Shown here: positions 1 through 64,000 of the stretch, one piece after another
How positions within the stretch are numbered: position 1 is the stretch's first letter
Layout: each line of letters starts with the position of its first letter
Source: Bacteroidaceae bacterium
GTDB lineage: Bacteria; Bacteroidota; Bacteroidia; Bacteroidales; Bacteroidaceae
NCBI GenBank assembly: GCA_017464345.1
Contig: JAFUAH010000017.1
Coordinates: forward strand, 1 to 64,000
Direction: 5' to 3'
DNA length: 64,000 nucleotides
Position numbers and translations under genes: made by a program
The notes under the pieces: model-generated
Seen by the model: only the letters and a program-made list of their open reading frames with translations
Database searches by the model: none
Told to the model about the DNA's origin: nothing

Positions 1-37
1 AAAAGTGAAAAGTGAAAAGTGAAAAATTATTTCTTTG

Positions 38-69
38 TTTGTGTGTTTCGAATAGATTGCGTATCTTTG
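38..69 (+). promoter_or_regulatory. dnaN promoter
   Basis: TTTG at 38-41, a 20-nt spacer and TATCTTTG at 62-69 match the Bacteroidota -33/-7 promoter consensus. The -7 box lies about 28 nt upstream of the ATG at 98. The first 27 bases of the window are a tandem AAAAGTG-type satellite. Confidence 0.7.
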
Positions 70-97
70 TGTGGAAAATTCTAAAACAATACATGAT

Positions 98-1219
98 ATG
101 AAATTCGTTGTTTCCAGTTCGGCCCTCTACAGCCGTCTCGCCGCTGCCAGCAAAGTCATGACAGCAAAGAACAGTATGCCCATCCTCGACTGTTTCCTTT
201 TCGACATCAAGAACGGGAAGGTGACCATTACTGCGAGCGATGGAGAGAAGTATTTCATCACCAGTGTGCCTCTTGTAGATTCTGATAACAATGCACAGTT
301 CTGCATCACGGCCAAGACCATCATGGACAGCATGAAGGAACTGGCAGAGCAGCCCCTGACGTTCGAGTTCAACCCCGAATCGCACGAATTGCAGGGCCAG
401 CACCAGACGGGAGTCTTCAGCGTGATGACGTTCGACGCTGCCACCTACCCCGCACAGCAGCCCATCGGCGAGCAGAGCACCACGCTGGAACTCGCAAGCG
501 ATATCCTCCTTACGGGCATCAACCGCTGTCTGTTTGCCACGGCTAATGACGAAATCCGCGTGGTCATGACGGGCATCTTCCTCGACGTACATCCCGAGGA
601 CATCACCTTTGCCGGAACGGACGGCCGCAAGCTGGTACGCTACATCAACCGCGAGGTGAAAACTGGCCTGGAGACCAGTTTCATCCTGCCCAAGAAGGTA
701 GCCAGCATCCTGAAGAACGTCCTGCAAAAGGGCACCCAGATAACCATCACCTTCGACAACGAAAAGGGGCTGATTCATGCCGAAGACTTCGACATGTTCT
801 TCCGTCTCGTAGAGGGTCGTTACCCTAATTACAACGGCGTCATCCCTACGAACAATCCCTACGTCGCCACCGTTGATCGCGGCAGCCTCATCAGTGCACT
901 GAAGCGCATCAGCGTCTTCTGTAACCAGTCCAGCGGACTGATGAAACTGCACCTGGAGAACAATCAGATGCGCCTCACCGGAGAAGATAACGACTATTCG
1001 ACCCGCGCCGAGGAGAACCTGCTGTGCGAGTACCATAGCGACCCCATCTCCATCGGCTTCTCCTGCATCTTCATGATAGAGATTGCCAACATCATGGAGG
1101 GCGAGGCACTGACCATCCAGTTGGCCGACCCCAGCCGTCCCGGTGTCATCGTACCTGCCGAGCAGCCCGAGAACGAGGAGACACTGATGCTCCTGATGCC
1201 CATGATGCTAAATGATTAA
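98..1219 (+). CDS. dnaN: DNA polymerase III subunit beta (sliding clamp)
   Basis: The 373-residue protein is the usual length of a bacterial beta clamp and has its three-domain pattern: the start MKFVVSSSALYSRL, a central GTDGRKL motif and the C-terminal LLMPMM segment. The family forms a ring that tethers DNA polymerase III to DNA. I prefer the ATG at 98 over the in-frame GTG at 71 because the homologous N-terminus begins there and a consensus promoter sits just upstream. It is followed by an exonuclease and coaBC in the same direction. The 3' end runs into AATTCAAA-type satellite repeats. Confidence 0.95.
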   Translation: MKFVVSSSALYSRLAAASKVMTAKNSMPILDCFLFDIKNGKVTITASDGEKYFITSVPLVDSDNNAQFCITAKTIMDSMKELAEQPLTFEFNPESHELQGQHQTGVFSVMTFDAATYPAQQPIGEQSTTLELASDILLTGINRCLFATANDEIRVVMTGIFLDVHPEDITFAGTDGRKLVRYINREVKTGLETSFILPKKVASILKNVLQKGTQITITFDNEKGLIHAEDFDMFFRLVEGRYPNYNGVIPTNNPYVATVDRGSLISALKRISVFCNQSSGLMKLHLENNQMRLTGEDNDYSTRAEENLLCEYHSDPISIGFSCIFMIEIANIMEGEALTIQLADPSRPGVIVPAEQPENEETLMLLMPMMLND

Positions 1220-1220
1220 T

Positions 1221-1325
1221 AGATAATTCAAAATTAGACAATTCAAAATTCAAAATTCAAAATTAAGGCTACGCCATTGTTGCGCATACACATTGGCCAT
1301 TACTTCATTTTGAATTTTGAATTAA
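1221..1325. repeat. Palindromic intergenic element with satellite arms
   Basis: Arms of AATTCAAA/TTTGAATT short-period repeats flank a core GGCTACGCCATTGTTGCG followed by GGCCATTACTTCA. The same core (GGCTACACCATTATTGCG, then GGCATAACTTTCA) with similar arms recurs at 43253-43384, so this is a dispersed element rather than a unique spacer. No gene is visible in it. Confidence 0.6.
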
Positions 1326-1330
1326 ATGTT

Positions 1331-2158
1331 ATGAAACTAAACCTCACCCGCCCCCTTGTCTTCTTCGACTTAGAGACCACGGGCCTCGACATCGTCAATG
1401 ACCGCATCATTCAGTTGTCCTACATCAAGGTCTATCCCGACGGACACGAGGAGCGTGGCGACTACATGGTGAATCCCTGTCGCCCCATCCCTCCTGTCGT
1501 GGCCGAGCTGACGCACATCACCAACGACATGGTCAAGGACCAACCCACATTCGCCGACCTGAAAGACCAGATACAGGTTATCTTCATGGGCTGCGACATC
1601 GCCGGCTTCAACTCCAACCACTTCGACGTGCCTCTGCTGGCCGAGGAATTTGTGCGCGTGGGCATCGACTTCGACTTCACACAATGTCACCTCATCGACG
1701 TGCAGAACATCTACCACAAGAACGAACGCCGCAACCTGGCTGCCGCCTATAAGTTCTACTGCGGGCGCAACATGGACGACGACTTCCAGGCCCACCGTGC
1801 CGACCAGGACACCGAGGCCACCTATCGCGTGCTCATGGGCCAGTTGGACAAGTACGCTCCCGCAAACGAGCCCGACCCTGCCCGCCAACTGAAGAACGAC
1901 GTGGAGAGTCTGGCCGAGTTCTCGAAGATGAACGACAACATCGACTTTGCCGGGCGCATCATCTGGAAAGAGGAGACGGGTGCCGACGGTCAGTCTGTCC
2001 GCACGGAGATATTCAACTTCGGCAAGTACCGGGGCATACCTGTCCGCGACGTACTGCTGCGCGACCCCGGCTACTACAGTTGGATGCTGGGCGGCGACTT
2101 CTCGCAGAACACCAAGAAGGTGCTGAAGAAACTTTGGCTCAAATATGCTAAGAGGTAA
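1331..2158 (+). CDS. DEDDh 3'-5' exonuclease (DnaQ-like) with ExoX-type C-terminal domain
   Basis: A 275-residue protein. The N-terminal exonuclease fold has motif I FFDLETTGLD (catalytic Asp/Glu) and motif III HRADQDTEA, the HxxxxD of DEDDh nucleases. The last 50 residues (FNFGKYRGIPVRDVL...YYSWML) resemble the small C-terminal domain of exonuclease X-like proteins. It may proofread or trim DNA; whether it is the replicative epsilon subunit cannot be told. The ATG at 1331 is chosen because an upstream TTG at 1277 would translate the repeat element. It overlaps coaBC by 14 nt, so the two are probably co-translated. Confidence 0.88.
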   Translation: MKLNLTRPLVFFDLETTGLDIVNDRIIQLSYIKVYPDGHEERGDYMVNPCRPIPPVVAELTHITNDMVKDQPTFADLKDQIQVIFMGCDIAGFNSNHFDVPLLAEEFVRVGIDFDFTQCHLIDVQNIYHKNERRNLAAAYKFYCGRNMDDDFQAHRADQDTEATYRVLMGQLDKYAPANEPDPARQLKNDVESLAEFSKMNDNIDFAGRIIWKEETGADGQSVRTEIFNFGKYRGIPVRDVLLRDPGYYSWMLGGDFSQNTKKVLKKLWLKYAKR

Positions 2159-3344
2159 GAAAATCGTACTGGGCATAACGGGCAGCATTGCTGCCTACAA
2201 GGCGTGCCTGCTCATCCGCCTGCTTGTTCGGCGTGGTGCCGAGGTGCAGGTCGTCATCACCCCTGCTGGCAAGGAGTTCATCACCCCCATCACACTGAGC
2301 GCCTTGACTTCCAAACCCGTCATCAGTGACTTCTTCTCCCAGCGCGACGGCACGTGGCACAGTCATGTAGCCTTGGGCCGATGGGCCGATGCCATGGTCA
2401 TCGCCCCTGCCACCGCCTCCACCATCGGAAAGATGGCCAACGGCGTGGCCGATAACATGCTCATCACTACCTACCTGTCCATGAAGGCCCCCGTCTTTGT
2501 GGCTCCAGCCATGGATCTCGACATGTTTGCCCACCCCACGACACAGCAGAACCTCCAGACCCTGCGCGGCTTCGGCAACCACATCATCGAGCCCACCAGT
2601 GGCGAACTGGCCAGCCACCTCGAAGGCAAGGGTCGCATGGAGGAACCAGAGCACATCATCCGCGTGCTGGAAGACTTCTTCCATGAGAAGGACCTCGCAG
2701 GCCAGCGCATCCTCATCACCTCCGGCCCCACCTACGAACGGATAGACCCTGTGCGCTTCATTGGCAACTACTCCAGTGGCAAGATGGGCATGGCACTGGC
2801 CGAGGAATGCGCCATGCGCGGTGCTGAGGTAGAACTCGTCACGGGCCCCACACAGTTGCTGGCCCAGCATCCACGCATCCACACAACCCACGTCGAGAGC
2901 GCCCGTCAGATGTACGAAGCCGCCACTCGGCTTTACCCCACCTGTCAGGCAGGCATCCTCTGTGCAGCCGTGGCCGACTTCACGCCCGAGTACACTGCCG
3001 ACCAGAAGATAAAGCGCGAAGGCGACGAACTGGTGCTCCGCCTCCGCCCCACTCAGGACATCGCCAAGGCCCTCGGCCAGATGAAACGTCCCGACCAGCG
3101 CCTTGTGGGCTTTGCACTCGAGACCAACGACGAAAACCTGCACGCCCACGAGAAACTGGCTAAGAAGAATCTCGACTTCATCGTCCTCAACTCGCTCCGC
3201 GACAAGGGGGCTGGCTTCAGCCACGATACCAACAAAGTGACCATCATCAGCCCCCGTGGCGAAACGGTCTACGAACTGAAGTCGAAGCAGGAAGTAGCCC
3301 ACGACATCGTCGATGCCCTCGTCAGTTCCCTCACAGAACGGTAA
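2145..3344 (+). CDS. coaBC: Bifunctional phosphopantothenoylcysteine decarboxylase / phosphopantothenate-cysteine ligase
   Basis: The 399-residue protein has the full CoaBC layout. The N-terminal flavoprotein decarboxylase half starts GKKIVLGITGSIAAYKA and contains the APAMD segment. The C-terminal ligase half has ITSGPTYERIDPVRFIGNYS and a lysine-rich IKRE region. It carries out two consecutive steps of coenzyme A synthesis from phosphopantothenate. The start lies inside the end of the exonuclease gene. In many Bacteroidota this gene is followed by DUF4835 and recN; here an efflux operon separates them. Confidence 0.95.
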   Translation: MLRGKKIVLGITGSIAAYKACLLIRLLVRRGAEVQVVITPAGKEFITPITLSALTSKPVISDFFSQRDGTWHSHVALGRWADAMVIAPATASTIGKMANGVADNMLITTYLSMKAPVFVAPAMDLDMFAHPTTQQNLQTLRGFGNHIIEPTSGELASHLEGKGRMEEPEHIIRVLEDFFHEKDLAGQRILITSGPTYERIDPVRFIGNYSSGKMGMALAEECAMRGAEVELVTGPTQLLAQHPRIHTTHVESARQMYEAATRLYPTCQAGILCAAVADFTPEYTADQKIKREGDELVLRLRPTQDIAKALGQMKRPDQRLVGFALETNDENLHAHEKLAKKNLDFIVLNSLRDKGAGFSHDTNKVTIISPRGETVYELKSKQEVAHDIVDALVSSLTER

Positions 3345-3355
3345 GCCAGCCTCCG

Positions 3356-4471
3356 TTACTGATTTTTCCGATAACTTATGACGGCCCAAGTGGCCATAAA
3401 AGAGGCGATGCCCAGCAGAGCAAGCACCTGATGGCGTATGGCCAGGAGCGCGCCACCACGGATGAAGACGGTGCGGATGGCATCGATGAAGTAGTGCATG
3501 GGATTGACATAGGTCGTTAGGTAGGCCCAGTGGGGCATGGAGCGCGTGGGCGTGAAGAGACCCGAGAGGAGCATCAGCGTGACGACGAAGAACCACATGA
3601 CGAACATGGCCTGTTGCATCGTGTCGGAGTAGTTGGAGATAATGAGCCCGAACGACGAGAAGAACAGGGCGAGCAGAATAGCCAGGAGATAGACGAGGGC
3701 AAGGGGACCTTGGCACGTGATGCCATAGACGGCCCAGGCCAGAACGAGGCAGATGCTGAGCACAAAAAGGGCAATGAGCCAGTACGGGATGAGTTTGGCC
3801 AGAATGAACGTCCACTTGGGCACAGGCGTGACGTTTATCTGTTCTATGGTTCCGGCCTCCTTCTCGCCGACAATGTTCAGGGCAGGCAGGAAGCCGCAGA
3901 GCATCATGATGAGGATGGCCAGCAGGGCGGGTATCATGTAGAGTTTATAGTTCTGGGGCTTGTTGTAGAGAAGAAGACCCGCCCCCTGCCCCATTCCCGA
4001 ACTGAGTTCACCTACCCGTAGCCTTTCCCTGTGAGGAAGGGGAGTTGCTACCGCCGAGCCTACGATTTGCGACAGATAGGCAGAGCCGATACTGCCCTTG
4101 GTGCCATTGACGGCATTGGCAGCGATAAGGAGTTGCGATGGACAGCCCAAAGAGAGGTTCTTGCCGTAGTCGGCTGGTATCTCGAGAATGATGTCGGCAC
4201 GTCCCTTCTCTACGTCTTTCAGGGCGAGGTCGTAAGTGGGTTGCAGCCCCCGGAAGCGGAAGTAGTGCGATGCCTCTATCTGGTGGACGAGCCGAAGGGA
4301 TGACTGAGAATGGTCGTTATCGACGACCTCCACGACGATGTTCTTCACCTCCATGTTCATGACCCACGGCATGACGCACATCACCATGATAGGAAAGATG
4401 AATATCAGGCGGGGCAGGAAGGCGTTGCGCCGAATCTGCAAGAACTCTTTTTGGATAAGGAAGCGTAGCAT
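3356..4471 (-). CDS. ABC-2 type multidrug transporter permease
   Basis: A 371-residue ABC-2 permease: one N-terminal membrane segment (about residues 20-38), a periplasmic region, and five or so C-terminal membrane helices starting near LYMIPALLAILIMML. A conserved EKEAGTIEQINVTP loop is typical of YbhS/YbhR-like exporters. It is the last gene of a five-gene minus-strand operon. The periplasmic region carries an in-frame repeat-derived insert (TPLPHRERLRVGE, then a Gly-rich stretch) encoded by a palindromic DNA element around 3975-4052. It probably dimerises with the next permease. Confidence 0.9.
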   Translation of the reverse strand: MLRFLIQKEFLQIRRNAFLPRLIFIFPIMVMCVMPWVMNMEVKNIVVEVVDNDHSQSSLRLVHQIEASHYFRFRGLQPTYDLALKDVEKGRADIILEIPADYGKNLSLGCPSQLLIAANAVNGTKGSIGSAYLSQIVGSAVATPLPHRERLRVGELSSGMGQGAGLLLYNKPQNYKLYMIPALLAILIMMLCGFLPALNIVGEKEAGTIEQINVTPVPKWTFILAKLIPYWLIALFVLSICLVLAWAVYGITCQGPLALVYLLAILLALFFSSFGLIISNYSDTMQQAMFVMWFFVVTLMLLSGLFTPTRSMPHWAYLTTYVNPMHYFIDAIRTVFIRGGALLAIRHQVLALLGIASFMATWAVISYRKNQ

Positions 4472-4531
4472 CTATGAGGATTTACGATGGGACAATATAC
4501 AATGTTACGTAAGATTTAACTCTTTATTCTC

Positions 4532-5611
4532 TCATTCCAGACGATTTTTAAAGGTGACAAGACTGGCGGTCAGGAGCAGGAGAGTCATCGAGGCAAGGAT
4601 GGTGACCTCACGAAGGACATCGCCGACGCCTACTCCCATAATCATCAGTTTGCGCATGGCCTGGATGTAATAGCGAGGCGGTATGACGGCAGAGACGTAT
4701 TGCAAGATCTCGGGCATCGACTCGACGGGGAACAACATGCCCGAGAGCATGACGATGGGCAACAGGAGTACCATAGCCGAGAGCAGCATTGCCACGAGCT
4801 GGGTACGTGCGATATTGGAGATAAGCAATCCGAGCGAGAGCGCCAGCAGGATGTAGAGTGCCGAAACGAGCACTATCCAAAAGAGCGAGCCTTGGAGGGG
4901 CACATCAAGCACATAGTACGACATCGTGAGTATGCACGTCAGGATGACGAGGGCCAAGACCAGATATGGCACAGCCTTGGCTATGATAATCATGAGTGGA
5001 CGAACGGGTGAGACGAGCAGCACCTCCATTGTACCCCGCTCCTTCTCGCGGACAATCGAGATGCTGGTCATCATGGCACAGATGAGCATGAGCAACATGC
5101 CCATGATGGCCGGCACGAAGTTGTAGGCCGAACGCATTTGGGGATTGTAGAGGAGGTGAGAAGTGACAGGCCCACCTCCCTGCCCCTCCCTGTGAGGGAG
5201 AGGAGTAGATACCATCGGGAGTAATGTCTGCTGCGCATAGGCCGTCCATTGCTGGGCCATGTTGGGGTCGGAACCATCGACGATGAACTGCACGGCTGAA
5301 GGTTTTGAGGTAAAGACAACGGCAAGGTCGGCCTGCTGGTGGCGGATAAGAAGTTCGGCCTCGCGAGGCGTGGGTACGGTGGTCGTGAGGGTAAAGTATT
5401 CCGATGCCGCGAGCCGCTCAACGGCCTGCTGGGTCTGGGGCGTCATCGTCGAGGTGACGACCACCGTCCTGACGTTGCGCACATCGGTCGTGATAGCGAA
5501 ACCGAAGAGCAACATCAGCACGACGGGCATACCAAACAGGATGAGCATCGTGCGACGGTCGCGCAGGATGTGGCGTGCCTCCTTTATGACAAAACTTACA
5601 AACTGTCCCAT
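4532..5611 (-). CDS. ABC-2 type multidrug transporter permease
   Basis: This 359-residue protein is a paralogue of the neighbouring permease: MGQFVSFVIKEARHILRDRR at the N-terminus, a periplasmic domain, and the EKERGTMEVLLVSPV loop before a helix bundle. The ATG at 5611 is preferred over longer frames because it gives the family N-terminus and follows the ATPase gene by 5 nt. Residues around 137-150 contain the insert STPLPHREGQGGG, encoded by a palindrome at 5182-5202; the flanking sequence continues the family pattern. Two different permeases plus a double ATPase suggest a heteromeric exporter. Confidence 0.9.
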   Translation of the reverse strand: MGQFVSFVIKEARHILRDRRTMLILFGMPVVLMLLFGFAITTDVRNVRTVVVTSTMTPQTQQAVERLAASEYFTLTTTVPTPREAELLIRHQQADLAVVFTSKPSAVQFIVDGSDPNMAQQWTAYAQQTLLPMVSTPLPHREGQGGGPVTSHLLYNPQMRSAYNFVPAIMGMLLMLICAMMTSISIVREKERGTMEVLLVSPVRPLMIIIAKAVPYLVLALVILTCILTMSYYVLDVPLQGSLFWIVLVSALYILLALSLGLLISNIARTQLVAMLLSAMVLLLPIVMLSGMLFPVESMPEILQYVSAVIPPRYYIQAMRKLMIMGVGVGDVLREVTILASMTLLLLTASLVTFKNRLE

Positions 5612-5616
5612 GTCTC

Positions 5617-7089
5617 TTAATCTCCTCTCTTTGCCTGCCGCGCCAGCAGGGTAAACACGTGGTCTATGTCGGGCTGACGGAAGCGTTGCTTGAGTTCCTC
5701 GGGCGTGCCGATGGCACTTATCTTGCCATCGACCATGATGCTGATGCGGTCGCAATACTCGGCTTCGTCCATATAGTGCGTCGTCACAAAGACGGTGATG
5801 CCACGCGAAGCAGCGGCGTAGATGAGTTCCCAAAACTGGCGACGCGTAGCAGGATCAACACCCCCCGTCGGCTCGTCAAGGAAGACGATGCCGGGCTCGT
5901 GGAAGATACTGACGCTGAACGCCAGCTTCTGCTTCCAGCCTAAAGGCAAGGAACACACAAGGTCGTCGGCGTGGTCTTCGAACTTCAGTCGGCGAAGCAA
6001 CTCGTCGGTCTTCTCTCGTATCTCTCGGTCCTTCATGCCATAGATGCCGGCGAATAGGCGGATGTTCTCGCGGACGGTCAGGTCTTCGTAGAGGGCAAAA
6101 CGTTGCGACATGTAGCCGATGTGTCGTTTAATCTGTTCGTACTCCGTGCGGATGTCGAAGCCCACCACACGCCCCGTCCCACTGGTGGGCTGGTTGAGCC
6201 CCGTCAGCATGTGCATGGCCGTGGTCTTTCCTGCACCGTTAGCCCCGAGGAAACCGAAGATTTCGCCTTGCCCGACGGTGAAACTGATATCATCTACGGC
6301 ACGGAACGAACCGAAGGCCTTCACCAGGTGTGATACTTCGATGACAGAAGCCCAACCCCTTCCCTCCCTGTGAGGGAGGGAGTTTTCCTGCCTGTCTATG
6401 GGCGGCGGACAGAAGACGTCGCGGAACTGGTCGAGGATAACGTCTGGGCGGTCGATACCACGCAAGTGGCCTTGGTCGAGGATGGCTACGCGTTCGCAAC
6501 GCCGCACTTCATCGAGGTAAGGTGTGGAGGCAAGGATGGTGATGCCTCGCTCCTTCAGTCCGTCCAACATGTCCCAAAACTCCTTACGCGAGACAGGATC
6601 GACGCCCGTCGTGGGTTCGTCAAGGAAGAGCAGGCTGGGGTTATGCACCAGAGCACAGGATAGCGCGAGTTTCTGCTTCATGCCACCTGAGAGCGCACCA
6701 GCCTTCCGATGCTCGAAACGTTCTATCTGGGAGTAGATGGCGCGAATCGACTCGTAGCCCTCCTCTACGGTTGTGCCGAAGAGCGTCGCGAAGAACTCAA
6801 GGTTCTCGCGGACGGTCAGGTCTTGATAGAGCGAGAACCGGCCAGGCATGTACCCCACCCTACGACGTATCTCGCGCATCTGCCGTACGGCATCGAAGCC
6901 ATCTACCAAGGCCGTACCCTCATCGGGCCGAAGCAGGGTGCAGAGGAGGCGAAAGAGCGACGTCTTGCCTGCTCCATCGGGACCGATAAGACCGAAGACT
7001 TCCCCCTTACCCACGGAGAAACTGATGTCGTCGAGCGCCTTCACCCGTCCGTACGACTTCGAGATATGACTGACCTCAATTGCCTGCAT
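5617..7089 (-). CDS. Double ABC-transporter ATP-binding protein (YbhF-like)
   Basis: About 490 residues with two nucleotide-binding domains. The first has Walker A GPDGAGKTS, signature LSGGMKQKL and Walker B LLFLDEPTTG. The second has GANGAGKTT, a degenerate signature LPLGWKQKL and IVFLDEPTGG. The domains are joined by a linker containing NSLPHREGRGW, encoded by a perfect palindrome at 6361-6381. It energises the two downstream permeases. The ATG at 7089 is preferred; a GTG at 7104 lies within a CTTCACCTTTAA satellite. Confidence 0.9.
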   Translation of the reverse strand: MQAIEVSHISKSYGRVKALDDISFSVGKGEVFGLIGPDGAGKTSLFRLLCTLLRPDEGTALVDGFDAVRQMREIRRRVGYMPGRFSLYQDLTVRENLEFFATLFGTTVEEGYESIRAIYSQIERFEHRKAGALSGGMKQKLALSCALVHNPSLLFLDEPTTGVDPVSRKEFWDMLDGLKERGITILASTPYLDEVRRCERVAILDQGHLRGIDRPDVILDQFRDVFCPPPIDRQENSLPHREGRGWASVIEVSHLVKAFGSFRAVDDISFTVGQGEIFGFLGANGAGKTTAMHMLTGLNQPTSGTGRVVGFDIRTEYEQIKRHIGYMSQRFALYEDLTVRENIRLFAGIYGMKDREIREKTDELLRRLKFEDHADDLVCSLPLGWKQKLAFSVSIFHEPGIVFLDEPTGGVDPATRRQFWELIYAAASRGITVFVTTHYMDEAEYCDRISIMVDGKISAIGTPEELKQRFRQPDIDHVFTLLARQAKRGD

Positions 7090-7128
7090 AGCCCAACTCT
7101 TCACCTTTAACCCTTCACCTTTAACCCC

Positions 7129-8019
7129 TTAAAACTTCACCTCCCCGTACATGCCAATCTTGGCAAAGCCGTCATTCTCGATGGCCACCTTCACGGCATA
7201 GACCAGGTCAGCCCGCTCGTCGTCGGTCAGAATGGTCTTGGGCGTGAACTCCGAACGGCTCGAAATCCAACTGATGCGCCCTTGGTATTCGTGCTTCTGT
7301 CCGTTGCCATAGTCGGCAAAGACACGCACCTCCTGCCCCACCTTGACCTGTTGCAACTGCCCCGATGTCAGGTAGGCACGAAGGTACATCCGGCGCATGT
7401 CGGCCACCTTGAACAGGGGCTTGCCTGTGGCTACCAGTTCGCCCCGTTCGACGTACTTCTCCAGCACCGTGCCAGAAACGGGCGACAGGATGTGACACTT
7501 GCGGAGCTGATCCTGCAACTGACTGACCTGCACGTCTATCGTTCCCGATTGCGAGTCGAGCGTCGCCAGTTGATTGCTGAGTGAGGACACCTGTGCGTCG
7601 AGTTGCTTTTGCAGGACCGCCACCTGACTCGTCACGTCGTCGAGCATCTTGCTCGGTGCAGCCCCGTCAGCCACCAGTTCGCGATAGCGCTGTTGCTCCT
7701 GCCGGGCCTTGGCCAGTTGCTCGCGGGTGGCGGCAATCTGCTTCTCCATGTCGGGTCTCTGACTCTGATAGACCCGCTTCGTCGCGCCCAGTTGCTGCAC
7801 CTTCAGCCATAGTTGGGTGGTATCGATGAGGCCGACCTCCACGTCCGCGCTCACCTCGTTACCTTCCTCCACGTCGAAGGTCTGCAACACGCCGTTCTGC
7901 TCGGCAAATACGGTGACCTCCGTAGCCTCGAACGTACCCGTCGCGTCGTAGGCGCACTCCTTCTCCTTGCAGCCCGACAGCATAAGCATCAGTCCTGCCA
8001 TTATCCATACGTGTTTCAT
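7129..8019 (-). CDS. HlyD-type periplasmic adaptor lipoprotein of efflux system
   Basis: A 296-residue membrane fusion protein. The N-terminus has a lipoprotein signal with lipobox LSGC (Cys about residue 17), so it is probably anchored to the inner membrane. A biotinyl-lipoyl half (VLQTFDVEEGNEV), a long coiled-coil hairpin (about residues 75-170, rich in Gln/Lys/Glu) and a second lipoyl half (SPVSGTVLEKYVERGELV) follow. It bridges the permeases and the TolC-like channel. It is the only gene of the operon without the LPHRE insert. Confidence 0.9.
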   Translation of the reverse strand: MKHVWIMAGLMLMLSGCKEKECAYDATGTFEATEVTVFAEQNGVLQTFDVEEGNEVSADVEVGLIDTTQLWLKVQQLGATKRVYQSQRPDMEKQIAATREQLAKARQEQQRYRELVADGAAPSKMLDDVTSQVAVLQKQLDAQVSSLSNQLATLDSQSGTIDVQVSQLQDQLRKCHILSPVSGTVLEKYVERGELVATGKPLFKVADMRRMYLRAYLTSGQLQQVKVGQEVRVFADYGNGQKHEYQGRISWISSRSEFTPKTILTDDERADLVYAVKVAIENDGFAKIGMYGEVKF

Positions 8020-8021
8020 AT

Positions 8022-9320
8022 CTATTCGTTTATCGTTATCCGTTGATTGTAAACCTGATGCAGCATCTCCAGTTCGTGCATGGAGCGACTGACGCGCGCC
8101 GCGTTCTCGGCATTTATCTCCCGCACCAGGTCGTTGGTATCGATGATGCCGTGCTGGAGTTTCGACTCTGCGGCCTTGCGCACGTTCTGGCGCAAGGCAA
8201 TAATCTCATCGTCGTCCGCCATCAGTTTTCGGTATCGCAGAATCTCCTCATCCTCTTGCACCTGCTCCAGCTTATTATTGAAGAGGAAGACGTCGCGATT
8301 GTTCACCGCCGTCTCGCGCTGCAACTGTAGGCGTGCGCGGTCATTCTTGCGCGTATAGAGTGCCCCGATATTCCATGAGAGCCGTACGCCCACCATGCCG
8401 TTCAGGCTCCAGCGGTGGCGCATCATGTCTTCGAACAGATTATAGCCTGGGTAGCCGTAATAGCCCTGAGCAAAGAGGCCGAGGCGCGGCATCAGTGCGG
8501 AGCGGAGTACCTTTTCCTGAGCGTCAGCCAGCCGGAGTTGGGAGTCGATAGCCTTCAATTCAGGGCGTAGAGGCCCACCCCAGCCCTCCCTGTGAGGAAG
8601 GGAGTTCGTCTCCCCTTTTAGGGGAGGTTGGAAGGGGTTCGTTGTCTCCCTGCCACAAAAAAGAGAAAGCAGGCGGACGAGTGTCTCGCGCTGGTTCTCT
8701 AGGTTCGTCTGCACCTGCATGGCGACGAGCCGTTCGGCACGGACGGAGAGGAAATCGCTCTCGGCGGCTGTGCCCCGACGGTACATTGCCTCCAGTTTGT
8801 CCTCATTGCCCTGAAGCAGGCGTTGTAGGTCACGGTTGAGCACGAGCTGTTCGTCGAGCATCAAGACCCCAAAGTACATCTCGCACACGCGCTGGCGGAT
8901 GGCATGGAGCGACACCGCATTCTGTGCCTCCTCCACTTCGCCCATTCGGCGCACCACCTCCTGCCGGCTTTTCATTGCCACGCCGTCATAGAGCGTCTGC
9001 TGTATGTCCAGGGCCACGCGATACTGGTCGCGACGCAGTCCCTTGAAGTCGATGCCCATGCCCGCAAGCATTTGCTTCATCTGGTCGGGCCAGCTGGTCA
9101 CGTCGCTCTGATACGTGACCTGGGCCGATGCCGTCACTTGCGGAAGCCATCCCTTCGCTATGTCCTTCACGTCAAGAGCATTGGTCTTTCCTATCAGGTC
9201 GTAGCGTTTGATGAGCGGATAGTTACGCTCGGCCGCCTCGTAGCATTCGTCCAGCGTCTGCGCCATCGGGGCATGAAGGCCGAGGCAAAGCAGGAACGCG
9301 AGTAAGGAGTATCGTTTCAT
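8022..9320 (-). CDS. TolC-family outer membrane efflux protein
   Basis: A 432-residue TolC-like protein with a cleavable signal peptide ending at APMAQ and long helical repeats (ALDVKDIAKGWLPQV..., LEAMYRRGTAAESDFL...). It forms the outer-membrane duct for the exporter. It is first in the operon and 2 nt from the adaptor gene. About residue 230 it carries two tandem repeat-derived inserts, NPFQPPLKGET and NSLPHREGWGG, encoded by hairpins at 8611-8625 and 8584-8602. These lie between the two TolC repeat halves, probably in a tolerant loop. Confidence 0.88.
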   Translation of the reverse strand: MKRYSLLAFLLCLGLHAPMAQTLDECYEAAERNYPLIKRYDLIGKTNALDVKDIAKGWLPQVTASAQVTYQSDVTSWPDQMKQMLAGMGIDFKGLRRDQYRVALDIQQTLYDGVAMKSRQEVVRRMGEVEEAQNAVSLHAIRQRVCEMYFGVLMLDEQLVLNRDLQRLLQGNEDKLEAMYRRGTAAESDFLSVRAERLVAMQVQTNLENQRETLVRLLSLFCGRETTNPFQPPLKGETNSLPHREGWGGPLRPELKAIDSQLRLADAQEKVLRSALMPRLGLFAQGYYGYPGYNLFEDMMRHRWSLNGMVGVRLSWNIGALYTRKNDRARLQLQRETAVNNRDVFLFNNKLEQVQEDEEILRYRKLMADDDEIIALRQNVRKAAESKLQHGIIDTNDLVREINAENAARVSRSMHELEMLHQVYNQRITINE

Positions 9321-9342
9321 ACGTCATGGTGTTTCGATGTGG

Positions 9343-9350
9343 CAAAGTTA
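9343..9350 (-). promoter_or_regulatory. -7 box of the efflux operon
   Basis: On the minus strand TAACTTTG matches TAnnTTTG and lies 23 nt upstream of the tolC-like start at 9320. A clear -33 box is not visible. The divergent AraC-type gene has TATCTTTG at 9448-9455, so the two transcription units face away from a spacer of about 100 bp. Confidence 0.5.
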
Positions 9351-9470
9351 CGACATTATGACCATACCTCCATTACCCTTACAACGAAATAAATGTCCCT
9401 TTTGTACAAAATACAGACAAAGTCGACCTACTAATGCAACTATTTATTATCTTTGCGACAGAAAAGCGAA

Positions 9471-10376
9471 ATGCGAATGGCTACACTACGACACATGACC
9501 CTGGGCCACCTGAAGGCACTCCTTGAGGTCCACGACACCGAGTCCGCCCAAAACTACATCTCCACCCAGCTCGCCCTGACGCGCGACATCAGGGTATCCC
9601 TGCTCAAGGACCAGTTCCGCCAGGGCCCCATCGTTCTTAACGAGATGCGCTTTATGATTCTCAAGCAGGGATGGGTGGAGCCCACCCTAAACCTGGTGGA
9701 ACATCACTTTGAGGCTGGTGACTTGATTTTCCTGGGTCAGAACGGCATCCTGGAGTACCTCACTTCCTCGCCCGACGTGAAGGCCATCGGTTTCTCCCTG
9801 AGTGACGACCTGCTGCACCTGGCCGTCGGCAACCAGCTCCCCAAGGCGTTCGACGGACACTTGCGCGACTTCCACTTCCATCTGGCCGACGACGAACTCC
9901 AGCGTCTCGACCAACTGCATTCCTTATTATATACGCACACGCGCGAGGACGGCGGAAGTCCGCAGGTGACCCTCCACCTCATCAGTGCCCTACTCTGGCA
10001 GGTCGATTTCCTGTGGAGCCGGCACGAGAGCGAGAAGCAACAGGCGCAGAACCGCGAACAACGGCTTCTGGCCGACTTCCTCCGGCTGGTCAATCTGCAC
10101 GCCCCACAGGAGCACAACCTGCCGTTCTATGCCTCGCAGCTCTGTCTCTCGCCACGCTACATGAGCGCCATTGTGAAGAAGGTGAGCGGACGCGTGGCAA
10201 AGGAGTGGATAGACGATGCACTCGCGGCCCGCATCAAGGTGGAGCTGCGCCACACCGACAAGTCCGTGCGCCTAATCAGCGAAGAGATGAATTTCCCAAG
10301 CCCTTCGTTCTTCACCAAGTTCTTCCGCCGTATGACGGGCCTCACACCCAATGTCTATCGCTACGGTTCCGACTGA
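9471..10376 (+). CDS. AraC-family transcriptional regulator
   Basis: About 301 residues. The C-terminal 100 residues form a double helix-turn-helix AraC domain (FYASQLCLSPRYMSAIVKKVSG, then ISEEMNFPSPSFFTKFFRRMTG). The N-terminal region looks like a cupin-type sensor. It is divergent from the efflux operon, so regulation of that operon is likely by position. The ATG at 9471 is chosen because it follows TATCTTTG at 9448; another ATG 6 nt later is possible. Ligand unknown. Confidence 0.88.
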   Translation: MRMATLRHMTLGHLKALLEVHDTESAQNYISTQLALTRDIRVSLLKDQFRQGPIVLNEMRFMILKQGWVEPTLNLVEHHFEAGDLIFLGQNGILEYLTSSPDVKAIGFSLSDDLLHLAVGNQLPKAFDGHLRDFHFHLADDELQRLDQLHSLLYTHTREDGGSPQVTLHLISALLWQVDFLWSRHESEKQQAQNREQRLLADFLRLVNLHAPQEHNLPFYASQLCLSPRYMSAIVKKVSGRVAKEWIDDALAARIKVELRHTDKSVRLISEEMNFPSPSFFTKFFRRMTGLTPNVYRYGSD

Positions 10377-10505
10377 GCGCGGCCAGGCGAAAGCGACCGA
10401 CCGGCACTCGCGTTAAGTAACATATTTGTCATAAATAATGTGAAACGAGGGGAAATGTAAAGAAATTTGGTTATCTTTGCAACGTATAACCAGCATGACG
10501 AAGAC

Positions 10506-11414
10506 ATGAAACGACGGATATTACTTATACTCTTTCTTTACGTGTCGCTATTTGCCCTCCGGGGTCATGCCCAGGAACTGCGGGCAAAGGTGGTGGTGAA
10601 CACGGCGCAGCTTTCGAATACGAAGACTGAAGTCTTCGACGCGCTGAAGGAGAAGGCCCAAGCCTTCCTGAACGACCACAAGTGGACCAGTCTGCAATTC
10701 CACGAGGTAGAGAAGATTGAGTGCAACTTCAACATCACGGTCAGCAGTTGGGACGAATCTACGGGCTTGATACAGAGCACCCTGTTGATGACGTGCAGCC
10801 GGCCCGTCTTCAACAGTTCGTACAACACGACGCTCTACAGTGTCCGCGACGGCGACTTCCAGTTCAACTTCCAGGCCACCGACCAGCTGGAATGGAACCC
10901 CGAGTACATCGACAACAACCTCACGGCCATGCTGGCCTACTACGCCTACATGATTATCGGATACGACCTGGATGCCATGACACCGCTGGGCGGTACGTCG
11001 TGCCTGCAAACGGCGGAGGACATTGTTACGAACGCCCAGAACCTGGGATTCCCGGGCTGGGCCTCGTTCAACGACAACAAGAATCGCTTCGGCCTGCTCA
11101 ACGACTATTTGGACGGCTCTATGGAGGACTATCGTATGCTTGTGTATAAGTACCACCGCGAGGGACTGGACCAGATGGCTGACAACCCAGAAGGCGGTCG
11201 GGCAGCCATCACCGAGGCGCTGAACCTGCTGGAAGCCAGCAAGGACGCCCGTACCATGAGCCAGCTGCCCGTGCTCTTCACGGAGTACAAGCGCGACGAA
11301 CTGGTTAATATCTATAGTGGTCATGGTAACAATCAGGAGAAAGAGACCGTCTATACCATACTTTTCGGCATCAACACCTCCCTCAGCGAGTACTGGGACA
11401 AGCTCAAGAAGTGA
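10506..11414 (+). CDS. DUF4835 family protein (secreted; type IX secretion-associated family)
   Basis: A 302-residue exported protein with a signal peptide ending near RGHAQ. It has the DUF4835 pattern: ELRAKVVVNTAQLS at the mature N-terminus and a central YYAYMIIGYDLDAMTPLGG. The family is found in Bacteroidota beside coaBC and recN and has been linked to type IX secretion under the name PorD; that assignment is family knowledge, not seen here. The start follows a TATCTTTG -7 box at 10472-10479. recN follows after 71 nt. Confidence 0.85.
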   Translation: MKRRILLILFLYVSLFALRGHAQELRAKVVVNTAQLSNTKTEVFDALKEKAQAFLNDHKWTSLQFHEVEKIECNFNITVSSWDESTGLIQSTLLMTCSRPVFNSSYNTTLYSVRDGDFQFNFQATDQLEWNPEYIDNNLTAMLAYYAYMIIGYDLDAMTPLGGTSCLQTAEDIVTNAQNLGFPGWASFNDNKNRFGLLNDYLDGSMEDYRMLVYKYHREGLDQMADNPEGGRAAITEALNLLEASKDARTMSQLPVLFTEYKRDELVNIYSGHGNNQEKETVYTILFGINTSLSEYWDKLKK

Positions 11415-11485
11415 GAGGTACTGTTTAATTTTGAATACAATCTGATTAATTTCTCGCCGCAGGCGACCCCATAACCTACACTGAT

Positions 11486-13150
11486 ATGCTTCGAACACTG
11501 CATATACAAAGCTACGCGCTTATCGAGTGCCTCGACATCGACTTCGAGGGCGGTTTCTCCGTCATCACGGGCGAGACGGGCGCAGGAAAGAGCATCCTTC
11601 TCGGTGCCATCGGTCTGCTGCTGGGCCAACGGGCCGACCTGAAGATGATAAAGGCCGGGGCGCAGCGCTGCGTCATCGAGGCCCGTTTCGACCTCTCGAA
11701 CTATGACTTCGCCAACTACTTCACCGCCCACGACCTCGACTTCGACGGACGGGAGTGCATCATACGCCGCGAACTCACCGCCACTGGTAAGTCGCGGGCC
11801 TTCATCAACGACACCCCCACCCCACTGGCCGACCTAAAGGAACTTGGCGACAAACTCATCGACATCCACAGCCAGCACCAGAACCTGCTGCTCAACCAGG
11901 AGGGCTTCCAACTGCACCTCGTCGACGCACTGGCCAAGGACCAAGACCTGCTGACACAGTACCGAGCCACCTACAAAGACTACACCCAGGCCCACGCGGA
12001 GTTGGCAGAGGCACGCAGGCAGTACGAAGAGGGACGCAAGGAGGAGGACTACATTGCCTTCCAGCACCGTCAACTGGACGAGGCCCGTCTCTCCGAAGAT
12101 GAGGAGACGGAACTGGAGCAAGAGCTCTCCACGTTGGAACACGCCGAAGAAATCAAGTCGGCCCTCTACCAGGGACTCTCGGCCCTCGATGGCGACGAGG
12201 GCGGAGCGGTGACACAACTCCGTGAGGCCCAACGACTACTGGAGGCCGTCGCCCGAGTCTATCCTCCGGCACAGGAACTAGCCGAACGGTTGGACAGTTG
12301 CTACATCGAGTTGCGCGACATTGCCGACGAGGTATCCACCGGCGCGGAACACGTCGATTACGACCCAGAGCGGCTGGCGTTCGTCAGCGAGCGCATCGCC
12401 ACCCTGCACACCCTGAAGCAGAAGTTCCGCAAGGAGGACGTAGCCGGCCTCATCGCCCTGCGCGACGAACTGGCACGGCAACTGGCCCTTATCCAGCACA
12501 GCGACGAGCACATCCATGAACTGGAACAGCGCATCGCGCTACTGGAAACCGACCTCGACCGCCAGGCCCGCCGACTGACCCAGCACCGCCAGCAGGCCGC
12601 CACCGCCCTAGAGGCGGAGATGCGCCAGCGGCTCGTCCCCCTAGGGATGCCCAACGTCCAGTTCCAGGCCCAGATGCTCCCCGAAACGACCTTCGGGCCC
12701 CACGGACGCGACAAGGTGACGTTCCTCTTCTCGGCCAACAAGAACGTGCCCATGCAACCCATCGCACAAGTGGCCAGCGGCGGTGAAATCTCGCGTCTGA
12801 TGCTAGCCCTGAAAGCCCTCATCAGCGGTGTGGAGAAGTTGCCCACTATCATTTTCGACGAGATTGACACGGGCGTGAGCGGTCACATTGCCGAGCAGAT
12901 GGCCGCCATCATGAAGGAAATGGGCGACGGCCAGCATCGTCAGGTCATCAGCATCACCCACCTGCCGCAGATAGCAGCCATGGGCAGCCAGCACTACCGC
13001 GTCTATAAGACCGACGACAGCGATGCCACGACCAGCCACATCGTTCGCCTCACGCCCGAGGAGCGCATCGAGGAACTGGCCCGTATGCTCTCGGGCAGCA
13101 CCCTCACCCAGGCAGCCATCGACAACGCCCGTGCCCTCCTTGGTCTGTAA
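11486..13150 (+). CDS. recN: DNA repair protein RecN
   Basis: A 554-residue SMC-like ATPase of normal RecN length. Walker A is GETGAGKSILLG near residue 35. The middle forms two coiled-coil arms. The C-terminal half has VASGGEISRLMLALKA (signature) and IIFDEIDTGVSGHIAEQ (Walker B). RecN holds broken DNA ends together during recombination repair. The tilS gene starts 16 nt downstream. Confidence 0.95.
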   Translation: MLRTLHIQSYALIECLDIDFEGGFSVITGETGAGKSILLGAIGLLLGQRADLKMIKAGAQRCVIEARFDLSNYDFANYFTAHDLDFDGRECIIRRELTATGKSRAFINDTPTPLADLKELGDKLIDIHSQHQNLLLNQEGFQLHLVDALAKDQDLLTQYRATYKDYTQAHAELAEARRQYEEGRKEEDYIAFQHRQLDEARLSEDEETELEQELSTLEHAEEIKSALYQGLSALDGDEGGAVTQLREAQRLLEAVARVYPPAQELAERLDSCYIELRDIADEVSTGAEHVDYDPERLAFVSERIATLHTLKQKFRKEDVAGLIALRDELARQLALIQHSDEHIHELEQRIALLETDLDRQARRLTQHRQQAATALEAEMRQRLVPLGMPNVQFQAQMLPETTFGPHGRDKVTFLFSANKNVPMQPIAQVASGGEISRLMLALKALISGVEKLPTIIFDEIDTGVSGHIAEQMAAIMKEMGDGQHRQVISITHLPQIAAMGSQHYRVYKTDDSDATTSHIVRLTPEERIEELARMLSGSTLTQAAIDNARALLGL

Positions 13151-13166
13151 CATAGAGAAAACACAG

Positions 13167-14381
13167 ATGTCATCGAACGTGGACGCAACTGAATACAAGG
13201 GGCTAAAGGGACTGGTGGCACTAAGTGGCGGAGCCGACTCTGTGGCATTGCTGTGCCTATTGCATGAGGGCGGGTGCAACATCGAGGCACTACACTGCAA
13301 CTTTCACCTACGCGGCGAGGAAAGTGAGCGCGACGAACGATTCGTGCGCGACCTCTGTTGCCGTATGGGCATACCACTACATACAGAGCACTTCCAGACC
13401 CATACATACGCCACCCAAAAGGGCATCAGTACGGAAATGGCTGCACGCGAACTACGTTACCAGTGGTTTGAGGAAATGCGTCAGCAGCTGAAGGCACAAT
13501 ACATAGCTGTAGGGCACCACATCGAGGACCAGGCAGAGACGATACTGCTGAACCTCGTCCGAGGGACGGGACTGCGCGGACTGGCCGGCATGAGACGACG
13601 GAACGGCTACATCGTGCGTCCGCTGCTGGACATGACAAAGGCAGAGATTCTGGACTACCTGACCAGCAGGGGACAGGACTACGTCACTGACAGCACGAAC
13701 CTGGAGCGCGATGCCCTGCGCAATCGCATCCGGCTGGACGTAATGCCCCTGCTGCAGTCGCTCAACCCACAGGCCGTGGCCCACATCGCCACGACGGCGG
13801 AGCGCGTGGCCGAGGCCATACCCTACTACTTGCGCGGCATCGACCAGTCGCCAGAACTCACGCCAGCCACCCTACACGAACGACTGCGCGGCTGCGGGTT
13901 CACGCCTGCCCAGGAACAGGACATGCTGGCTCACATCAGCGACACGTCGGGAGCCGTCTATGAGAGCCACACCCACCGCGTGCTCCGCGACCGCAGACGC
14001 ATGGTACTGGAAACAAAGGATGCCATCGACACCCCTCCGACCCTCAATCTCGTCGTCATGGAGCCGAAGGATGCACTAACCTTTCTTCATACCCAACCAC
14101 TTACGACCGAGTATGCCTACCTGGATGCCGACAAGGTGCAACTTCCCCTTTCCCTGCGCCACCCTCGGCGTGCCGACCGTTTCCAGCCCTACGGCATGAA
14201 GGGCGGCACACGGCTGGTGAGCGACTTCTTGACTGACCACAAACTGTCGCTCTTCGCTAAGCAGCGTCAGTGGCTTGCCTGTTCGGGTGAAGACATTGTC
14301 TGGGTCTGCAACCTCCGCCCCGACCACCGCTTCCGCGTGACGGCCCAGACGCGCCGCATCCTCATCCTCTCCCTATCGTAA
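13167..14381 (+). CDS. tilS: tRNA(Ile)-lysidine synthetase
   Basis: A 404-residue protein with the PP-loop SGGADSVALLCLL near its N-terminus, followed by LHCNFHLRGEES and GHHIEDQAETILLNLVRGTG, all typical of TilS. It converts C34 of the AUA-reading tRNA(Ile) to lysidine. A C-terminal TilS-like domain is present (DRFQPYGMKGGTRLVSDFL). The ATG at 13167 is used; the frame stays open upstream, but only as a shadow of recN. Confidence 0.93.
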   Translation: MSSNVDATEYKGLKGLVALSGGADSVALLCLLHEGGCNIEALHCNFHLRGEESERDERFVRDLCCRMGIPLHTEHFQTHTYATQKGISTEMAARELRYQWFEEMRQQLKAQYIAVGHHIEDQAETILLNLVRGTGLRGLAGMRRRNGYIVRPLLDMTKAEILDYLTSRGQDYVTDSTNLERDALRNRIRLDVMPLLQSLNPQAVAHIATTAERVAEAIPYYLRGIDQSPELTPATLHERLRGCGFTPAQEQDMLAHISDTSGAVYESHTHRVLRDRRRMVLETKDAIDTPPTLNLVVMEPKDALTFLHTQPLTTEYAYLDADKVQLPLSLRHPRRADRFQPYGMKGGTRLVSDFLTDHKLSLFAKQRQWLACSGEDIVWVCNLRPDHRFRVTAQTRRILILSLS

Positions 14382-14540
14382 AAAACGTCCACCCGGGTAA
14401 TCTCCATCGTCCGTACGGGCAAGTGTTGTCGTCCGTACGGACGCGAATCGTTGCTCCGATGAGCACGGAACGTCGCTCCGAAGAACGGCAAAGCCCGTCC
14501 GCACGGGGGCAGGACTTCGCCCGCCCGGAAGCAGGCATCG
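14382..14540. repeat. GC-rich palindromic intergenic repeat cluster
   Basis: Between convergent tilS and the glycosyltransferase gene. It holds CGTCCGTACGGACG (14-nt palindrome) and several partial GTCCGTACGG, GTCGCTCCG and AAGCCCGTCCG repeats. It could fold into bidirectional terminator hairpins. No gene is visible. Confidence 0.4.
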
Positions 14541-15500
14541 TCAGGCCGATAAGTGAAGTCGCTGTAGCGTGCGCCGCAAGCGCCACCGCAGGCGTTGCGA
14601 AGCGAGGAAGAACAGATAGGGCCACGGGCGGCAGAAGGTGGCATAGACCTTGCGGAAGTCCTGCCGGAGGCGCGTGCGCTCGGCTGCGGAGAAGTGTGTA
14701 CAGTTGTCCCAGAAGAGCCATAGCTGGCTGAGATAGTTGTGCCACCGATGGCGGTCGTAGAGGGCCATGACGGCTGGGGCCACGTGCTCCTGCTCCAGGG
14801 TTCGTCTCATGCTCAGGTTGGCCCACATGTAGAGAAAGCGCAGGGGCGAGACGGCCATAGTGGTGCTCTCGGCGTGCTTGCGGTAGTAGTAGATGCCCGC
14901 ACAAGGGCGCACCTCGCGGCTATGGAGATAGTGGAGGCGCGTGGTATTGTCGTCACTGTAGAGCCGATAGCTGTCGTCGTAGGGATAGCGGAGATGAATC
15001 TCGCGGCGGATGAGGTAGAGACCGTGCAGCGTCCAGTCGAGGCTCAGGCGGAAAGCCTCCTCGCCCGTGAGGCTGGTGAACTGGGGCGTAGGATACGGAC
15101 GTTCGGCTCCGGTGTCCTGCCAGTACTCCATGAGACGGAAGACGACGCTGTCCGTGAGCGGATATCGGCGGAACACCTCCACGCCACGTTCCAGGGCATC
15201 GGGCGAAAGCCAGTCGTCGGCATCCACCATGCAGACGAACTCGCCACGAGCATGGCGGAGGGCCACGTTGCGGGCTACGGCCTGCCCTTGGTTCTCGGAC
15301 TGACGGAAGACGCGCAGCCGTGGGTCGGCCTGTGCCGTTCGCTCCAGAATGGCTAGGGAACCGTCCGTCGAAGCATCATCGACAGCCAGCACCTCCAAAT
15401 CCATAAGTGTCTGGTTCAAGAGCGATTGCAGTGCATAGTTAAGGTATTGCCCTGCATTATAGACCGCCATCAGGACGGACACCTGGGGCTGGGCAGTCAT
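14541..15500 (-). CDS. Glycosyltransferase family 2
   Basis: A 319-residue GT-A enzyme: VSVLMAVYNAGQYLNYALQS at the N-terminus, VDDASTDGS, and the metal-binding VDADDW near residue 95. It would transfer a sugar from a nucleotide donor to a surface glycan. The ATG at 15500 overlaps the end of the flippase gene by 4 nt, so the two are translationally coupled. Acceptor and sugar unknown. Confidence 0.88.
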   Translation of the reverse strand: MTAQPQVSVLMAVYNAGQYLNYALQSLLNQTLMDLEVLAVDDASTDGSLAILERTAQADPRLRVFRQSENQGQAVARNVALRHARGEFVCMVDADDWLSPDALERGVEVFRRYPLTDSVVFRLMEYWQDTGAERPYPTPQFTSLTGEEAFRLSLDWTLHGLYLIRREIHLRYPYDDSYRLYSDDNTTRLHYLHSREVRPCAGIYYYRKHAESTTMAVSPLRFLYMWANLSMRRTLEQEHVAPAVMALYDRHRWHNYLSQLWLFWDNCTHFSAAERTRLRQDFRKVYATFCRPWPYLFFLASQRLRWRLRRTLQRLHLSA

Positions 15501-16978
15501 AGGCCGAGTCGCTTTTTCAGCCGTTGCACAATGGGGAGCTCGGCAGAAAGGGAACGGAACGTGAGCCAGCAGGAAAGCAGCAGGCAGGGAATGCCCACGG
15601 CGAACTTCTGCCATCCGCCGAGCCAATAGCAGGCGGCCACGGCCACGGCCAGGAAGAGCCCGTGGAGGAGAATGAGGCGACACGTGCGCCAGCGTAGGCG
15701 AAAGTGGTAGTGCCAGGCATAGGCAGAACCTATCAGCAGAAGGTCGAACAGGGCTACCGCCGACAGGGCCAGCCCCGCGCCCGCCAGTCCCAGACGAGCA
15801 TAGCCCAGGGACAACAACAGGACGAAGACCACGTCGTAGATGCACTCCATAATAAGGTAAATCCACGAATCGCCCTTGGCCAGCGAAGTGTAGGCTATGG
15901 GCGTGGTGACGGCGCGGAAGAACATGTAGAACGCCGAGCAGACGGCCATGGGCAGGGCCGGTAGGAAGGCACTGGAATAGAGCAGGCGGAGAAGCCACGG
16001 CATGGCCAGAATGAAGACAATCATCACGGGAGCGATGAGCTGTACGCAGACGTCAATCTGCTGGTTGATGGCATGGTTCATACGCGCCGTGTCGTGGTTC
16101 ACGCTGGACAGGCGGGGGAAGAAATCGTTCTCCAACGCATTGAAGACCATGCCCGCATAGGTGACCATCAGTCCGTAGCCCGCACTGTAGAGGCCCACCA
16201 TTGCATTATCGCCCAACGACTTGAACACCTCGCCCGTGGCCATGGCTCCGGCCACTCCGGCCAGCACGTAGGGTACGCCGATGCGGATGAGCGGCCATCC
16301 CTCGCGGATGGCACTGTAGGAGAAGAGGCGCACCTGATAGGGATAGACGCGCACGGAAAAGTAGAGATGGATGAGGGCTGCCGCCCAGCCACACAAGACC
16401 AGCGATACAGCAACGCCACGGATGCCGAGCAGGAAATAGACGGGAACAGTGAAGAGGAAAGTGGATAACGCGCCCAGCATCTCGATGAAGGCCACCGTGC
16501 GCAGACGGCGCAGCCCTTTCAGCAGGGCACACTCCACGGCCTCGACGGGCATGGAGCCCACGAAGAGCGAGAGAAGCATAATCTCCAGCGTGTGGTCTTG
16601 TCCGGCAGGAAAATAGTAGTCGTTGAGCCAAGAGGCGAAGAAGAAGCAGACGAACATCCCGAGCAGGGCCGACCAGATGCTCCAGGTGCGTATGACGCTG
16701 ACAAAGCGGCTCATATCGTCTTCAGTGCCCTCCTCGTAGAGTTCCGAAATCCGACGCACGGCATAGAAAGAGATGCCAAAGTTGGTCCAGGCATTCAGCA
16801 CCTCCGCGACGTTGATGAGACGCTTGTTAAGCCCCATACCTGCCTCTCCGAGCAGCTTGGCAGTCAGTTTATTGCGCACAAGGGCCACTATCATCTTCAG
16901 CCCTTGTACACCGCCGAACACGCCCGTGTATTTTAGCACGTGGCGATAGCTGTCGTCTTGTTCCTTTCTTGCTAACAT
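15497..16978 (-). CDS. Oligosaccharide flippase (Wzx/PST family)
   Basis: A 493-residue membrane protein with about 12-14 hydrophobic segments. The N-terminus (HVLKYTGVFGGVQGLKMIVA and LNKRLINVAEVLNAWTN) matches O-antigen translocase-like members of the MATE/PST superfamily. It probably moves a lipid-linked glycan across the inner membrane. The ATG at 16978 is used; longer frames run through the promoter. It is transcribed from the symmetric divergent promoter at 16994-17053. Confidence 0.88.
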   Translation of the reverse strand: MLARKEQDDSYRHVLKYTGVFGGVQGLKMIVALVRNKLTAKLLGEAGMGLNKRLINVAEVLNAWTNFGISFYAVRRISELYEEGTEDDMSRFVSVIRTWSIWSALLGMFVCFFFASWLNDYYFPAGQDHTLEIMLLSLFVGSMPVEAVECALLKGLRRLRTVAFIEMLGALSTFLFTVPVYFLLGIRGVAVSLVLCGWAAALIHLYFSVRVYPYQVRLFSYSAIREGWPLIRIGVPYVLAGVAGAMATGEVFKSLGDNAMVGLYSAGYGLMVTYAGMVFNALENDFFPRLSSVNHDTARMNHAINQQIDVCVQLIAPVMIVFILAMPWLLRLLYSSAFLPALPMAVCSAFYMFFRAVTTPIAYTSLAKGDSWIYLIMECIYDVVFVLLLSLGYARLGLAGAGLALSAVALFDLLLIGSAYAWHYHFRLRWRTCRLILLHGLFLAVAVAACYWLGGWQKFAVGIPCLLLSCWLTFRSLSAELPIVQRLKKRLGL

Positions 16979-16993
16979 ATCCGAAATAGCGTG

Positions 16994-17053
16994 CAAAGAT
17001 ACAAAACAATTGATAATTAACAATTGATAATTGACAATTTTTTCGTACCTTTG
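16994..17053. promoter_or_regulatory. Symmetric divergent promoter (flippase / secreted hydrolase)
   Basis: Minus-strand -7 TATCTTTG (16994-17001), 19 nt, palindrome CAATTG (17021-17026), 19 nt, plus-strand -7 TACCTTTG (17046-17053). Each half of CAATTG gives a TTG -33 core for one direction. The spacers consist of AATTGATAATTGACAATT-type repeats. The geometry is identical to that at 58603-58662. Confidence 0.7.
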
Positions 17054-17096
17054 GCGCGAAAGACTGTATATAGAAATCATTTAGCACCAAACATAC

Positions 17097-20000
17097 ATGA
17101 AAAAACTGCTCATCGCACTATGCCTCCTGTGCACACTGACACCCACACAGGCCGACACACTGAAGGCCGGTACGGAATACTACCTGTGGCTGAACATCTA
17201 CGAGAAGCTCCTCGGCGACAACGAGGCCGGAACCGGGCCCGCCATATCAGCCTACGGCACGAAAGCGGACGGCGCCAGCTACGTCTTCACGGCCGAGGAG
17301 AGCGGCACCGCCGGATACGTTTTGCTCCGCCAAATGAGTAGTGGCAAGTACCTGGCAGCCAGTGCCTCCAACAGTTACTCGGTGGTTTTCGAAAGCAGCC
17401 GTTCCACCGAGGCCCGTTTCCTCTGGGCCGTAGAGGAGGGTACTTACAGTTACCTCGTGAACAAGAAGAGCGGCAACTGCCTGGGCGTAGATGGCGCCAA
17501 CAAGGGCTCTACGTACGTCGCCATCTACTACGATAAGCCACGGGGCAGCCACGCACAGTGGTCGGCCATACCCGCCACGGGAAGCAACTGGAACGAGGCC
17601 CGGGCCAACTACGTCTCCGAGCCTTACACCAATGCGCAGGGCGTGAGGGAGATAGACTACGCGCTCATCAAGGGACAGCAGATTGACCGTTCGGATGCCA
17701 TAGACATACACGTCACTGCCAACACGACACCCATCAGCGGCTCCACGACCATCAACCTAGGCAGCGACCAGACGTGGCTCATCATCGACAACATCACACC
17801 GAGCGAGGTCATCAGCTCGTACCTGAAGTATATCCGGATTAACGGTGCTGCGGCCAAGAACGGCACGAACTGCCGCGTAGCCATCTACCTGAACGGGGCC
17901 GCAGTCATCCCCCTACCAACGGCGGCCATGACGTGCCAGGGCACCGACGGCGAGTTCACACTCTCCGCTGGTACCCACAAGGACCTGGGCAACCGCAACA
18001 ACACGATGACCAGTTTCGTGCTGCGCCGAGGATACATGGCCACACTGGCATCGGGGACAAGCGACGGCGGCTACAGCCGCGTCTATGTGGCCGACCACAG
18101 CGACGTGAGGGTGGAACTGCCCGCTGCACTCTACAAGCGCGTGAGTTCGGTATATATCAAGCCGTGGCAATACCTGAGCAAAAAGGGATGGGGCAACACT
18201 AGCGGAACTAGCGGTGCCGACCAACTGAGAGCCACCTGGTTCTGGTCGTGGAGTGCTGGATACAGCAGCACCAACAACATGGAGTACGTGCCCTGCCGAC
18301 AACACCTCTACTGGCCCAGTGCATCGGACGTGAACAACAAGACGCAGTCGGCGGCCATCAGCATCAACGAGCCGGAGCACAGCGAACAGCACGAGAGCAG
18401 CGATTGTTCGTGCGGAGGAACCATCAGTGCCTGGAAGGCCTACACGCTAACGGACGACTTCAAGGCCAGTGGCGGACGCATAGGTTCGCCACAGCCCACC
18501 GACTTCAGTTATCTCACAGAGTTCTGCCAGTATGTCGATAACATGGCCAACCGCTGCGACTTCACCGTCACACACGCCTACTGGGACTTGTCCAGTTATA
18601 GCGAGAAGGACTATGCAAACTGGTTCTGTAACACACAGTGCAAGAACATCTGGAACAACACAGGACGACCCGTGTGGCTGACCGAGATGGAAATCAGCGC
18701 CTCGTGGAATAATAACAAAGTCACCAGTTACGAGCAGAACCGTAAGTATCTGCAAGTACTGCTACAGAAGATGGAGGAATGCCCTTGGATTGAACGCTAC
18801 TGCATCTACGGTACTGACATGTGGCAGACCTACATGTTCTACGAGGCCAACCCCAGCAAGGGGCTGACACCCGCCGGACAGGTCTATCGCGACCATCGCT
18901 CCACCTTTGCCTACAACGTCGATTATACGAAGGTGCCCACCTTCTGGACACCGTCACTGAAGACTCCCAAGCTGACCACCCACATCAACGAGGCCGACAT
19001 GTCGCTCGCCGTCACCATCGTCAATGCCAATGCCGACCTGACGGACATCATGACACTACAGCGCTACAACCGTCAGACCGAGCAGTGGGAGGACTACTAT
19101 ACAGAGACGCAGCGGCACCTCTTCGACAGTGACACGCTGCGTTATACCTTCCCGCTCAGCGACTTCAATATCGCGGACGAGCGGCTGCGCGTCTATGTGA
19201 AGCGCACCGTGGGCGACGAGGTGATCAGTCTCGACGCTTCCACCGGGTACATCGAAAATCCTGGCATCTATGCCACCACCAAGGAGGCCGTGGAGGGCTG
19301 GACACTCAGTCGCAGCGCCGCCAACGGATACACGAAGGACACCGGCGACACCTACCTGGAGGTCTGGAGCGCAACGGCACAGGGTATGCAGTTCGACTAT
19401 TACCAGGACGTGACGGACCTGCCGACCGGCGTTTATGAACTCTCGGCGGTCGTATTCAACACGACGGACAACGTGGCCGGAGCCACCGTTAATGGCAGCG
19501 TCGTACTCTACGCGCAGGCCGATACGGTGCAGTACCTGGCTCCCGTCACCGTGGATAGCGAAATCGACTACACCCGACGGCTCACAATACCGGGCATCGT
19601 CGTACAGGGCGGCCGAATGCGCATCGGCATCAAGAACCTGGGCGAAATGAGTGCCCGCTGGGCCGGTGGCGACGACTTCAAACTCGTGCGTACGGGCGAC
19701 CTCGAGGGAGACGTCCACCGTACTTATATGGAAATGCGCGCCCTAGCGGACGCGTACGCACGCGAACGCTTCTTCAAGCCCGTATATGGCAAGGAAGACG
19801 TGATGGACGCTTCGGCCTACGTCATCAACCCCAGTTGCCAGCGCACCGACAACTACGGATGGACGGTGACCAACGGCGGGACGAACACGGGCGAAGCCAG
19901 TGACGGCGTGGCCTCGAACGCCTACTGGAACCTCTGGAAGGGCAGCGCCTTCACGAGCACCATGGCACAGGACATCACCTACCTGCCCGAGGGACAATAC

Positions 20001-20429
20001 AGCGTACGCGCCCTACTGCGTGGCAATGCCGACGCTGCCATCTCGCTGACGGCTTCCGTCATCGGGGCTGATAGCAAGGAGAAGAACAGCCAGAAGACCA
20101 CCATCAGTCCGACGGGCAACACGGGCGGTCTGTTGCAATACGGCTGGATTCTGGCCGAGACGCCCTACGTCATCGTCCGCCCGGGCGAGGCCCTGCGCAT
20201 CACCATGCAGGCCAAAATCACCGGCATCAGCGGTTGGTGGAGTGCCGACGACTACGGCCTCCAGTGGCAGTACGTGGAGCCCCTGCCCGACGGCATAGAG
20301 ACCATCCATTACCCCGAAGGCCCCGTGACCGACGGCGAGGCCCCCATCTACGACCTTAGCGGACGGCACATCACGCACCCGACCAAAGGACTCTATATCC
20401 GCAACGGCAAGAAACAAGTGATTCGTTGA
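17097..20429 (+). CDS. Large secreted multidomain glycoside hydrolase-like protein (Glyco_hydro_cc/GH128-like)
   Basis: A 1110-residue exported protein with a signal peptide ending at PTQA. Residues about 25-160 look like a ricin-type beta-trefoil (SYLVNKKSGNCLGVDGANKG). Residues about 340-620 resemble the Glyco_hydro_cc/GH128 fold: a VTHAYWDLSS segment and WLTEMEISASW, where a Glu is a candidate catalytic residue. Two carbohydrate-binding-like beta modules follow, with repeated TWYLEVW/AYWNLWKGS-type motifs. The C-terminus (IYDLSGRHITHPTKGLYIRN) is a short tail common on secreted Prevotella proteins. The substrate is unknown; GH128 members cut beta-1,3-glucan. Confidence 0.75.
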   Translation: MKKLLIALCLLCTLTPTQADTLKAGTEYYLWLNIYEKLLGDNEAGTGPAISAYGTKADGASYVFTAEESGTAGYVLLRQMSSGKYLAASASNSYSVVFESSRSTEARFLWAVEEGTYSYLVNKKSGNCLGVDGANKGSTYVAIYYDKPRGSHAQWSAIPATGSNWNEARANYVSEPYTNAQGVREIDYALIKGQQIDRSDAIDIHVTANTTPISGSTTINLGSDQTWLIIDNITPSEVISSYLKYIRINGAAAKNGTNCRVAIYLNGAAVIPLPTAAMTCQGTDGEFTLSAGTHKDLGNRNNTMTSFVLRRGYMATLASGTSDGGYSRVYVADHSDVRVELPAALYKRVSSVYIKPWQYLSKKGWGNTSGTSGADQLRATWFWSWSAGYSSTNNMEYVPCRQHLYWPSASDVNNKTQSAAISINEPEHSEQHESSDCSCGGTISAWKAYTLTDDFKASGGRIGSPQPTDFSYLTEFCQYVDNMANRCDFTVTHAYWDLSSYSEKDYANWFCNTQCKNIWNNTGRPVWLTEMEISASWNNNKVTSYEQNRKYLQVLLQKMEECPWIERYCIYGTDMWQTYMFYEANPSKGLTPAGQVYRDHRSTFAYNVDYTKVPTFWTPSLKTPKLTTHINEADMSLAVTIVNANADLTDIMTLQRYNRQTEQWEDYYTETQRHLFDSDTLRYTFPLSDFNIADERLRVYVKRTVGDEVISLDASTGYIENPGIYATTKEAVEGWTLSRSAANGYTKDTGDTYLEVWSATAQGMQFDYYQDVTDLPTGVYELSAVVFNTTDNVAGATVNGSVVLYAQADTVQYLAPVTVDSEIDYTRRLTIPGIVVQGGRMRIGIKNLGEMSARWAGGDDFKLVRTGDLEGDVHRTYMEMRALADAYARERFFKPVYGKEDVMDASAYVINPSCQRTDNYGWTVTNGGTNTGEASDGVASNAYWNLWKGSAFTSTMAQDITYLPEGQYSVRALLRGNADAAISLTASVIGADSKEKNSQKTTISPTGNTGGLLQYGWILAETPYVIVRPGEALRITMQAKITGISGWWSADDYGLQWQYVEPLPDGIETIHYPEGPVTDGEAPIYDLSGRHITHPTKGLYIRNGKKQVIR

Positions 20430-20503
20430 AATAAATTCCGGTTCGGTCTGAGTTGGCACGGCATTTGTATTATTCCTAATAATAGTAGATACTCCGTACA
20501 ACT

Positions 20504-23029
20504 ATGATGATAAGCAAAAGATTTTCCTCGGACGTGACCGCACTGCTCTCGCTGAGCAGGGAGGAGGCCCTCCGACTCTATAATGACAAAGTGACACCCG
20601 CCCACCTGATGCTGGCCATGATACGCCAGGAGCAGGGACACACGCGTGAAGTACTGGAACGACTGAACATCAACATCCTGCAACTGAAGCAACGCCTGGA
20701 GAACATCGTACGAAAGCAGAGCGGCGAAGTCCCCTTCTCTACCGACGAAATGACGCTGGACGAAGCGGCCAGCCGAATCATGCGACTGAGCGTGCTGGAG
20801 TCTATGGTCACCCGAAGCGAGGACATAGAGGTGGAGCACATTCTGCTGGCCATAGCACGGGAGCAGAACAACGAAGTCTCCCAGATGCTGAAGGGGCAGA
20901 ACGTCACGTACCAAGACTTGATGCAGATGCTCTTCCCCGACCCGAACACAACGGGGGGAGAGGTGCAGGACGGCTACGAATACGAGGATGACGAAGAGGA
21001 CGAGACGGAAGGCCATATCACGTCGCAGAGCACGGGCACAGCCCCTTCCGGCAACGAGAAGGAGGGCACGGAATCGCAGACTCCCGTTCTGGACAAGTTC
21101 GGCACCGACCTGACACGGGCGGCCGCAGAACATCTGCTGGATCCCGTGGTGGGACGCGAGCGAGAGATTGAGCGCGTGGCACAAATCCTGTCACGACGGA
21201 AGAAGAACAACCCCATCCTGATTGGCGAGCCCGGAGTGGGCAAGAGTGCCATCGTGGAGGGACTGGCCCAGCGCATCGTGGAGCACCATATATCGCGTAT
21301 GCTGTGGGACAAGCGCGTCATCGTGCTCGACCTCGGTGCCGTGGTGGCCGGAACGAAGTATCGCGGACAGTTCGAGGAGCGTATGAGGGCTATCATGCTG
21401 GAATTGCAGAAGCATCCCGAGGTCATCGTCTTTATCGACGAGATACATACGATGATTGGTGCCGGCTCGGCCGCTGGCACAATGGATGCCGCCAATATGC
21501 TGAAGCCGGCCCTGTCGCGTGGCGAAGTGCAATGTATCGGAGCCACAACGGTCGATGAATACCGCAAGTCCATCGAAAAGGACGGAGCCCTGGAACGTCG
21601 CTTCCAGAAGGTGATGGTCAGCCCGACAACGCCCGAGGAGACGTTGCAGATACTGCAAAACCTGAAAGGACGTTACGAGGAGCACCACAACGTGCGCTAC
21701 ACCGACGAGGCACTGACGGCCTGTGTCAAGCTTACGGAACGCTACATCAGTGACCGCTCGTTCCCCGACAAGGCCATTGATGCCATGGACGAGGCGGGCA
21801 GCCGTAGCCACATCATGAACATCCCAGTCTCGCACGAAGTGGAGTTCATGGAGAAACAACTGGCTGAACTAGAGGAACTGAAGCAACGGGCCGTCAAGGC
21901 CGAGGAATTCCAGTTGGCCGGAGAATACCGCGACCAGCAGAAGACGCTGGAGCTGGCACTGGAGCTGAAGCGCAAGGAGTGGGAAGCCACCCTGAAGGAC
22001 GACCCGCAGGTGGTGGACGAAGAGCAGATAGCCAGCGTCGTGGCCATGATGACGGGCATCCCCGTACAGCGCATCGGCGAAGAAGAGAATCAACGCCTGC
22101 GCAACCTTTCGGCCACGTTACAGACCAAGGTAGTGGGACAGGACGATGCCATACGCGCCATCACCCGTGCCATACAGCGCAGTCGCGTAGGACTCAAGGA
22201 TCCACAGAAGCCCATCGGCACCTTCCTCTTCGTAGGCCCGACGGGAGTGGGCAAGACCTACCTGACCAAGAAACTGGCCGAGGAAATGTTCGGCACGGAG
22301 AAGTCGCTGATACGCATCGACATGTCGGAGTATGGCGAGAAACACACCGTCTCGCGCATGGTGGGTGCGCCTCCGGGCTACGTAGGCTATGAAGAGGGCG
22401 GACAACTGACCGAGAAGGTGCGCCGACAGCCCTACTCCATCGTGCTGCTGGACGAGATAGAGAAGGCACACCAGGACGTATTCAACATCCTGCTGCAAGT
22501 GATGGACGAAGGCCGACTGACCGACGGCAACGGCACGACCATCGACTTCCGCAATACCATCATCATCATGACATCGAACTGTGGCACACGCCAGTTGAAG
22601 GACTTCGGGCAGGGCATCGGTTTCTCAACCTCGAGCGACATTAGCCAGGACAAGGCCAAGTCGCGCGACGTCATCCACAAGAGCATCAACAAACTCTTCG
22701 CCCCGGAGTTCTTGAACCGTCTGGACGATATTGTCTTCTTCGACCAACTGTCGGAGGAGAGCATCAAGCAGATAGTCGATATCGAGGCGGCTCCCCTGAT
22801 GGGCCGCATCCGCGAAATGGGCTATACACTGGAACTCACCGACACCGCCAAGGCCTTGTTGGCTCGAAAGAGCTACGACGTACAGTACGGTGCCCGTCCA
22901 CTGAAGCGTGCCCTGCAGACGCTGCTCGAAGACCCGATATGTGAACTCTTGATGAGCGACGAGGCACCCGTGCCCGGCTCTGTCCTGACGGCAGAGGCCG
23001 AGGGTGAAGAATTAAGAGTGAAGAATTAA
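20504..23029 (+). CDS. clpC: ATP-dependent Clp protease ATP-binding subunit ClpC-like
   Basis: An 841-residue Hsp100 protein. A Clp N-domain (residues 1-145) is followed by an acidic linker ([12 protein letters not shown]), AAA domain 1 ([23 protein letters not shown]), a middle region with a UVR-like helix, and AAA domain 2 ([30 protein letters not shown]). It unfolds substrates for ClpP or disaggregates proteins; the short middle region favours ClpC over ClpB. The last residues (EELRVKN) are encoded by a GAAGAATTAAGAGT satellite that continues past the stop, so the tail is repeat-derived. Confidence 0.88.
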
Positions 23030-23051
23030 GAATTTATACATTATATATATT

Positions 23052-25106
23052 ATGCAGAAAGGAAACATAGGGGTTACGACAGAGGACATCTTCCCCGTTA
23101 TCAAAAAGTTTCTCTATTCAGATCACGAGATATTCATCCGCGAAATCGTGAGCAACGCCATCGACGCTACGCAGAAACTGAAGACGCTGGCAGGCAAGGG
23201 CGACTTCAAGGGCGAACTGGGCGACCTGAAGGTCACCGTCAGCATCGACAAGGAGGCCGGCACCATAACCGTAAGCGACCGAGGCATAGGCATGACCGCC
23301 GAGGAGATTGACAAGTACATCAACCAGATAGCCTTCTCGGGAGCCAACGACTTCCTGGACAAGTACAAGGAGGACGCCAACGCCATCATCGGCCACTTCG
23401 GCCTCGGCTTCTACTCTTCGTTCATGGTGTCGAAGCGCGTCGATATCATCACGCGGAGCTATCAGGAGGGTGCCGTGGCACAAAAATGGTCGTGCGACGG
23501 AAGCCCCGAGTTCACGCTGGAGGAATGCGAGAAGGCCGACCGCGGCACGGACATCGTGATGCACATCGACGACGACTGCAAGGACTTCCTGGAGAAGCAG
23601 AAGATGGAGGAACTGCTCCGCAAGTATTGCCACTTCCAGCCCATCCCCGTGGCATTCGGAAAGAAAACCGAGTGGAAGGACGGCAAGCAAGTAGACACCG
23701 AGGAGGACAACATCATAAACGACGTGGAGCCGCTGTGGACAAAGAAGCCCGCCGACCTGAAGGACGAGGACTACAAAGAGTTCTACAGGAAACTGTACCC
23801 CATGAGCGACGAGCCGCTGTTCTGGATTCACCTGAATGTCGATTACCCCTTCAACCTCACGGGCGTGCTGTACTTCCCGAAGATTAAGTCGAACCTCGAC
23901 CTCCAGCGCAACAAGATTCAACTCTACTGCAACCAGGTCTTCGTGACGGACAATGTGGAGGGCATCGTGCCGGAGTTCCTGATGCTGCTGCACGGCGTCA
24001 TCGACTCGCCCGACATCCCCCTGAACGTCAGTCGTTCGTACCTACAGAGCGACCAGAACGTAAAGAAGATTTCGTCGTACATCACGAAGAAGGTGAGCGA
24101 CCGCCTCCAGAGCATCTTCAAGCAGGACCGCCCCGACTTCGAGAAGAAGTGGGACGACATCAAGATATTCATCCACTACGGTATGCTCTCGCAAGACGAC
24201 TTCTACGACAAGGCCAAGGCCTACGCTCTGCTAAAGGACGTAGATGGCAAGTACTACACGCTGGAGGAGTACCAGACGCTCGTCAAGGAGAACCAGACGA
24301 ACAAGGACGGCCAACTCGTCTATCTCTATGCCCAAGACCCTGAAAGCCAATACACCTACATCCAGGCAGCCAAGGACAAGGGTTACAACGTGCTCCTGAT
24401 GGATGGCCAACTCGACACGCCGCTCGTGTCCATGCTGGAGCGCAAACTGGAGAAGACGACCTTCACCCGCGTGGATGCCGACGTAATAGACCGCCTCATA
24501 CAGAAGGAGGACACGAAGCGCGAACTCCTGGAGGCCGAGCGCGGCGACAAGTTGTCGAGCATCTTCAACAGCCAGATGCCGCGGACGGACAAACTGGACT
24601 TCCACGTCGAGGCACAGGCGCTGGGCGAAGAGGCCCTGCCCGTGATGCTCACGCAGAGCGAGTACATGCGCCGCATGAAGGAGATGTCGCGCCTGCAACC
24701 CGGCATGTCGTTCTACGGCGAGATGCCCGACATGTACACCCTCGTCCTGAACACCGACGCACCGCTCATCAAGCAGGTGCTGGAGGACAGCGAGGCTGAG
24801 ACCACCGACCGGCTGCGCCCCATCGAGGCAGAAATCAAGGGCCTTACCGCCCGTCAAGCCGTACTGCGCCAAGAGCAGGACAAGAAGAAGCCCGAAGAGG
24901 TGACCGACGCCGAGAAGGCCGACCTGAAGAAGTGCGGCGAGGACATACAGGCACAGCAGAAACTGAAGAGCGACATCCTCACCGAATATGGCAAAAAGAG
25001 CGACCGCGTGCACCAACTCATCGACCTCGCCCTCTTGCAGAACGGAATGCTCCGCGGCGAAGCCCTCACCCGCTTCGTACGCCGCAGCGTGGAGTTTATC
25101 AAGTAA
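23052..25106 (+). CDS. htpG: Molecular chaperone HtpG (Hsp90)
   Basis: The 684-residue Hsp90 has the GHKL ATPase N-domain (EIVSNAIDATQKL, DRGIGMTAEEID, GHFGLGFYSSFMV), a middle domain (LNVSRSYLQSD) and a C-terminal dimerisation domain. Its closeness to clpC (22 nt, same strand) suggests a stress-response pair. A hairpin-rich region follows the stop. Confidence 0.95.
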   Translation: MQKGNIGVTTEDIFPVIKKFLYSDHEIFIREIVSNAIDATQKLKTLAGKGDFKGELGDLKVTVSIDKEAGTITVSDRGIGMTAEEIDKYINQIAFSGANDFLDKYKEDANAIIGHFGLGFYSSFMVSKRVDIITRSYQEGAVAQKWSCDGSPEFTLEECEKADRGTDIVMHIDDDCKDFLEKQKMEELLRKYCHFQPIPVAFGKKTEWKDGKQVDTEEDNIINDVEPLWTKKPADLKDEDYKEFYRKLYPMSDEPLFWIHLNVDYPFNLTGVLYFPKIKSNLDLQRNKIQLYCNQVFVTDNVEGIVPEFLMLLHGVIDSPDIPLNVSRSYLQSDQNVKKISSYITKKVSDRLQSIFKQDRPDFEKKWDDIKIFIHYGMLSQDDFYDKAKAYALLKDVDGKYYTLEEYQTLVKENQTNKDGQLVYLYAQDPESQYTYIQAAKDKGYNVLLMDGQLDTPLVSMLERKLEKTTFTRVDADVIDRLIQKEDTKRELLEAERGDKLSSIFNSQMPRTDKLDFHVEAQALGEEALPVMLTQSEYMRRMKEMSRLQPGMSFYGEMPDMYTLVLNTDAPLIKQVLEDSEAETTDRLRPIEAEIKGLTARQAVLRQEQDKKKPEEVTDAEKADLKKCGEDIQAQQKLKSDILTEYGKKSDRVHQLIDLALLQNGMLRGEALTRFVRRSVEFIK

Positions 25107-25124
25107 AAAGACCGCCCCTTGCGG

Positions 25125-25191
25125 TTATACCCCACCAAACGCACCGCCCGGAAATGACTTCTTGCATTTCTGGGCGGTGTTGTATTCTTAC
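25125..25191. terminator. Hairpin terminator-like repeat, copy 1
   Basis: A 14-bp stem, ACCGCCCGGAAATG (25143-25156) with CATTTCTGGGCGGT (25165-25178), followed by GTTGTATTCTTA. Copy 2 at 30429-30477 keeps the stem and the downstream dodecamer but changes the loop. It separates htpG from the convergent defence island and could stop transcription from both sides. Confidence 0.6.
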
Positions 25192-25219
25192 AGGGACGTC
25201 ATCCCATGAAAACTATCTA

Positions 25220-25537
25220 CTACGGTTCAGCGGCTATCATAGGCTCTGGTTCATTGACTGGATAAGCACTTGAGTGAGAAACCTGCACAATCGGAGCACC
25301 AAGTGCCTCTTCGATAGATACCAATGTGTCTATCGTGAAGTTATGCGTGCCACGCATCCACTTACTAATTTCTGCCTCACTCTTACCCAATATTTGAGCC
25401 AGATTCTTCTGCTTCATTCCCTTTTGCTCCAGAATATCATGTATTCTGTCAACGATACGGAAAGACAGCGCTACGGAGTCGCGGACTTCTGGTTTCACCC
25501 GTTTGCGTCTTTCTTCCAAAACCTTACTCCTTTTCAT
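25220..25537 (-). CDS. XRE-family helix-turn-helix protein (orphan antitoxin-like)
   Basis: A 105-residue protein with a central helix-turn-helix (MKQKNLAQILGKSEAEISKW). This size and architecture are common in HigA-like antitoxins that bind their own operator. Upstream lies a broken small gene, and the promoter region contains two AACTTA/TAAGTT inverted repeats. The Ala/Pro-rich C-terminus is unremarkable. The reading as a surviving antitoxin is inferred from the context. Confidence 0.75.
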   Translation of the reverse strand: MKRSKVLEERRKRVKPEVRDSVALSFRIVDRIHDILEQKGMKQKNLAQILGKSEAEISKWMRGTHNFTIDTLVSIEEALGAPIVQVSHSSAYPVNEPEPMIAAEP

Positions 25538-25713
25538 AGTTCGTAAAGTTTAAGTTTCCAATAATTTCTTTATCCACAAGCACCATCGTGCCATCCTTAA
25601 TTCTCGAAGAAAGCCTCCAATTCTGTCAATTCCTTTCCTTCCATCCTAATGCTGTAGAAGTAAACGTTTTCATACTCTTCCAGCAGTTCAATACTATATC
25701 TTGCTTCATTCAA
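25524..25713 (-). pseudogene. Degraded small gene upstream of the XRE protein (possible toxin remnant)
   Basis: Two open fragments lie in different frames. The first (25597-25713, from a TTG) reads NEARYSIELLEEYENVYFYS and continues to a stop. The second, entered by a one-base frame change, ends KEIIGNLNFTNYEKE and overlaps the XRE start. Together they resemble the N- and C-terminal ends of a roughly 110-residue RelE/HigB-like toxin with the middle missing. That family assignment is from memory and tentative. Confidence 0.35.
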
Positions 25714-25719
25714 ATTCTT

Positions 25720-25793
25720 AACTTATAAGTTATCCAATGCAAGGGTACAACCTTTTCTTGAAGCATCCAAGAATTTAACTTAAAAAGTAAGTT
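25720..25793 (-). promoter_or_regulatory. Operator-promoter of the broken toxin / XRE pair
   Basis: AACTTATAAGTT, a 12-nt palindrome (25720-25731), and AACTTA-N5-TAAGTT (25777-25793) share half-sites and flank a minus-strand TACCCTTG (25740-25747), a near match to the -7 consensus. This fits autorepression by the XRE protein. The rest of the spacer between this gene pair and the Z1 gene shows nothing recognisable. Confidence 0.45.
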
Positions 25794-25881
25794 CCCTTAG
25801 TAGGTTTCCTTCTTATAGCCATAGAGGGATTGATGAGACAAAGTAGTTCCGGACATTTGCAAGAGAGGTAGTTTTCATCTG

Positions 25882-27786
25882 TTAGCCTGTTTCGGTCATA
25901 TCATAAAAGCAAGAATCATTAGGGAATTTGATGTTGGGAATCCATAATGTTTTGCCGTCCCAACCTTTATCCTTGCTTCCTATGATTCTATACATTGTCA
26001 GGACGACCTCTTTATTCAGAGCCTCTCCAATTGCTCTATCGTTTGGAGACAATAAAGTGCCTGTGCCTTTAGCAATATCACGGTCTATCCTTACAATTAG
26101 TTTGCATTTGATTTGTGGACGTTGAGATTTCAACCCTTGTAAACATGCAATATACTTTTCCGTGTTGAAATCATCAACACTTTCACTTTTTACCAGTCTC
26201 AGTATTTTTATTAACAACTCAGATTCTACGTCAACGTACTTTTCAGTTGCAAATGGTGCTATTAATCCGTTGATGGTTTCAACATTAACGCACAATGGAG
26301 CCGATGCAAACATATTCACACCTCCATAAAGAAGATTCAGGTACCTATTATCTATTACTCCCTTTCTTGTAGGCTTGATATCTAGAGGATAAATCAGTTG
26401 AACCTTCTCAACATCTTCTTGTATTTGCCTTATTAGCATTTCATTAGACGCATTCAAGTCTGAGAATAACCGATATAGACCTTGAGGAATAAACATACGA
26501 ACCAACTGCCGTTCTCTATCGTAACCAAAAATTCGAGAATGTTGCCAAAATGTGTCTGCTTGAGGTGTTTTAGACGTCCTACAATAATACACCGTTTGAA
26601 GATTGGGAAAGGTTATACCCCTGCCTAAAGTGTTGCCACCAATAACTATATTGAATCCTTTATGTAAATCAAGTGCATCGGGATTATTCGGGTCGCGGCA
26701 TACAAGACTCTTGGAGTTTAAGGGTATAACAAAAACTTCTGTATTATCCAAGATTTCTATGACTGTGTTTTTTATGTCCTCAAAGTCTTCAAGGTCTGGT
26801 TTCGTTTGTTGTAGGTCTTTCCATTCTTCCCGAAGGTTGTTTCTAAATGCCTTTTCGTTGGTCGAATGCTGAAGTAATGCCAGATGGTCTTGTACGGTTG
26901 ATACAAATGCATTATGTATGTTTATCCTTGCACTTGGATGAATCATAAAATTGCAGTTTGTCGCGCCATTAAGTCTCTTATGTGCACAATTGACTAAGAA
27001 TGACAGAATACTTCGCCTCAATCCCCATGGACAAACAATGTCCCCTCCATCCTTCACATCATCCAGTTCATTATCGGGTGTAAAAATTGTGTTGAGCGAT
27101 TTCACTTTCGGATAGAAGTAATTTCCGCCAAGATAATCTTGCCCCGGTTCGAAATAGTAGACGAATTGAGGCTTCCACCCAGACAAACTTGTTTGCAAAA
27201 GAACAGCCTGAGGCGTCGCTGTCACTTCTATATATATTGTATTTGCAGCGGTTGCCTTTATCTCCGTGAGTTTTTTATTGATGCTGCTCACCCTATCCCT
27301 ATTTATCAAAGTGTTGAGGCTGGAAGAATCAGCCTCATCGTCAAAAATGACAAGCAGTAAGCCTCGGCACAATCCGGTATTAGTTAAATGGTTCTTCCAT
27401 CTTGAAAGAACTCTGGCATTCTTTTTCAGTACCACGACCGTTGGCTTGACTAATGATGACGCATTTAGGAGTAAGTCGTCTTTTTCGGTCAAGACATTAA
27501 ATTCCGTAAGACTTTCCTTCACCCGATTATAGGTTTGTCGTTGTAGGTCAACATTGTCAGTTGTCAGCAATAGAAAGAATCTATATCCCTCATCCGCCAT
27601 TGCAGACATGATGCCTAACATCTGGCCTGTTTTTCCACTTTGCACATTACCCAAGAGTAATGCATTTAGTTGCATCCTCATGTCGAGATGCTCGTTTAGC
27701 CTTTTCAAGAATCCATTCGACGTAGAAGTAATCGAGTGCACCAACTCCTTGTTATGGATTGATGCAAGATATTTCGAGAGATACAT
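25882..27786 (-). CDS. Z1-domain ATPase/helicase-like protein of R-M system
   Basis: A 634-residue SF2-like protein with Walker A GNVQSGKTGQ near residue 50, Walker B VIFDDEAD, and a late motif GGNTLGRGITFPNLQTVYY with WQHSRIFGYDR. This is the signature of Z1-domain proteins (PF10593), often encoded with methyltransferases and nucleases. It probably couples ATP hydrolysis to DNA translocation or target search for the adjacent endonuclease. It is third in an operon with dcm and the PLD nuclease (12 nt gap). The DNA is clearly AT-richer than the housekeeping genes around it. Confidence 0.82.
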   Translation of the reverse strand: MYLSKYLASIHNKELVHSITSTSNGFLKRLNEHLDMRMQLNALLLGNVQSGKTGQMLGIMSAMADEGYRFFLLLTTDNVDLQRQTYNRVKESLTEFNVLTEKDDLLLNASSLVKPTVVVLKKNARVLSRWKNHLTNTGLCRGLLLVIFDDEADSSSLNTLINRDRVSSINKKLTEIKATAANTIYIEVTATPQAVLLQTSLSGWKPQFVYYFEPGQDYLGGNYFYPKVKSLNTIFTPDNELDDVKDGGDIVCPWGLRRSILSFLVNCAHKRLNGATNCNFMIHPSARINIHNAFVSTVQDHLALLQHSTNEKAFRNNLREEWKDLQQTKPDLEDFEDIKNTVIEILDNTEVFVIPLNSKSLVCRDPNNPDALDLHKGFNIVIGGNTLGRGITFPNLQTVYYCRTSKTPQADTFWQHSRIFGYDRERQLVRMFIPQGLYRLFSDLNASNEMLIRQIQEDVEKVQLIYPLDIKPTRKGVIDNRYLNLLYGGVNMFASAPLCVNVETINGLIAPFATEKYVDVESELLIKILRLVKSESVDDFNTEKYIACLQGLKSQRPQIKCKLIVRIDRDIAKGTGTLLSPNDRAIGEALNKEVVLTMYRIIGSKDKGWDGKTLWIPNIKFPNDSCFYDMTETG

Positions 27787-27798
27787 ATCCTATCTTAC

Positions 27799-28824
27799 TT
27801 ATATGAGTGACAAAATGAACTTTCCAGACTCTGTTTTCGTGAAGCGTAATGAAGTTTTTCCGAATTTGTATAAAGTGTCATCGGTTACAGGTGTCCCCAC
27901 TTCCAGTGCCCCACAGTTTTCCATCTGTCCTTTAATCCAACGGCCTAGTATTTTCAGGTCATAAGATGAGCGGAGATTCTTGTCATAATCGCCTTGACGG
28001 GAGCATTCAAATTCGTATCCGTCAGTCGTGACAACTGTAAAGTAGAGTGGAAGGAGGTCGCGTCGAGCCACATTTTTACTTACGATGAGTTCTACTTCAT
28101 ACCACCCTCTAGGACTATAGCGCCCTTTCACCTTTCCTTTTCCAAAGTATGTGTTAAGATTACTTTTTGCCTCAGTCTTGAGTGGTACATCTACATAAGT
28201 ATTCGTTGCGGTTGATTGCAAATTCTGCAGTTCCTCCTTCGTCAGTTTCTTGACATAAGAATAGCCATCCAATAGTTCTATGTCATTCTCCTTAAAATCC
28301 TGCAATTCTGGGACGTCCTCGAATCTTTGACCGAGCGAGGCTGTGATTTTACTTATGAACTTGTTGATTTCCATTCCCTCTTTATCCTGAAAGAGAATGT
28401 CTGCTTCAATGTAGTTTTGGGATGTCCCCACAAAACTACCCAGATTTGAGGAACCGACGAATGATGCAAGACACAGTGCTCCCTTCATAAACGAGTACAT
28501 CTTACCATGATATAATGCTTGAGGCGACAAATACACACTTCCTGTATGATTATTTGTCAAGAATTCATTCAAATCCTTCACGGCATAATATTGTGGTCTC
28601 GTAAATCCCTCCAGATAGTTCATCCCGATAAATAGTGACAGGTTGAGGGCACCATCCCTGAATTCAACAATCTGTTTTAGTGCGGCAACCGAGTCATTGG
28701 TAATGTACCCTGTTGCAATATTAAGGTCGGTAGAAGTTTCCACCAAGTTATTATACATTTGGGAGATACTCTTTGTGCGTATCTGGCTTTGTATGATTGG
28801 GTTGGCGGGTAATAATAGTTCCAT
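27799..28824 (-). CDS. PLD-type restriction endonuclease, NgoFVII/BfiI-like
   Basis: A 341-residue protein. An N-terminal phospholipase D-like domain has the HxK motif in YHGKMYSF followed by FVGSSNLGSF. One such motif per chain implies an active site shared across a dimer, as in BfiI. The C-terminal part (GWYEVELIVSKNVARRDLLP) resembles a B3-like DNA-recognition domain. NgoFVII-family enzymes cut without metal ions. It lies between the methyltransferase (15 nt) and the Z1 protein (12 nt). Target sequence unknown. Confidence 0.78.
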   Translation of the reverse strand: MELLLPANPIIQSQIRTKSISQMYNNLVETSTDLNIATGYITNDSVAALKQIVEFRDGALNLSLFIGMNYLEGFTRPQYYAVKDLNEFLTNNHTGSVYLSPQALYHGKMYSFMKGALCLASFVGSSNLGSFVGTSQNYIEADILFQDKEGMEINKFISKITASLGQRFEDVPELQDFKENDIELLDGYSYVKKLTKEELQNLQSTATNTYVDVPLKTEAKSNLNTYFGKGKVKGRYSPRGWYEVELIVSKNVARRDLLPLYFTVVTTDGYEFECSRQGDYDKNLRSSYDLKILGRWIKGQMENCGALEVGTPVTDDTLYKFGKTSLRFTKTESGKFILSLI

Positions 28825-28839
28825 GGTTTGTGACAGGGA

Positions 28840-29931
28840 TTATTTTGTGATTAACTTCAGTCTTTCCTCTATGGGGAGTCTCAATGCCTCTTCTTGTATC
28901 TTAAAAAGATCTGTTCTCTCATATTTGCCATTGAATAGAGGCTTTAGTGCCTTTGCAACTTCATGCACGCCAATTGGCGGCACGGCATTACCTATTTGTC
29001 TTCTCACCTCTGTTGTGCTTCCATAAAAAATAAAGTCATCGGGGAACGATTGGATTCTTGCTCGCTCTCTATTCGTGAGAGGCCGGTTTTCCGGGTAGTG
29101 ATATCCCCATGTCCCTCCTCCGCCTGCTGCGATAATCGTCTTTGATGGCTCTCCACGATGTATTCTACGATAAACGTGACTTATCATCCCTTTAACATAA
29201 TATGGGCTGTCTTTAGGAATCTCCGTAAAATTACCTCCTTCTGGAATCAGGCTGATAATCCTCTGCGTACGCTCTTGAACCTTCAATTTCTCGTTATTGA
29301 AAGGTACGTTTTCTACCCCCTTGAAAGCGTCACCAACTGTGACATAGGGTAAAAGTCTGTCGTCATTGCCGTGTGTAGGACTGGGATGCTTAAATAGGAA
29401 TCCTGTATCTATACGAATCCCGACAATAAGAACTCGCTCTCTAAACTCTGGAACTCCATAGTCGGCAAAATTATAAAGATGGGGCGTGACATAATATCCT
29501 GGAGCGATATTTTGGAAATCCTCTATAATCTGCCGAATTGCTTTCTTCTTATTTGCAGTCAAGAGTCCCTTCACGTTTTCAGCAACAAATGCCTTGGGTT
29601 TCTTTGCATCAACAAAGCGTAAGAAACTCTTATACAGATTCCCTCTCTCCCCGTTTAATCCTGGCTGTTTCCATATAATAGAAAAGTCCTGGCAGGGGAA
29701 ACCGCCCAATACCAAGTCACACGCTGGTACAACGCCACTCGCATAAGGGTCTATCCTCTCAATATCGCCTTCTACAATGACATTACCAAAATGATTCCTA
29801 AAAGTTTCGCATGCTTCATGCTTGAAATCATTTGCCCACACAGTCCTATAATCTTCTACTTGCTCGAATCCCAAATCGAGACCTCCACAACCAGAGAATA
29901 AGGACACAATACTGATTTGTTTGTTATCCAT
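28840..29931 (-). CDS. DNA (cytosine-5-)-methyltransferase
   Basis: A 363-residue C5 methyltransferase with all main motifs: SLFSGCGGLDLGFEQ (I), GGFPCQDFS with the catalytic Cys (IV), FVAENVKGLL (VI), FRERVLIVGIR (VIII) and QIGNAVPP (X). The short region before motif IX is the target-recognition domain. It should protect host DNA from the neighbouring nuclease. It is the first gene after the structured leader at 29932-30274; an 11-bp hairpin (29935-29965) ends 4 nt before the ATG. Confidence 0.92.
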   Translation of the reverse strand: MDNKQISIVSLFSGCGGLDLGFEQVEDYRTVWANDFKHEACETFRNHFGNVIVEGDIERIDPYASGVVPACDLVLGGFPCQDFSIIWKQPGLNGERGNLYKSFLRFVDAKKPKAFVAENVKGLLTANKKKAIRQIIEDFQNIAPGYYVTPHLYNFADYGVPEFRERVLIVGIRIDTGFLFKHPSPTHGNDDRLLPYVTVGDAFKGVENVPFNNEKLKVQERTQRIISLIPEGGNFTEIPKDSPYYVKGMISHVYRRIHRGEPSKTIIAAGGGGTWGYHYPENRPLTNRERARIQSFPDDFIFYGSTTEVRRQIGNAVPPIGVHEVAKALKPLFNGKYERTDLFKIQEEALRLPIEERLKLITK

Positions 29932-30266
29932 AATGATATAGTCTGTTAAGCAATCAGACTATATCTTCAGGCTTGCTTACAGGTAACACCAAGAGACCTC
30001 AGGACACAAAAGAAGCGCGAGTCATGGCTCTTCTCTTGAATCTTGAGGTCCTCGGAATGTACCTGTAACGCTGAGAAATAAGTCATGCCCGCGCTATCGC
30101 ACGGGCATCGGCTGACTTACTCAAGCGTTACATCATTGAAATTTCCGAGGTTTCAAGATTCTCTGAATAAATAGCTGATGCTATCGTTTACCACTAAGAT
30201 TTCGGCAAGGCCCTCCACTGAGTACCATCAACGCCACGAGGGCGGCGAATTGTCCCTTGCCGACGA
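29932..30266 (-). ncRNA. Structured 5' leader of the dcm/nuclease/Z1 operon (leader copy 1)
   Basis: On the minus strand the transcript starts with a hairpin whose 8-bp outer stem is 30203-30210 with 30255-30262. Long stem A pairs 30038-30057 and 30064-30091 with 30102-30132 and 30143-30161, capped by CGCTATCGC. Stem B (29979-30066) pairs ACAGGTA/TACCTGT and GACCTC/GAGGTC and overlaps stem A, so the two are mutually exclusive. Last is the 11-bp hairpin beside the dcm ATG. Copy 2 at 36733-37044 has the same order of elements. No coding sequence is evident. Confidence 0.6.
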
Positions 30267-30322
30267 CAAAATTAAGAATAATTTTTTATAAAAGAAAGAG
30301 ATTGGGGACTTTTGTATGAAAG
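30191..30322 (-). promoter_or_regulatory. Conserved promoter-hairpin module, copy 1
   Basis: About 130 bp nearly identical to 36970-37100. It contains a minus-strand TAATTTTG -7 box (30267-30274) and the first leader hairpin with the 5S-rRNA-like string GATGGTACT. Differences between copies lie mainly in paired positions: the stem CGGCAAGG/CCTTGCCG here is CGGCAGGG/CCCTGCCG there. Confidence 0.7.
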
Positions 30323-30428
30323 ATCGTGGATGAAGGGAAACACCTAACCAGATACCTCAACAGGCGTGCATCCCCTTGTTTATGCGGGATGGAGGAATAG
30401 TTCATACAACTATACCCTACCTAAACGC

Positions 30429-30477
30429 ACCGCCCGGAAATGCGCACAAGTCATTTCCGGGCGGTGTTGTATTCTTA
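30429..30477. terminator. Hairpin terminator-like repeat, copy 2
   Basis: A perfect 14-bp stem (30429-30442 with 30452-30465) followed by GTTGTATTCTTA, as in copy 1 at 25143-25190. It sits at the 3' end of the second R-M operon and just upstream of the promoter module of the first. The 100 bp between 30322 and this hairpin show no gene. Confidence 0.6.
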
Positions 30478-30496
30478 TAACAGGTGAATACAAATC

Positions 30497-30697
30497 CTAA
30501 AGTGGATCGGCAGAACCGCCTCCATTTTCTGCATCCATGCAGAACGCATTATAGAACTTCGTGTATAGTTCATGGTCATTCTTCAGTTTTTCCTCCGTTT
30601 CAGATGTATCCTCTTCTGCATAAATCAGCAGCACTTCTCCTTTTTTCCAATCCCCGATGTAAAATACTTCATAGTTCCACGGCGGGGAGTTTTCTTG
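30497..30697 (-). pseudogene. 66-codon open frame without a start, possible gene remnant
   Basis: Directly downstream of the GIY-YIG/helicase gene is an open frame reading NYEVFYIGDWKKGEVLLIYA and continuing to a TAG at 30497. An in-frame TGA precedes its first codon and there is no plausible early start; the only ATG is 13 codons from the end. The composition looks protein-like. It may be the end of a disrupted small gene of the cassette. Function unknown. Confidence 0.3.
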
Positions 30698-30711
30698 TCA
30701 TTGCGCTGAAG

Positions 30712-33453
30712 TCATTGGCAAACCAGATACCCGCCTTCGAAGGCGTTGGGGAACAGGAACTTCGATTCCCTGTCCTCGAAGCGTACGACGATGTATTTGC
30801 CATCCAGCGACATCACCTTCCCATGGCCAAAACTCTTGTGCAGGACGCTGTCGCCAGCCCGCAGGTTCTCCCAGGGTGCAAAGTTCTCCGCGATTGGTTC
30901 CGCCTGTGCTGTCATGTCTTCTGCTTCTTCCGTTTCCAGCTCTGGGGCATCAGCCGTATCGATTACCGTATCCCAACCGCCGATGACGGTACCGGTGTGC
31001 GTGTTGATACCCGTGTACTCCAGCGACGCATCCTCGTAGCGCTTGAACTTGTAGACGGCATCGTTCATCAGGTCGCGGTTAAACACACCCAAGCCCACCA
31101 ACAGGTCGAAGTCCGCAAGCGTCAGCCCCGTAACCTTTCGGAACAATTCAGGTTCCAGTTGCCTGATGACGTCTATCAGGCTATACTCGCGGAAGTCCGT
31201 CAGGTACATAAAGACGGGGATGCGCGTCGCAAACTTGATGAGTTTCTCCTGTATCTCCTTGCGCTTGCTTTTGTATTCCTTCTCTTCCTCCGTCAGTTGT
31301 TTCTTTTCTTTCGGCGTCAGTCCCTCCCCCTTCTCTTTCTTGGTGTTCTTGACGTGCTCAGACTTGTTGATGATGGTCTCTATGTCGCTGTTCAGACTTC
31401 GGAAGCCCTCGATGTTCATCAGTGCCTTCATGGCCTCCGGGCTGTTCAGCAGGCGTTGTAGCGTGGCGTTGTCCACGTTCACCAGCACGGCACTCTCCCA
31501 TCGGCGGGCCAGCAGGGTTGCCGTCGTCCCGCTCATGGCCATATCCAGCACGCCGGCGGCATCTATTTCCTTCATCGACGAACCATCATAGGCCAGGATG
31601 GGCAGGAACTTGATGAACTCCGCCACCTTCTTCTCCGGATTGCTCTCCTCCACATTCAGTTGGCAACTGTATTCCTCCACCTGCCGCAGGGCGCGGTTCG
31701 GGGCGAAGTCGAAGACGTAGCACAGGGGCTTCAGTATCACCTCCTCGCCCTCCGCATTCTTCGTTGTCCACGGCGACTGCACGCGGAAGGCCGCCTGGAA
31801 GTAGGTCTCCGGCGAGGTTGTATTTCGCAGCATCAGAATGCCCGTCCAGGGCTTTACGGTCACGCCCGTGGAGAGTTTACCGCAGGACAGCGTGATGGTC
31901 TTCGTCTGCTGGGGATTGCCCATCGCGTTGTAGACGGGTTCGACGGCTTTGGCCCCCATCCCAGCCTCGTTGCCTGCCGCCACAATGACCTCATAATCGT
32001 CGAAAAAGCGGTTCGCCCGCTTGCACAGCAGTTTGGCCATCGCCCGACAGGCCGCCACGCTGGGCAGGAACCAGTAGGTGTGCTGCAGGTAACTCAGCAA
32101 TCGGCTATCCGAATATGGCATGGGCGGCTTCTCTTTTCCCTGCTTCAGTTCCGTGACGATGTTCTCCGCGTATGCGCCCCGAATCAAGTCCAACCATTTC
32201 TGCACATACTCTTCATGCAAGAAGTAATCGTCCTCGGCACGGAAGAACTCGTTAAGGTCGAACTCGTCGAACTCTCCCTGCGAAGCCACCTGGCTGATGC
32301 TCTCCGGCATCTGGTAGGTCAACATCACCATTTTGGGCAACTGAGCGTAGGGATTATTCTCTCCCTTCCAAGCCTCCTTAGCGGCCTGCTCGTCGGAATA
32401 CGTCCAGTTGTATATCTGTTCCTCGATGAACTCGCCTGTGGAAATGGCTCGGAACGGTGTGCCAGAAAGATAAAGGTAGGCGCCCGTGCGCAAGGGCATC
32501 AGTCCCTCGTCATACAGTTCGCGGGCTTCCATCTCCCGACTTGAACCAGCATCCTCACTCATCATCTCGCCCATCTCTTCTGCCCGCTTCAGGGCCGGGT
32601 CGCGCTTGTCGTAGAAGTTCTTGGCGTTTTTGCCCCAGGCTCCGTAGTGGTACTCGTCCAGTACGATGCAGTCCCAATCCACCGTCTGTATCCATTCGTT
32701 CGTGGCCTTGATGCCACCCACGGCATTCCTGCCCAGCACGTCTTGGAAGGAGGCGAAACACACAAAGGGCCGGTGCTCATTCACGCGGTTAAACTCGCGG
32801 TCTTCCCGCTTCTGGCAGAACTGCCAACCTGCGAAGTCCTTGTGCGTCGCCAGGTCTTCCTCCCAAGCCGTCTTCACAGCGGGCTTGAAAGTCAGCACCA
32901 GCACCCGTGTCCAGCCCATCTTCAGGGCCAACTGATAAGTAGTAAAAGTCTTGCCGAAGCGCATCTTGCAGTTCCACAGGAAGTGGGGCGTGAGGCCGCG
33001 ATTCGTGGGGTCTTTCCGGAAGGCCGTGAAGTAGGCCGCCGTCTTCTCCACCGCCTTCGCCTGCTCGGGCCGCATCCGGAAGTCGTAGATGCGCTCCGTC
33101 ATGCTGTCGCGCCTTTCCCGGGCGGCATGGATGGCACGTTCCACCTCCCGTACCTCGCATCGGAACCATTCGCCGAAGGGATTGGGAACTCTGGCCTTGC
33201 GCAGATAGTAGTGCACGCCGCCCAGCCCCTTGTCCATGAAGTACGTGCCGTCCGGGCGCATTGAACTGCGCCGCAGCACTATCTCCTTGTCCAGGTACAG
33301 TTCGTGGCCCTGCTCCTCTACGCGGATAACTCCGGGCCGGGAGGTATAGCCCACCTTCAGCAGCCCCCGGTGCGAGGGCACGCCGGGTAGGGTGTAGGCG
33401 TAGATGGTGGGCGTTTCGTCCACCCGATTTCGCAGTAAGTCTTGTGTTGCCAT
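30712..33453 (-). CDS. GIY-YIG/T5orf172-like domain fused to SF2 helicase (restriction subunit)
   Basis: A 913-residue protein. The N-terminus (TIYAYTLPGVPSHRGLLKVG and YTSR) looks like a GIY-YIG or T5orf172 nuclease-like domain. A type III-restriction-like helicase core follows: Walker A CKMRFGKTFTT (about residue 170), DEYH box in CIVLDEYHYGAWG, YLSGTPFRA, and late motif SPETYFQAAFRVQSPW. A charged stretch sits near residue 720. The C-terminus (GDSVLHKSFGHGKVMSLDGK) resembles a PcrA/UvrD tudor-like domain. It is last in the four-gene R-M operon and probably the DNA-translocating nuclease. Confidence 0.8.
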   Translation of the reverse strand: MATQDLLRNRVDETPTIYAYTLPGVPSHRGLLKVGYTSRPGVIRVEEQGHELYLDKEIVLRRSSMRPDGTYFMDKGLGGVHYYLRKARVPNPFGEWFRCEVREVERAIHAARERRDSMTERIYDFRMRPEQAKAVEKTAAYFTAFRKDPTNRGLTPHFLWNCKMRFGKTFTTYQLALKMGWTRVLVLTFKPAVKTAWEEDLATHKDFAGWQFCQKREDREFNRVNEHRPFVCFASFQDVLGRNAVGGIKATNEWIQTVDWDCIVLDEYHYGAWGKNAKNFYDKRDPALKRAEEMGEMMSEDAGSSREMEARELYDEGLMPLRTGAYLYLSGTPFRAISTGEFIEEQIYNWTYSDEQAAKEAWKGENNPYAQLPKMVMLTYQMPESISQVASQGEFDEFDLNEFFRAEDDYFLHEEYVQKWLDLIRGAYAENIVTELKQGKEKPPMPYSDSRLLSYLQHTYWFLPSVAACRAMAKLLCKRANRFFDDYEVIVAAGNEAGMGAKAVEPVYNAMGNPQQTKTITLSCGKLSTGVTVKPWTGILMLRNTTSPETYFQAAFRVQSPWTTKNAEGEEVILKPLCYVFDFAPNRALRQVEEYSCQLNVEESNPEKKVAEFIKFLPILAYDGSSMKEIDAAGVLDMAMSGTTATLLARRWESAVLVNVDNATLQRLLNSPEAMKALMNIEGFRSLNSDIETIINKSEHVKNTKKEKGEGLTPKEKKQLTEEEKEYKSKRKEIQEKLIKFATRIPVFMYLTDFREYSLIDVIRQLEPELFRKVTGLTLADFDLLVGLGVFNRDLMNDAVYKFKRYEDASLEYTGINTHTGTVIGGWDTVIDTADAPELETEEAEDMTAQAEPIAENFAPWENLRAGDSVLHKSFGHGKVMSLDGKYIVVRFEDRESKFLFPNAFEGGYLVCQ

Positions 33454-33507
33454 AACTAAACTTCTTTGTTATGGCACTCTTCGCTTTTGTGTAGGATTGA
33501 TTTCTTT

Positions 33508-33611
33508 CTAGCCAGGCTAGATCCTCTAGATTTTCTAGATTGGCTAGAAGGACTAGATTAACTAGAAGGGCTAGAAAGGCTGGATTGACTAGAAAAAACT
33601 AGACCGGCTAG
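33508..33611. repeat. CTAG array with 9-bp period
   Basis: CTAG starts at 33508, 33517, 33526, 33535, 33544, 33553, 33562 and 33571, then a CTGG variant at 33580, then CTAG at 33589, 33599 and 33608. All steps are 9 bp except one of 10. The four to five bases between cores vary. The array abuts the stop codon of the four-helix-bundle gene and ends 54 bp before the helicase start codon. Confidence 0.9.
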
Positions 33612-33612
33612 A

Positions 33613-34266
33613 TTACCCAGGCCTCTTCTCTCTGAGCATGGCCTCCAGTTCTGTTATCCGCCTGTTGGCTGCTTCCAGTTCTCGCTTCAGCCGTTCTATT
33701 TCTTCTCGCTGGTTAGTGCGATAGCCCAGTCGGGCTGCCGTCATTCGCTCTTTGATGCCACCCTCCTTCACAAAAGTTTCCTCTTGTTGTTTCTGATAGG
33801 TGGTCATCATCTTATCTACCATGTGGCAGAGCGTGAGGGCTATGTTTGCCATCTCTTCGTTTGTCCACTTTTCGAAATAGTTCTGGTAGTCCTCTATGCG
33901 GTTGTGCTTTCGGCAGAACTGTAGCATACCGTCGTATCGCTCGTGACCTGGCTTCCATCGCTGCAAATGGCGAGAGGTGATATAGTCCTCGTAGTCCTCT
34001 TTTAGTTCCTTGATGCTACTACGTGCCACGTTAAGGAGTTTCAGTTCCATCTCCATAGAAGTGACGCCGTCGGCAGAACCCTCCACTATGTTCTGTTTTC
34101 CAGAGCGGGCAGCCTGCACCATCTGGTCAATGGTGCGGTCACCTCTCGTCAGGAATCGTTTGGTGAAGACAAATGTCAACTGATAAAGAACGTTGCTCTT
34201 CTGATAGAAGTACAAATCCTCCCAATTGGCTTGTTTGCGAAGCACTGGTCTTATTTCGTTGTCCAT
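33613..34266 (-). CDS. Four-helix-bundle (S23/Avd-like) protein with extra C-terminal coiled coil
   Basis: A 217-residue protein. The core (QMVQAARSGKQNIVEGSADG through a long helical region) matches the four-helix-bundle family first seen in 23S rRNA intervening sequences and related to Avd. The C-terminal 50 residues (EEIERLKRELEAANRRITEL) form a leucine-zipper-like coiled coil, the suffix domain type. The ATG at 34266 is chosen because a consensus promoter (TTTG-N19-TAACTTTG, 34290-34320) lies upstream. Its place inside an R-M operon suggests a nucleic-acid-binding or scaffold role, which is inference. Confidence 0.75.
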   Translation of the reverse strand: MDNEIRPVLRKQANWEDLYFYQKSNVLYQLTFVFTKRFLTRGDRTIDQMVQAARSGKQNIVEGSADGVTSMEMELKLLNVARSSIKELKEDYEDYITSRHLQRWKPGHERYDGMLQFCRKHNRIEDYQNYFEKWTNEEMANIALTLCHMVDKMMTTYQKQQEETFVKEGGIKERMTAARLGYRTNQREEIERLKRELEAANRRITELEAMLREKRPG

Positions 34267-34270
34267 CTGT

Positions 34271-34320
34271 CCTAATTTGAAATTAGGTACAAAGTTACAC
34301 ATTTATTGACAACAAGCAAA
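34271..34320 (-). promoter_or_regulatory. Internal promoter and palindromic operator of the four-helix-bundle gene
   Basis: Minus-strand TTTG (34317-34320), 19 nt and TAACTTTG (34290-34297) fit the Bacteroidota consensus. CCTAATTTGAAATTAGG, a 17-nt perfect palindrome (34271-34287), lies between the -7 box and the ATG at 34266, where a repressor could bind. The gene can therefore be expressed apart from the methylases. Confidence 0.6.
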
Positions 34321-34364
34321 GAAAATCAATCCACAAAATATCAAAGAGCGCCTGATTATTTTCT

Positions 34365-35870
34365 TTATTCCATTGGTCTTATCATCGATTCGATAAATGC
34401 TATCTCTTCTTCCGTCAGCCCGTATTTCTCGTAAAGCATCTCGTCTGTCCAAGGATGAGAGAAGTCTTGGACAGGGACGAACTGATATGCTGTTTTAGTG
34501 ATATGATGAGAGAACATTAATTGGGATACTAAAAATCTAAAGAATAAGGTTTTCATATAGCCAACCATGTTCTTCGCTTCTTTTTCTGTATTAAAACTAT
34601 TAATTACAAGGTATGTTTCATTACATATTGTACCAGGAGGAAGAACATCAATTTTTGCAAATACCCGACGCTTGCCATCTTTTCCTGGATTCCCTGCATG
34701 GTCATAGCCAACATAAGAGGTTATCACTTTCCACTTGTCAATCATTTCTACGCCTACTACTATTTCGGAGCGATTATATGGCCCTTCACCATTTTGCCAC
34801 CTTAAAAGGATGTCTCCTGTAGGTTGAGGACGGACAAAGGTTCTAAGACCAAATGGCTTACTGCTTGATACTATATCAGCCATTAATGCCTCTTTCCTAG
34901 ACAATACCTTTCTAATAATATTCAAAGCCTCTTTACGCCTTATGAATGTCTCAAATTCGTTAAGTTTGCGCATTGTCTCAACTTTTTGCCCATTACAGAT
35001 ATTCACAACACGACAAATCCCCTTATTGTCCCTATCCCACAGGAAAAAGCATACACCACCCGCTATATCTACGCCAGGGAAACAATCATTCGCGTTCTCA
35101 TAATCAACAATTACACGAAAACGATTATCATTCAATGTGTCTTTTCGAAAGTTATCAAGACCTTTGCCTCCACCGAACCAACGAGATGGAATAATCATTG
35201 AAATATATCTTGCTTTTATTCGTTTTGCTTGCTCAACAAACATCTGATATAATGGGGATGCACTTGCTTGTGCACCTCCATCGCTCAATTGATATGGAGG
35301 GTTACCTATTATAACATCAAATTTCATATTCGGAAAGAATTGTTTGGGATTATCTGTGTGAATAAATTGATAGGCATATTGCTCTGCTTCAGAACCGCGG
35401 TCGTAGACGGATTGGCTGGCACCGCAGTAACGGCATTTACCATTGACCCACGTGTGGCGGATATTCCTATATAATATGTTGCCCGCCGGGGTGTCGAACT
35501 TCGAGACGCTGTACGGGCTGTTGGCCGCCTTGCTGCAATAGACGGAACGGCGGGCCAGCAGCGAGGTCAGTTCCGTGCAGGCTATGCCAAAGACTTGATG
35601 GTGCAGGATGTGGTCGATGCGCTGCTGGCGGTCGGGAATCTGGTCCTGCAAGCCGCGGTCGAGCCGCTTCACTATCTCGCGCAGGAAGACGCCGCTCTTG
35701 GTGAAGGGGTCGAGGAAGGTGGTCTTGGGACTTCGGAACAATGCCTGCGGCAACAGGTCGAGCATTCGGTTGGCCAGTTCGGGCGGAGTGAACACCTCGT
35801 CGTTGCTCAAGTTCGCAATGCAGTTGAGCACATCGGGATTGTAGTCATTTACCATTTTACGATTTATCAT
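34365..35870 (-). CDS. Eco57I-type adenine-specific DNA methylase
   Basis: A 501-residue N6-adenine methylase: VFTPPELANRMLDLLP, motif I-like LDPFTKSGVFLREI, a CRYCGAS zinc-finger-like pair, and catalytic motif IV VIIGNPPYQLS near residue 190. The C-terminal half should hold the target-recognition region. The N-terminal coding DNA (35400-35870) is GC-rich like its neighbours, whereas 34365-35400 is AT-rich, suggesting that the specificity half was exchanged. It overlaps the upstream subunit by 14 nt. Confidence 0.82.
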   Translation of the reverse strand: MINRKMVNDYNPDVLNCIANLSNDEVFTPPELANRMLDLLPQALFRSPKTTFLDPFTKSGVFLREIVKRLDRGLQDQIPDRQQRIDHILHHQVFGIACTELTSLLARRSVYCSKAANSPYSVSKFDTPAGNILYRNIRHTWVNGKCRYCGASQSVYDRGSEAEQYAYQFIHTDNPKQFFPNMKFDVIIGNPPYQLSDGGAQASASPLYQMFVEQAKRIKARYISMIIPSRWFGGGKGLDNFRKDTLNDNRFRVIVDYENANDCFPGVDIAGGVCFFLWDRDNKGICRVVNICNGQKVETMRKLNEFETFIRRKEALNIIRKVLSRKEALMADIVSSSKPFGLRTFVRPQPTGDILLRWQNGEGPYNRSEIVVGVEMIDKWKVITSYVGYDHAGNPGKDGKRRVFAKIDVLPPGTICNETYLVINSFNTEKEAKNMVGYMKTLFFRFLVSQLMFSHHITKTAYQFVPVQDFSHPWTDEMLYEKYGLTEEEIAFIESMIRPME

Positions 35871-36732
35871 TTAACAGGTCGATGAAACGTATTTCCGTTT
35901 TCTTTTCCCAGTCGAAGATGCGGCAGAAGCGGTTTTCTACAGGAGGAAGGAATAATGAGGGCTCTCTGTCCTCCAGTACCTCGTGGTCGGGCAGGCCGCC
36001 TGTCAGCCCATCCATTTGCCAGAGGTTCCAGGCGACAATGTCGGCAATCGCATGGATGCTTTTCGCAGGAGGCACGTCCGAGAACTTCGCTTCGTAGTAT
36101 TCCATGAAACTGAACAGCAGGTTTTGCCTTGCCAGGAGCAGGTTGTCGCCCTGCCATTCATAGCCGCAGGTGCACTGGTAGGCCACTTCGGCCCATCGGA
36201 GCCATTCATCGCCCGTCTGCGTGTTCTCGCCGATAAGGCGAAGTTTGCGGTCGAGCAGGCCAATGCGTTCTTCCAGGGGGATGGGTTCGCCCGTAGTGGT
36301 GTCGTAGCGACTGACCAAGTAGGGCGCCTCGCCGCAGGTTATCTCCAAGACGGTGGTGCGGACATAGTCCTGCCAATCCGGCCCATCCTCTGTGTGCTCT
36401 GTCTTCTCTGTGTGCTCTGTGTCGCATGAAAGCATAGCGTCTTGTACCAGACCGTTCTGTGCATTACAAATCCACGAAGGCGTGAACACCTCCGCCATAT
36501 CCTTCGAGCGGTCGGTCTGGTTCGCCTTCGATTTCAACACACGCGGTTGCACCACCATTCCCCGTTCGCCGTTGATCAGTTCCGGCTGTATCTCGGAATG
36601 GTAGCCATACGCGGGGCCGAGCGCCTCGTAATCGTGCGTCGCCCAGAAGATGTTTTTGCCTGTGGTATGGTCACGTAGCAGGGTGTCGAGCACCTGTGCC
36701 GACATGGCCAGCAGGTCGTCGTTGTTTGGCAT
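35857..36732 (-). CDS. R-M methylase-like subunit with degenerate SAM motif
   Basis: A 291-residue protein that keeps the EVFTPSWICNAQNGLVQD segment seen in N6-methylases but has VLEITCGEAPYLVSRYD where a SAM-binding DPACGTG-type motif is expected, and no NPPY. It may be a non-catalytic partner of the Eco57I-type methylase. Residues around 105 are DTEHTEKTEHTE, encoded by four 9-bp repeats at 36388-36423, a satellite inserted in frame. It is the first gene of the operon, directly after leader copy 2. Confidence 0.7.
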   Translation of the reverse strand: MPNNDDLLAMSAQVLDTLLRDHTTGKNIFWATHDYEALGPAYGYHSEIQPELINGERGMVVQPRVLKSKANQTDRSKDMAEVFTPSWICNAQNGLVQDAMLSCDTEHTEKTEHTEDGPDWQDYVRTTVLEITCGEAPYLVSRYDTTTGEPIPLEERIGLLDRKLRLIGENTQTGDEWLRWAEVAYQCTCGYEWQGDNLLLARQNLLFSFMEYYEAKFSDVPPAKSIHAIADIVAWNLWQMDGLTGGLPDHEVLEDREPSLFLPPVENRFCRIFDWEKKTEIRFIDLLNDKS

Positions 36733-37044
36733 ACTTCGCGCTTATAACTTTATGCACAAGCACTTATTCGATGTCTGATATTACACAACCATAAAGACAC
36801 GAAAAGCGCGGACGCTTATCCGTGCCAGTGGTTGTGAGAGATACCAGAACGAATGATAAGTGATGTCCACGCTATAAGCGCAGACACATTACACTTACTC
36901 ATATTCGTTCGCGTTAAAAACTCTCACATTTCTGGCGCGCTGAATAACTGCATTGTGCTGTTATTAATTCCACTAAGATTTCGGCAGGGCCCTCCGCTGA
37001 GTACCATCGGCGCCACGAGGGCGACGAATTGTCCCTGCCGACGA
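36733..37044 (-). ncRNA. Structured 5' leader of the GIY-YIG/methylase operon (leader copy 2)
   Basis: Same order as copy 1: outer hairpin stem CGGCAGGG (36982-36989) with 37033-37040; long stem A, 36833-36867 with 36883-36928, capped by CGCTATAAGCG; stem B, CACAACCA (36784-36791) with TGGTTGTG (36829-36836), plus CACG/CGTG and AAGCG/CGCTT. Stems A and B share TGTG (36833-36836), so their closing ends compete. Sequence outside the first hairpin differs from copy 1 while the pairing scheme is kept. It ends at the start codon of the methylase-like subunit. Confidence 0.6.
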
Positions 37045-37100
37045 CAAAATTAAGAATAATTTTTTATAAAAGAAAGAGATTGGGGACTTTTGTACGAAAG
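36970..37100 (-). promoter_or_regulatory. Conserved promoter-hairpin module, copy 2
   Basis: Nearly identical to 30191-30322. The minus-strand -7 box TAATTTTG is at 37045-37052, with an A/T-rich upstream region. The rest of the gap up to the HMA gene holds only the 21-bp repeat at 37205-37267. Confidence 0.7.
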
Positions 37101-37204
37101 TGACGTCCCCCTGCACATGCTTAATGTCATCGTTTGCCTATGCATCACGGCTTACTTGCCCATGCAAAGGTTATAGCGTCGGGATGCATAGTCCATTCAT
37201 CAGT

Positions 37205-37287
37205 TTGGAACGCACATACCAAACTTATGAACGTGCGTACCAAACCTTGGAACGCACGTTCATAACCTTGGAAAGACTTATGCAATG
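37205..37287. repeat. 21-bp tandem repeat, about 3.3 units
   Basis: Units start at 37205 (TTGGAACGCACATACC), 37226 and 37247, with a partial unit from 37268. Read on the plus strand they encode a LERTYQT/YERAYQT/LERTFIT heptad, but no supported gene contains it. Confidence 0.6.
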
Positions 37288-37319
37288 TAGGGATATTCCG
37301 CCCGTCAGAAATCATGGGG

Positions 37320-37631
37320 CTACTGCTTTTGCTCGGCCTTTGCCTTTGGGGCTGCCTTTACAGGCACAGCCTTGTAGCCTATCTTTTGCAGACCTTTCAT
37401 AAGTTGTTCGGGGGTAGTCTTCTCGGCATCGTAAGTGATTGTCACGTTTTTGGTCTTCAGGTCGGTGTCGATACGCTTCACGCCTTTCTCGAAGCGCAGG
37501 TTGCCCTTGATTTTCTGTTCGCAGTTCTCGCAGTGCATCTGGGGCTGAGTGGTTACGACGAGGGTCTTGATGTCCTTGGCTGAAATGCTCATGGCACTCA
37601 GCAAGGCAATGGATAAGATAATCTTTTTCAT
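37320..37631 (-). CDS. Periplasmic heavy-metal-associated (HMA) domain protein
   Basis: A 103-residue protein with a signal peptide ending at SISAKD and a single HMA fold. The metal-binding pair sits in MHCENCEQKI (MxCxxC), followed by the VKRIDTDLKTKNVTITYD strands. The C-terminus is Lys/Ala-rich. It probably carries copper or a similar soft metal in the periplasm. The TonB-dependent receptor is encoded upstream on the same strand, across a repeat region, which suggests a common metal-handling role. Confidence 0.85.
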   Translation of the reverse strand: MKKIILSIALLSAMSISAKDIKTLVVTTQPQMHCENCEQKIKGNLRFEKGVKRIDTDLKTKNVTITYDAEKTTPEQLMKGLQKIGYKAVPVKAAPKAKAEQKQ

Positions 37632-38122
37632 AATACTTAATTATTTAAGTAAGTAAGTACTCACAATTAGTTTATATTATTATATTATCTCAACACAGAG
37701 TTTATCATTTTATGAGAGGACGCAAGAGAGACCAAAGGTTTTTCACAGAGGCCTGCGGCGAGGCGATAGGGCATAGCCTCTCTGTGCGGCATCTTCGATG
37801 CCTCTTGCATAACTCTTTATAAAATGAAATCTCTGTGTTAAAAATCATATCAGTTAATTTTGATTAGTTACTTAAGTACTCACAATTAGTTTATATTATC
37901 TCATTACAGAGTTTTTATTTTTAACACAGAGAAATATTTTATTTGGGGAGTCATGCAAGAGGCATCAAAGATGCTGCACAGAGGCTGCGCCTCGCCGTAG
38001 GCCTCTGTGCAAGACCTTTGGTCTCTCTTGCGTTCTCTCATAAAATAATAAACTCTGTGTTAAAAATCATATCAGTCAATCTTGATTAGTCACTTAACAA
38101 TGGACAATGGATATTTTCTTAC
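37632..38122. repeat. Inverted pair of palindromic REP-like elements
   Basis: No gene is visible. Two units of about 150 bp (near 37692-37850 and 37905-38075) are inverted copies of each other. Each contains CACAGAGGC...GCCTCTGTG hairpins, CAAGAGAGACCAAAGG and a GAGGCATC stretch. Direct repeats of AGTACTCACAATTAG (two) and of AAAAATCATATCAGT (two) flank them. Confidence 0.7.
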
Positions 38123-40084
38123 TCACATTCGCTTTCCGAGGTTCACGCGCAGACCGACGTAGGCAGTTATGCCATGCACGGGTCCCCACACCATCGTCGG
38201 TTCGAAGTTCGCTCCCCAAGGGTCATCGGCCCCGAGTATGGGGTGCGGCTGACGATAGTTGGTAAGGTTCTCGCCGCCCAGATAGATGCTGACATGGCGG
38301 AACCAGCGCGTCACCTGGGCGCTCAACTGCGGATAGACGGGGAAGCGGTCGGCGGTGCCGGGTAGTCGTCCGCTGCCGTTCACCTGACAGGTGACATCGA
38401 ACTGCCAGAGGCCGGGCGCTGGTTTGTAGGAGACGGTGGCCAGTCCCTTCCAGCGGCTCACCAGCGGACGCTCCAGGAAACGTCCGCCGGCGTAGGTCGA
38501 GCGTACGTCGCTGATGCGATAGGCCAGTGTCAGGTCCATGTCGCTGATGACGGGATAGGTCATGTCCACCTGAAAGGTATGACTGCGCGAACGTCCGTTC
38601 AGGTTGGCCAAGCGTATCTGCGACGGATTGCTGTCGTAATCCACAAGGGTCTGGTGGAAGAAGTGGGTGTAGTAATATTCGGCATTCAGTTTCAGCGTCC
38701 TGCCCCACAGGGGGATGTAGAAGGCCGTGCTCAGTCCTGTGTTCCAGGCCTCCTCCTGCTCGGGATTGTCCAGAATTAGTTGTCGTCCGCTGGCCAACAA
38801 GTAGTGATTCTCGGCCAAGGGATGCGGCGAGCGGTAGCCCTTGCCCGCAGAGACTCGCAGGGTGAACCAGCCCGAGGGGGCGTACTTCACGTGGGCACGC
38901 GGTGTGACAAAGGTGCCGTAGAGGCTGCTGTGGTCGAGGCGGAGGCCCGCCATCGCAGTAAGTTTCGAACTAAGATTTAGGGTGTATTGGGCGTAGATGC
39001 CGGGCGTGGTCTCCTTCCCGTCTATGCGGTCGTGGCTAAGGCTCAAACCAGCCGAGAGGTTATGCCGCTCGGTAAAGTTTGTCTCGAACATCAGTTGCAG
39101 GTAGGCGTTGCGCTCGTCGGCGTTATACGTCTTCATGCCGAACAGGGCATCCAACTGGTGGATGCTGCCCGAAGCCATCAGGGCGATGTTGGTGCCGTGC
39201 TCCGGATTCAGCACAATGGCATGTTTCATGTACGCCTCGTATCGGCGCGTGTCCAACTGAATGCGGTAGGGAGGATAACTTTGAACTTTCAATTTTGAAC
39301 TTTCAACTTTCTGCCCTCCCTCGCGTTTCTCGTCTATCAGCCCCAGACCACCGTGGAAGATGTACTTCCGACCGAGATAGTCCCAACGGTTCTGCACGTT
39401 CACCTGACGCACCGAGGGCTGGTCGACGAAGCCATCGTGGTTCTCGTCCATCTGGGCAAAGTCGTCCTCATAGTGTGCCAGCACTTCAGTGTTCACCTTC
39501 CCTTTTATGTGGATGTTGGCATCGGCATTGGCCTCGATGCGGCTCTTCGTGTTGCCATAGACGTTCAGCGCGGCCCCCTCCTCCTGTTCGGGCTTCAGGT
39601 ACTCGATGTTTATCTGTCCCGTCAGCGACTCGAAGCCGTTGCGGACCGACGATGCCCCCTTCGACACCTGTATGCTCTGCATCCACGGGCCCGGCACATA
39701 GCTCAGCGCATATGGCAAGGCCGAACCGCGGAAGTTGGGCAGTTGTTCGGTGAGCATCTGCACGTAGGTGCCGCTCAGTCCCAGGAGGCGAATCTGCCGA
39801 GCTCCTGTGGTGGCATCGGAATAGTTGACGTCGACGGAGGGGTTGGTCGTAAAACTCTCGCCCAGATTGCAGCAGGCGGCACGGAAGAGTTCCTCCTTGC
39901 CTATCTGGAAACCGTTCTCGGCTCCGCCCATACGCAGCGTACCGGGCCGCCGCGCTGCCACCACCACGTCGCCCAGGCTATCCACGAGCACGGTGTCTGG
40001 GTTCAACGTAACAGGCCCCTGTCCCCTAACTGACAGACCGAAAAACGGAAGTATCAAAAAGATGATTCCAAAGGTACGTTTCAT
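38123..40084 (-). CDS. TonB-dependent outer membrane receptor (metal-type)
   Basis: A 653-residue receptor with a signal peptide ending at SVRGQ, a plug domain (TGARQIRLLGLSGTYVQMLT, QSIQVSKGASSVRNG) and a beta-barrel that ends in GLRVNLGKRM. The plug resembles receptors paired with HMA proteins for metal uptake. An extracellular loop near residue 265 carries QKVESSKLKVQSY, encoded by five 7-bp repeats (39277-39311) of the same satellite family found between genes. The minus-strand -7 box TAATTTTG is at 40107-40114. Confidence 0.88.
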   Translation of the reverse strand: MKRTFGIIFLILPFFGLSVRGQGPVTLNPDTVLVDSLGDVVVAARRPGTLRMGGAENGFQIGKEELFRAACCNLGESFTTNPSVDVNYSDATTGARQIRLLGLSGTYVQMLTEQLPNFRGSALPYALSYVPGPWMQSIQVSKGASSVRNGFESLTGQINIEYLKPEQEEGAALNVYGNTKSRIEANADANIHIKGKVNTEVLAHYEDDFAQMDENHDGFVDQPSVRQVNVQNRWDYLGRKYIFHGGLGLIDEKREGGQKVESSKLKVQSYPPYRIQLDTRRYEAYMKHAIVLNPEHGTNIALMASGSIHQLDALFGMKTYNADERNAYLQLMFETNFTERHNLSAGLSLSHDRIDGKETTPGIYAQYTLNLSSKLTAMAGLRLDHSSLYGTFVTPRAHVKYAPSGWFTLRVSAGKGYRSPHPLAENHYLLASGRQLILDNPEQEEAWNTGLSTAFYIPLWGRTLKLNAEYYYTHFFHQTLVDYDSNPSQIRLANLNGRSRSHTFQVDMTYPVISDMDLTLAYRISDVRSTYAGGRFLERPLVSRWKGLATVSYKPAPGLWQFDVTCQVNGSGRLPGTADRFPVYPQLSAQVTRWFRHVSIYLGGENLTNYRQPHPILGADDPWGANFEPTMVWGPVHGITAYVGLRVNLGKRM

Positions 40085-40260
40085 TCCACCTCACTCTTTG
40101 GGAGTGCAAAATTACGAATATCTTCCACTATTGCGAAATTCTCCTATCCCATATTATCTATCCCATTCCCATTTTACCATATTTATAGTATCCCCCTATC
40201 ACACATTTGACAACTAAGATTTGACATTTAACAAATATCTCGCATCTTTAAGTGATGCTT

Positions 40261-40410
40261 TTAGGTACTCACATTCGGAAAACTGCAAATATATTTGCGT
40301 TTTCGCTCGCTTAATCGTACCTTTGAATTGCCTTCTTAGGTACTTCCGTTCGGAAAACTGCAAATATATTTGCGTTTTCGCTCGCTTAATCGTACCTTTG
40401 TGCCCGATTA
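40261..40410 (+). promoter_or_regulatory. Tandem 75-bp promoter duplication upstream of trmD
   Basis: Two direct copies start at 40261 and 40336. Each holds a full promoter: TTTG, 20 nt, TACCTTTG (40294-40325 and 40369-40400). The second -7 box is 24 nt from the trmD ATG. The rest of the gap to the TonB receptor gene (40085-40260) shows only that gene's promoter. Confidence 0.75.
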
Positions 40411-40423
40411 AGGTCAAAAACAC

Positions 40424-41131
40424 ATGCGCATCGACATCATCACCGTACTGCCAGAACTCTTGGAGGGTTTCCTCAACGAGAGCATTCTGGGACGCGCACA
40501 GCGGAAGGGACTGGTGGAGATTCACCTCCACAACCTGCGCGACTACTCCACCAACAAGTGGCGGCGCGTGGACGACTATCCCTTCGGCGGCTTCGCGGGC
40601 ATGGTGATGCAGTGCGAGCCCATCGACCGCTGTATCTCGCAACTGACCTCCGAGCGCCACTACGACGAAGTCATCTTTACCTCGCCCGACGGCGAACAGT
40701 TCTCGCAACCCATGGCCAACACGCTGAGCCTCTGCGAAAACCTCATCATCCTCTGCGGCCACTACAAGGGCATCGACTACCGCATCCGCGAGCACCTCAT
40801 CACGAAGGAGGTCAGCATCGGCGACTACGTCCTGACGGGCGGCGAACTGGCGGCGGCGGTGATGGCGGATGCCATCGTGCGCATTCTGCCCGGTGCCATC
40901 GGCGACGAGCAGAGTGCCCTCAGCGACTCATTTCAGGACAACCTCCTCGCAGCTCCCGTCTATACGCGCCCTGCGGAGTACAAGGGGTGGCGCGTGCCCG
41001 ACATCCTACTCTCGGGCCACGAGGCCAAGATAAAGGAATGGGAACTGGCACAGAGCATGGAACGCACCCAACGGCTAAGGCCCGATTTGCTGAAAGAAAA
41101 AGAAGTTAAAGGGAAGTTAAAGGGCAGTTAA
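40424..41131 (+). CDS. trmD: tRNA (guanine-N1-)-methyltransferase
   Basis: A 235-residue TrmD of the SPOUT superfamily: [20 protein letters not shown] at the start, [16 protein letters not shown], and the trefoil-knot SAM site [19 protein letters not shown]. It methylates G37 of tRNAs. The last residues ([10 protein letters not shown]) and the stop codon fall inside a GTTAAAGGGAA satellite, so the tail is repeat-derived. Confidence 0.95.
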
Positions 41132-41241
41132 AAGGAAGTTATAGGGACGATACCCATGCTGTTCAAAATCATCCAGTCAAAGACTATCGTCCTTTTAACT
41201 TCCAAGGCCGAAGGCCGATAACTTCCCTTTAACTTCCTTTT
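41105..41241. repeat. Palindromic element with satellite arms, downstream of trmD
   Basis: A left arm of GTTAAAGGGAA repeats, inverted repeats GGAAGTTATAGGGACGATA and TATCGTCCTTTTAACTTCC, and a right arm of AACTTCCCTTTAACTTCC. It resembles the elements at 1221 and 43253 in design, with different sequence. Confidence 0.6.
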
Positions 41242-41261
41242 TACTCCTAAAATATAGGAAT

Positions 41262-41873
41262 ATGAACGACAAGAAACTGAACCTCTACATCATCGCAGGC
41301 TGCAACGGTGCCGGTAAGACGACGGCCTCGTTCACCGTGCTGCCCGAGATGCTGGACTGCCGCGAGTTCGTCAATGCCGACGAGATTGCACGCGGCCTCT
41401 CGCCCTTCCACCCCGAAGGCGTGGCCATACAGGCTGGGCGACTGATGATTGAACGCGTCATCTACCTGCTGAAGGAGGGCGAGACCTTCGCCTTCGAGAC
41501 CACGCTCTCCACACGCTCCTACGTAAAGCTCATACAGCAAGCCCAGAAGCGCGGCTACTTCGTCACGCTGCTCTTCTTCTCCCTGGCCACACCGGAGCAG
41601 GCCGTGCAGCGCGTGGCCAAGCGCGTGAGTCAGGGCGGCCACAACATCCCCACCGACGTTGTCTATCGCCGCTTCGAAGGGGGACTCAGCAACCTCTTCA
41701 ACCTCTACATGCCCATCGTCGATTACTGGGCACTCTACGACAACTCGAACATCCCCACGCGCCACATCGCCAGCGGCGAGCGGGGCAAGGAGCCCACACT
41801 GATGGACGCAGAGACCTTCGAGGCATTACGAACCAAATACCTTACCCTAGATGAGCCGCAAGAACAAGAATAG
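41262..41873 (+). CDS. Zeta toxin-like P-loop kinase
   Basis: A 203-residue protein with Walker A IIAGCNGAGKTTAS at residues 9-22, FVNADEIARGL, and FETTLSTRS, as in zeta/UMP-like kinases. Zeta toxins phosphorylate cell-wall sugar precursors, but many chromosomal relatives have other, unknown substrates. A 58-residue gene overlaps its 3' end by 23 nt, and the two are probably co-translated. Confidence 0.8.
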   Translation: MNDKKLNLYIIAGCNGAGKTTASFTVLPEMLDCREFVNADEIARGLSPFHPEGVAIQAGRLMIERVIYLLKEGETFAFETTLSTRSYVKLIQQAQKRGYFVTLLFFSLATPEQAVQRVAKRVSQGGHNIPTDVVYRRFEGGLSNLFNLYMPIVDYWALYDNSNIPTRHIASGERGKEPTLMDAETFEALRTKYLTLDEPQEQE

Positions 41874-42027
41874 TGCCGACGTGGCACTGATGCAGCGTCG
41901 CATCGACGAAGGCATCCTGCTGGCTCAGCGCCGCTTACTCAACCGTGGTCTGCACGACGACCTCTCTTTCGTGGTCTTCCAAGGGGGCATGGTCAGCGAG
42001 GTTCCAGCCAGAGAGATAAAGTGGTAA
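41851..42027 (+). CDS. Small protein overlapping the zeta-like kinase (58 aa)
   Basis: ATG at 41851, TAA at 42025. The protein starts MSRKNKNSADVALMQRRIDE and has a central helix rich in Arg/Leu (GILLAQRRLLNRGLHDD). It is basic, without membrane segment or signal. Similar short proteins follow such kinases in other Bacteroidota as far as I recall. It could be an antitoxin or cofactor of the kinase; this rests on gene order only. Confidence 0.55.
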   Translation: MSRKNKNSADVALMQRRIDEGILLAQRRLLNRGLHDDLSFVVFQGGMVSEVPAREIKW

Positions 42028-42065
42028 CAATAGTTTAATTAAAAATTAAGAACTAAGAACTAAGA

Positions 42066-43253
42066 ATGATGAATATATCCAACACCATCCGCTACATTGG
42101 TGTCGATGACCTTGACATCGACCTCTTCGAGAGCCAGTACAAGGTGCCCGAGGGCATGAGTTACAACAGTTACGTCATCCTGGACGAGAAGGTAGCCGTT
42201 CTGGACACTGCCGACCAGCGCAAGAAGATAGAATGGCAGAAACGACTGCTCGACACGCTGGACGGACGCGAGGTCGATTACCTCGTCGTCCACCACATGG
42301 AGCCCGACCATGCTGCCTGCATCGCAGGCATGGCCGCCGCCTATCCCGAAATGAAGATTGTGCTCTCGGCCGCCGCCGCAAAGATGCTGCCCAACTTCTT
42401 CCCCGACACGGACCTTGCCACACGCACGCTCATCGTGAAGGAGGGCGACACGCTCGCGCTGGGCATCCACACGCTCCAGTTCATCGCCGCCCCCATGGTT
42501 CACTGGCCCGAGGTGCTGATGAGTTACGAACAGACCGAGAAGGTGCTCTTCGCCGCCGACGGCTTCGGCAAGTTCGGTGCGCTGGAGCACGAGCAGCGGA
42601 ACACTGACGGCACACTGGCCGACTGGGCCTGCGAGGCCAGACGCTACTACTTCAACATCGTAGGCAAGTACGGCATCCAAGTACAAAACGTGCTGAAGAA
42701 GGCCGCAGGGCTCGACATCCGCACCATCGCCCCACTGCACGGCCCCGTGCTCACAGGCAAGGACCTCAGTGAGGCCGTCCGCCTCTACGACATCTGGAGC
42801 CACTACGATGTGGAGACAGAAGGCGTGTTCGTGGCCTACGCCAGCATCCACGGCGGCACAAAGGCCGTCGCTGAACAGATGGTGGAGATGCTGAAGGAGA
42901 AGGGGGCCAAGAAGGTTGCCGTCGCCGATCTCACGCGCGACGACCAAGCCGAGGCCGTCGAGGATGCCTTCCGCTACGGTCGGCTCGTCCTGCTGGCCGC
43001 CTCCTACGACGCCGGCGTCTTCCCCCCGATGCACGATTTCCTCTATCACCTGCAGATAAAGAACTTCCAGCGCCGCCGCTTCGCCCTCGTCGAGAACGGC
43101 TCTTGGGCCCCCTCGGCCGGCAAGATCATGAAGGAGATGATTGCGCAAATGAAAGACTGCGAAGTGGTGGAACCCATGGTCACCATCCGCAGTCGCATGA
43201 AAGCCGCCGACCTGCCCCAACTGGAGGCACTGGCCGAGGCGATACTAAATTAG
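42066..43253 (+). CDS. FprA family A-type flavoprotein (diiron oxygen/NO reductase)
   Basis: A 395-residue two-domain protein. The N-terminal metallo-beta-lactamase domain has the diiron motif HMEPDHAACI (His77, Glu79, Asp81, His82). The C-terminal flavodoxin domain begins VFVAYASIHGGTKAVAEQ. Such proteins reduce O2 to water or NO to N2O in the cytoplasm of anaerobes. Adjacent ATGs at 42066 and 42069 are equally possible starts. It is convergent with pyrD across a palindromic element. Confidence 0.92.
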   Translation: MMNISNTIRYIGVDDLDIDLFESQYKVPEGMSYNSYVILDEKVAVLDTADQRKKIEWQKRLLDTLDGREVDYLVVHHMEPDHAACIAGMAAAYPEMKIVLSAAAAKMLPNFFPDTDLATRTLIVKEGDTLALGIHTLQFIAAPMVHWPEVLMSYEQTEKVLFAADGFGKFGALEHEQRNTDGTLADWACEARRYYFNIVGKYGIQVQNVLKKAAGLDIRTIAPLHGPVLTGKDLSEAVRLYDIWSHYDVETEGVFVAYASIHGGTKAVAEQMVEMLKEKGAKKVAVADLTRDDQAEAVEDAFRYGRLVLLAASYDAGVFPPMHDFLYHLQIKNFQRRRFALVENGSWAPSAGKIMKEMIAQMKDCEVVEPMVTIRSRMKAADLPQLEALAEAILN

Positions 43254-43384
43254 AAGTTGAAAGTTGAAAATTGAAAGTTGAAAATTGAGAATTGAAAGTT
43301 GAAAATTGGGCTACACCATTATTGCGAGTTTAGTCTCGCCGAAGGCATAACTTTCAATTTTCAACTTTCAATTTTCAATTCTCA
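43253..43384. repeat. Palindromic element with satellite arms between fprA and pyrD
   Basis: Arms of AAGTTGAAAATTGAAAGTTG and its complement enclose GGCTACACCATTATTGCG and a GCGAG/CTCGC hairpin. Both converging genes end in or at the element: the pyrD stop lies inside the right arm. It may be a bidirectional terminator. It shares its core with 1221-1325. Confidence 0.65.
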
Positions 43385-44286
43385 AGTGCTCCGATAATCT
43401 CCCTGACAGAGGAGAAGCCATGACGTGCGAGGTATTCACTGATGCCTCGCACTACTTTTGTCGACACGCCAGGGTCGATGAAGTTGGCCGTGCCTATCTC
43501 CACCGCCGTGGCACCGGCCAGCAGGAACTCCACGGCATCGGTGGCCGACATGATGCCGCCCAGCCCCACGACGGGAATCCCCACCGCCTTGCTGACCTGG
43601 TGGACCATCCGCAAGGCCACGGGCTTCACGGCCGGGCCCGACAGGCCTCCCGTACCGATGCTCAGCACCTTCCGCCTGCGCTCCGCGTCAATGGCCATGC
43701 CCATGAGCGTATTGATGAGCGACACGGCGTCCGCCCCCTCGGCCTCCACGGCGCGGGCTATCTCGGCAATGTCCGTCACGTTGGGCGACAGTTTCACGAT
43801 TAGGGTCTTCGGGTAGGCCCGGCGCACCGCCTTCACCACACTGGCCGCCCCTTGGCTGGTCACGCCGAAGGCCATGCCGCCCTGACGGACGTTGGGGCAC
43901 GAGATGTTCAGTTCGATGGCCGGGATGCGCTCCAGCTCGCCGATGCGGTGGGCCGTCTCGGCATAGTCCTCGATGGTGGAACCGCTCACGTTCACGACGA
44001 CCTGCGTCGGCAAGTCCTTCACCTCGGGGTAGATGTGTTCGCAGAAATAATCGACACCCTTGTTCTGCAATCCCACGCAATTGAGCATCCCGCTCGCCGT
44101 CTCCGCCATGCGCGGATAGGGGTTGCCCTCGCGGGGACGGAGCGTAGTGCCCTTTACCACGATGCCGCCCAACTCCGACAAATCCACAAAGTCCTGAAAC
44201 TCCAGCCCGTAGCCGAACGTGCCGCTGGCCGTCATCACGGGGTTGCGCAACTCCAGTGCGCCGATGCTTACCTTCAAGTCTGCCAT
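43375..44286 (-). CDS. pyrD: Dihydroorotate dehydrogenase, catalytic subunit (class 1B)
   Basis: About 303 residues of class 1 [35 protein letters not shown] with the active-site Cys, [12 protein letters not shown], and the FMN site [18 protein letters not shown]. Class 1B enzymes work with PyrK and use NAD+. pyrK is just upstream on the same strand, which supports this class. An ATG 6 nt further upstream (44292) is also possible. Confidence 0.93.
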
Positions 44287-44369
44287 CTTCATTTACCTTT
44301 TACCACATAATCAGTTTTCGCTCGCTGTGCGAGAATTACATGAAATTCACAAATTGTTGTCCCTTTTAG

Positions 44370-45134
44370 TTAATCCCAGTTCAGTTCCTCCGCCCCGAAC
44401 ACCGGCCCGTCGGTGCAAACACAGCGGTTGTGTCCGGTGCGGTCTTCCGTCACGCAACACAGACAGGCCCCCACGCCGCAGGCCATGCGGTTCTCCAGCG
44501 ACACCTCGCATCGCATACCCTGCTCGTGCGCCAGCCGCGCCACGGCCCTCATCATCGGCGTGGGGCCGCAGGTCTGGACGAGGGTGTAGGGGGCGGCGAA
44601 TGCACTGTGCTGCGTCACGAGTCCACACTCCCCCGCGCTGCCGTCCTCGGTGGCTACGAACACTTCGCCCACGCGGCGGAACTCCTCCAACTGGAGCAGC
44701 AGGTCGGCACTCCGCGCCCCCAACAGGAAGGCGAACGGAATCCCACGTTCCCTGAGCCTTTGCCCCTGGAACAGCAACGGAGCCACGCCCACGCCGCCGC
44801 CCACGAGCAACACTCGATCTCCAGAGCCAGGCATCCCGAAACCATTGCCCAGCGGCATGACGGCGTTCAGACAGTCGCCCGCCTTCAGCGTCTGGAACCA
44901 TCGCGTTCCCCGGCCCACGGCCTGGACGAGGAACCACACGCGCCGTCCCCCTTCCTCCACGTTATGGATGCTTATCGGGCGACGCAGCAGCGCCCCCCCT
45001 GTCCGTAGCTGAGCGAACTGCCCCGGCCTGCACTCGGGCAGCGCCCCCTCGGTCGGCTCCGCCTTCAGCAGCACGAAACCCTCCCAGGGGCTCGTCGCCT
45101 CCGCTATTTGCAAGTCTAGAATCTCTTTCTTCAT
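44370..45134 (-). CDS. pyrK: Dihydroorotate dehydrogenase electron transfer subunit
   Basis: A 254-residue PyrK: an FAD-binding domain (RRPISIHNVEEGGRRVWFLV), an NAD-binding region (LLVGGGVGVAPLLFQG), and a C-terminal [2Fe-2S] site (CGVGACLCCVTED, then C in NRCVCTDG). The ATG at 45134 is used, since the longer frame crosses the promoter (minus-strand TACCTTTG at 45202-45209). It passes electrons from PyrD to NAD+ in pyrimidine synthesis. Confidence 0.92.
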   Translation of the reverse strand: MKKEILDLQIAEATSPWEGFVLLKAEPTEGALPECRPGQFAQLRTGGALLRRPISIHNVEEGGRRVWFLVQAVGRGTRWFQTLKAGDCLNAVMPLGNGFGMPGSGDRVLLVGGGVGVAPLLFQGQRLRERGIPFAFLLGARSADLLLQLEEFRRVGEVFVATEDGSAGECGLVTQHSAFAAPYTLVQTCGPTPMMRAVARLAHEQGMRCEVSLENRMACGVGACLCCVTEDRTGHNRCVCTDGPVFGAEELNWD

Positions 45135-45241
45135 AGTATTGCCATTCTTTTTTCTATTTTCCGCCGTCGCCGCCAGTATGAGCGACAACCGCTTACGGGC
45201 ACAAAGGTACGAAAAATGTGCGAGAGCAAAGAATGCCAAGG

Positions 45242-45328
45242 AAAAAAAATGCCCCCGTTGGAGGACGAGGGCCAAACCTAATGTTTTCACAACGGAATAA
45301 TCCTTATTGTGATTTGCTAAAAATTAGT
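45242..45328 (-). ncRNA. tracrRNA of the type II-C CRISPR system
   Basis: On the plus strand 45306-45330 (ATTGTGATTTGCTAAAAATTAG then TAT) matches the crRNA-sense repeat except for one missing base and the first base, so the minus-strand transcript carries the anti-repeat. It continues with a GGAUUAUUCC nexus hairpin and GUUGUGAAAAC, then a GC-rich terminal hairpin (45251-45273) and a U-run (45242-45249). The promoter is TTTG-N20-TACCTTTG (45333-45364, minus). Length is about 87 nt. Confidence 0.85.
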
Positions 45329-45332
45329 ATGA

Positions 45333-45373
45333 CAAAGGTAGGGATAATCTTAAAATAATCCAAAATATCTTTG
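45333..45373. promoter_or_regulatory. Divergent tracrRNA and cas9 promoter region
   Basis: Minus: TTTG (45361-45364), 20 nt, TACCTTTG (45333-45340), a perfect consensus for the tracrRNA. Plus: TATCTTTG (45366-45373) for cas9, about 55 nt before its ATG; its -33 box is not clear. Confidence 0.75.
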
Positions 45374-45427
45374 CAGAATTTATTGCATTTCCCTAATTTT
45401 GTTGCATAAATACTTAAAATCAATACA

Positions 45428-48400
45428 ATGAAACGCATATTAGGACTCGATTTAGGGGTAAGTAGTATTGGCTGGGCTTTGGTAAACGAAGCCGAGAGCC
45501 AAGAAGAGAAGTCTTCTATTGTCAAACTTGGTGTTCGTGTCAATCCGCTGACGGCTGACGAACAAAGAAATTTCGAAAAAGGGAAATCCATAACCACCAA
45601 CGCCGACCGCACCCTGAAAAGGGGCATGCGCCGAAGCCTGCAACGCTACAAACTCCGTCGTAACGAACTCATCCGATTACTGAAGGAGCATCATTTCATC
45701 ACTGACGAAACTCTCCTGTATGAGAACGGTAATCGAACCACCTTTGAGACCTATCGTCTACGCGCCAAGGCTGCTACGGAACAAATCTCGCTGGAAGAAC
45801 TAGCTCGCGTACTCCTTATGATAAACAAGAAACGTGGCTACAAGAGTAACCGTAAGGCCAAAGGCAATGACGAAGGGCAATTGGTCGATGGTATGGAGGT
45901 GGCCAAAATCCTCTATGACGAAGGACTTACACCTGGCGAATACTCCCTTTCGCTCATTGACCAAGGAAAGAAATATCTGCCCGATTACTATCAATCTGAC
46001 TTACAGGCAGAACTCAAAAGAATCTGGGATAAGCAGAAAACGCTGTATCCCGAAAAACTTACCGACGATTTTTGGCAGGTACTGCAAGGCAAGAGCAAGA
46101 CCCAGACCAATAAAATGTTTATTGCTCGCTACCAAGTATTTTCGCCAACCCTGAAACGGGACGAAGCCCGTCATCAGCTCTTGCAGTGGCGTGTAAACGG
46201 ATTAAGCAAACAACTAACCATAGAAGAGGTATCTGCCGTAGTGGCTGAACTAAACGGGCAGATAAATGGGACAAGTGGCTATCTGGGCAAAATCAGTGAC
46301 CGTAGCAAGGAACTCTATTTCCGCAAACAAACCGTCGGGCAATATCTAATGGCCCTACTTGATGCAAATCCCAATGCCAGCCTCCGCAACACGGTGTTCT
46401 ATCGTCAGGACTATCTCGACGAGTTCGAAATGATATGGCAGACACAGGCTCGATTCCATCCTGAACTAACAAACGGGCTCAAACACGACATTGGAAATGT
46501 GACCATCTTCTACCAGCGCCCCCTCAGAAGCCAAAAAGGCCTTGTCTCCATCTGCGAACTCGAACAGCAGCAACTCGAGACCATGGTCGACGGGAAGAAA
46601 AAAGTCATCACAATTGGCAGTAAGGTATGCCCCAAGTCCTCCCCACTCTTCCAAGACTTCCGTATGTGGCAGCGCCTCAACGACCTCCGCATCCTCAGCG
46701 ACGAACTTTTTGGCAATCGCAGTTTAGACTTGACAGAGAAACAGACTCTGGCACACGAACTCAGCATCCATGCCAAACTCACCAAGCAACAAGCCTTGAA
46801 ATTCTTGTTCAAAAAGGCAAAAGGCATAGACCTGAACTTCAAGGAACTGGATGGCGACACCACACAGGCGGCGCTATTCGAAGCCTACAAGAAGATTGTA
46901 GACATGTCGGGACATGGGGAATACGACTTCTCCAAGATGCCCACTGACGAGGTGCTGGATATCGTAGAAAATGTCTTCTCCGCACTGGGATTTAGCACTG
47001 CGCCATTACGTTTCGATGCCACGCTACAAGGGAAAGATTTGGAACGCCAGCCCTGCTACCAACTCTGGCATCTGCTATATTCCTATGAAGGTGACAAGTC
47101 CAAAACCGGTGACGAAGCACTTATCCGCAAAATACGCAACATCTTCCACTTCGACAACGACGATTACGCAAAAATCATTGCCCAAGTATCCTTCAAGCCC
47201 GATTACGGCAGTCTCAGCGCCAAGGCTATACGTAAGTTGCTACCCTACATGTATGAAGGATATGACTACTACGAGGCTTGTGAGATGGCGGGGTATCGTC
47301 ATTCCGCACGTTCACTTACCAAGGAAGAACTGGAACACAAAGAACTAAAGTCACAATTAGACCTCTTGCCTCGAAACAGCCTCCGCAATCCTGTTGTAGA
47401 GAAAATTCTCAATCAGATGGTTAATGTCGTCAATGCCGTAGTTGAGACTTATGGCCCCATTGACGAGATACGCATAGAATTGGCTCGCGACCTGAAAAAG
47501 AGTGCCAAAGAGCGTGAGGACGACACCACCGCCATCAACAAGGCAACAAAAGAACACGAGGAGTATCGCAAGACGCTACAAAATGCACCTTTTAACATTC
47601 TCCATCCCAGCCGAAACGACATTATCCGCTACAAACTCTATTTGGAACTCAAGGAGAACGGATTCCACACACTCTATTCCAATACCTACATCCCACAAGA
47701 GAGTCTGTTCACCAATGACTTCGATATTGAACACATCATCCCACAATCCAGTGCCTTCGACGATTCGTTCTCAAACAAAACGTTGGAACTGAAAACGGTA
47801 AACCTAAAGAAAGGTAATGCCACAGCATTTGATTTCATTAGGAGTGAATATGGCGAAGCGGAACTGGAGGAATACAAAAAGCGTATTGACGACCTGCTAC
47901 GGCGGAAAGTCATCAGCCCGAAGAAACACGAGAATCTGCTCAAAACTGCGGCTGACATCAAGGGTGATTTCATTGCACGAGACTTACGCGACACTCAGTA
48001 CATCTCGCGCAAGGCACGCGAGATATTGGAGCAAATGGTTCGCGTAGTAACACCGACGACTGGTAAAATCACCGACCAGTTACGTGAAGATTGGGGGCTG
48101 GTGGACGTGATGCAGCAATTGAGCTGGGAGAAATACGATGCCGCTGGACAAACCGTATCATGGCAGAACCGTGAGGGCAAGACCATCTACCGAATCAAGG
48201 ACTGGACAAAGCGCAACGACCATCGCCACCACGCGATGGACGCCCTTACCATAGCCTTTACTCGTCACAGCATCGTGCAATATTACAATAACATGAACGC
48301 ACGTTCGGACAAGACAAGCGACATCTACGGCATCGAATGTAAGGACATGGAACGCCACAACGGTCACTTGCGTTTCAAACTCCCCATTGAGCACATGCGC

Positions 48401-49552
48401 GAGGAGGCAAAGCACCATCTTGAGACCATTCTGGTTTCCATCAAGTCGAAGACAAAAGTAGCCACACAGAATGTCAATCGCAGTAAGGCACCACGGGCAG
48501 AAGGTGGCCAAGTCCGTAAAGTGCAACTTACGCCACGCGCACAGTTACATAAGGAGACCATCTATGGCCGACACAGCCAATACCGTGTATCAATGGAAAA
48601 GGTAGGGGCGGCATTCGACGAAGCAAAGATTTCCACTGTTGCCAACAAAGAAATTCGCGAAGCCTTAGGCCGTCGTCTGGCCGCATACGGAGGCGATGCC
48701 AAGAAAGCATTCACAGGAAAGAACTCCCTCGAAAAGAATCCCATCTGGCTCAACGCCGAACATAGCCGGGCTGTACCCCTGAGAGTGAAATGTGTGGTAT
48801 TGGAAGATATCTTCACCATCCGCAAGCCCGTCAGCAAAGACCTTGCACTCGACAATGTCGTCGACCCTGCCATCAGAGCCATTCTGCAACGTCGGCTCGA
48901 CGAATGCGGAGGCGACGCAGGAAAGGCATTCTCCAACCTCGAGGAGAATCCCATTTGGCTTAATAAAGAACGAGGCATTGCCATCAAACGCGTAGCCATA
49001 AATACCGGCCTTAGTGCACCTGAGCCCATCCACGAAAAGCGCGACCGCACTGGACAGCACATAAAGGACAACGACGGGAAAGGACAACCCACCGACTATG
49101 TACAGACAGGCAACAACCATCATGTCGCCATCTTCGAGGATGCCGACGGCAAGTTACAGGAACACATCGTATCTTACTACGAGGCCATGACGCGTCTTAC
49201 GCAAGGCCTTCCTGTAATAGACTACAACTACAATGCCGAGTTGGGATGGAAGTTCTTGTTCACCATGAAGCAGAACGAATACTTTGTATTCCCAGGCGAG
49301 AGTTTCAATCCGGTAGAAGTAGATTTAAAGAATCCTGAAAACTATTCAAGGATTAGTCCTCATCTTTTCCGCGTGCAGAAATTGGCCTCAAAAGATTACT
49401 TCTTCAGACATCATCTGGAAACTACGGTAGAAGACAGAAAAGAATTGCACACAAAGACATGGTTTAGAGTCACAAATATAGAGAAACTTCGCCATATCGT
49501 AAAAGTCCGCATCAATCACATCAGCCAAATTGTTGCTATAGGAGAATATTAA
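45428..49552 (+). CDS. cas9: CRISPR-associated endonuclease Cas9, type II-C
   Basis: A 1374-residue Cas9. RuvC-I is GLDLGVSSIGWAL (Asp8), followed by an Arg-rich bridge helix (LKRGMRRSLQRYKLRRN). RuvC-II is IRIELARDLKKS, HNH is DFDIEHIIPQSSAFDDSF (His769, with Asn792 downstream) and RuvC-III is HRHHAMDA (Asp938). All catalytic residues are present. The C-terminal part contains two related modules (GGDAKKAF...NPIWLN near 1085-1110 and GGDAGKAF...NPIWLN near 1160-1180). There is no csn2 or cas4, so type II-C. Confidence 0.97.
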   Translation: MKRILGLDLGVSSIGWALVNEAESQEEKSSIVKLGVRVNPLTADEQRNFEKGKSITTNADRTLKRGMRRSLQRYKLRRNELIRLLKEHHFITDETLLYENGNRTTFETYRLRAKAATEQISLEELARVLLMINKKRGYKSNRKAKGNDEGQLVDGMEVAKILYDEGLTPGEYSLSLIDQGKKYLPDYYQSDLQAELKRIWDKQKTLYPEKLTDDFWQVLQGKSKTQTNKMFIARYQVFSPTLKRDEARHQLLQWRVNGLSKQLTIEEVSAVVAELNGQINGTSGYLGKISDRSKELYFRKQTVGQYLMALLDANPNASLRNTVFYRQDYLDEFEMIWQTQARFHPELTNGLKHDIGNVTIFYQRPLRSQKGLVSICELEQQQLETMVDGKKKVITIGSKVCPKSSPLFQDFRMWQRLNDLRILSDELFGNRSLDLTEKQTLAHELSIHAKLTKQQALKFLFKKAKGIDLNFKELDGDTTQAALFEAYKKIVDMSGHGEYDFSKMPTDEVLDIVENVFSALGFSTAPLRFDATLQGKDLERQPCYQLWHLLYSYEGDKSKTGDEALIRKIRNIFHFDNDDYAKIIAQVSFKPDYGSLSAKAIRKLLPYMYEGYDYYEACEMAGYRHSARSLTKEELEHKELKSQLDLLPRNSLRNPVVEKILNQMVNVVNAVVETYGPIDEIRIELARDLKKSAKEREDDTTAINKATKEHEEYRKTLQNAPFNILHPSRNDIIRYKLYLELKENGFHTLYSNTYIPQESLFTNDFDIEHIIPQSSAFDDSFSNKTLELKTVNLKKGNATAFDFIRSEYGEAELEEYKKRIDDLLRRKVISPKKHENLLKTAADIKGDFIARDLRDTQYISRKAREILEQMVRVVTPTTGKITDQLREDWGLVDVMQQLSWEKYDAAGQTVSWQNREGKTIYRIKDWTKRNDHRHHAMDALTIAFTRHSIVQYYNNMNARSDKTSDIYGIECKDMERHNGHLRFKLPIEHMREEAKHHLETILVSIKSKTKVATQNVNRSKAPRAEGGQVRKVQLTPRAQLHKETIYGRHSQYRVSMEKVGAAFDEAKISTVANKEIREALGRRLAAYGGDAKKAFTGKNSLEKNPIWLNAEHSRAVPLRVKCVVLEDIFTIRKPVSKDLALDNVVDPAIRAILQRRLDECGGDAGKAFSNLEENPIWLNKERGIAIKRVAINTGLSAPEPIHEKRDRTGQHIKDNDGKGQPTDYVQTGNNHHVAIFEDADGKLQEHIVSYYEAMTRLTQGLPVIDYNYNAELGWKFLFTMKQNEYFVFPGESFNPVEVDLKNPENYSRISPHLFRVQKLASKDYFFRHHLETTVEDRKELHTKTWFRVTNIEKLRHIVKVRINHISQIVAIGEY

Positions 49553-49553
49553 G

Positions 49554-50489
49554 ATGATAAAGAAGACACTCTACTTCGGCAACCCCATTTACCTAAGTCT
49601 GCGCAACGGGCAGTTGGTACTCCGCTTCCCCGACATCGAGAAGAACGAAAACCTTTCCGATACATTCAAGAAGGAAACAGAACGTACCATTCCCATAGAA
49701 GACATCGGGGTTGTGGTGCTCGACAACAAACGCATCACGCTCACCACAGGGGCAATGGAGGCCCTGCTGGACAATAATTGCGCACTCATCACCTGCGACG
49801 ACAAGAGTATGCCCGTCGGCCTCATGCTACCCCTCTGCGGTAATACGTTGCAAAACGAGCGATTCCGTTCTCAGATAGACGCCTCTGTCCCCCTGAGAAA
49901 GCAACTATGGCAGCAGACCGTCCGGCAGAAAATCCTCAATCAGGCCGCCGTGCTCGAATATAGCACGGGGAAAGAGGCAAAGAACATGCTGGCGTGGGCA
50001 AACGACATAAAAAGCGGGGACAGCGAAAACATGGAGGCACGGGCGGCCGCCTTCTACTGGAAGAACGTCTTCCCCACCCTGCCTGGCTTCGTCCGTGGAC
50101 GTGAAGGCGAGCCGCCCAACAATCTCCTAAACTACGGGTATGCCATCCTGCGGGCCTGTGTGGCTCGTGGCTTGGTCGGGAGCGGACTACTGCCGACACT
50201 GGGCATCCACCACCACAACCGCTATAATGCCTACTGCCTGGCCGACGATATTATGGAGCCCTATCGCCCATTTGTCGACCAACTGGTAGTAGACATCATC
50301 CGGCAGAACTACGACTATTCCGAACTGACACGCGAACTGAAAGCACGGCTTCTCACCATTCCCTCGCTCGATGTTAAGGTAGACGGTAAGCGCAGCCCAC
50401 TCATGATAGCCGTGGGACAGACCACTGCCAGCCTGGCCAAGTGTTTCAGTGGCGAGGTGCGGAAGATTTCCTACCCCGACCTCGGATGA
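49554..50489 (+). CDS. cas1: CRISPR-associated endonuclease Cas1
   Basis: A 311-residue Cas1 of the type II lineage. The metal ligands are visible: Glu in NMEARAAAFYW (about 161), His in LGIHHHNRYN (about 219-221) and the acidic LADDIMEPYRP. With Cas2 it forms the spacer integrase. It starts 1 nt after the cas9 stop and ends 3 nt before cas2. Confidence 0.96.
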   Translation: MIKKTLYFGNPIYLSLRNGQLVLRFPDIEKNENLSDTFKKETERTIPIEDIGVVVLDNKRITLTTGAMEALLDNNCALITCDDKSMPVGLMLPLCGNTLQNERFRSQIDASVPLRKQLWQQTVRQKILNQAAVLEYSTGKEAKNMLAWANDIKSGDSENMEARAAAFYWKNVFPTLPGFVRGREGEPPNNLLNYGYAILRACVARGLVGSGLLPTLGIHHHNRYNAYCLADDIMEPYRPFVDQLVVDIIRQNYDYSELTRELKARLLTIPSLDVKVDGKRSPLMIAVGQTTASLAKCFSGEVRKISYPDLG

Positions 50490-50492
50490 CCT

Positions 50493-50837
50493 ATGACAAC
50501 CAGACAAGTACGTATCAGCCAATATCGCGTCATGTGGATTCTTGTTTTCTTCGACCTCCCTACTGAAACCAAGAAAGACCGCAAGCGGTATGCTGAATTT
50601 CGGAAACGGCTGCAAGGCGACGGCTTCGTCATGTTTCAGTTTTCCATCTACATCCGCCACTGTGCCAGTGCCGAGAACATGGATGTCCACCTAAAACGCG
50701 TCAAGTCTTTTATCCCCGAGTTCGGCAAGGTGGGACTACTGACCATCACCGACAAGCAATTTGGCAACATCCAACTTTTCCATGGGAAGAAGGAGGAGCC
50801 CCCAAAGGCTCCAGGCATACAACTCGAACTTTTTTAG
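50493..50837 (+). CDS. cas2: CRISPR-associated protein Cas2
   Basis: A 114-residue Cas2 with the ferredoxin-like core MWILVFFDLPTETKKDR (the conserved Asp about residue 21) and YIRHCASAENMDVHLKRV. It is the structural partner of Cas1 in spacer integration and the last cas gene before the array. Confidence 0.95.
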   Translation: MTTRQVRISQYRVMWILVFFDLPTETKKDRKRYAEFRKRLQGDGFVMFQFSIYIRHCASAENMDVHLKRVKSFIPEFGKVGLLTITDKQFGNIQLFHGKKEEPPKAPGIQLELF

Positions 50838-50967
50838 TAAGAGACATAAAAACATCAGGATACGAATAGTCCCAGCCTTTCGGTTGGGACTATTCGTGCA
50901 GCGACTTCTTTTTTTATTCCTAATCATCGGCCTAAACCTCTGATTCTCTTTGCGTTCCTCAATATGA
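50838..50967. terminator. cas operon terminator and array leader
   Basis: A 15-bp near-perfect hairpin, CGAATAGTCCCAGCC with GGTTGGGACTATTCG (50863-50896), followed after 11 nt by a T-run (50907-50915). It should end cas transcription and may also stop the array transcript from the other side. The remaining 50 bp up to the first repeat are the likely integration leader. Confidence 0.6.
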
Positions 50968-52704
50968 GTTGTTTATGCCACTGCAAAGATACTAATTTTT
51001 CAGCAAATCACAACTGTTGCAGCGTCGATGACCTCATACACACTGTTGTTTATGCCACTGCAAAGATACTAATTTTTCAGCAAATCACAACCTACACGCG
51101 CACGTGTGATTACCTATAAAGTTGTTTATGCCACTGCAAAGATACTAATTTTTCAGCAAATCACAACTGCATACGCTAATACCGTAGTACCTACTGGGTT
51201 GTTTATGCCACTGCAAAGATACTAATTTTTCAGCAAATCACAACCGAAGCCGTTGAGCGTAAGTCAATTAGGAAGTTGTTTATGCCACTGCAAAGATACT
51301 AATTTTTCAGCAAATCACAACTTGCCAGCAACTGGCTGCTCACCTCGGCCAGTTGTTTATGCCACTGCAAAGATACTAATTTTTCAGCAAATCACAACTG
51401 CCTGCCTGCTGCCTACCTCTCCCCCCTGTTGTTTATGCCACTGCAAAGATACTAATTTTTCAGCAAATCACAACTCGCGCTGAAAAATGGAAAAAACAGC
51501 AACGGTTGTTTATGCCACTGCAAAGATACTAATTTTTCAGCAAATCACAACTGAAGGTTATTAATTTCTTCGATGTAGTCCGTTGTTTATGCCACTGCAA
51601 AGATACTAATTTTTCAGCAAATCACAACGTGCGCGTGAAACGGTGTACACCTTCTTTGGTTGTTTATGCCACTGCAAAGATACTAATTTTTCAGCAAATC
51701 ACAACTGGACGAGAGAGGAGAAAATAAATGCATTTGTTGTTTATGCCACTGCAAAGATACTAATTTTTCAGCAAATCACAACCAGTTACGATGGCGTTCT
51801 TTCACAAAATTGGTTGTTTATGCCACTGCAAAGATACTAATTTTTCAGCAAATCACAACGAATACCTCGGCGGTAAGGATTTCTATATTGTTGTTTATGC
51901 CACTGCAAAGATACTAATTTTTCAGCAAATCACAACTTTCACTTGCGACGCCAATGTATTCACTCGGTTGTTTATGCCACTGCAAAGATACTAATTTTTC
52001 AGCAAATCACAACACAAATGCGGCAGCGGGCGGCGTTGAAAAAGTTGTTTATGCCACTGCAAAGATACTAATTTTTCAGCAAATCACAACTGCCGGCAAC
52101 TGGCGTAATGTTGTCGGACTGTTGTTTATGCCACTGCAAAGATACTAATTTTTCAGCAAATCACAACTGCATTGATGTAGGCCACCACATCCTTGTAGTT
52201 GTTTATGCCACTGCAAAGATACTAATTTTTCAGCAAATCACAACACTACGGCACCGACCAAACACTCCTTCTGGTTGTTTATGCCACTGCAAAGATACTA
52301 ATTTTTCAGCAAATCACAACATCCAGGGCTTTCGCCATGGCATCGAATGAGTTGTTTATGCCACTGCAAAGATACTAATTTTTCAGCAAATCACAACAAC
52401 GACACAGACGCCGCCCAGCGGGCCGACGTTGTTTATGCCACTGCAAAGATACTAATTTTTCAGCAAATCACAACACTCTCAACTGTGCGCCGTACTCCTT
52501 CAGGTTGTTTATGCCACTGCAAAGATACTAATTTTTCAGCAAATCACAACTAACGATGTGTACGGAACATACAACAACGAGTTGTTTATGCCACTGCAAA
52601 GATACTAATTTTTCAGCAAATCACAACGTTCGTTTATCGCTTTTGTTGGATGCGTCTGTTGTTTATGCCACTGCAAAGATACTAATTTTTCAGCAAATCA
52701 CAAT
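50968..52704 (-). CRISPR. Type II-C CRISPR array, 23 repeats and 22 spacers
   Basis: The 47-nt repeat begins GTTGTTTATGCCACTGCAAA on the plus strand; the first 22 copies are identical by eye and the last (52658-52704) ends in T instead of C. Spacers are 30 nt, with four of 29 nt (51092, 51399, 52245, 52475). The reverse complement, GTTGTGATTTGC..., matches the orientation of known Bacteroides II-C repeats and pairs with the tracrRNA. It contains TATCTTTG, a -7 box, so I infer minus-strand transcription from within the repeats. No two spacers are the same by eye; targets unknown. Confidence 0.97.
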
Positions 52705-52741
52705 TTGCTTGCGAATGAAGTGTAGATGAAAGACGAAAGGG

Positions 52742-52793
52742 TTATGCAAGCGCCGAAGTGTGACACTGGTGTCGCACTTCGGCGCTTGCATAA
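52742..52793. repeat. 52-nt near-perfect palindrome beside the CRISPR array
   Basis: The arm TTATGCAAGCGCCGAAGTGTGACAC and its complement form a 25-bp stem with one G-T wobble and a 2-nt loop. It lies 37 bp from the last repeat. No T-run follows on either side. The rest of the gap to the MFS gene shows no other feature. Confidence 0.8.
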
Positions 52794-52913
52794 TGGACAC
52801 AAACCTGCAACCTGGAACCGTCTGGAGCAAAAAAGGCCGGAATTATTTTGTATTGCGCACGCAAATTCGTATCTTCGTCCCCAAGAAAACGCACACACAC
52901 AGACACAGACTGT

Positions 52914-54206
52914 ATGGAAACTTCTGACCACCGCAACGGGGAGACAACGACCGGCAAGTCGCCCAAGACGTGGGTGCCGACACTGTACTTTGCCATGGGG
53001 CTGCCCTTCGTCGTGCTGAATATGGTGACGACACTGATGTACAAGGGACTGAACGTCAGCGACACGCAGATTGCCTTCTGGACATCGCTCGTCATGCTGC
53101 CCTGGACGCTGAAGCCGCTATGGAGCCCCCTGCTGGAGATGTACCGGACGAAGAAGTTCTTCGTCGTGGCCACGCAGCTGACCTCGGGCCTGCTCTTCGG
53201 CATGGTGGCCCTGGCCCTGCACCTGCCCCACTTCTTCGCCGTCACCGTAGCCCTGTTCTTCGTCGTGGCCATGAGCGGCGCCACGCACGACATAGCCGCC
53301 GACGGCGTCTATATGCAAGTGCTCTCCGAACAGGAGCAGGCACAATACATCGGATGGCAGGGAGCCTTTTACAACATCGCCAAGATTGTGGGGACGGGAC
53401 TGCTGGTGTCGCTGGCCGGCGTGCTCATAGAGCGCATCGGCGTGGCACAGTCCTGGACCATGGTGATGATGCTGGTGGCCGTCCTGCTGGCCGGTGCTGG
53501 CCTGTACCATGCCTTTGTGCTGCCCGAGACGCCACACACGGGGCAGGGGGCCTCGGCGACTGACTTCTGGACCGTCTTCCGCGACTTCTTCCGCAAGCGC
53601 CACATCGCCTACTACATCGCCTTCATTGTCCTCTACCGCCTGGCCGAGGGGTTCGTCATGAAGATTGTCCCCCTGTTCCTGAAGGCCAGCCGCGGCCAGC
53701 AGGGTCTGGGGCTGACGGAGAAGGAGATAGGGCTGCTGTACGGCACCTTCGGGGCGGCGGCCTTCGTGCTGGGAAGCATTCTGGCGGGGTATTACATCGC
53801 GCACAGGGGGCTGCGCCGCTCGCTTTTCCGACTGGCGCTGGTCTTCAACCTGCCCTTCGTCGCCTACACGCTGCTGGCCCTCTACCAACCCGAAAGCCAG
53901 TGGCTCGTCGGTACGGCCATCGTGCTGGAGTACTTCGGCTACGGGTTCGGATTCGTGGGGCTGACGCTGTTCATGATGCAGCAGGTGGCTCCGGGACGGC
54001 ACCAGACGGCCCACTACGCCCTGGCCTCAGGCATCATGAACCTGGGTGTCATGCTTCCCGGCATGGTCAGCGGAGCGGTCAGCGACTGGCTAGGATACAG
54101 GCTCTTCTTCGTCCTCGTCCTCCTGTGCACCATCCCTGCCCTGCTCGTCACCTGGTTTGTCCCCTTCACCTACCAGGACAACGGGCCCACACACCCTAAT
54201 CCCTAA
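52914..54206 (+). CDS. MFS transporter (AmpG/sugar-type)
   Basis: A 430-residue membrane protein with about 12 helices. [20 protein letters not shown] and [20 protein letters not shown] place it in the AmpG-like part of the MFS superfamily. Encoded 31 nt upstream of a GH130 phosphorylase, it probably imports the disaccharide or oligosaccharide cleaved by that enzyme. The ATG at 52914 is used; the frame is open upstream but not protein-like. Confidence 0.85.
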
Positions 54207-54237
54207 TCAACTGAATCACCTTTTCCCTCATAACACT

Positions 54238-55209
54238 ATGACCCTAAAAATTTCTGGCACACCCCTCCCCCACATGCCTTGGGAAGAGCGCCCACAAGGC
54301 TGCCGCGACGTAATGTGGCGCTCGCTGCGGAACCCCATCATCCCACGCGACCTGCTGCCCACATCGAACAGTATCTTCAACAGCGCTGTCGTACCCTACG
54401 GCGACGGCTACGCCGGCGTCTTCCGCTGCGACGACCGCAACAGGCGCATGGCACTGCACGTCGGCTTCAGCGAGGACGGCACGGCCTGGGACATTGACGA
54501 GCAGCCCCTAGACATCGTCGGGGACTACGGCTACGACCCCCGCGTCTGCTTGCTGGAAGACCGCTACTACGTGACCTGGTGCAACGGATACCACGGCCCC
54601 ACCATCGGCGTGGCCTGGACGAAAGACTTCCGGCAGTTCCATACGCTGGAGAACGCCTTCCTGCCCTACAACCGCAACGGCGTACTCTTCCCCCGCCGGA
54701 TAAACGGTCGCTACGCCATGCTGAGCCGCCCCAGCGACACGGGTCACACGCCCTTCGGCGACATCTTCTACAGCGAATCGCCTGACATGGAGTTCTGGGG
54801 CAGGCACCGCCACGTCATGGCCCCCGCACCCTTCGAACTGAGCGCCTGGCAGTGCATGAAGATTGGCGCAGGCCCCGTCCCCATCGAGACAAGCGAGGGA
54901 TGGCTGCTACTGTACCACGGCGTACTACGTTCCTGCAACGGATACGTCTATTCCTTCGGCTCCGCACTGCTCGACCTGGACGAACCCTGGCACGTGCTGG
55001 CACGCAGCGGCCCCTACCTGCTCTCGCCGCAGATGCCCTACGAACTGACGGGCGACGTGCCCAACGTCTGCTTCCCCTGCGCCGCCCTCCACGACCCGGA
55101 GACGGGCCGCCTGGCCGTTTACTATGGCTGCGCCGATACGGTGACGGGTCTCGCCTTCGGCTACATCCCGGAAATCATCGATTTCACGAAGCGCACCAGC
55201 ATTCTCTAA
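54238..55209 (+). CDS. GH130 family glycoside phosphorylase (beta-mannoside type)
   Basis: A 323-residue five-bladed propeller enzyme: [20 protein letters not shown] near the start, [17 protein letters not shown] (Asp at the catalytic position), and ending [14 protein letters not shown]130 enzymes split beta-1,4-mannosides with phosphate. The length fits subfamily 2. With the MFS gene it forms a small mannoside-use operon. Confidence 0.88.
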
Positions 55210-55264
55210 AAAAGCGGATACCCGTTTGAGATTACGGAAAAGAAAGGAAAGCATACTCCTATCA

Positions 55265-55348
55265 TTTTTTAACCACGAATTACACGAATTGTGGTCTTTC
55301 CTTAGATGAGAGGCTAAGTTACAATTCGTGTAATTCGTGGTTAAAAAA
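55265..55348. terminator. 28-bp perfect inverted repeat between convergent genes
   Basis: 55265-55292 (TTTTTTAACCACGAATTACA and the next 8 bases) is exactly complementary to 55321-55348, with a 28-nt loop. The outer A/T tracts give a U-run in both directions, so it should terminate both GH130 and the XRE gene. Relatives of the CACGAATTACAC satellite occur at 57700-57790. Confidence 0.7.
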
Positions 55349-55405
55349 ATGAGGCTATGTCGTTTTATTTTGACGTAGCCCCTTAAAAATAAATACATGT
55401 CTGCC

Positions 55406-55897
55406 TTACTTGCCTGGGAAGGTCTCGAACGTCCCGTCGTCAAAAAAGATACGAACCTCGGTGACTTTCCGCTTCGGTTTGTCAATATATTTTACCACCT
55501 CACGAACTACAGGGAAGCCCCCAACGTCGCCCACGACTGTCGAATGTCCGCCCTCGCTCGTCACATCGGTTTCCCCCGGAACTGCCCCTCCGGCTGCATA
55601 GGCGTCACCTGCCATCTCGTTGGGGAAGAGCATAGGGGCCGAGGAGCGGTCGCGGGACTGCCCGCCTGGCTGTCCACCCACCGACGGCTGGGCAAACATC
55701 TCCCCCTCGCCGAACATCAGCCAGGGCATACTCAACTTCGGGAAACAGCGGTGCAAGGCTTCTGCATGGTTGAGTGTGGGGCTGGTTCGCCCATTGAAAA
55801 TACTTGACAAAGTAGCAGGGCTAATTCCCGTCAGCGCGGAGAACTCTTTTTGATTGAGTCCTTCCTGTTTCATGATTTGGAAAATACGTTCTTTCAT
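55406..55897 (-). CDS. XRE-family transcriptional regulator
   Basis: A 163-residue protein with an N-terminal helix-turn-helix (LNQKEFSALTGISPATLSSI) and a low-complexity Gly/Ala/Pro middle. The C-terminus (KRKVTEVRIFFDDGTFETFP) may bind a ligand or partner. The ATG at 55897 lies 54 nt downstream of the promoter TTTG-N20-TAACTTTG (55951-55982, minus). Target genes unknown. Confidence 0.82.
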   Translation of the reverse strand: MKERIFQIMKQEGLNQKEFSALTGISPATLSSIFNGRTSPTLNHAEALHRCFPKLSMPWLMFGEGEMFAQPSVGGQPGGQSRDRSSAPMLFPNEMAGDAYAAGGAVPGETDVTSEGGHSTVVGDVGGFPVVREVVKYIDKPKRKVTEVRIFFDDGTFETFPGK

Positions 55898-55950
55898 ATT
55901 TTGACAAGGAGGGGAGGTATATCTCCTCAATTTGCATTTCTAATTCAATA

Positions 55951-56620
55951 CAAAGTTAGCAAATTGAATTTAATTGGCCAAATTTGTCAATCAATATTTA
56001 AATCCACGATTATCGAATTGCAATTCTCGTTTATGAATTTTCAAAATTAAATCAAATATGTTTAGCATTTGAGTTTGTATCTCCAAACGTTTCCACTGAC
56101 TCTGATTGTCACCTACTCCCTTTCTTTCGCCAAATAAATACAATCTACTGGCATTATTAGACTTATTTATACAAGAAATGGCATTATGTCCCCGTAACGA
56201 ATACTGTCAAAACTCCTGTAGGCTATGAGTTTTATTAATTAAATGTAAAAAGTGTCATATAAAGCTGATTTTTAGATGGATAAACTCGAAACATTCTACT
56301 GGATGAATATTCATTTCTATTTACACATCAAACAATTGTGATTTGCATTGCAATATTTTAATGCCTAAACCATTACCGTGTATTAACACATTCGAATTCG
56401 AAAGCCGAACAAGCCGCCCGGTCGAATTTATTCAACTGAATTTCTGTTGCGATTTATGAATCCGCCGAAAACGGAAAACAAAATCAAAAAAGACAATATC
56501 ACCCCATTTTTCTTGTCCTTAACATATTTACGAACAAAGGGAAGGGAGTGACGCTCTACACGATTCTCAGCCCACAAGAATCACCGCTAACCCCTTTGTA
56601 CATCGGATTTTGTATGAAAA
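55951..56620. other. AT-rich gene-free region
   Basis: Apart from the XRE promoter at 55951-55982, no reading frame, RNA gene or repeat array could be supported in this 670-bp stretch. It is clearly AT-richer than the genes around it. It may be a decayed gene or a long regulatory spacer. Confidence 0.5.
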
Positions 56621-56622
56621 AT

Positions 56623-56646
56623 TTTGCCTCGCACAAGCGAGGCAAA
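56623..56646 (-). terminator. holA terminator
   Basis: The stem TTTGCCTCGC/GCGAGGCAAA with a 4-nt loop is followed on the minus strand by ATTTTTC, a standard intrinsic terminator 11 nt after the holA stop. Confidence 0.75.
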
Positions 56647-56657
56647 TAGAATAGAAA

Positions 56658-57680
56658 TTAGTGAAGAATGAAGAAAACGAGTTCCTTCAGGAGGTCTCCA
56701 GGCGAGGTTTTACACCCTCCTACCCCCTTGGATTTGGCATCAGTTTGGCGTATTTCACTTATTATATCCATAACCTTCTTGCCAGAAAAATTCCGCCGCG
56801 CCGGAATGATGGCTTGCTTACATTGCCAAGCCGGCTTCCCCAAATATTGGGCAATACCATCGTCTGTCTGCGATGGAGCAAAATAGGCCAGCAGAACATC
56901 TGAGAAAAAACCGAACAACAAAGAAAGTGTAGCCGGCAAGGCGAAAGAGCGTGGGTTGTTGTCAAAATATTTTACTATCTGATTAGCCTTATAGACATCG
57001 CGAACGGCCAGCGCATTTTGGAGTTCAAAGTTATTGAAGTCCTTGCTCATGCCCGTCTGCTCTTCCACGAGCTTCGCCCCCACCCTGGTTTCGCCCTGAG
57101 GCAGGGCCAGTATCAGTTTCTCCATTTCGGTGACCAGACGGCTCAGGTCGCTGCCCACATGGTCGCAGAGCATCTGGACGGCTGCCGGCTCTATGGCACA
57201 TTGCTTACGCTGCATGTAGCTCATGACAAAGCCCGGCAGTTCACGGTCGTAGAGGCGCTTGCTCTCGAAAAGCACGCCCTGACGCTTGATTTCCTGAGCC
57301 AAGGAGCGACGGGAATCCAGTTTGCCGTGCTTGTGGCATAGGATGAGAATGGTGGAGCGGTTGGGATTCTTGACGTAGGCTGCAAGTGTCTCCTTGTCGG
57401 CGAGTGCCTGGAACTCGCGAACCACCACTACGCGACGTTCTGCCATCACGGGATACTGACGGGCTATGTTTATCACGTCGTTGGCACGCGTTTCTGCCCC
57501 ATAGAGCAGGTCGTAGTTGAAGTCGCGTTCCTCGGGCCGCAACGCCTGTTCCGCAACGTACTGGCTGAGGTTGTCGATGTAGTAGTCCTCGTCGCCCATG
57601 AAGCAATAGACGGGCGCGAACTTTCCGGCGCGAATGTCCTTCACGACGTCCATGTACGTGATGCCTACTTCCTTTGCCAT
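56658..57680 (-). CDS. holA: DNA polymerase III subunit delta
   Basis: A 340-residue clamp-loader subunit: VYCFMGDEDYYIDNLSQYV near the N-terminus, VVVVREFQALAD, and a C-terminal helical collar domain (LSRLVTEMEKLILALPQG). It opens the beta clamp during loading. The ATG at 57680 is used because the extra upstream residues come from a CACGAATTACAC satellite. Confidence 0.88.
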   Translation of the reverse strand: MAKEVGITYMDVVKDIRAGKFAPVYCFMGDEDYYIDNLSQYVAEQALRPEERDFNYDLLYGAETRANDVINIARQYPVMAERRVVVVREFQALADKETLAAYVKNPNRSTILILCHKHGKLDSRRSLAQEIKRQGVLFESKRLYDRELPGFVMSYMQRKQCAIEPAAVQMLCDHVGSDLSRLVTEMEKLILALPQGETRVGAKLVEEQTGMSKDFNNFELQNALAVRDVYKANQIVKYFDNNPRSFALPATLSLLFGFFSDVLLAYFAPSQTDDGIAQYLGKPAWQCKQAIIPARRNFSGKKVMDIISEIRQTDAKSKGVGGCKTSPGDLLKELVFFILH

Positions 57681-57689
57681 AAACACACT

Positions 57690-57802
57690 ATTTCTTTTCA
57701 ACCACGAATTACACAAATTTCACGAATCCCCTCTTACCGGTTCCATTAATCCGAATTTCACAAATTCTTAATTCGTGTAATCCATGATCGTAAAATCTCT
57801 CG
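57690..57802. repeat. CACGAATTACAC satellite region
   Basis: Degenerate repeats (AACCACGAATTACACAAATT, then TTAATTCGTGTAAT) flank a short unique core between holA and amn. The same satellite makes the inverted repeat at 55265-55348. Confidence 0.55.
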
Positions 57803-58579
57803 TTAATAATCGAACTTCAGGTGTCGGACAGTCTTCTTCTCCTGCTTAATCATTTCCAGGGCCTCGATGCCGATTTCCACATGGTCTTCGACATAGTTGG
57901 CCGTCACCTGACTGTCGCTCTCCGCCGTCTTCACGCCATCGGGTGTCATGGGATTGTCCGAGACAAGCAGCAGGGCTCCCGTGGGGATGTGATTGGCAAA
58001 GCCGCAGGTGAAAAGCGTGGCAGTCTCCATATCTACGGCCATGGCACGGGTCCGGCGCAGGTAAGCCTTGAACTCGTCGTCATGCTCCCAGACGCGTCGG
58101 TTGGTCGTATAGACCGTTCCCGTCCAGTAGTCGTGCCCCAGGTCGCGGATGGCAGAGGAGACGGCACGCTGCATCATGAAGGCCGGCAGGGCTGGCACTT
58201 CGGGCGGAAAATAGTCATTCGACGTACCCTCTCCCCGGATGCCAGCAATGGGCAGGATGAGGTCGCCCCGCTTTGTCTTCGTGGAGATGCCGCCGCACTT
58301 GCCCAGGAAGAGGCAAGCCTTGGGGCTGATGGCTGAGAGCAGATCCATGATGATGGCGGCATTGGGCGAGCCCATGCCGAAGTTAATCATCGTGATGCCC
58401 TCGGCCGTGGCCGTGCGCATGTTGGAGCGGTAGTCTGGACGTTCCACGCCATAGCGGTCGCAGAAGATATCGACATAGTTGTTGAAGTTGGTCAGCAGAA
58501 TGTACTCGCCAAAATCCTCCAACTTGCGGTTGGTATATCGCGGAAGCCAGTTCTGCACGATTTCCTCTTTTGTTTTCAT
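57803..58579 (-). CDS. amn: AMP nucleosidase (Bacteroidota short type)
   Basis: A 258-residue nucleoside phosphorylase-fold enzyme: GMGSPNAAIIMDLL, FLGKCGGISTKTKRGDLILP, VDMETATLF and LLLVSDNPMTPDGVKT. It hydrolyses AMP to adenine and ribose 5-phosphate. It lacks the N-terminal domain of the longer E. coli enzyme, as usual in Bacteroidota. It is driven by the divergent promoter at 58603-58662. Confidence 0.9.
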   Translation of the reverse strand: MKTKEEIVQNWLPRYTNRKLEDFGEYILLTNFNNYVDIFCDRYGVERPDYRSNMRTATAEGITMINFGMGSPNAAIIMDLLSAISPKACLFLGKCGGISTKTKRGDLILPIAGIRGEGTSNDYFPPEVPALPAFMMQRAVSSAIRDLGHDYWTGTVYTTNRRVWEHDDEFKAYLRRTRAMAVDMETATLFTCGFANHIPTGALLLVSDNPMTPDGVKTAESDSQVTANYVEDHVEIGIEALEMIKQEKKTVRHLKFDY

Positions 58580-58602
58580 AATCTATATCTATTATTCGAC
58601 GA

Positions 58603-58662
58603 CAAAGGTACAAAATAATTGTCAATTATCAATTGTTAATTGTCATTTGTTTTGTACCTTTG
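58603..58662. promoter_or_regulatory. Symmetric divergent promoter (amn / HSDR_N protein)
   Basis: Minus-strand TACCTTTG (58603-58610), 19 nt, CAATTG (58630-58635), 19 nt, plus-strand TACCTTTG (58655-58662). The two TTG -33 cores are the halves of one hexamer. The design is the same, base for base in spacing, as at 16994-17053. Confidence 0.7.
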
Positions 58663-58667
58663 CCTTT

Positions 58668-59126
58668 ATGAAGACTACACCGACACTGAACCTCCCCCCA
58701 GCCCCACTGCGGCTGACCCAGCGCAACGGACAGACGTGCGTCTTCGACGAACTGCGCCGGCGCTACATCAAGGTGACACCAGAGGAATGGGTCAGACAGC
58801 ATTTCGTGCACTTCCTCATCGGCCATCTTGGCTATCCTCAGGGACTGCTGGCCAACGAGGTCTCGCTCTCGCTAAACCAGACCACGAAGCGCTGCGACAC
58901 GGTGCTCTACGACCTGCAGGCCCGGCCCCGGATGATTGTCGAATACAAGGCTCCGCACATAGAGCTCACCCAGAAGGTGTTCGACCAAATTTCGCGCTAC
59001 AACATCGTGCTACGTGTCCCCTACCTCATCGTCTCGAACGGCATCCAGCACTATTGTTGCCGCATCCACTACGAGCTGGGGAGGTACGAATTCCTGCCTG
59101 AGATTCCCGCATACGCAAACTTATAG
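58668..59126 (+). CDS. HSDR_N domain protein (type I restriction R-subunit N-terminus-like)
   Basis: A 152-residue stand-alone PD-(D/E)XK-like domain: RRYIKVTPEEWVRQHFVHFL, RCDTVLYDLQARPRMIVEYK (Asp and Glu-x-Lys of the nuclease core) and a C-terminal IVSNGIQHYCCRI. Such small proteins are conserved in Bacteroidota near holA and are not part of a restriction system here. Role unknown. The ATG lies 5 nt after the -7 box, so the leader would be extremely short. Confidence 0.78.
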   Translation: MKTTPTLNLPPAPLRLTQRNGQTCVFDELRRRYIKVTPEEWVRQHFVHFLIGHLGYPQGLLANEVSLSLNQTTKRCDTVLYDLQARPRMIVEYKAPHIELTQKVFDQISRYNIVLRVPYLIVSNGIQHYCCRIHYELGRYEFLPEIPAYANL

Positions 59127-59189
59127 CCGGGAGCACGAAAATACGCGATTCTCGTGCTCCCGGCCTTGCGGCATTAAGTATCTACGCTT

Positions 59190-60020
59190 TTACTCTTCCG
59201 CAGCCTTTTTCGAGGCGCGACGCGACGTGCGCTTCGGTTTTTCCTCTACGGGCTTGGCAATCTCCACGCCGGCCAGTTCGGGGTCAATCATGATACGACC
59301 ACAATACTCGCAGACGATGATTTTCTTGCGCATACGGATGTCGAGCTGGCGCTGGGGCGGAATCTTGTTGAAGCAACCGCCACAAGCGTCGCGCTGCACA
59401 TAGACGATGCCCAGTCCGTTGCGGGAGTTGCGACGGATGCGCTTGAAGGCTGCCAGCAAACGGGGCTCGATGGTCACCTCCAGGTTCTTCGAGCGCTCGC
59501 GCAGCTTCTCTTCCTCAGCTTTCGTCTCGGAGATAATCTCGTCCAGTTCCGACTTTTTGATGTCCAAGTCCGTGCGCCGCTCCGTCACCTGTGTCGAGCA
59601 GTTCTGCACCTCTTCTTCCTTGCGGTGCACGACCTCCTCGGCCTCGCGTATTTTCTTCTGGTTCAGTTCGATGTCCAGCGTCTGATATTCTATTTCCTTG
59701 TTCAGAGAGTCGTACTCGCGGTTGTTGCGCACGTTGTCCATCTGCTCCTTGTACTTGGTTATGCTGGCCGTACTGGCCTCGATGCTGCCACGGCGGTCGG
59801 CAATCTCGCGCTTCAGTTCTACGATTTCGCTCTGAATCTTCTCGATGCGCGTCGTCAGTCCCTCGATTTCGTCCTCCAAGTCCTGCACTTCCAGGGGCAG
59901 TTCACCACGGAGGGTCTTAATCTTGTCAATCTCCGAAAGCATCGTTTGCAGTTGGTAGAGGTTCTTCAGTTTCTCCTCCACAGTCATTTCTGCGGCATCC
60001 TTAGTCTTTGTTGTTGCCAT
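59190..60020 (-). CDS. C4-type zinc ribbon coiled-coil protein
   Basis: A 276-residue protein with a long coiled-coil (about residues 15-185) followed by a zinc ribbon with CGGCFNKIPP and VCEYCGRI (four Cys). The C-terminus is Lys/Arg-rich. The family (zf-RING_7, CdsZ-like) is widespread and has no settled role; ties to transcription or translation have been proposed. It is next to the NIF3 gene on the same strand (66 nt apart). Confidence 0.85.
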   Translation of the reverse strand: MATTKTKDAAEMTVEEKLKNLYQLQTMLSEIDKIKTLRGELPLEVQDLEDEIEGLTTRIEKIQSEIVELKREIADRRGSIEASTASITKYKEQMDNVRNNREYDSLNKEIEYQTLDIELNQKKIREAEEVVHRKEEEVQNCSTQVTERRTDLDIKKSELDEIISETKAEEEKLRERSKNLEVTIEPRLLAAFKRIRRNSRNGLGIVYVQRDACGGCFNKIPPQRQLDIRMRKKIIVCEYCGRIMIDPELAGVEIAKPVEEKPKRTSRRASKKAAEE

Positions 60021-60086
60021 AGTATAATTAAATTAAAAAATAAAAATTAAACATTAAAAATTGAATGCAATAGTGCATTCCTAATA

Positions 60087-60887
60087 TCACAGGTATCGTA
60101 TTGGATTCGTGTCGATATTTGTCACGAACAGCGGCAGGCCGGGTGCCATGTCACTGATGAGCTGGTAGAAGATTTCCTTCGTGTATTGTTCGCTCTGATA
60201 GTGTCCCATGACGGCCAGCTGTATCTCCTGCTCGTGCCCGAAGAACTGATGATAAGACATCTCGCCTGTCAGGAAAGCATCGGCCTCCAGACGAATAGCC
60301 TCACTGAGCAGGAAGGCACCAGCCCCACCACACAGCGCCACCGTCTGTATGGGACGTTGCAGGAGTTCGTTGTGCTGAAGCATCTCTATGTGGAAGACAT
60401 CTTTAATCCTTTGCAGGAAGGCCAGCGAATCCTCCGGCCCGGGCAGATAGCCAATCAGACCACTGCCGGCCACGACCTCCCTGTCGCCCACATCCACCGT
60501 ATGAGGCTGCATCATCTGGACATCCACCAGCCCCAGTTTCTCCGCAATACGGTAGTTCACGCCGTCCTCTGCATTGTCCAGGTTGGTGTGTGCGGCATAT
60601 ATGGCGATGTCGTTCTGGATGGCCAGGCGCACACAACGCTCCACCTGCGTCCCGTCCGTTACCCGCTTCAGCGGGCGGAACAGCAAGGGATGATGGGCCA
60701 CGATGAGGTTGCACCCCAAATCGACGGCCTCACGAATGACCTCTTCGGTCACGTCTAAACACAACAATGCCCCTGAGGCTTCCTGCTCCGCTGTCAGTCC
60801 AACTTGCAGGCCAGCATTGTCATAACTCTCCTGCAAGGGCAACGGCGCAAAATGTTCAAGGGCGCAAATGATTTCCTTTATTTTCAC
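60087..60887 (-). CDS. NIF3-like dinuclear metal center protein
   Basis: A 266-residue protein: ESYDNAGLQVG, NLIVAHHPLLFRPLKRV and AAHTNLDNAEDGVNY, with His/Asp residues that bind two metals, then CGGAGAFLLSEAIRLEADAF and VMGHYQSEQYTKEI. NIF3 proteins are toroidal hexamers related to GTP cyclohydrolase I-like folds. The start appears to be GTG at 60887, 21 nt downstream of the minus-strand TATCTTTG (60908-60915). Confidence 0.87.
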   Translation of the reverse strand: MKIKEIICALEHFAPLPLQESYDNAGLQVGLTAEQEASGALLCLDVTEEVIREAVDLGCNLIVAHHPLLFRPLKRVTDGTQVERCVRLAIQNDIAIYAAHTNLDNAEDGVNYRIAEKLGLVDVQMMQPHTVDVGDREVVAGSGLIGYLPGPEDSLAFLQRIKDVFHIEMLQHNELLQRPIQTVALCGGAGAFLLSEAIRLEADAFLTGEMSYHQFFGHEQEIQLAVMGHYQSEQYTKEIFYQLISDMAPGLPLFVTNIDTNPIRYL

Positions 60888-60937
60888 GCTGTATGAAGTA
60901 TGTGACTGCAAAGATAGTGCAAAAATCCGAATGAAAC

Positions 60938-61160
60938 AAGTGCGAAGGCCAAAATTTGGTCTTCGCACTTGTCTTATCATGAATCTAAAGAGTCAATCAG
61001 TAAGTATTAGCTGCCAGAAAAGGGGGCTCCTTTTCGTCCTGCATAGGATGGAGGCGAAACCCGTACAGGTTGGGCCTCCGTCCTGCCCAGGTTTGGGCTC
61101 CGTCCTGTACGGGACGGAGCCCAAACCTATCAACGTGCGTGCGCGTACGTGCGAGCGCAC
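60938..61160. repeat. Cluster of long hairpins between nif3 and the TerB-DnaJ gene
   Basis: An 18-bp arm pair, ACAAGTGCGAAGGCCAAA with TTTGGTCTTCGCACTTGT (60938-60974, one mismatch), and a perfect 16-bp pair, GGTTTGGGCTCCGTCC with GGACGGAGCCCAAACC (61089-61126), nested near a CCCGTACAGG/CCTGTACGGG pair. No gene is visible. Confidence 0.65.
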
Positions 61161-61286
61161 ACGCATTCCTCTTATATATTTACGCTCATTCCCAGAAACG
61201 GATTCACATTTATGCACATTTTCCGAAACAGATTACTCGGAATCGCATTTTTTGTATATCTTTGCAGTCAAAAGACACAAGACAAT

Positions 61287-62090
61287 ATGACTTTAGGAAA
61301 ATGGATTGGTGGCTTCCTGGGACTGCTGAATGGCGGGCCGCTGGGAATGCTGGCCGGCATCGTACTGGGTGCGGTGCTGGACTCGGCTTTTGACGAGAAG
61401 AACTACTTCACGGATGCAGAGAAACGGATGTATGGGCCCGACGCGGACAATCAGACGGAGGAAATGCGCGAACGCGACGGCGAGAGAAACGGATTCCTGT
61501 TCTCGCTGATGGTGCTGGCGGCCCACATCATTCATGCCGACGGGCGCATCATGCACTCTGAGATGGAGTTCGTGCGCCTGTTCCTGCGACAGAACTTCTC
61601 GGCGCAGGCCGAAGCGGAGGGCGAGGGCATCCTGCTGAAACTCTTCGAGCAGAAGAAGCGGATGGGCACCGCCCAGTGGAATGCCCAGATTTCGGCCGTC
61701 TGCCGGCAACTGGCTTTTGCCATGCCACGGGAACAGCGGTTGCAGCTGGTGGCCTTCCTGTGCGAGATAGCGAAGGCCGACGGCACCGTACAGCCCCAGG
61801 AACGCGAGGCCCTGCAGCAGATTTGCCTCAACATGAGGCTGGAGGCCGGAACGGCGGAGCAGATGATGGGGCTGGGCGGACAGACGGTGGATGATGCCTA
61901 CAAGGTGCTGGGACTGACACCCAATGCCACGGACGACGAGGTGCGACAGGCTTACAAAAAGATGGCCCGCGAGAACCATCCCGACCGCGTTGCCTCGCTG
62001 GGCGAGGACATCCGCCGGGCCGCCGAACGGAAGTTCCAGGAGATTGCCGACGCCAAGGACCGCATCTACAAGGCTCGAGGCATGAAATAA
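61287..62090 (+). CDS. TerB/DnaJ domain protein (DjlA-like)
   Basis: A 267-residue protein. A Gly-rich N-terminal hydrophobic segment (GGFLGLLNGGPLGMLAGIVL) could be a membrane anchor. A TerB-like helical domain follows (HIIHADGRIMHSEMEFVRLF, AKADGTVQPQEREAL). A C-terminal J-domain holds DAYKVLGLTPNATDDEV and HPD in ENHPDRV. It is expected to be an inner-membrane co-chaperone for DnaK. The -7 box TATCTTTG is at 61257-61264. Confidence 0.87.
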   Translation: MTLGKWIGGFLGLLNGGPLGMLAGIVLGAVLDSAFDEKNYFTDAEKRMYGPDADNQTEEMRERDGERNGFLFSLMVLAAHIIHADGRIMHSEMEFVRLFLRQNFSAQAEAEGEGILLKLFEQKKRMGTAQWNAQISAVCRQLAFAMPREQRLQLVAFLCEIAKADGTVQPQEREALQQICLNMRLEAGTAEQMMGLGGQTVDDAYKVLGLTPNATDDEVRQAYKKMARENHPDRVASLGEDIRRAAERKFQEIADAKDRIYKARGMK

Positions 62091-62096
62091 GGTACG

Positions 62097-62609
62097 TTAG
62101 GAGACTTCGGGCCTTGCCTCACGGGCAAACTTAAACAGGGCCAGGGGCAGATGGCAGTAGCCGTCGGGATGCTGGTCGAGGTAGTCCTGATGATATTCGC
62201 TGGCCGGATAGAAGTTGCGCAGCGGCTCCAGTTCCACCACCATCGGGGCGGCGTAGTGTGTCTGTTCCTCGTCGAAGACCTTTTGAATAACGGGCCGTTC
62301 GGTCTCGTCGGTGTAATATACCCCCGTGCGATAACGCGTCCCCTCGTCATGCCCCTGACGGTTCAGCGAGGTAGGGTCAATGGCACGGAAAAACATCCGC
62401 GTGAGGAATCGCACCCCCACCTGCCGTTCGTCGTAGCGCACGCGCACCGTCTCGGCATAGCCCGTCTGGTCGGTATAGACCTGCTCGTAGGTGGGACCTT
62501 CTGTGTGGCCGTTGGCAAACCCCGTCTCGGTCTCCACTACGCCTGCAATCTGTTTGAAGAAGTGTTCCGTGCCCCAGAAGCACCCTCCGGCAAAGTATAT
62601 CTCTTTCAT
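62097..62609 (-). CDS. msrA: Peptide methionine sulfoxide reductase MsrA
   Basis: A 170-residue MsrA with the active site FAGGCFWGTEHFF (Cys about residue 10), YTDQTGYAETVRV and YHQDYLDQHPDGYC. It repairs oxidised methionine. The ATG at 62609 overlaps the flavin reductase stop by 4 nt, so the two are co-translated. Confidence 0.93.
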   Translation of the reverse strand: MKEIYFAGGCFWGTEHFFKQIAGVVETETGFANGHTEGPTYEQVYTDQTGYAETVRVRYDERQVGVRFLTRMFFRAIDPTSLNRQGHDEGTRYRTGVYYTDETERPVIQKVFDEEQTHYAAPMVVELEPLRNFYPASEYHQDYLDQHPDGYCHLPLALFKFAREARPEVS

Positions 62610-63187
62610 TTTCCCTTTCGGATTTTGTTTCCTTCCACGAAGGCGTTTCCTACGACCTGACCGATGCGACGGTACTTCAGCGTGGCCTCGTCGAAGCATA
62701 TCAAGTGCATCTTGTCAAAATCCACGTGTCCCTTTTCATTCAACACGCACTCATCGGCCGAGAGGTTCACCACCTCACCCACCACACGCACTTCGCCCGT
62801 CGGTGTCTCACGTACCTCAGTCAGGCGGCATTCCAGTGTCACGGGCAGTTCCTCGAAAGCCGGTGCATCCACCACCTCGGCCCGCATCGGAGTGAGTCCG
62901 CTTCTGGCCACTTTGTCGTGTGCCTTCAGTCCCGAGACTATGCCCACGTAGTCGGCAGCCACCATGGTCTCTTCCGTGGCAAACATCACGGTGAAGGCTT
63001 TCTTCAGGCGCATGTTTTCCAACGTCTGTCGCTCATGCCCCAGATTCAGGGCCACGTGCTGGTCACTGCACTGTCCGCCCCAGGCAACATTCATGAGGTT
63101 TGCCACTCCGTTTTCGTCGTATGTGCCCACCAGAAGTACGGGCAAGGGGGCCGTAAACATCCCCTTCTTTCCAAAGTTCTTACGCAT
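62606..63187 (-). CDS. Flavin reductase-like family protein
   Basis: A 193-residue protein of the flavin reductase-like split-barrel family: GTYDENGVANLMNVAWGGQC near the N-terminus and VGEVVNLSADE. It would bind FMN; the partner reductase or oxygenase is unknown. Coupling with msrA hints at a redox-repair role, which is inference. Confidence 0.85.
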   Translation of the reverse strand: MRKNFGKKGMFTAPLPVLLVGTYDENGVANLMNVAWGGQCSDQHVALNLGHERQTLENMRLKKAFTVMFATEETMVAADYVGIVSGLKAHDKVARSGLTPMRAEVVDAPAFEELPVTLECRLTEVRETPTGEVRVVGEVVNLSADECVLNEKGHVDFDKMHLICFDEATLKYRRIGQVVGNAFVEGNKIRKGK

Positions 63188-63281
63188 AGTTAAATGGGTA
63201 TTTATCGTCTAGTTCATATTTGTCGGTGCAAAAATACGAAATATTTTTTATTTATTGAGTTGTTATTTGTAATTTTGCACT

Positions 63282-64000
63282 ATGGCACTGCAATACCGAC
63301 TAACCACAACGACCATCGAAGACCTGACGCTCGACCTCAATCCCAGCCGCATGGCGGGACCGGAGCAGAGCGAGATACGCGCCACGCACCTGCCCGCAGA
63401 GTGGGCTCGACAGAGTGGTGTGCAGCTGACGTGGCCACACGAGGGCACCGACTGGACACCGATTCTGCGGGAAGTGACGGAGTGCTACATCCACATGGCC
63501 TTGGAAATAGCCCTGAGGGAACGCCTCATCATCGTTACCCCCGCCCCCGAGGGGGTGCGCCAATTGCTGAAAGAGCGACTGCCCCAACGGGCATTGGCGA
63601 ACATCACGCTCTGCCGGGTTCCCACCAACGACACCTGGGCACGCGACCACGGATTCATCACACTGAAGACCTCGACGGGGTGCCAGTTGCTGGACTTCCA
63701 GTTCAATGGTTGGGGGCGCAAGTTCCCTGCTGGCCTGGACAACGAGATTAATCGCCGGCTGATGGGGATGATGGGAGACGAAACAGATACGCCCGTGTTA
63801 CAAGGCCAGTACGAAGACCATCTGGACTTCGTTCTGGAGGGTGGCAGCATAGAAAGCGACGGACGGGGCACCCTGCTGACGACGAGCCGGTGCCTGCTGG
63901 CTCCGAACAGGAACCAGCCTCTAAGTCAGGCCGAAATCGAGGAGCGACTGCTTCGCTACCTCCATGCTGAGCGCGTGCTGTGGCTCGACCACGGCTATCT
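63282..64000 (+). CDS. Agmatine deiminase (PAD_porph family), cut by the window end
   Basis: The first 239 codons of a peptidylarginine deiminase-like protein run off the window. Visible motifs are LPAEWARQSGVQLTWPHEGT, TNDTWARDHGFI, QFNGWGRKFP and VLEGGSIESDG, which hold catalytic Asp/Glu/His residues. It converts agmatine to N-carbamoylputrescine. TAATTTTG at 63270-63277 lies only 4 nt before the ATG, so the mRNA may be nearly leaderless or the box may be unused. Confidence 0.88.
   Translation, partial: MALQYRLTTTTIEDLTLDLNPSRMAGPEQSEIRATHLPAEWARQSGVQLTWPHEGTDWTPILREVTECYIHMALEIALRERLIIVTPAPEGVRQLLKERLPQRALANITLCRVPTNDTWARDHGFITLKTSTGCQLLDFQFNGWGRKFPAGLDNEINRRLMGMMGDETDTPVLQGQYEDHLDFVLEGGSIESDGRGTLLTTSRCLLAPNRNQPLSQAEIEERLLRYLHAERVLWLDHGY

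What the first reader, a model, noticed from the sequence alone, without database searches (positions are those of the whole stretch)
29932..37100. Two unrelated R-M operons share a promoter-hairpin module and a long structured leader
Seen: about 130 bp at 30191-30322 and 36970-37100 are nearly identical and contain a minus-strand -7 box and a first hairpin. Downstream of it, both leaders (over 300 nt each) have a long stem A with a CGCTAT..CGC apex and a stem B that competes with stem A, although sequence there is hardly conserved. Changes in the first hairpin keep pairing (CGGCAAGG/CCTTGCCG versus CGGCAGGG/CCCTGCCG). Inference: an RNA-based control element, perhaps a sensor or attenuator, used by different defence cargoes. 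I know of no described class with this layout.
Basis: partly seen in the sequence, partly recalled or inferred. Interest (0 to 1): 0.82.

Follow-up and report, generated by a model that had tools for sequence, protein, structure and literature searches.

The report
Shared two-state RNA leader on restriction-modification operons
The DNA in front of two unrelated restriction-modification operons encodes copies of a roughly 300-nucleotide RNA that can fold in two mutually exclusive ways, one of them ending like a transcription stop signal, and the same RNA sits in front of many defence and surface-protein genes in other Bacteroidota, probably as an on/off switch.

Summary
The two minus-strand leaders (about 29932-30275 and 36733-37053) belong to a structured-RNA family with no Rfam 15 match in the searches run. 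A covariance model of stem A finds it in 94 of 139 genus genomes, 138 of 393 order genomes and 23 of 296 phylum genomes; 12 rich genomes hold 8-24 copies each. Stem A has strong covariation: 95.7% of cells paired against 72.2% shuffled, 34 of 40 pairs with double changes. A second, exclusive fold is also supported: segments 1:2 and 3:4 fit their own partner better than permuted ones, and a GGY/RCC pair that is unpaired in stem A matches in 147 of 148 leaders. The 3:4 hairpin is followed by a U-run like an intrinsic terminator. Best reading: a cis-acting transcription attenuator with unknown trigger. In the genus, 60 of 69 leaders examined precede R-M or related DNA-defence genes; outside it, 42 of 60 precede other genes, so it is not defence-only. 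Expression and termination are untested.

The parts
29932..30275 (-). [not shown]
   Evidence: fold z -7.1; domains; R2 core match 30038-30170, 159.7 bits (it is one of the four sequences R2 was built from)
36733..37053 (-). Leader 2: from the -7 box to the start codon of the second R-M operon (35857-36732, 34365-35870, 33613-34302, 30712-33453)
   Evidence: fold z -6.1; domains; R2 core match 36822-36947, E 1.9e-11, not used to build R2
30267..30274 (-). -7 promoter box TAATTTTG, leader 1
   Evidence: TAnnTTTG occurs within 200 nt upstream of the core in 68 of 85 non-redundant leaders; consensus recalled
37045..37052 (-). -7 promoter box TAATTTTG, leader 2
   Evidence: as above
30203..30262 (-). 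P1, first hairpin, leader 1; inner AGYG-loop hairpin at 30213-30222; optional genus-level add-on
36982..37040 (-). P1, first hairpin, leader 2; inner AGYG-loop hairpin at 36992-37001
30163..30177 (-). Segment 1, leader 1 (3' strand of small hairpin P2 plus UUAUUCAG)
   Evidence: 1:2 own -12.5 against -8.2 kcal/mol permuted; place
30143..30161 (-). Strand a of P3, leader 1: outer 30153-30161, inner 30143-30150 (loop of H1 in the alternative fold)
   Evidence: a:b covariation; place
30099..30131 (-). Segment 2, leader 1 (5' strands of P4 and P5)
30065..30094 (-). Segment 3, leader 1 (3' strands of P5 and P4)
30038..30064 (-). GGY motif (30058-30064) and strand b of P3 (inner 30050-30057, outer 30038-30046), with RCC between inner and outer, leader 1
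   Evidence: GGY/RCC match in 147 of 148 leaders; place
30005..30035 (-). Segment 4, leader 1: X (30015-30035) and the interrupted U-run (30005-30014); 3' half of the terminator-like hairpin H2
29989..30004 (-).
   Evidence: b:c own -26.2 against -17.5 permuted in genus leaders; place
29935..29965 (-). Hairpin directly upstream of the start codon, leader 1
   Evidence: not tested for conservation
36878..36954 (-). Segment 1 (36940-36954), strand a (36932-36939 and 36921-36928) and segment 2 (36878-36910), leader 2
36821..36872 (-). Segment 3 (36847-36872), GGY (36841-36846) and strand b (36833-36840 and 36821-36828), leader 2
36784..36820 (-). Segment 4: X (36806-36820), U-run (36798-36805) and strand c (36784-36797), leader 2

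Best explanation
A cis-acting leader RNA that works as a transcription attenuator built from mutually exclusive hairpins. Shown by comparative sequence analysis: the gene-strand RNA can fold either as one long stem A (segment 2 with 3, clamped by a:b) or as two hairpins, H1 (1:2) and H2 (3:4); H2 has a G+C-rich base followed directly by a U-run. Inferred: H2 is an intrinsic terminator (H1+H2 = OFF) and stem A is the antiterminator (ON). Also inferred: the complementary, copy-specific inner a and b strands fall in the loops of H1 and H2, so the loops could kiss and seed the exchange to stem A. The trigger is unknown; the 5' part (linker, P2 and, in this genus, P1) is the likeliest place for a protein, a ligand or a polymerase pause to act. 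In R-M leaders of this genus an extra arm c can also capture b.
For: Stem A covariation: 95.7% of cells paired against 72.2% shuffled, 34 of 40 pairs with double changes, score 0.673 against 0.216 (0 of 500), slid controls 0.067-0.126. Own against permuted duplex energies in 85 non-redundant of 149 leaders: 1:2 -12.5 against -8.2, 2:3 -15.9 against -7.9, 3b:4 -21.5 against -16.5, each below the lowest of 1000 permutations; controls 1:3 (-4.1, -4.2) and 2:4 (-7.8, -7.8) show nothing. GGY/RCC, unpaired in stem A and paired in H2: U-A 101, C-G 45, U-G 1, C-A 1 of 148. At least 6 T in 8 nt after X in 69 of 85 against 7 of 84 at a control position. The 3' half alone folds with at least 5 of 8 P5-3':X pairs in 82 of 85. 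Leader ends 60-130 nt before an ATG ORF on its strand in 98 of 127.
Against: No RNA or termination data. In the genus group the U-run is interrupted (for example UUCUUUUGUG), and the simple terminator scan did not pick X plus U-run in leader 1 (its loop limit of 8 nt excludes H2). H2 has a long, only partly paired loop. Stem A is the more stable fold in 80 of 85, so OFF needs kinetics or a factor. The own partner is the single best in only 9 of 85 (1:2) and 6 of 85 (3b:4), and the P4-only part of 3:4 is weak (-7.6 against -6.5; in the genus set -8.1 against -7.5, not beyond the permutations). The GAAA:UUUC pairing of H1 is only slightly above permutation (4.39 against 4.05 pairs, maximum 4.21). 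P2 is not clearly supported. Related sequences share ancestry, so permutation results are not probabilities.
Confidence: 0.68

Rival explanations
1. A translation-level or mRNA-stability switch: the two folds exist, but the output is access to the start codon or decay, and the U-run is not a terminator.
For: A hairpin abuts or overlaps the start codon in several leaders (leader 1 at 29935-29965; L037 and L039 by eye). Arm c lies between the U-run and the start codon, and b:c is strong in the genus set.
Against: The U-run sits directly after X in most leaders (69 of 85), also outside the genus where b:c is weaker (-17.1 against -13.2).
Confidence: 0.15
2. A metabolite riboswitch, for example for SAM, the co-substrate of the methylases.
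For: Conserved internal loops in stem A; many cargoes are SAM-dependent methylases.
Against: No Rfam riboswitch match. Many cargoes are not methylases (42 of 60 outside the genus are not R-M-type). The GGY and RCC loop bases are accounted for by pairing in the other fold.
Confidence: 0.06
3. A DNA-level element: the end or folded recombination site of a mobile cassette that carries accessory genes.
For: Multi-copy, accessory cargo; unrelated genes of one genome share only the leader (roughly -60 to +224 around the core in G519); leaders 1 and 2 share a 95% identical 5' module before unrelated operons.
Against: G-U cells 160 against A-C cells 37 point to RNA on one strand. Fixed placement and orientation before genes. 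No boundary shared by the ten own-genome copies; only local repeats shared by pairs or triples. No match in plasmid or phage records for the two leaders searched.
Confidence: 0.05
4. A trans-acting small RNA that happens to be encoded before these genes.
For: Its own promoter box and a terminator-like end would give a free RNA of roughly 200-280 nt.
Against: Placement before a same-strand gene (98 of 127 within 60-130 nt); the copy-specific helices pair within the same molecule, which does not suggest a common target.
Confidence: 0.04

Closest known systems
trp-type transcription attenuators with segments 1-4 (recalled)
   Same: Chain of segments in which 2:3 excludes 1:2 and 3:4, and 3:4 is followed by a U-run.
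   Different: No conserved leader peptide: 9 of 68 leaders with a -7 box have an ATG ORF of 8 or more codons reaching segment 1. Long-range a:b clamp. Unrelated, non-biosynthetic cargo.
Kissing-hairpin to extended-duplex switches such as the HIV-1 dimer initiation site, and pT181-type antisense attenuators (recalled)
   Same: Two hairpins with complementary loops whose stems can also pair with each other.
   Different: Here both hairpins would be in one bacterial leader and one ends in a terminator-like U-run; kissing itself is untested.
radC RNA motif, RF01754 (Rfam number and Proteobacteria seen in passages of PMC2864571; its cargo of DNA-acting genes is recalled)
   Same: A candidate 5' leader RNA linked to DNA-modifying or anti-restriction genes.
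   Different: Proteobacteria; the window has no Rfam match.
Bacteroidota motifs of the 2010 survey (Bacteroidales-1, Bacteroides-1, Flavo-1, Bacteroid-trp; table passages of PMC2864571)
   Same: Structured RNAs of Bacteroidota found by comparative genomics.
   Different: No Rfam family reached its threshold in the window, and none of these was among the ten matches at E up to 10 in five loci.
C-protein control of type II R-M systems (recalled)
   Same: Regulates R-M expression.
   Different: Protein repressor/activator and operator; here a leader RNA shared by many R-M types. The window's operons were not searched for a C gene.

Membership tests
Transcription attenuator (intrinsic-terminator type) | Mutually exclusive helices in a 5' leader | tested here: met
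   2:3 against 1:2 and 3:4, plus the GGY/RCC match
Transcription attenuator (intrinsic-terminator type) | G+C-rich hairpin followed directly by a U-run | tested here: met
   82 of 85 3' halves with P5-3':X pairs; 69 of 85 with at least 6 T in 8 nt; the U-run is interrupted in the genus group
Transcription attenuator (intrinsic-terminator type) | Regulated premature termination | not testable with these tools
   needs RNA 3'-end data or in vitro transcription
trp-type ribosome-mediated attenuator | Conserved leader peptide over segment 1 | tested here: not met
   9 of 68 leaders with an ATG ORF of 8 or more codons reaching segment 1; only ATG starts were counted
Known riboswitch or other Rfam family | Covariance-model match at the curated threshold | tested here: not met
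   0 matches in the whole window; five further loci at E up to 10 gave 10 matches, all below gathering score
Kissing-loop / extended-duplex switch | Two hairpins with complementary loops | tested here: inconclusive
   inner a:b strands covary and fall in the loops of H1 and H2, but the same covariation is explained by stem A alone
Mobile cassette or recombination site | Conserved boundaries on both sides of the cargo | tested here: inconclusive
   own-genome copies share no common flank, only repeats between pairs or triples; no empty sites examined

The most novel reading that the evidence does not exclude
A previously undescribed class of RNA switch, widespread in Bacteroidota and present in Chlorobiota-labelled MAGs, in which two homologous hairpins of one leader recognise each other through a private 8-nt kissing-loop code and exchange strands between terminator and antiterminator. 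Each of the up to 24 copies of a genome would carry its own code so that copies do not cross-talk, and the class would form a regulon of horizontally acquired genes (R-M systems, a DarT-domain protein, surface proteins).
Probability: 0.38. Interest if true: 0.88.

Novelty: new variant of a known kind. Interest (0 to 1): 0.78.

Why it matters
If the switch is functional, many R-M systems and surface proteins of Bacteroidota share one RNA-level on/off control that annotation misses. That would make it directly testable how cells survive the arrival of a new R-M operon and how defence genes are kept quiet or switched on. It also supplies a covariance model that labels the upstream region of otherwise unannotated accessory genes.

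Tried and rejected
Plain BLAST with the 141-base module: 13 of 399 family-level genomes matched, the window's own included; of the other 12 only G338 showed recognisable copies, the rest were short promoter or chance matches. Exact patterns in viral contigs: 0 and 0. Leader 2 against plasmid and phage records: no match; a leader of another genus (L230): no match. R1, a model of the first hairpin, found only 5 of 139 genomes because that hairpin is an add-on; the core model R2 found 94 of 139. The type III leader L029, found with R1, was not matched by R2 at E 1e-6; I placed its core by eye, and it is counted among the 69.

Considered and rejected or ranked low: leader-peptide attenuation; known riboswitch families; folded DNA recombination site; R-M-only function. 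A Planctomycetes pattern hit (L283) was a false match: R3 found nothing there, while the other 33 of 34 pattern loci carry the element, one (L290) cut by its contig end.

Controls: no genome outside Bacteroidota was searched with R3 (an attempt failed). Internal controls: all 20 R3 matches in 60 methylase loci lie upstream of the methylase on its strand; opposite-strand palindrome matches score 21.6-33.5 bits against 49.5 or more for complete sense matches.

Literature: searches (listings and abstract starts only) showed nothing recognisable as this family. PMC2864571 and PMC2965389 were searched for terms only. The 2017 survey of 224 candidate RNAs is not held. So absence from print is not established.

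Rows and choices: 17 weak opposite-strand rows of alignment A8 were dropped before and all later counts made from it; still includes them. A7 and A8 are fitted to the model's structure, which leans towards stem A. Downstream genes came from a mechanical longest-ATG-ORF script and were annotated by cluster representative, not one by one. The automatic choice of X is visibly off by a few bases in part of the leaders.
Full report

Family. A model of P1 alone found 13 places in 5 of 139 genus genomes. Reading those loci showed the same downstream layout before C5, type I, type III, type IIG-like and EcoRI-type methylase genes, while two places had P1 without the rest. I aligned the stem A core of four leaders with a structure given by hand. 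The resulting model R2 matched 94 of 139 genus genomes at E up to 0.01, often in 2-6 places. A retrained model R3 (67 sequences) matched 138 of 393 genomes of the order and 23 of 296 of the phylum, the latter all in the window's class. In those two searches only about 8-11 places per genome were scored, so their copy numbers are lower bounds; 12 rich genomes scored more fully hold 8-24 copies each. A pattern scan of a named collection gave 34 loci; R3 confirmed 33, one cut at a contig end, among them four named isolates and Chlorobiota-labelled MAGs. E-values come from a shortened calibration and are rough.

Stem A. On 67 aligned leaders (65 distinct) 95.7% of cells form standard pairs, 34 of 40 pairs have a change on both sides, and the covariation score is 0.673 against 0.216 shuffled; slid controls give 0.067-0.126. 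A broader 102-row alignment, including 17 weak opposite-strand rows, gives 95.0% and 0.788 against 0.218. These alignments were fitted to the model's structure. A looser test is duplex energy against permuted partners, with the strands taken at fixed offsets from the match ends: a:b -24.4 and -22.4 kcal/mol own against -10.2 and -9.1 permuted in the genus set and the other set, own best in 31 of 32 and 49 of 53. The RNA strand is the gene's strand: 160 G-U against 37 A-C cells.

Second fold. Just after stem A lies X, which resembles the 5' strand of P5 and is followed by a U-run (a U-rich candidate in 148 of 149 leaders; Watson-Crick pairs of X with its own P5 3' strand 5.2 of 8 against 4.6 permuted, maximum 4.8). 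In 85 non-redundant of 149 leaders, X with the P5/P4 3' strand (3b:4) pairs at -21.5 own against -16.5 permuted and segment 1 with segment 2 at -12.5 against -8.2; 1:3 and 2:4, the pairings not expected, show nothing, nor does 1:4 beyond the permutations. Weaker points: the P4 part of 3:4 taken alone is marginal and not beyond permutation in the genus set; the own partner is the single best in only 9 (1:2) and 6 (3b:4) of 85. The cleanest test is GGY/RCC: these bases lie in internal loops of stem A but pair in the 3' hairpin, and they are U-A in 101, C-G in 45, U-G in 1 and C-A in 1 of 148 leaders (53, 30, 1 and 0 of 84 non-redundant). The 3' half alone folds with at least 5 of 8 P5-3':X pairs in 82 of 85. 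At least 6 T in 8 nt occur there in 69 of 85 against 7 of 84 at a control position. The GAAA:UUUC pairing that closes the loop of H1 is only slightly above permutation. Related sequences share history, so none of these counts is a probability.

Mechanism. I read this as an attenuator: stem A keeps segment 3 busy (ON); H1 plus H2 ends transcription (OFF). Stem A is the more stable in 80 of 85, so OFF must be reached kinetically or with a factor. The inner a and b strands fall in the loops of H1 and H2, are complementary and differ from copy to copy within a genome; a kissing step is plausible and untested. P2 (0:1) is not clearly supported and no leader peptide is conserved (9 of 68).

Cargo. 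The 69 genus leaders examined are the two of the window, seven first found with R1, and 60 taken in rank order from the R2 list (one contig-end hit, G472, left out); high scorers are over-represented. In 58 the first ORF found (the next one detected for L093 and L095) is a DNA methylase, a restriction gene or a defence-type helicase or nuclease, judged by cluster representative (L135 rests on a match below Pfam's cut-off). Two more (L083, L085) have a small ORF followed by a C5 methylase seen. The other 9 precede LRR, secreted or uncharacterised proteins. Outside the genus I fetched 60 high-scoring loci: 15 have an R-M-type gene first, one a DarT-domain protein, 42 other genes, many with lipoprotein or secretion signals by eye, and 2 show no ORF. 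In the window's own genome ten sense copies were seen over three searches: the two leaders, an EcoRI-type methylase at C30:2259, and seven before secreted, membrane or uncharacterised proteins judged by eye. From the gene side, the leader precedes 15 of the 30 best EcoRI_methylase loci and 4 of the 30 best PF00145 loci of the genus, so many R-M genes lack it.

Verdict. The kind (attenuator-like leader) is known; its design, spread and cargo look new. Function is inferred.

Noticed in passing
45428-52715: CRISPR-Cas locus: a 1374-aa protein with RuvC_III and HNH_4 domains (Cas9-like), Cas1 and Cas2, then an array with 77-base spacing that reads as a 47-base repeat plus 30-base spacers. With the two R-M operons this is a defence-rich region.
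   Followed up: partly
33613-34302: A 229-aa protein resembling 23S rRNA intervening-sequence proteins (below Pfam's cut-off) sits inside the second R-M operon.
   Followed up: no
37194-37272: Palindromic repeat upstream of leader 2 (GGAACGCAC.. units) with a similar stretch upstream of the EcoRI-type leader copy in L037.
   Followed up: no
L246 (G000:C30:8500-26475) and L037: Four copies of the leader lie within about 19 kb of one contig of the window's genome, three of them before uncharacterised proteins.
   Followed up: partly
L032, L035: P1 hairpin without the rest of the leader, in L035 before a flavodoxin-like ORF by eye: the first hairpin can travel or persist alone.
   Followed up: no
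L205, L206, L207, L252, L253: BspA-type LRR or similar secreted protein genes in two related genomes (G773, G581), several with the leader in front; LRR_5 domains confirmed for L205.
   Followed up: partly
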